A stretch of DNA of 14,254 bases from NCBI GenBank assembly GCA_030040455.1, contig JASHTR010000554.1, forward strand, positions 1 to 14,254, given 5' to 3'. The notes under the pieces are model-generated. The model had not been told where the DNA came from and did no database searches. It saw only the letters and a list, made by a program, of their open reading frames with translations. Origin of the DNA: Terriglobia bacterium (GTDB lineage: Bacteria; Acidobacteriota; Terriglobia; UBA7540). This document shows, piece by piece, positions 1-14,254 of the stretch. The position numbers and the translations under genes were made by a program. Position 1 is the first letter of the stretch. Every line of letters starts with the position of its first letter.

Positions 1-2207
1 GCACTGGAGCTTTTGGTATAGGGAATGACTTCCTGTGCACAAGCTGCGAAGGAACCAGTGGCGCGCGGAGGGATCAGGTGGACGCGAAGGTCAGTTGGGA
101 CCCGACCAGCAAACTGAGTACGTTTGTCCGCTTCGGTTTATTCGACGGTTCCTGGCATAACCCTCAAATTTTCGGCCTCCTCGGTGGCTCGGGGGTCAGC
201 CCCGACAACGGAGCCGTCGGAATCGGCGCTGCAAACGTTTGGAATGAGAGCGTTTCGGCGACCTACGTGTTCACTCCTACTCTGCTCGTCGACGCCTTTT
301 TTGGCTATGATCGTAACGATATGTTCAGCCACCAGCCATACCAAAATCAGGATCTCGGCTGGACTCTGCTTGGGATTTCTTCTCTCGACACAGCGGGCGA
401 GCCACTAGCCAAACAACTCGACCAAGGTGGTCTGCCAGCGCTGGCTCCCGCTGGGTTCACTACTCTTGGTCCAGCAAACGGTTATCAACCCCAATATTAC
501 AGCGACCCTGAATACAATTTCAACGCTAACATCAACTGGCTCAAGGGAGCCCATTCGATTCGCGCCGGCGTCAGCGGCGACTTTCTGGATTCTAGTGAAG
601 CTCAATGGCAAAGTGCTTATGCTGGCGCTCTCGACAATCCCGGCGAGTTCGAGTTTGAGGAAGGCACGACCCAACTGTTAGGAGGCCCTGCTGGCAATGA
701 TTTGAACTCCCTGGCTTCGATGCTGCTCGGCCTGCCACAAACGGAGGGCCGGGTTTATGTGGAACCCAATCTATACTACACTCGCAACAAATCCTTCGGC
801 GTTTACTTAAGCGATCGTTGGCAGATTATGCCGAAGCTGACCGCCAGCTATGGCCTCCGCTGGGATTATTATGGCTTTCCAACACGCCTGGGTACCGGTA
901 TGGAGTACTACATTCCTCAGAGCTCGGAGATGGCGATCTGTGGAACAGACGGTATCCCCTACGACTGCGGCATCACAAGGGACAGGTCTCACTTCGATCC
1001 GGATATAGGGCTAGCGTACCGCGCCATGAAATCAACGGTCATTCGAGCGGGATACAGCATAGCAACCAGCCCGATCTACTGGGCTGGTGCTCAAACTATT
1101 GGACGTGAAAACTTCCCCTATGTCTATACGCAAATTATTGAGCCACCGAACAGCTATTCTTATTCGACGACGTTGCAGGACCTCCCTGCGTTACCTCCGG
1201 TCTCTCTCCCCCCCAGCGGTTACGTACCTGTGCTTCCTACATCCGGTGTTAACACTTACAGTAACTCTAACTATGTCCGAGGCTACAGCCAAACGTGGAA
1301 TTTTACAGTTGAGCAGCGATTTGCAGGCTGGGTTGCCTCCGCTGCCTACGTAGGAATGCGTCAGATCGATCCGCTTCTTGATCTCCAGGCGAACTGGTCT
1401 CCGGTCAACGGTGGAACTGCCGGCCAACAGTTGTATAAATATAATGGGCGAACTGCCGCCACGAACTTCATTGGCACCATGGGGACAAACACGTATGACG
1501 GCCTGCAGACGAGCCTGCGGCGCCAATTCAAAAGTGGCTACCAGCTCGTTACGAATTTTACATGGAGCAAAGCGTTGGGATACGGGGAGGCTTTAGATGG
1601 GTCCGTTCCTTATATGGTTATTCCTCAGTATTATTACAAGAATTATGGCCCTCAGTCTTTCAACTTCGCAGATATGCTTTCAGTAACCGGCGTCGCGCCG
1701 CTGCCTTTTGGCTCGGGCCAGCATTGGGCTCGGACCGGTTTGGCATCCAAGTTGGCCGGTGGATGGCAACTCAGTGGGATACTTACTGCTTTTAGTGGAT
1801 ATCCATTTACCGCTGAAGCTGCTAGCACGACGTTGAACTCTCCTTACTCGAGCCAGTATGCAGATTGCGTCAGCCCAGCCGTGAAGACCAGCAACCATAT
1901 GGAACTGTACAATCCGTCTGCCTTTGCCGTGCCTGCAACAGCCACCGTGGGAACTTGTGGCACAGACGGTTTGACGGGTCCAGCCAACTTTCATTTGGAT
2001 CTCGATCTGGCACGTCGGATTCCAGTTACGGAAAGATTTAATCTGAAAATTGAGGCTGACGTCTTCAACGCTACGAATAAGCCGAATTTCGGGGTGCCAA
2101 GCAACTCGGTCAACTCCAGCACTTTCATGGAAGATACTAGCCTCGTAGCTGGCGATACGGCACTCACTCAGCGAGTCGTGCGTTTCGATGTGAAGTTGGA
2201 CTGGTGA
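1..2207 (+). CDS. TonB-dependent receptor, Oar-like, C-terminal part (5' end outside window)
   Basis: Outer-membrane beta-barrel of the large acidobacterial Oar-like TonB-dependent receptor group, probably importing an oligosaccharide or other large ligand; the substrate cannot be read from the sequence. The frame is open from position 3 with no stop upstream, so the gene starts before the window and the GTG at 78 is internal. About 734 residues are visible, all barrel. They show repeated amphipathic, aromatic-rich strands (for example YGLRWDYYGFPT near base 850 and VIRAGYS near 1040). The penultimate strand pattern is typical of the group (RRIPVTERFNLKIEADVFNA, then NKPNFGVPS), and the last strand RFDVKLDW ends in an aromatic residue as required for barrel assembly. 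The plug and signal peptide are missing only because of the window edge. It is convergent with the quinoprotein gene at 2613-5069, so it is not in the same operon. Family call is secure; ligand unknown. Confidence 0.9.
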   Translation, partial: TGAFGIGNDFLCTSCEGTSGARRDQVDAKVSWDPTSKLSTFVRFGLFDGSWHNPQIFGLLGGSGVSPDNGAVGIGAANVWNESVSATYVFTPTLLVDAFFGYDRNDMFSHQPYQNQDLGWTLLGISSLDTAGEPLAKQLDQGGLPALAPAGFTTLGPANGYQPQYYSDPEYNFNANINWLKGAHSIRAGVSGDFLDSSEAQWQSAYAGALDNPGEFEFEEGTTQLLGGPAGNDLNSLASMLLGLPQTEGRVYVEPNLYYTRNKSFGVYLSDRWQIMPKLTASYGLRWDYYGFPTRLGTGMEYYIPQSSEMAICGTDGIPYDCGITRDRSHFDPDIGLAYRAMKSTVIRAGYSIATSPIYWAGAQTIGRENFPYVYTQIIEPPNSYSYSTTLQDLPALPPVSLPPSGYVPVLPTSGVNTYSNSNYVRGYSQTWNFTVEQRFAGWVASAAYVGMRQIDPLLDLQANWSPVNGGTAGQQLYKYNGRTAATNFIGTMGTNTYDGLQTSLRRQFKSGYQLVTNFTWSKALGYGEALDGSVPYMVIPQYYYKNYGPQSFNFADMLSVTGVAPLPFGSGQHWARTGLASKLAGGWQLSGILTAFSGYPFTAEAASTTLNSPYSSQYADCVSPAVKTSNHMELYNPSAFAVPATATVGTCGTDGLTGPANFHLDLDLARRIPVTERFNLKIEADVFNATNKPNFGVPSNSVNSSTFMEDTSLVAGDTALTQRVVRFDVKLDW

Positions 2208-2612
2208 TCTTCGGCAAGCGTGTCGCAGTTCCAGTGTGGTGCGTCGAAAGTGCCTTTACTACCGCTCCCTTTGGAGTGCGGCGGGTTGCCGGCGCTTTTC
2301 CGGTGGCCAGCTTGCTGCCCACGGGATGTTCCTTAAGCGCTCGGAGCCAGCTCGTCGGCGCAAATCGGCAGCACGCTACCGCACTCCATCAAAGCTCCTG
2401 CAGTCGTAAAGAAGTGGAAACAGATGTACGCCTCTGGCGTATCGCCCTGCAGGTCATCACGATGGCTGTAGGTATCCCAGATCCCGAGTCCTCCGGCCGG
2501 CTCCGAAGGCACGAGCAGGCTGAGGGATGCCAGCCCCGCCACCCGCTGCGAGGCGACCGGCCGCAAGACTTTTAATTATAAGAGCAGCTCGACGACCTCT
2601 ATCTCCTCTCGT
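2208..2612. other. Non-coding gap between convergent genes
   Basis: This 405-base gap lies between the stop of the left receptor and the stop of the quinoprotein. No convincing gene is seen. A minus-strand open frame of 77 codons (2333-2566) has no ribosome binding site and ends inside the repeat pair described separately, so it is best read as repeat-derived sequence or a relic. No clear hairpin followed by a T-run was found for either gene. The main content is the inverted repeat at 2273-2387. Confidence 0.6.
2273..2387. repeat. Inverted pair of REP-like palindromic repeats
   Basis: GGAGTGCGG at 2273-2281 is matched by its exact reverse complement CCGCACTCC at 2379-2387. Beyond the 9-base core, each arm continues inward with a TGCCG-containing stretch. 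The left arm folds imperfectly on itself (GCGGCGGG, then TTGCCGGCGC). A related sequence with the same GGAGTG...TTGCCG layout occurs at 13789-13814. Two head-to-head copies around a short core is the arrangement of REP/BIME-type elements. It is inferred to be a dispersed intergenic repeat of this genome; genome-wide copy number cannot be seen from here. Confidence 0.5.
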
Positions 2613-5069
2613 TCAATATCCAATGTTGTGGCATATGCCGCAAGAAATGGAGGCGTGGCGGAGCTTATGGCAATTGATGCAGGAGATCATGGAAATGTCT
2701 TTATCCTGCCGCAACGCAACCTCATCTTGAACCGCGCCATGGCACACTGCACAGCTTACGTTCGCGTGGATATGCGTCTGATGACTGAAAAAAACGAATC
2801 CGGGCAGGTGATCCACCCGAACCCAGGAAACTTCTTGCCCTTCTTCCTGCAACTGAGCCAATTTTTTGATGGTTGGATTGTTCTTCGCAATGGTCTGGTG
2901 GCAAAGCATGCATTGGGCGACATTCGGGATTTGCATCTCGCGGCCGTTTTCCGATGATTGATGACAACTCTCACACTGAATCCCAAGGCCTGCGTGAAGC
3001 TTGTGAGAGAACAGAAGAGGTTGCAACGGAGCGGGAAGAGGGGGGGTAATTTCTGGGGGTTGGTTTCCCGGCCCCCCAGGTACGACCCCCAATTCAACTG
3101 GCATTCGCGTTTCGGCCTCCAACTTTTCCTGCGCAGGACTGACTACCCCCTTGGAGAAAAGCGTATAAGCCGCAAGAACGGTGGGGGCTGAAGCTCCTGT
3201 GCTGAAGCGGTTGCTTGGCCCAACGGCGACCACCACAAATTGCTTCTTCGTTCTCTCGCCCATATATGTTAAAGGGGTGGCATAGCCGTTGGCTTCGAGT
3301 TTACTAACCCAAAGCAACTTCCCGGTTTCGGCATCATACGCTCTGAAACGGCGGTCGGCAGTAGCGGCAATGAAGAGCAGGCCGCCGGCCGTCACTACCG
3401 AGCCTCCAAGATTATAAATGCCCGTCTGAGGAACGCCCTTCGCAGCCAGTGCGTCTACCTCCCCAAATGGCACCCTCCAGACAATTTTTCCGGTATCCAA
3501 GTTAACGGCATTCAAGGTGCCCCAAGGCGGCTTCTGGCATGGATAAAAGTGGTCATCCTCAAACCGGGCATAGCTGCCCCACTGGCTTCTCCGTACATAG
3601 GCTTCGGGTGAGCCGGGAGGCTGCTTTTTCATCTCCCCTACCGATCCCAAGTTAGTGATGTTGACGAAAAGGTAGCCAGAAGAAGGATCGAACGACGCCC
3701 CACCCCAATCGGCCCCCCCCATAGTCCCCGGGATCTCCACCTCCAAGTGCGTATCCCAAGGATTGAAGATATGCCCGGGCAGGCCTGCGCCGAAGGTCTC
3801 CAGGCAGTATGTGCGGGATTCCGGCGTGACGGTGGTGATGTCATTCCGCGTCACCAGAATCGTCGCCAAAGGCGGCGGCTCCAGAGGAAAAGGTTGCGTC
3901 GGCCAAGTCGCTTCGCCGGGCAAGTGGCTTTGCGGGACGGGACGCTCTTCAATCGGAAACAGCGGCTTCCCCGTCAGGCGGTTGAACACGAACACAAATC
4001 CCTCTTTACCTATCACGACCACAGCGGGAATCTCGCGGCCTCCGCGATGCACGGTCACCAAAGTGGGCTGGCTCGCCATGTCCGTGTCCCACAAATCGTG
4101 GTGAACAATCTGGTAGTACCAAACCACCTTGCCGGTCGCCCCATCGACCGCCACCAGGCAATCGCCAAACAGGTCTTTCCCTTTTCGGTCTGCGCCGTAA
4201 AAGTCATAAGAAGGCTGGCTGATCGGCAAAAAGACCAATCCGTGCTTAACGTCGACACTTATTGGACCCCACGCATTCGTGCCTGAGCGGTCTTTCCAGC
4301 CGCCATCTCCCCACGTGCTGTTTCCGAATTGGCCGGGCTTGGGCACTGCGTCGTATTTCCAAACAAGCTTCCCTGTTCGCACGTCGAAAGCCCGCACCGC
4401 GCCGCTGGGCCCTCTCGACGGGTATTCTTGCACCCCAGACCCCAGAATGATCAGATTCCTATAGATTGCCGGCGGCGAAGTTACGTCATAAGGTCGTTTT
4501 GGCCAATCATCCGCGACGCCTTTTCGAAGCTCAATGAAACCTCCGTTCCCGAAGTCCTTGCACGGGTGACCCGTCACCGCATCAAGAGCGAAAAGACGCG
4601 CGTTAGGGGTTGTATAGAAGATGCGCCTGTCCAGGCCATTCCGCTGGGCTCCACAGGTAACCGAAGATTTTCCCTGCCAGTAAGCAACACTGCGATTGGG
4701 CACTGGGATGATATTCTTTTCAGCGCTGCTGAAGGGATTGAAGATCCAGAGCTGTTTGCCCGTCTCAGCATCCACGGCGATGGCGCTGCCCGTTTGAGTA
4801 GCGAAGTATAGGACGTCATCTACCATCAAGGGGGTGCTTTCGAATGCTTGAAGCCAACTGGTCGGAGTCGTCGGCACCTGGTACGTCCAAACCCTTTGGA
4901 GCTGCAAGACATTCGTCCGATTAATCTGTTTCAAGGGGGAATATCGCATCCCCCCGGGACTGTGCCCATAAGACCACCATTGCTGAGCGGCAGCGCGTGA
5001 CCAACCTTGACTGAAACCAAGACTGCACGCGAGCAAAAACCCGGCCAAACTGCATAAGAAACGATTCAT
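2613..5069 (-). CDS. PQQ-dependent (glucose-dehydrogenase-like) quinoprotein fused to ActA-like pentaheme cytochrome c
   Basis: Periplasmic quinoprotein that should oxidise a sugar or alcohol with PQQ and pass electrons to its own c-type hemes. The start at 5069 is chosen because GAGG lies 8 bases upstream and the protein then opens with a signal peptide (MNRFLCSLAGFLLACSLGFS); a frame extension of 13 codons to 5108 lacks this support. Of 818 residues, about 25-640 form the eight-bladed propeller with repeated AxDxxTGKxxW blades. Close to membrane glucose dehydrogenase are NAWGPISVD (about 265), HHDLWDTD (323-330, the region of the proposed catalytic Asp) and IGKEG with its Lys at 355. There is no vicinal Cys pair as in methanol dehydrogenases, and no N-terminal membrane domain. 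After a Pro-rich linker (about 660-684), five CxxCH heme sites follow: CESCH 699, CMLCH 720, CAVCH 773, CINCH 797, CGICH 810. FSHxxH ligand motifs precede the first and third. The tail follows ActA of alternative complex III. Substrate unknown. Confidence 0.9.
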   Translation of the reverse strand: MNRFLCSLAGFLLACSLGFSQGWSRAAAQQWWSYGHSPGGMRYSPLKQINRTNVLQLQRVWTYQVPTTPTSWLQAFESTPLMVDDVLYFATQTGSAIAVDAETGKQLWIFNPFSSAEKNIIPVPNRSVAYWQGKSSVTCGAQRNGLDRRIFYTTPNARLFALDAVTGHPCKDFGNGGFIELRKGVADDWPKRPYDVTSPPAIYRNLIILGSGVQEYPSRGPSGAVRAFDVRTGKLVWKYDAVPKPGQFGNSTWGDGGWKDRSGTNAWGPISVDVKHGLVFLPISQPSYDFYGADRKGKDLFGDCLVAVDGATGKVVWYYQIVHHDLWDTDMASQPTLVTVHRGGREIPAVVVIGKEGFVFVFNRLTGKPLFPIEERPVPQSHLPGEATWPTQPFPLEPPPLATILVTRNDITTVTPESRTYCLETFGAGLPGHIFNPWDTHLEVEIPGTMGGADWGGASFDPSSGYLFVNITNLGSVGEMKKQPPGSPEAYVRRSQWGSYARFEDDHFYPCQKPPWGTLNAVNLDTGKIVWRVPFGEVDALAAKGVPQTGIYNLGGSVVTAGGLLFIAATADRRFRAYDAETGKLLWVSKLEANGYATPLTYMGERTKKQFVVVAVGPSNRFSTGASAPTVLAAYTLFSKGVVSPAQEKLEAETRMPVELGVVPGGPGNQPPEITPPLPAPLQPLLFSHKLHAGLGIQCESCHQSSENGREMQIPNVAQCMLCHQTIAKNNPTIKKLAQLQEEGQEVSWVRVDHLPGFVFFSHQTHIHANVSCAVCHGAVQDEVALRQDKDISMISCINCHKLRHASISCGICHNIGY

Positions 5070-5487
5070 GAAGTTTACCTCGCTCGAGTTGCGCTCGATA
5101 CAACTCAATACCTGCTTTAAGAAACCGGGGGAATTCGAAATTGATCCGGCGTCAGAAACTTTACCACTTCAGCCGTGCGTCCCGAAAATCTTTGCTCCGG
5201 AAGGCCCACGTCCGCTCCACCCGTTGCTTCACTTCCTCGCGGGGAAGGAGACGCAATCCCCGGAAACAAGGGATACCCGGCTGGACCGACGGGCAGCCCT
5301 TCCGCCGGCGGGGATGATGCTAAAAGGGCTGCCGAAACTGAGAATCAGTCGCACGATCTGTGCGAAAAATGACAAAAGCCCCACGGATCAATCGAGGTTT
5401 GTCGCGTGAATTACGCAAAGATTTGCTCGCGACTTGTTGATTCTACGTGGGAGATGTTGCATCAATTAAACAAATTGACACCTAGCT
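5070..5487 (-). other. Long hairpin-rich leader between receptor and quinoprotein genes
   Basis: This 418-base stretch has no credible gene; the plus-strand frame 5068-5409 lacks a ribosome binding site and homology. It carries four inverted repeats. GTCGCG 5401-5406 pairs with CGCGAC 5428-5433 and encloses the palindrome GCAAAGATTTGC. TCGCAC pairs with GTGCGA (5349-5365). GGCAGCCCTT 5292-5301 pairs with AAGGGCTGCC 5324-5333, with the palindrome CCGCCGGCGG in its loop. CTTCC 5232-5236 pairs with GGAAG 5243-5247. None is followed by a T-run on the minus strand, so they are not classical terminators. I do not recognise a known riboswitch. The region probably acts as a structured 5' leader or intercistronic element for the dehydrogenase. 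GAGG just upstream of 5069 is its ribosome binding site. Confidence 0.5.
5292..5333. repeat. 10-base perfect inverted repeat with palindromic loop
   Basis: GGCAGCCCTT (5292-5301) and AAGGGCTGCC (5324-5333) are perfect reverse complements separated by 22 bases. The first ten loop bases, CCGCCGGCGG, are themselves a perfect palindrome, so two alternative folds are possible. It lies about 155 bases after the receptor stop and about 220 bases before the quinoprotein start. With no T-run on either side, an intrinsic terminator is unlikely; an RNA stability or processing element, or part of an attenuator, fits better. Confidence 0.55.
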
Positions 5488-8400
5488 TCAAAAGTTAAGT
5501 TGTAGCTTCAAACTAATTTTTCGGTTCCCATAGGAAAAAGGCTGAATGTAGTCCTCTTTGGTAGCGGAATATAGGCCTACGGTGGAAGGAGAAGATAGGT
5601 CTACAGGCTCAAGTGGGGCGAATGTCGGGTGATTCCATGGATTGGCGATCTGCGCGGCCAATTGTAGACTCATACCTTCTCGATGCAGCAGAAAGGTCTT
5701 GCCGACTTCCAGGTCCCAGGTATTGATCCCCGGTCCCTCGATTATATCCGGGGAGGAATTTCCCAAACGCCCCACGTTTTGAGGAGTGCTCAGAGGGCAA
5801 CCTGCGGTCAAAAGATTAGGTTGCCCGTTAATTGTACTCCCGCCAGGACATATGAACGCGGCGGTATTGAAAAACGGGGCGGTAAGGCCATTGCGCATGC
5901 CTCGGGGGAAGTTACCGTTTGCGATGCGATCTGGGAGCTCGGGCCCGATTCCGGGAGTCATTCCGGCTGGATTGACGCCCTCGTAGTATGGAGAGAGCCA
6001 CTCACCAGTTTGGAAATCAGTGGCGCCAGACACATGCCATCCTCCCAAGATACCATTGAGGATCCAAGTTGCGTGGTTCAAATACTTCTGCCCGGACCCG
6101 ACAGGCAAAGTCCATACGTAGGTGAAAAGCGCCTGTTGATGAGAAGGAAGCTGGCAGTTGCTTTCAAATCGCTGGCGATCGTAGAATCCATCTGACCCTA
6201 TTGGGGGGACAAACGGAGTTTGGGTGTTTGTCCAGTCCGTTACATCCCCCAAACACTTCAGCCATGTCCAGGATCCGTCGAACGTTAGCCCGTGGCCGAC
6301 AGGGTGCCTGACTTCGGTTTGGAACCCACTCGTGCGATTGAACCCGCCGTTCTGGTACATCGTGATGTCAAAAGCGTTCGGGATAGGACGGCGGCTTTGG
6401 GAAAACGGCTGATTACTGGGTGGTGGAACATTGTAATCGGAGCCGTAAATAATCTCCGTTTCGAGATCTCCAAAGTAGGTCCCGCGGAATCCCCATCCGC
6501 GCCACTGGTGATCCACTGTCAAGCTGTATTCTTGTATCATAGGCCACTTTAGATTCGGATTGACGCTATCATACGACAGGGTTGTTGGAGTAAACGTTTG
6601 AATGGGCCCAAATCCAGAAAAAGGATTCGGAAATGCGATCGTCGGCGTCAGAAGTCCATTCGCGCCTAACGACTGTGTCCCGGTCTCACTGCCCGTGAAA
6701 GCCGATGAGGCATTGGCAACAAGCGATACCTCGGAGGTAGAGTAGCGGTAAATCCCGTATCCGCCTCTGATGACGGTGCTTTCTGTTCCACGAGGTCGCC
6801 AGGCAAAGCCAAACCGTGGCGAAAGATCATCATAGGGCGTATTCATCATCGATCGACTGTCTGATGGCCAGCCATCCTGCTGCTCGGTTAAGACTGGGAC
6901 CTGGGCCAGGGGCCAATTCGGAACAATTCGCTTTAAAGTATCAGCTCTGGGGACGACCAGGACCTGGTGGTTAACGTCATACAGGGACTCCGTATTGAAT
7001 TTTTCGTAGGGGAACGGATCGAGGTCGTATCGCAAACCGTATTGAAGCGTCAAGTCAGGCCTTATCTTGTACGAGTCCTGAGCATAGGCGCCAAATTCGT
7101 TCTGAAAAAGATAAGTCGATGTGGGTCCAATGGTTCGACTCATGCTCGAAGGGAGACCCAGCACGAAGTCCGCCCAGTCCCAGCCGCTTAAATCTCCGGT
7201 GAAACTGAATGTCGCAGGGGCAGGAACAGAAGTGCTGAAAAGATCGGCACGGCTAAAGGTCCCACCCATCTTTAAGGTGTGCCTCCCCTCGATGAGGGTG
7301 AAGTTGTCCGCAACGCTTGCAACCTGGTCCACGCTTTTCGACGTGCCAACATCTACACCGGTGAAGTTGACGAAGGAAAGTGCGGGAAGACCCGGGATCC
7401 CACCGGTGTTCTGAAGACCTGCGGCTGACATGATGTTGCTATCAGAAAGCGGATTGGAGAAAGAGAGCGCTGTGCGGGAGAAGCCTACGTCGAGCTCATT
7501 CGTCGAGCGAGGATTAAGGATAAACGTGTCGCCGAAATTTGCAGATGCTCCAGGAAATGTTTGACTCTCGTTGAAATTGTTCGCTAAGCTAAACCCAATC
7601 GTCGGTAACTCGCCCAGCAGGCCAGTTCTGCCGGCTCTTATAAAGAAGGTGTTGCGCGGCGAAAGATCGAAGTCCACTCTCCAATCTTCCTTATCTCTTT
7701 CATAAGGATGGAGGGCATTGATGTACTCATTGTTAACGATCCCGGAACTCGTTGGGGTCGCGGGCCAAAATTGCTTAATAAAGTATTCAGAAACCGAGCT
7801 GAATTGGCTGGAGGGAATAATGTTTCCGGGGAAGGGCTGCCCGGTGAGAGGGTTTTTCACAGTTACCTGCACCCCCCCGTTGTACGCATTCGCAAAGGCG
7901 GGATTCAGTAACTGTGAAAAATCACCTTGTAACATTGCTGACGTGGGAACGCTGTAGGGGATAAGCGCGCTCGTACTAACTGAAAGATTGGAAAAGCGAA
8001 ATTCCTCAAGGCTCGTAAAGAAAAACAGCTTGTTCTTTTTGATGGGGCCGCCAATACTTCCGCCGAACGTGCTGCCGTGAAACAATTGCTTCTCAGGCAA
8101 GAAGAATTGACGCGCCTCTAAAGACTTGTCGTCATAAAGCTCCCAGGCATTCCCATGGATGGCATTCGTTCCCCCTTGCGTGAACATCGAGATTGTAGCA
8201 GGAGTTTTGTACTCAGCAGGAGCATTGTACGTGGTTACATTGATTTCATTCAGAGCCCCTGGGGAGGGGAGCTCCTGACAACAAGAGTCGGCCGCCTGCG
8301 CTCCATCAACAGTCAACCGATCCGCTCCAAGACCATTGGGCAGACCATCGAATGAGGCATTTTGCCCGCCGGTCGCAGAGGTTCCAGGCATGAGGTAGTC

Positions 8401-8910
8401 GAAGTATGTCTGGGCGAGGCGCCCGCCCTGAGTCGAGCCTGCTAGAGGAAGATTGTTGATTAGTTTGCTTGTGGCCTCGCTGGACATCGCGGGTGTTTCC
8501 GTCTCAATTAAAGGCGTGGCACCCCTCACGGAAACGGTTTGAGTGATCTTTCCCAGCTGGAGAGTCGCATCAATCCGCATTTCGCGCGAAGCTGTGAGGT
8601 CAAGGTTGGTCCGCTGGTATTTCCTAAAACCGACCTTTTCGAAGCTGACCGTATACAGGCCGGAGAGGATGCCGTTCACCAGATAGACACCGCGGGAACT
8701 GCTGTGCACGGTTCGCTTGTAGCCGGTATTCTGGTTTGTCACCGTCACGGTCGCATCCGGCACGGGAGCGCCACTGGGGTCAGTGATCTGCCCCAAAATC
8801 TCGCTCGTCGCTATAGTCTGTCCGAGACCAAATTTTCCCGGGGCGAAGACTCCTAAGACTAACAGGGCCACGGAAAGTCCGAGGAGTACATACCTGTTTT
8901 GTCCCATCAT
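5488..8910 (-). CDS. TonB-dependent receptor with N-terminal carboxypeptidase-regulatory-like domain (Oar-like)
   Basis: Full-length outer-membrane receptor, about 1140 residues, expected to bind and import a large ligand using TonB energy. The start at 8910 (or the adjacent ATG at 8907) is preferred: AAGGGG lies about 7 bases upstream and the protein then opens with a signal peptide (MGQNRYVLLGLSVALLVLG, then FAPGKFGLGQ). The upstream frame to 8967 would bury that peptide. Residues about 34-123 are a CnaB/carboxypeptidase-regulatory-like fold (GQITDPSGAPVPDATVTVTN ... GVYLVNGILSGLYTVSFEKV). The plug follows from about 127 (VSVRGATPLIETETPA), with GGSIGGPIKKNKLFFF marking the plug-barrel region typical of the group. 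The rest is barrel, ending KISLKLQLNF with a terminal Phe. An adjacent Cys pair in the plug (DSCCQE) is unusual. It lies 103 bases after the toroid gene on the same strand with no clear promoter between, so the two are probably cotranscribed. Confidence 0.93.
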   Translation of the reverse strand: MMGQNRYVLLGLSVALLVLGVFAPGKFGLGQTIATSEILGQITDPSGAPVPDATVTVTNQNTGYKRTVHSSSRGVYLVNGILSGLYTVSFEKVGFRKYQRTNLDLTASREMRIDATLQLGKITQTVSVRGATPLIETETPAMSSEATSKLINNLPLAGSTQGGRLAQTYFDYLMPGTSATGGQNASFDGLPNGLGADRLTVDGAQAADSCCQELPSPGALNEINVTTYNAPAEYKTPATISMFTQGGTNAIHGNAWELYDDKSLEARQFFLPEKQLFHGSTFGGSIGGPIKKNKLFFFTSLEEFRFSNLSVSTSALIPYSVPTSAMLQGDFSQLLNPAFANAYNGGVQVTVKNPLTGQPFPGNIIPSSQFSSVSEYFIKQFWPATPTSSGIVNNEYINALHPYERDKEDWRVDFDLSPRNTFFIRAGRTGLLGELPTIGFSLANNFNESQTFPGASANFGDTFILNPRSTNELDVGFSRTALSFSNPLSDSNIMSAAGLQNTGGIPGLPALSFVNFTGVDVGTSKSVDQVASVADNFTLIEGRHTLKMGGTFSRADLFSTSVPAPATFSFTGDLSGWDWADFVLGLPSSMSRTIGPTSTYLFQNEFGAYAQDSYKIRPDLTLQYGLRYDLDPFPYEKFNTESLYDVNHQVLVVPRADTLKRIVPNWPLAQVPVLTEQQDGWPSDSRSMMNTPYDDLSPRFGFAWRPRGTESTVIRGGYGIYRYSTSEVSLVANASSAFTGSETGTQSLGANGLLTPTIAFPNPFSGFGPIQTFTPTTLSYDSVNPNLKWPMIQEYSLTVDHQWRGWGFRGTYFGDLETEIIYGSDYNVPPPSNQPFSQSRRPIPNAFDITMYQNGGFNRTSGFQTEVRHPVGHGLTFDGSWTWLKCLGDVTDWTNTQTPFVPPIGSDGFYDRQRFESNCQLPSHQQALFTYVWTLPVGSGQKYLNHATWILNGILGGWHVSGATDFQTGEWLSPYYEGVNPAGMTPGIGPELPDRIANGNFPRGMRNGLTAPFFNTAAFICPGGSTINGQPNLLTAGCPLSTPQNVGRLGNSSPDIIEGPGINTWDLEVGKTFLLHREGMSLQLAAQIANPWNHPTFAPLEPVDLSSPSTVGLYSATKEDYIQPFSYGNRKISLKLQLNF

Positions 8911-9013
8911 GTTTTTGCCCCTTTTCAGACGCGCTCGCCCTTCGGGGATGTTCGTCTCCGGGTCCAATCTGCAACGCCCTAAAGTCGGGAGAACGACCCC
9001 GGCGGCATTGTCT

Positions 9014-11167
9014 TCAGAACCGGACCGTCACTTCTTTTTGCCGATGCCTTACATAGAGTGCCTTTGAGGCAGGGTCAAAAGCCCAGCCTTCTTCCTGATT
9101 CTCTACCGCCGCGACCTGCTCCAAGCTTCTGCCACCCGACGCTACCGAACGCGGACCGGTTGCTACAACAAGTACATCTTCGCTGGGTCCCACCGTGCTG
9201 TACTCGATCTGGCTCGAACTGTAGTCAATATGCTCAACGTCGCTGGAGGTCCTCAACAGATGATTTTCGTCCGCGGGTGCAGCCTCGGGGATTGCCGCCA
9301 TGATGTCGGCAAACTGATCGTTATAGATCAAAACGAGCGGGATGCTGGACGCCGCACGACCGAGCCCAAGGCGCATCTTGCCGTCCGACATCAGACACCA
9401 AGTAACGGAATTCGCAATCTGAATGGCAAGGTCTCGGTACGGCTGTTCTCTTGTTGCCTGCCAAAGCTTGCTATAGAAATGAGCGAGCCGCAGCTCGTGG
9501 TGAGTCAGAACGATCACATAGGCCGTTTGTTCGATGATCCCCGGAAGACCCTGGTGGAAGCCGGGATTCACGACCAGTGTTCGATTGACCCATCCTAGAA
9601 TCTCACGGGCCATGTCGAGGTAATGAGGATGCCCATTGCGATGATCGAGCAGATACATGGCGGTTTCCAGTGGGATCCACTGATCGTACGATTCCATGCC
9701 GCAGGGAACATCCCCATACAAATGCCTCCAGTCGTTGGTCTTCACGGGATTTTGAAGGAGCCATTCAAAACTCCGCCTGGCAACGGCACGGTCATCGGCA
9801 CTGCCAGTGAGCCCAGCCACACGGTCGTAGAATTGCACGTACCCGAGAGCATCCTCGGTATACTCGCACTTCACCGCGCCGGTCTTGGGGTCAACCCGAA
9901 ACGGCCATCCCCCATCAGAACGCTGGAGCTTACGCAAGGTGGAAGCGATTTGGAGGGCGGCCTCTCTGTATTTATCAGCGCCTGTGGTTGCCCAAAGCTT
10001 GAGCAGACACATGCCCATGAAGGCTGACTTGTCCGGCTCCAGCCCCCACTCCTGCCCCTTCCAGCTTCCGTCAGGTTGCCACAACACCGTGCTCGGCACG
10101 AGATAAGGCAGGGTGCTATCAGCCGGTGTGCGGTTGGCAAGGTGCCAGCCTGCCACTCGGGTCGCTATCGCGAGCGCGCGACGGTCACCGCTAAACGCAT
10201 AGTAGCGCACGGCGCCTGAAATCAGCATTGAATGGTTAAAAGCAAATTCCTGAATCCCTTTAATTTGGGCAACGTCATCGGAATTGATCCAGTTGGTCAA
10301 GAGATAAGGGGGAAGAGAGCGGAGGGTGGCCGGCGCCGCGCTCTTATCAACCACTGCATCCGACCCCATCATCCATTCCGTAAATCGCTTCATGGTCTCT
10401 GCATAAGATTGGCGCGCGTGAATGCGCCCTTCCGGATTGTAACGAGCGACCTGGGGAGTAATAGTGTTGGCATCATTCGGGGGCCGGCTTATCTCGAATC
10501 CCGTGAAGAAAGCGGCTGCATCCAGCGTATACAGGCCCACCTGCCCATGTGTTGGGTCATCCGGCCAAAGAATTCCATCGCTAGAATGTGCAGGAGGAGA
10601 AACTCCGATGAAGCTGTAACTCACGATGGGCTGCCCGTTAAAGTAAGCATAAATGTGATGACCGAATGCGTCGACGGTAAGTTCGTGCCAGGCAGTGAGA
10701 TCAGCTTCAACTCGCGCTTGGTCCGCGACCATATTATCGCCTGGTGTAACTTTGTAGCGGAGAATCGCGTAGCTTCCCCCCTTCCTTTTCGCTAGACTAA
10801 AAATCACAAAGTTCTCAGGGTTGCGGTAGTGTAAGACCAAGCCAGCTTCCCGGATGGCCTCTCCATGCGAGAGGTGGAGGCGCACCTTAACACGATACGG
10901 CTCATTCCACTTGGGCCGTTGAACAAGCAATATCCCAGGGCCTTGAGTCTGATCTTGCCGGAACCCGCCAGCGATAGCCTGCCAATGACCGCTCACTGGC
11001 TGGGCCCCATGCGGCAGACCCTCTTTAGGGTTGCCGCTTCCAACTGGTGGATCTCCTGGAGTTGCCACACCCCTTGCGCTGGTTTCCACAATCGCCCCGC
11101 CAGTTCCTAACATGCCTGCTGTCGGGCTTAAGATGAGAACCTTATTGAAGAGACGTCTGGTAACCAT
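9014..11167 (-). CDS. Exported alpha/alpha-toroid protein with N-terminal LamG/DUF1080-like domain; probable carbohydrate-active enzyme
   Basis: I do not recognise a named family with certainty. The 717-residue protein starts at an ATG with GGGAGG five bases upstream. Its N-terminus (MVTRRLFNKVLILSPTAGML) has a twin-Arg motif followed by a hydrophobic stretch, suggesting Tat export of a folded protein. Residues about 55-228 look like a concanavalin/LamG-type beta-sandwich of the kind found in DUF1080-like proteins (LVLHYRNPENFVIFSLAK; HELTVDAFGHHIYAYFNGQP). Residues about 250-625 are helical repeats of an (alpha/alpha) toroid (FNHSMLISGAVRYYAFSGD; ALQIASTLRKLQRSDGGWPF; ECYTED-like stretch KCEYTEDALGY), as in glycoside hydrolases and polysaccharide lyases. 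Residues about 640-717 form a small beta-rich tail. Position immediately upstream of a receptor and a quinoprotein supports a role in releasing or trimming a glycan. Catalytic residues and substrate are not identified. Confidence 0.72.
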   Translation of the reverse strand: MVTRRLFNKVLILSPTAGMLGTGGAIVETSARGVATPGDPPVGSGNPKEGLPHGAQPVSGHWQAIAGGFRQDQTQGPGILLVQRPKWNEPYRVKVRLHLSHGEAIREAGLVLHYRNPENFVIFSLAKRKGGSYAILRYKVTPGDNMVADQARVEADLTAWHELTVDAFGHHIYAYFNGQPIVSYSFIGVSPPAHSSDGILWPDDPTHGQVGLYTLDAAAFFTGFEISRPPNDANTITPQVARYNPEGRIHARQSYAETMKRFTEWMMGSDAVVDKSAAPATLRSLPPYLLTNWINSDDVAQIKGIQEFAFNHSMLISGAVRYYAFSGDRRALAIATRVAGWHLANRTPADSTLPYLVPSTVLWQPDGSWKGQEWGLEPDKSAFMGMCLLKLWATTGADKYREAALQIASTLRKLQRSDGGWPFRVDPKTGAVKCEYTEDALGYVQFYDRVAGLTGSADDRAVARRSFEWLLQNPVKTNDWRHLYGDVPCGMESYDQWIPLETAMYLLDHRNGHPHYLDMAREILGWVNRTLVVNPGFHQGLPGIIEQTAYVIVLTHHELRLAHFYSKLWQATREQPYRDLAIQIANSVTWCLMSDGKMRLGLGRAASSIPLVLIYNDQFADIMAAIPEAAPADENHLLRTSSDVEHIDYSSSQIEYSTVGPSEDVLVVATGPRSVASGGRSLEQVAAVENQEEGWAFDPASKALYVRHRQKEVTVRF

Positions 11168-11183
11168 CGTTGCCTCCCATCTC

Positions 11184-11220
11184 TGTGGCTAAAGTAGCAG
11201 TTTGTGTGATCTTCTCTCAA
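11184..11220 (-). promoter_or_regulatory. Candidate sigma-70 promoter for the toroid-receptor(-quinoprotein) run
   Basis: On the minus strand, TTGAGA (11220-11215, five of six bases of the -35 consensus) is followed after 18 bases by TACTTT (11196-11191). A TG dinucleotide just upstream makes this an extended -10, although the -10 itself matches only three of six bases. The predicted transcript would start near 11184, giving a short leader that still contains the GGGAGG ribosome binding site. It is the only promoter-like signal seen before the three-gene run, and it lies in the gap between the pseudogene and the toroid gene. Confidence 0.35.
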
Positions 11221-11235
11221 GCCGCATTGCCACCC

Positions 11236-11701
11236 TTAGCGAGATGACGCGACCATTCCAAACCTGGGGCTACGCGGCTTTCCTTCGTGCGGGGTCTCGT
11301 GCAATTTCTTGGCGCTCTCGGAATGCCCGGCGATCGCCTCCAGATCAAACTCCAAGCACTCGACAACTTGAAGCCCCTGATATACGTTCCCATAAGCGGG
11401 TGGATTCTGTTTGTCCGTAGCGGCCAACCACCGCTCGACCCGCACCTTGTGCTTCCACCGGTAACCAAAGTCGTATTCGTACAGAAATCGCTAATTGGTC
11501 CGGAATTGGAAGTCGGCGAGGCGAACCTTGCGGATCGGATGAGAAACTGTCCCCGCCGATTCGGCTGATCCCGTAATCTTGGCCGTGGTTGTGGAACCGG
11601 TGGAGGTATAGGTCACTCCGTTCAGAGGCAATTTGGAGGGTGTTATGGAGGTCAGCGATGGTGTTGTCACTCCGTACCAGGAGCTGTCGCCGACGGCGCG
11701 A
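11236..11701 (-). pseudogene. Decayed plasmid pRiA4b ORF-3 family gene (mobile-element passenger type)
   Basis: The family is recognisable once two reading frames are joined. One frame (about 11701-11530) reads RRQLLVRSDNTIADLHNTLQ, then IASERSDLYLHRFHNHGQDY, then GISRIGGDSFSSDP. The other (about 11535-11236) reads RKVRLADFQFRTN, then TAG at 11491-11493, then RFLYEYDFGYRWKHKVRVER. The conserved order IADLHxxLQIA - SDLxLHxF - KVRLADF - RFLYEYDFGxxW is that of the pRiA4b ORF-3 family. One extra base near 11526-11535 explains the frame change, and TAG sits where a Glu codon (GAG) would fit. After RVERWLAA the family's usual Cys-rich CxGG...PPEDCGG block is missing, so an internal deletion is likely. 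The 5' part overlaps the end of the aminotransferase gene. No transposase or terminal inverted repeats were seen nearby. It is not expected to make a functional protein. Confidence 0.8.
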
Positions 11702-12851
11702 GTTGTTCGAGCGCCGCCATCACGCCGCCTTCTTGATGCGGCACGCCGGCGATACGAAGTCCCATTTCGACTCCGCCGAGAGTTCCAACCAGCATTAAGT
11801 CGTTGAGGCTGCCTAGATGGCCAATCCGAAAGGCCTTGCCCTGTAACTTGGAGAGTCCCGCGCCCAGCGACATATCGAAATCGTTGAGAATGATTTTTCT
11901 GAGATGATCCGCGTTGTGGCCCTCCGGCGTGAACACCGCGGTGATGGTATTGGAGTACTCCTCCGGCGCCTCGCAAACGATCTCGAGTCCCCAGTGGAAA
12001 ACGGCCGCGCGAGTGGCCTGCGCGTGACGCTCATGGCGGCGAAACACATTCTCCAGGCCTTCCTCCTCGAGCATATGAAGTGATTCCCTCAAGCCGTAAA
12101 GGAGACTGGTCGGCGGCGTGTACGGGAAGAATCCAGCTCGGTTGTGTTTCAGGATGTCGTGCCAGTCCCAATAAGCCCGCGCCATCCGAGCGTTTTGGCT
12201 GGCCCGTAGCGCCTTTTCGGAAATCGCATTGAAGCTCAAGCCGGGCGGGAGCATCAACCCTTTTTGCGACCCTGCAATCGTAATGTCAATACCCCACTCG
12301 TCGTGACGAAAGTCTATCGCGCCCAATGAGGAGATAGCATCGACGATCAATAGAGCAGGATGATGCGCGTGGTCAATGATCTGCCGAACCTGTGACAGGC
12401 GGCTGGTAACTCCGGTCGAGGTCTCATTGTGAACGACCATCACTGCGCGAATCTGGTGCGTGGCATCGGCGGCGATGCGCGTTTCGAGCTGATGGAGGGC
12501 CACGCCCCTCCGCCAGTTTCCCGGCACGTAATCGACTTCCAACCCTAGCCTTATCGCCATGCGCCGCCAAAGATCCGCAAAATGCCCGGTTTCGAACATC
12601 AGGACGCGGTCGCCGGGGGACAGCGCATTGACGATCGCTGCCTCCCAGGCGCCCGATCCCGAACCCGGATACATGACGACGGGACCTCCGGTTTTGAAGA
12701 TGGGGCGAATGCCTTCCAATATTTCCGTGGCGAGCTCAGCAAATTCCGGTCCACGGTGGTCGATGACGGGTCGATCCATGGCGCGGAGGATCCGGTCCGG
12801 GCAATTGGTTGGTCCGGGAATTTGAAGGAAATGACGACCTGTGCGAATCAT
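11667..12851 (-). CDS. Class V aminotransferase, serine-glyoxylate / alanine-glyoxylate type
   Basis: PLP enzyme that should transfer an amino group to glyoxylate, giving glycine plus hydroxypyruvate (from serine) or pyruvate (from alanine). The 394-residue form starting at 12851 begins MIRTGRHFLQIPGPTNCPDR, as usual for the family. Frame extensions to ATG 12890 or TTG 12908 exist; the TTG overlaps the regulator's TGA stop (TTTGA), which would imply translational coupling, so the start is uncertain. Seen are the glycine-rich PGSGSGAWEA (cofactor phosphate), Asp171 in IVDAISS (pyridine nitrogen), the Schiff-base Lys197 in AGSQKGLMLPPGLSF, and Arg342 in FRIGHLGSLNDLML (substrate carboxylate). 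The last residues (about LAPSATAPGTE) run into sequence of the pRiA4b-type pseudogene, which appears to supply the stop. Ureidoglycine-glyoxylate aminotransferase (PucG) is an alternative in the same family, but no purine-catabolism gene is visible. Neighbours point to glyoxylate/glycerate metabolism. Confidence 0.9.
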   Translation of the reverse strand: MIRTGRHFLQIPGPTNCPDRILRAMDRPVIDHRGPEFAELATEILEGIRPIFKTGGPVVMYPGSGSGAWEAAIVNALSPGDRVLMFETGHFADLWRRMAIRLGLEVDYVPGNWRRGVALHQLETRIAADATHQIRAVMVVHNETSTGVTSRLSQVRQIIDHAHHPALLIVDAISSLGAIDFRHDEWGIDITIAGSQKGLMLPPGLSFNAISEKALRASQNARMARAYWDWHDILKHNRAGFFPYTPPTSLLYGLRESLHMLEEEGLENVFRRHERHAQATRAAVFHWGLEIVCEAPEEYSNTITAVFTPEGHNADHLRKIILNDFDMSLGAGLSKLQGKAFRIGHLGSLNDLMLVGTLGGVEMGLRIAGVPHQEGGVMAALEQLAPSATAPGTE

Positions 12852-12904
12852 TGACAATCGCACCGATCCAAGACCGGTGTTTCCTGACATCAAGGCGCTA
12901 ATGC

Positions 12905-13678
12905 TCAAAGAAACTCGACTTCGGCAACTCGCGCATACTTCGCTGCAGAGGCGCCGCGCTTCTTAACCAGCGTCGCAATAAGTTGTGCGGTCGCTTTGAG
13001 GTGTTTGCGCATCGCGTCTCGTGCGCCTTGCGCATCGTGCCTTTGAATCGCCTCGTAGACTTCAATGTGCTGTCTCAAGACTTTTTCAGGAACGCCCGGA
13101 ATGGCCAGCTTTAGGGAGAGCCACTGGGCCAAAAGATTTCGCAGCAAAGCGACGGCATTGCGCAATACCTCATTGCCTGCTGTCTCCGCGACGGCCGAAT
13201 GGAAGGTCATGTCCGCTTCGAGAACGGAGGCGCCTCGCGCGACCTTGTCACGCATCACCTGGACAGCTCGACCTATCTTCCGGATGTCTTTCTCAGAAGC
13301 GCGCTCAGCCGCGAGGCCCGTGAGATTCTCTTCGAGCAACGCCCGCGCCTCCATCACGTCCCGAAGCTCAGAATGATCGGTGCTCGTAAGCGCCCACAAC
13401 AAGGGGCGTGACAGGAATTGCGACCGGGGACAGACGAAAGTTCCCTCTCCGACACGGCTATCGAGCATGCCGATCAGCTCCATGGCTTTGAGCGCTTCCC
13501 GGAGCGATGTTCGGGCGATGCCGAGTTGCTGACATAACTCGCGCTCCGGCGGGATCCGTTGGCCTGATTTCCATGAGCCCTTCACGACATAGGAAATCAA
13601 TTGCTCGAAAGCGGCAGCGGTGAGGGTAGTCCGCATTATGGGAGTTGCTTTTTTAGGCGTCGTTAATGTGAGTGGCAA
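12905..13678 (-). CDS. GntR family transcriptional regulator, FadR subfamily
   Basis: DNA-binding regulator responding to a small organic acid or similar metabolite. The 257-residue form starts at TTG 13678, preceded by GAGGAAAGG (13695-13687) at 8 bases. The internal ATG at 13636 has no ribosome binding site, although it begins just before the conserved domain. Residues about 20-82 are the winged helix-turn-helix (FEQLISYVVKGSWKSGQRIP, PERELCQQLGIARTSLREAL, GEGTFV). Residues about 105-235 are the all-helical FCD ligand domain with its usual metal-binding set: Asp156 and His160 (ADMTFH), His204 (RQHIEV) and His226 (RKHLKA). Its TGA overlaps the earliest possible start of the aminotransferase, so the two form an operon. 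It faces a divergently transcribed reductase gene. FadR-type regulators commonly control such neighbours and themselves; the glyoxylate/hydroxy-acid context suggests an effector of that kind (inference). Confidence 0.93.
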   Translation of the reverse strand: MPLTLTTPKKATPIMRTTLTAAAFEQLISYVVKGSWKSGQRIPPERELCQQLGIARTSLREALKAMELIGMLDSRVGEGTFVCPRSQFLSRPLLWALTSTDHSELRDVMEARALLEENLTGLAAERASEKDIRKIGRAVQVMRDKVARGASVLEADMTFHSAVAETAGNEVLRNAVALLRNLLAQWLSLKLAIPGVPEKVLRQHIEVYEAIQRHDAQGARDAMRKHLKATAQLIATLVKKRGASAAKYARVAEVEFL

Positions 13679-13710
13679 GGGCTTAACCTTTCCTCAGATG
13701 TCCAGAGCTT

Positions 13711-13741
13711 AACAGAAATAACATTATTATTATTTATTCAC
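13711..13741 (-). promoter_or_regulatory. AT-rich tract, likely promoter region of the regulator-aminotransferase operon
   Basis: A run made almost only of A and T on the minus strand (TGAATAAATAATAATAATG, then TTATTT) lies 33-63 bases upstream of the regulator's start, in an otherwise GC-rich neighbourhood. It offers several possible -10 hexamers (TAATAA, TGTTAT), but no -35 at clean spacing stands out, so the exact promoter cannot be placed. The ribosome binding site GAGGAAAGG follows at 13695-13687. Confidence 0.35.
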
Positions 13742-13755
13742 CACAGAACGGGCTA

Positions 13756-13814
13756 CGCCGAAAAAAAGGCGCTGGCACGAAGTGCCCTGGAGTGGGGCTG
13801 CGGAGCTTGCCGCC
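13756..13814. repeat. Cluster of three small palindromes, the last resembling the repeat at 2273-2387
   Basis: Three short stems follow each other: CGCC 13756-13759 with GGCG 13768-13771 around an A-rich loop; GGCAC 13774-13778 with GTGCC 13782-13786; and, within 13789-13814, GCGG-AGCTTG-CCGC. The third begins GGAGTGGGG and contains TTGCCG, matching the layout of the arms at 2273 and 2387. This suggests another copy of a dispersed intergenic element. The T-run on the minus strand lies six bases from the second stem, a poor fit to an intrinsic terminator. Confidence 0.4.
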
Positions 13815-14045
13815 TTCATTATGATCAATGCTGGGGTTGAATAGCACTCCAAGTCGTCTGTGGTGCCATCCGAGATCGACATATCTTTTTCGACGTGAGC
13901 GCCCCAAACGCATAGAGAAACCGTCCCGTCGACGCCCTCGCACCCCGGCGATAGTGCGTAAAAGCCAAGAGTGTTGAGACGAGGTCACCCCCCCAGCATA
14001 GCACAGACAATCTCTCCGCTCGATGGCGACTCGGTTATCTTTTGC

Positions 14046-14074
14046 TTGATATCGCTTACAAACGCATATAGAAT
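14046..14074 (+). promoter_or_regulatory. Sigma-70 type promoter for the reductase gene
   Basis: TTGATA (14046-14051) and TAGAAT (14069-14074) each match five of six consensus bases and are separated by exactly 17 bases. Transcription would start near 14081, giving a leader of about 73 bases before the GTG at 14154. This is the best promoter match in the window. Confidence 0.6.
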
Positions 14075-14092
14075 ACATCTCCGAAAAGCTTA

Positions 14093-14105
14093 TTGGTCTG
14101 ACAAG
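14093..14105. promoter_or_regulatory. Candidate operator for the FadR-type regulator
   Basis: TTGGTCTGACAAG resembles the FadR-subfamily operator pattern TTGGTnnnACCAA known from PdhR- and LldR-type regulators. The left half and the central AC match, and the right half is imperfect (ACAAG). It lies about 12-24 bases downstream of the predicted transcription start, a position that would block the promoter, and the gene for a FadR-type protein is divergent in the same intergenic region. The regulator-site link is inference. Confidence 0.4.
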
Positions 14106-14153
14106 CAAGCCAATCCCAATGGCTTCTAACCCCGACCGATGGAGGACTCGAAC

Positions 14154-14254
14154 GTGGCAAGACTAGGGTTTTTAGGGCTCGGAATCATGGGAGCGCCGAT
14201 GGCACGCCATCTGATCGAGGCGGGCCACACCGTAGCGGTCTGGTCGCACAACCG
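14154..14254 (+). CDS. 3-hydroxyisobutyrate / 2-hydroxy-3-oxopropionate reductase family protein, N-terminal fragment (3' end outside window)
   Basis: The gene starts at GTG 14154, with GGAGG (14141-14145) eight bases upstream, and runs off the window after 33 full codons. The visible start (ARLGFLGLGIMGAPMARHL, then IEAGHTVAVWSHN) is the Rossmann NAD(P)-binding loop GxGxxG of the beta-hydroxyacid dehydrogenase family. Members reduce tartronate semialdehyde to D-glycerate (GarR/GlxR), oxidise 3-hydroxyisobutyrate, or reduce succinic or glyoxylic semialdehyde-type substrates. The part that separates these lies outside the window. The divergent glyoxylate aminotransferase favours the tartronate semialdehyde/glycerate role, but that is inference from context. 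It is probably controlled by the adjacent FadR-type regulator. Confidence 0.85.
   Translation, partial: MARLGFLGLGIMGAPMARHLIEAGHTVAVWSHN

Follow-up and report, generated by a model that had tools for sequence, protein, structure and literature searches.

A predicted PQQ dehydrogenase fused to a short-loop pentaheme domain related to ActA and QrcA in a Terriglobia genome

Closest described systems

Type II quinohemoprotein alcohol dehydrogenases (1yiq, 1kv9, 1kb0) combine on one chain a PQQ propeller, a linker, and a C-terminal c-type cytochrome, the last being a class I domain that holds a single heme. Bacterial FAD glucose dehydrogenase, which differs in both catalytic fold (GMC) and cofactor, is likewise a dehydrogenase with a cytochrome partner. 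As described in PMC8348568, this partner is a separate multiheme subunit, and the PQQ enzymes themselves come with either one fused cytochrome c domain (type II) or a separate multiheme subunit (type III). Membrane-bound PQQ glucose/quinate/shikimate dehydrogenases (TIGR03074) have a catalytic domain preceded by an N-terminal membrane part. Pentaheme subunits, for their part, occur in the Qrc menaquinone reductase (QrcA) and in alternative complex III (ActA). PMC5928083 describes the five hemes of ActA as a wire of ~45 Å, in which four hemes are bis-His ligated and one, heme I, is His/Met ligated; heme I lies at the ActB interface, ~11 Å from FeS1, and, in R. marinus ActA, two subdomains within residues 45-165 hold hemes II to V.

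The locus described here lies in a stretch of 14,254 nt (hereafter the window, meaning the whole of the DNA that was analysed; contig JASHTR010000554.1, positions 1 to 14,254) from a Terriglobia genome assembly (GCA_030040455.1) of 3.36 Mb in 630 contigs that is 77% complete and, judged by the closest relatives, acidobacterial. Its protein shares the order of propeller, linker, and C-terminal cytochrome with the type II enzymes, but the single-heme domain is replaced by a five-heme domain of the ActA/QrcA type and the propeller is nearer to the membrane-bound glucose dehydrogenase (GDH) family. From members of that family, which it resembles in its catalytic domain, it differs by the absence of the N-terminal membrane part and the presence of heme sites. 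The protein is probably a secreted, soluble quinohemoprotein dehydrogenase, in which a PQQ domain of the membrane-GDH type, without its anchor, is fused to its own electron acceptor, a short-loop pentaheme domain that would be a sister of ActA and QrcA and would pass electrons to a periplasmic carrier or to a respiratory cytochrome. Among the titles and abstract openings listed in searches of open-licence literature, none mentions a PQQ dehydrogenase joined to a pentaheme of the ActA/QrcA type.

Dehydrogenase and heme domain in one reading frame

The fusion gene occupies positions 2613..5069 of the minus strand, on which all features given below also lie, and encodes 818 amino acids (aa) between an ATG at 5069 and a stop codon at 2615-2613, with a candidate ribosome-binding site (GAGG, 5078..5081) 8 nt 5′ of the start. 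A first-pass annotation, made from the letters of the DNA and a list of its open reading frames, had read this stretch as a single frame that joins a propeller, a Pro-rich linker, and five CxxCH sites to make a true fusion, and this is borne out. Residues 1-28 (4986..5069) form a putative signal peptide, rendered as a helix (residues 2-28) in the structure model; the PQQ beta-propeller spans residues 31-640 (3150..4979); and a linker of residues 641-682 (3024..3149), Pro-rich in its second half (about residues 656-682) and with pLDDT values of <50 at residues 657-662, leads to the heme-binding tail. Twenty proteins of 759-829 aa carry both propeller and heme-domain models, among them P0002, which is 99% identical to the window's protein and represents it. 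The 19 further full-length homologues all keep the five heme sites, so the fusion is due neither to chance nor to an assembly error. Elsewhere in the window, two outer-membrane barrel proteins have matches in 7 of the 19 loci compared (22-35% identity over the longest piece), and the GH127-like, aminotransferase, and GntR proteins have no match around these 19 loci.

The dehydrogenase half matches PF01011 over the whole profile (1-595 of 595; residues 31-612, 659 bits, above the cut-off). Among NCBIfam models, TIGR03074 scores 495.9 bits against a curated cut-off of 832.65, with profile positions 151-774 of 783 matched and positions 1-150, which represent the N-terminal membrane part, left unmatched; the methanol/ethanol family model reaches 243 bits (versus 496 for TIGR03074). 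TIGR04528, the "acido-empty-quinoprotein" model, was rejected as the family of this protein at 203.9 bits (cut-off of 650). When aligned with a Rahnella membrane-bound GDH, with which 231 of 599 residues are identical, residues E77, R126, W327, D328, and K355 fall opposite E222, R270, W462, D463, and K491. Asp328 (4086..4088), which lies in the motif HHDLWD and which we take to be the catalytic Asp, and Lys355 (4005..4007), which presumably contacts PQQ, are kept in 74 of 74 dehydrogenase rows, as are R126 and W327; E77 is kept in 70 of the 74, and the active-site roles of these other residues are likewise assumed. On sequence comparison, then, the PQQ domain is of the membrane-bound glucose/quinate dehydrogenase type, minus the N-terminal membrane anchor, and the TIGR03074 match, as its one basis, suggests that the substrate may be a sugar, a polyol, or a quinate-like compound. 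The predicted structure of the fusion protein (pLDDT 88.8, pTM 0.80; alignment of 107 rows) replaced an earlier model from 20 rows (pLDDT 58.1), which was set aside. Its top fold matches include 1yiq, 1kv9, and 1kb0, and the matches shown span essentially the propeller, with the fold of the tail lying outside them.

The tail (residues 683-818, 136 residues; 2616..3023) was recognised by Pfam, PDB search, heme spacing, and conservation and contains all of the motifs that the first-pass annotation had quoted (FSHKLH, WVRVDHLPGFVFFSHQTH, CGICHNIGY, and the five CxxCH sites). It opens with FSHKLH (residues 687-692; 2994..3011), whose His689 and His692 are candidate distal ligands, followed by heme sites 1 (CESCH, 699-703; 2961..2975) and 2 (CMLCH, 720-724; 2898..2912). 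An HxxH motif (residues 763-766; 2772..2783), with His763 and His766 as two further candidate distal ligands, precedes heme site 3 (CAVCH, 773-777; 2739..2753). Met794 (2688..2690), a probable axial ligand like that of the His/Met heme of ActA (as described in PMC5928083), stands beside heme site 4 (CINCH, 797-801; 2667..2681), and heme site 5 (CGICH, 810-814; 2628..2642) follows 13 residues past site 4. The five CxxCH sites, the four distal His residues, and Met794 are invariant in all 20 rows of an alignment of the window protein with the 19 other full-length fusions; in a second alignment, of 9 fused tails, 20 separate partners, and 3 ActA proteins, all 32 rows keep nine His residues, among them the two of FSHKLH and the two of HxxH, and a single Met next to heme site 4. 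Nine His and one Met are the number required for the ligation found in ActA, and the conserved residues suggest that the tail would bind four bis-His hemes and one His/Met heme. No class I cytochrome c domain appears among the Pfam matches of the fusion protein up to an E value of 1.

The tail compared with ActA and QrcA

In a PDB sequence search with the tail, the top four entries were 8k9e (1.5e-26), 6btm, 6lod, and 6f0k, down to 1e-21. Only 6btm is labelled as alternative complex III subunit A in the output, and we take the other three to be ActA chains as well. The c7 cytochromes follow at 1.3e-4, and a stand-alone c7 cytochrome was rejected as the identity of the tail on these values. The tail is thus nearer to ActA than to generic class III cytochromes in this search, as the first-pass annotation had supposed. 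Pfam does not separate the tail from ActA: the tail exceeds the cut-offs for c7 (PF14522, 39.6 bits versus 24.8), c3_2 (PF14537, 36.9 versus 25), and CIII (PF02085, 30.7 versus 22.9), and homologues of the genome's own ActA carry the same domains. An ActA model is absent from the profile-library matches seen for the tail.

Spacing of the heme sites agrees with ActA up to the fourth site and departs from it at the fifth. The nine fused tails are spaced 21, 53, 24, and 13 (the first being 20 in one of them). The source genome's own ActA, a protein of 218 aa with an N-terminal hydrophobic stretch, is spaced 21, 53, 24, and 50, as are 109 of its homologues (best 120 of 8000 scored); 8 more have a last spacing within 47-63 and 3 deviate or are partial, so that 117 of these best 120 have 47-63 residues where the window tail has 13. 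Since the two subdomains of residues 45-165 serve hemes II to V, heme I of ActA would be the one on the last CxxCH, and the loop difference would therefore fall where ActA meets ActB.

A phylogenetic tree of tails (74 rows, with as few as 132 columns) places ActA (12 rows) and Qrc-associated pentahemes (9 rows) together on one side of a branch with 100/98 support; on the other side are the fused tails (20 rows, namely the window, 8 loci, and 11 of the 19 other homologues), the separate PQQ partners, and partners of GMC flavodehydrogenases. Forcing ActA and the fused tails into one clade costs 18.4 log units and is not rejected at the 5% level by the AU test (p = 0.058). We use the word "sister" because the ActA and Qrc branch excludes the tail at 100/98, yet the AU p value is only 0.058. 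By these comparisons, the tail appears to be a short-loop sister of ActA and QrcA and a member of neither. The part of the first-pass proposal that stands is, accordingly, a likeness to ActA at the level of the heme core (proximity in the PDB search, the spacing of sites 1 to 4, and the nine His and one Met); identity with ActA is not supported, in view of the short heme 4-5 spacing and the grouping of ActA with Qrc pentahemes.

Among the other readings of the tail, one makes it a QrcA-like entry module, through which periplasmic dehydrogenases would reduce the quinone pool via a membrane complex resembling QrcBCD or alternative complex III. The short loop is common to eight Qrc-associated pentahemes, whose layout the tail resembles, and the QrcA model (NF041781) matches the tail end to end (profile 29-173 of 174). 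Its score of 75.2 bits is, however, far below the curated cut-off of 180, and a search of the source genome at an E value of 0.01 returned just two matches, the genome's own ActA (82.5 bits) and the tail (72.8 bits); the model is undiscriminating, since ActA outscores the tail on it, and the tail was rejected as a QrcA. With the tail outside the ActA and Qrc branch, and with Pfam showing no domain of the QrcB kind in the window proteins that were scanned, we consider this reading unlikely.

Less likely still is that the tail is a true ActA, with the fusion docking onto alternative complex III instead of that subunit and feeding the act complex. This was the first destination proposed in the first-pass annotation, and the PDB matches (three of the four entries being ActA chains by our own assignment), the first three spacings, the shared nine His and one Met, and the AU test, which does not reject a joint clade of ActA and fused tails at the 5% level, all speak for it. 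Against it are the loop of 13 rather than 47-63 residues, in the very region expected to hold the heme that meets ActB, the 100/98 split, and the setting of the tail, which is preceded by a propeller and a linker and has no membrane helix. Moreover, the place of ActA seems to be taken: a separate ActA match that reaches the ActA C terminus occurs in 15 of 15 genomes (the source genome, seven others with fusions, and seven with separate pairs) at E values of 1.8e-53 or better. In the source genome, the next gene after it encodes a TAT-type, molybdopterin-like ActB; both lie on a contig other than that of the fusion, and a Pfam scan of the other five window proteins shows no act-like domain.

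A third reading, in which electrons leave the hemes for minerals or other acceptors outside the cell (the second destination of the first-pass annotation), is the least credible: a secreted enzyme with a multiheme wire could in principle act in this way, but the MtrB/PioB porin model matched 1 of the 15 genomes, which was not the source genome (it matched 0 of 14 control genomes, and the one positive genome alone shows that the search works), and the partners of the pentaheme are other dehydrogenases and Qrc-like proteins.

In the secreted, self-contained dehydrogenase that we prefer, the protein would be exported to the periplasm by its signal peptide, a sugar, polyol, or similar substrate would reduce PQQ, and PQQH2 would release its electrons one at a time into the fused heme chain, from which they would pass to a periplasmic carrier or to a cytochrome of the respiratory chain. 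The fusion would tie together two halves that are adjacent but separate genes in relatives, such that the protein resembles a dehydrogenase-cytochrome pair with its own wiring. It suggests a route by which electrons may leave the soluble, sugar-type PQQ dehydrogenases of soil bacteria, most of them uncultured, ties the cytochrome family of ActA and QrcA to ordinary substrate dehydrogenases, and, as an enzyme with a five-heme wire on one chain, is a candidate for direct electron transfer to electrodes. The cofactor is probably taken up, given that PqqC and PqqE had no match in the source genome: their models matched 1 of the 15 genomes, in that case strongly, and 0 of 14 control genomes. No COX1 was found in the 77%-complete source genome with a model that matched 8 of 14 control genomes.

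Fused pairs, separate pairs, and other partners

A survey for the same fusion, suggested in the first-pass annotation together with one for act genes, covered the 80 best PQQ loci of 576 relatives confirmed in a search of genome contigs. Eight of the 80 encode the dehydrogenase and a five-heme tail in one frame (although the contig truncates L011 on its 5′ side and L008 has an interruption in its dehydrogenase part), and two further fusions (L007 and L017) are cut by the contig end after three hemes. In 19 loci, the next gene downstream of an unfused PQQ gene (encoding ~600 aa) is a separate five-heme gene in the same orientation, and in two (L055 and L042), such a gene is upstream or convergent. 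The remaining 49 PQQ loci have no pentaheme in the available sequence (some end at a contig edge), which indicates that this family of enzymes can do without one. Fusions are uncommon in the phylum: in an even draw of 199 Acidobacteriota genomes, 55 had a PQQ-type match at 1e-40, and, among the matches listed (at most five candidates scored per genome), the window's gene alone was matched through its tail.

In the last dehydrogenase tree (47 rows, picked from among the 80 loci and four proteins), the main group of ten fusions is a single clade (100/100). Two fusions fall elsewhere: L015, on a long branch and hence of unsure placement, is with the unfused L053 and L057 (97/84), and L017 is among unfused Bryobacterales. 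The fused label requires three changes on this tree, and the starred branches force three; an earlier tree without L015 required two, both of them forced. In the tail tree, a single clade of all fusions was not rejected (p = 0.236). On the dehydrogenase tree, the best reading is that the PQQ gene and its pentaheme partner became fused two or three times.

The separate pairs have a peculiarity of their own. Twelve of the 19 are overlapping pairs, in which the cytochrome frame reaches back into the 3′ end of the dehydrogenase gene (at −1 relative to the dehydrogenase frame), where the sequence reads like a signal peptide. The FSHxxH motif begins 11-35 nt past the dehydrogenase stop codon in 11 of the 12, and in five overlapping pairs no ATG, GTG, or TTG precedes it in frame. 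The cytochrome could possibly start at an unusual codon (e.g., ATA after a G-rich stretch) or be reached by a frameshift; no slippery site for programmed frameshifting was seen by eye in the overlapping pairs. Read in the −1 frame, the last 14 dehydrogenase codons have a median hydrophobicity of 2.2 in the overlapping pairs, versus −1.2 in the seven pairs in which the cytochrome has its own start and 0.22 in 18 hand-chosen loci without an adjacent downstream partner (three of which, with a −1 stop, were left out of that median). The difference has a Mann-Whitney p value of 1.3e-5, which is optimistic because the rows are related. When set against synonymous shuffles, 9 of the 12 overlapping, 4 of the 18 unpartnered, and 1 of the 7 own-start loci are at or under 0.05.

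Short-loop pentahemes also occur beside other enzymes, including GMC genes, in which respect the family recalls the FAD dehydrogenases with multiheme partners. A profile built from the 32-row alignment matches 211 of 297 Acidobacteriota genomes (ActA and short-loop proteins counted together). From the matches listed, 20 stretches were chosen by hand, each with a match that extends to position 131 or beyond in the 135-position model, and 19 of them have a short loop of 13-16 residues from heme 4 to heme 5. The neighbours of these 19 are a GMC flavodehydrogenase gene in eight (one of which, L137, also has a weaker PQQ-like match nearby), a QrcB-like gene in eight, and a PQQ gene 1.5 kb away in one; two have no GMC, QrcB-like, or PQQ gene within about 5 kb. 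These counts of 8, 8, 1, and 2 are not unbiased rates, since the stretches were hand-chosen. The context models were each built from three to eight sequences, some of which came from places later matched (four of the eight GMC and three of the eight QrcB places had supplied them), and the places that had supplied models were named by Pfam or NCBIfam. Within the Acidobacteriota, then, the gene for a short-loop pentaheme has as its neighbour one for a PQQ dehydrogenase, a GMC flavodehydrogenase, or a QrcB-like protein.

A broader and rather doubtful proposal is that one interchangeable pentaheme, as a third sister next to ActA and QrcA, might serve in the Acidobacteriota as a shared electron plug, both for periplasmic dehydrogenases of unrelated types (PQQ and GMC) and for Qrc-like quinone complexes, so that its carriers could feed the same membrane complexes. 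Under this proposal, the cytochrome gene of some Bryobacterales would have its beginning within the dehydrogenase gene, read at −1 and lacking a conventional start codon, and the fused and separate forms would be stages of one tightly coupled system. Outside the phylum, on Sphingobium plasmid pSRL1, a related PQQ gene (41.9% identical) is followed by a gene for a cytochrome c with one CxxCH site; thus, the place of the partner is kept there, and its kind differs.

Neighborhood of the fused gene

In the window, the gene joining a PQQ dehydrogenase propeller to a short-loop pentaheme tail is flanked by genes for two Oar-like outer-membrane barrel proteins, one on the forward strand (positions 3 to 2207; PF25183) and the other on the reverse strand (5488 to 8967; PF25183 plus a CarboxypepD_reg domain). 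Upstream of the fused gene, and likewise on the reverse strand, lie genes whose products are a protein weakly resembling GH127, an aminotransferase of class V, and a regulator of the GntR/FCD type (9014 to 13678).

Overlapping and separate pentaheme genes

Among the best 80 of 576 confirmed relatives, 12 PQQ dehydrogenase loci (L027, L031, L032, L035, L040, L041, L043, L044, L049, L050, L053, and L057) have a separate pentaheme gene that is read in the −1 frame relative to the PQQ gene and overlaps its 3′ end, and a signal-peptide-like stretch of that frame is situated within the dehydrogenase gene; in 5 of the 12, the pentaheme gene lacks an in-frame ATG, GTG, or TTG. At loci L033 and L071, where no pentaheme gene was found adjoining the PQQ gene, the −1 frame at its 3′ end equals the overlapping pairs in hydrophobicity and may be the remnant of a vanished pentaheme partner. 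At locus L008 the tblastn match begins at 1148 and the tail-bearing open frame at 1605, with the dehydrogenase part interrupted in this region.

Pentaheme genes also occur in other settings: GMC-type flavodehydrogenase genes immediately adjoin short-loop pentaheme genes in 8 of the 19 short-loop loci among 20 chosen stretches (L125, L127, L128, L129, L131, L132, L137, and L138), and two PQQ dehydrogenase genes flank a single pentaheme gene both at L096 (genome and contig G024:C234) and at G050:C111, positions 125317 to 129647.

PQQ supply and taxonomic labels

All 15 genomes searched for PqqC and PqqE (the window's own and 14 others) possess the PQQ enzyme, and matches to PqqC and PqqE were found solely in the genome containing locus L004; the remaining genomes, including the window's own, may scavenge PQQ. 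Two loci (L025 and L033) come from records labeled Acidimicrobiia, although the gene family is otherwise acidobacterial, which may reflect either wrong titles or transferred genes.
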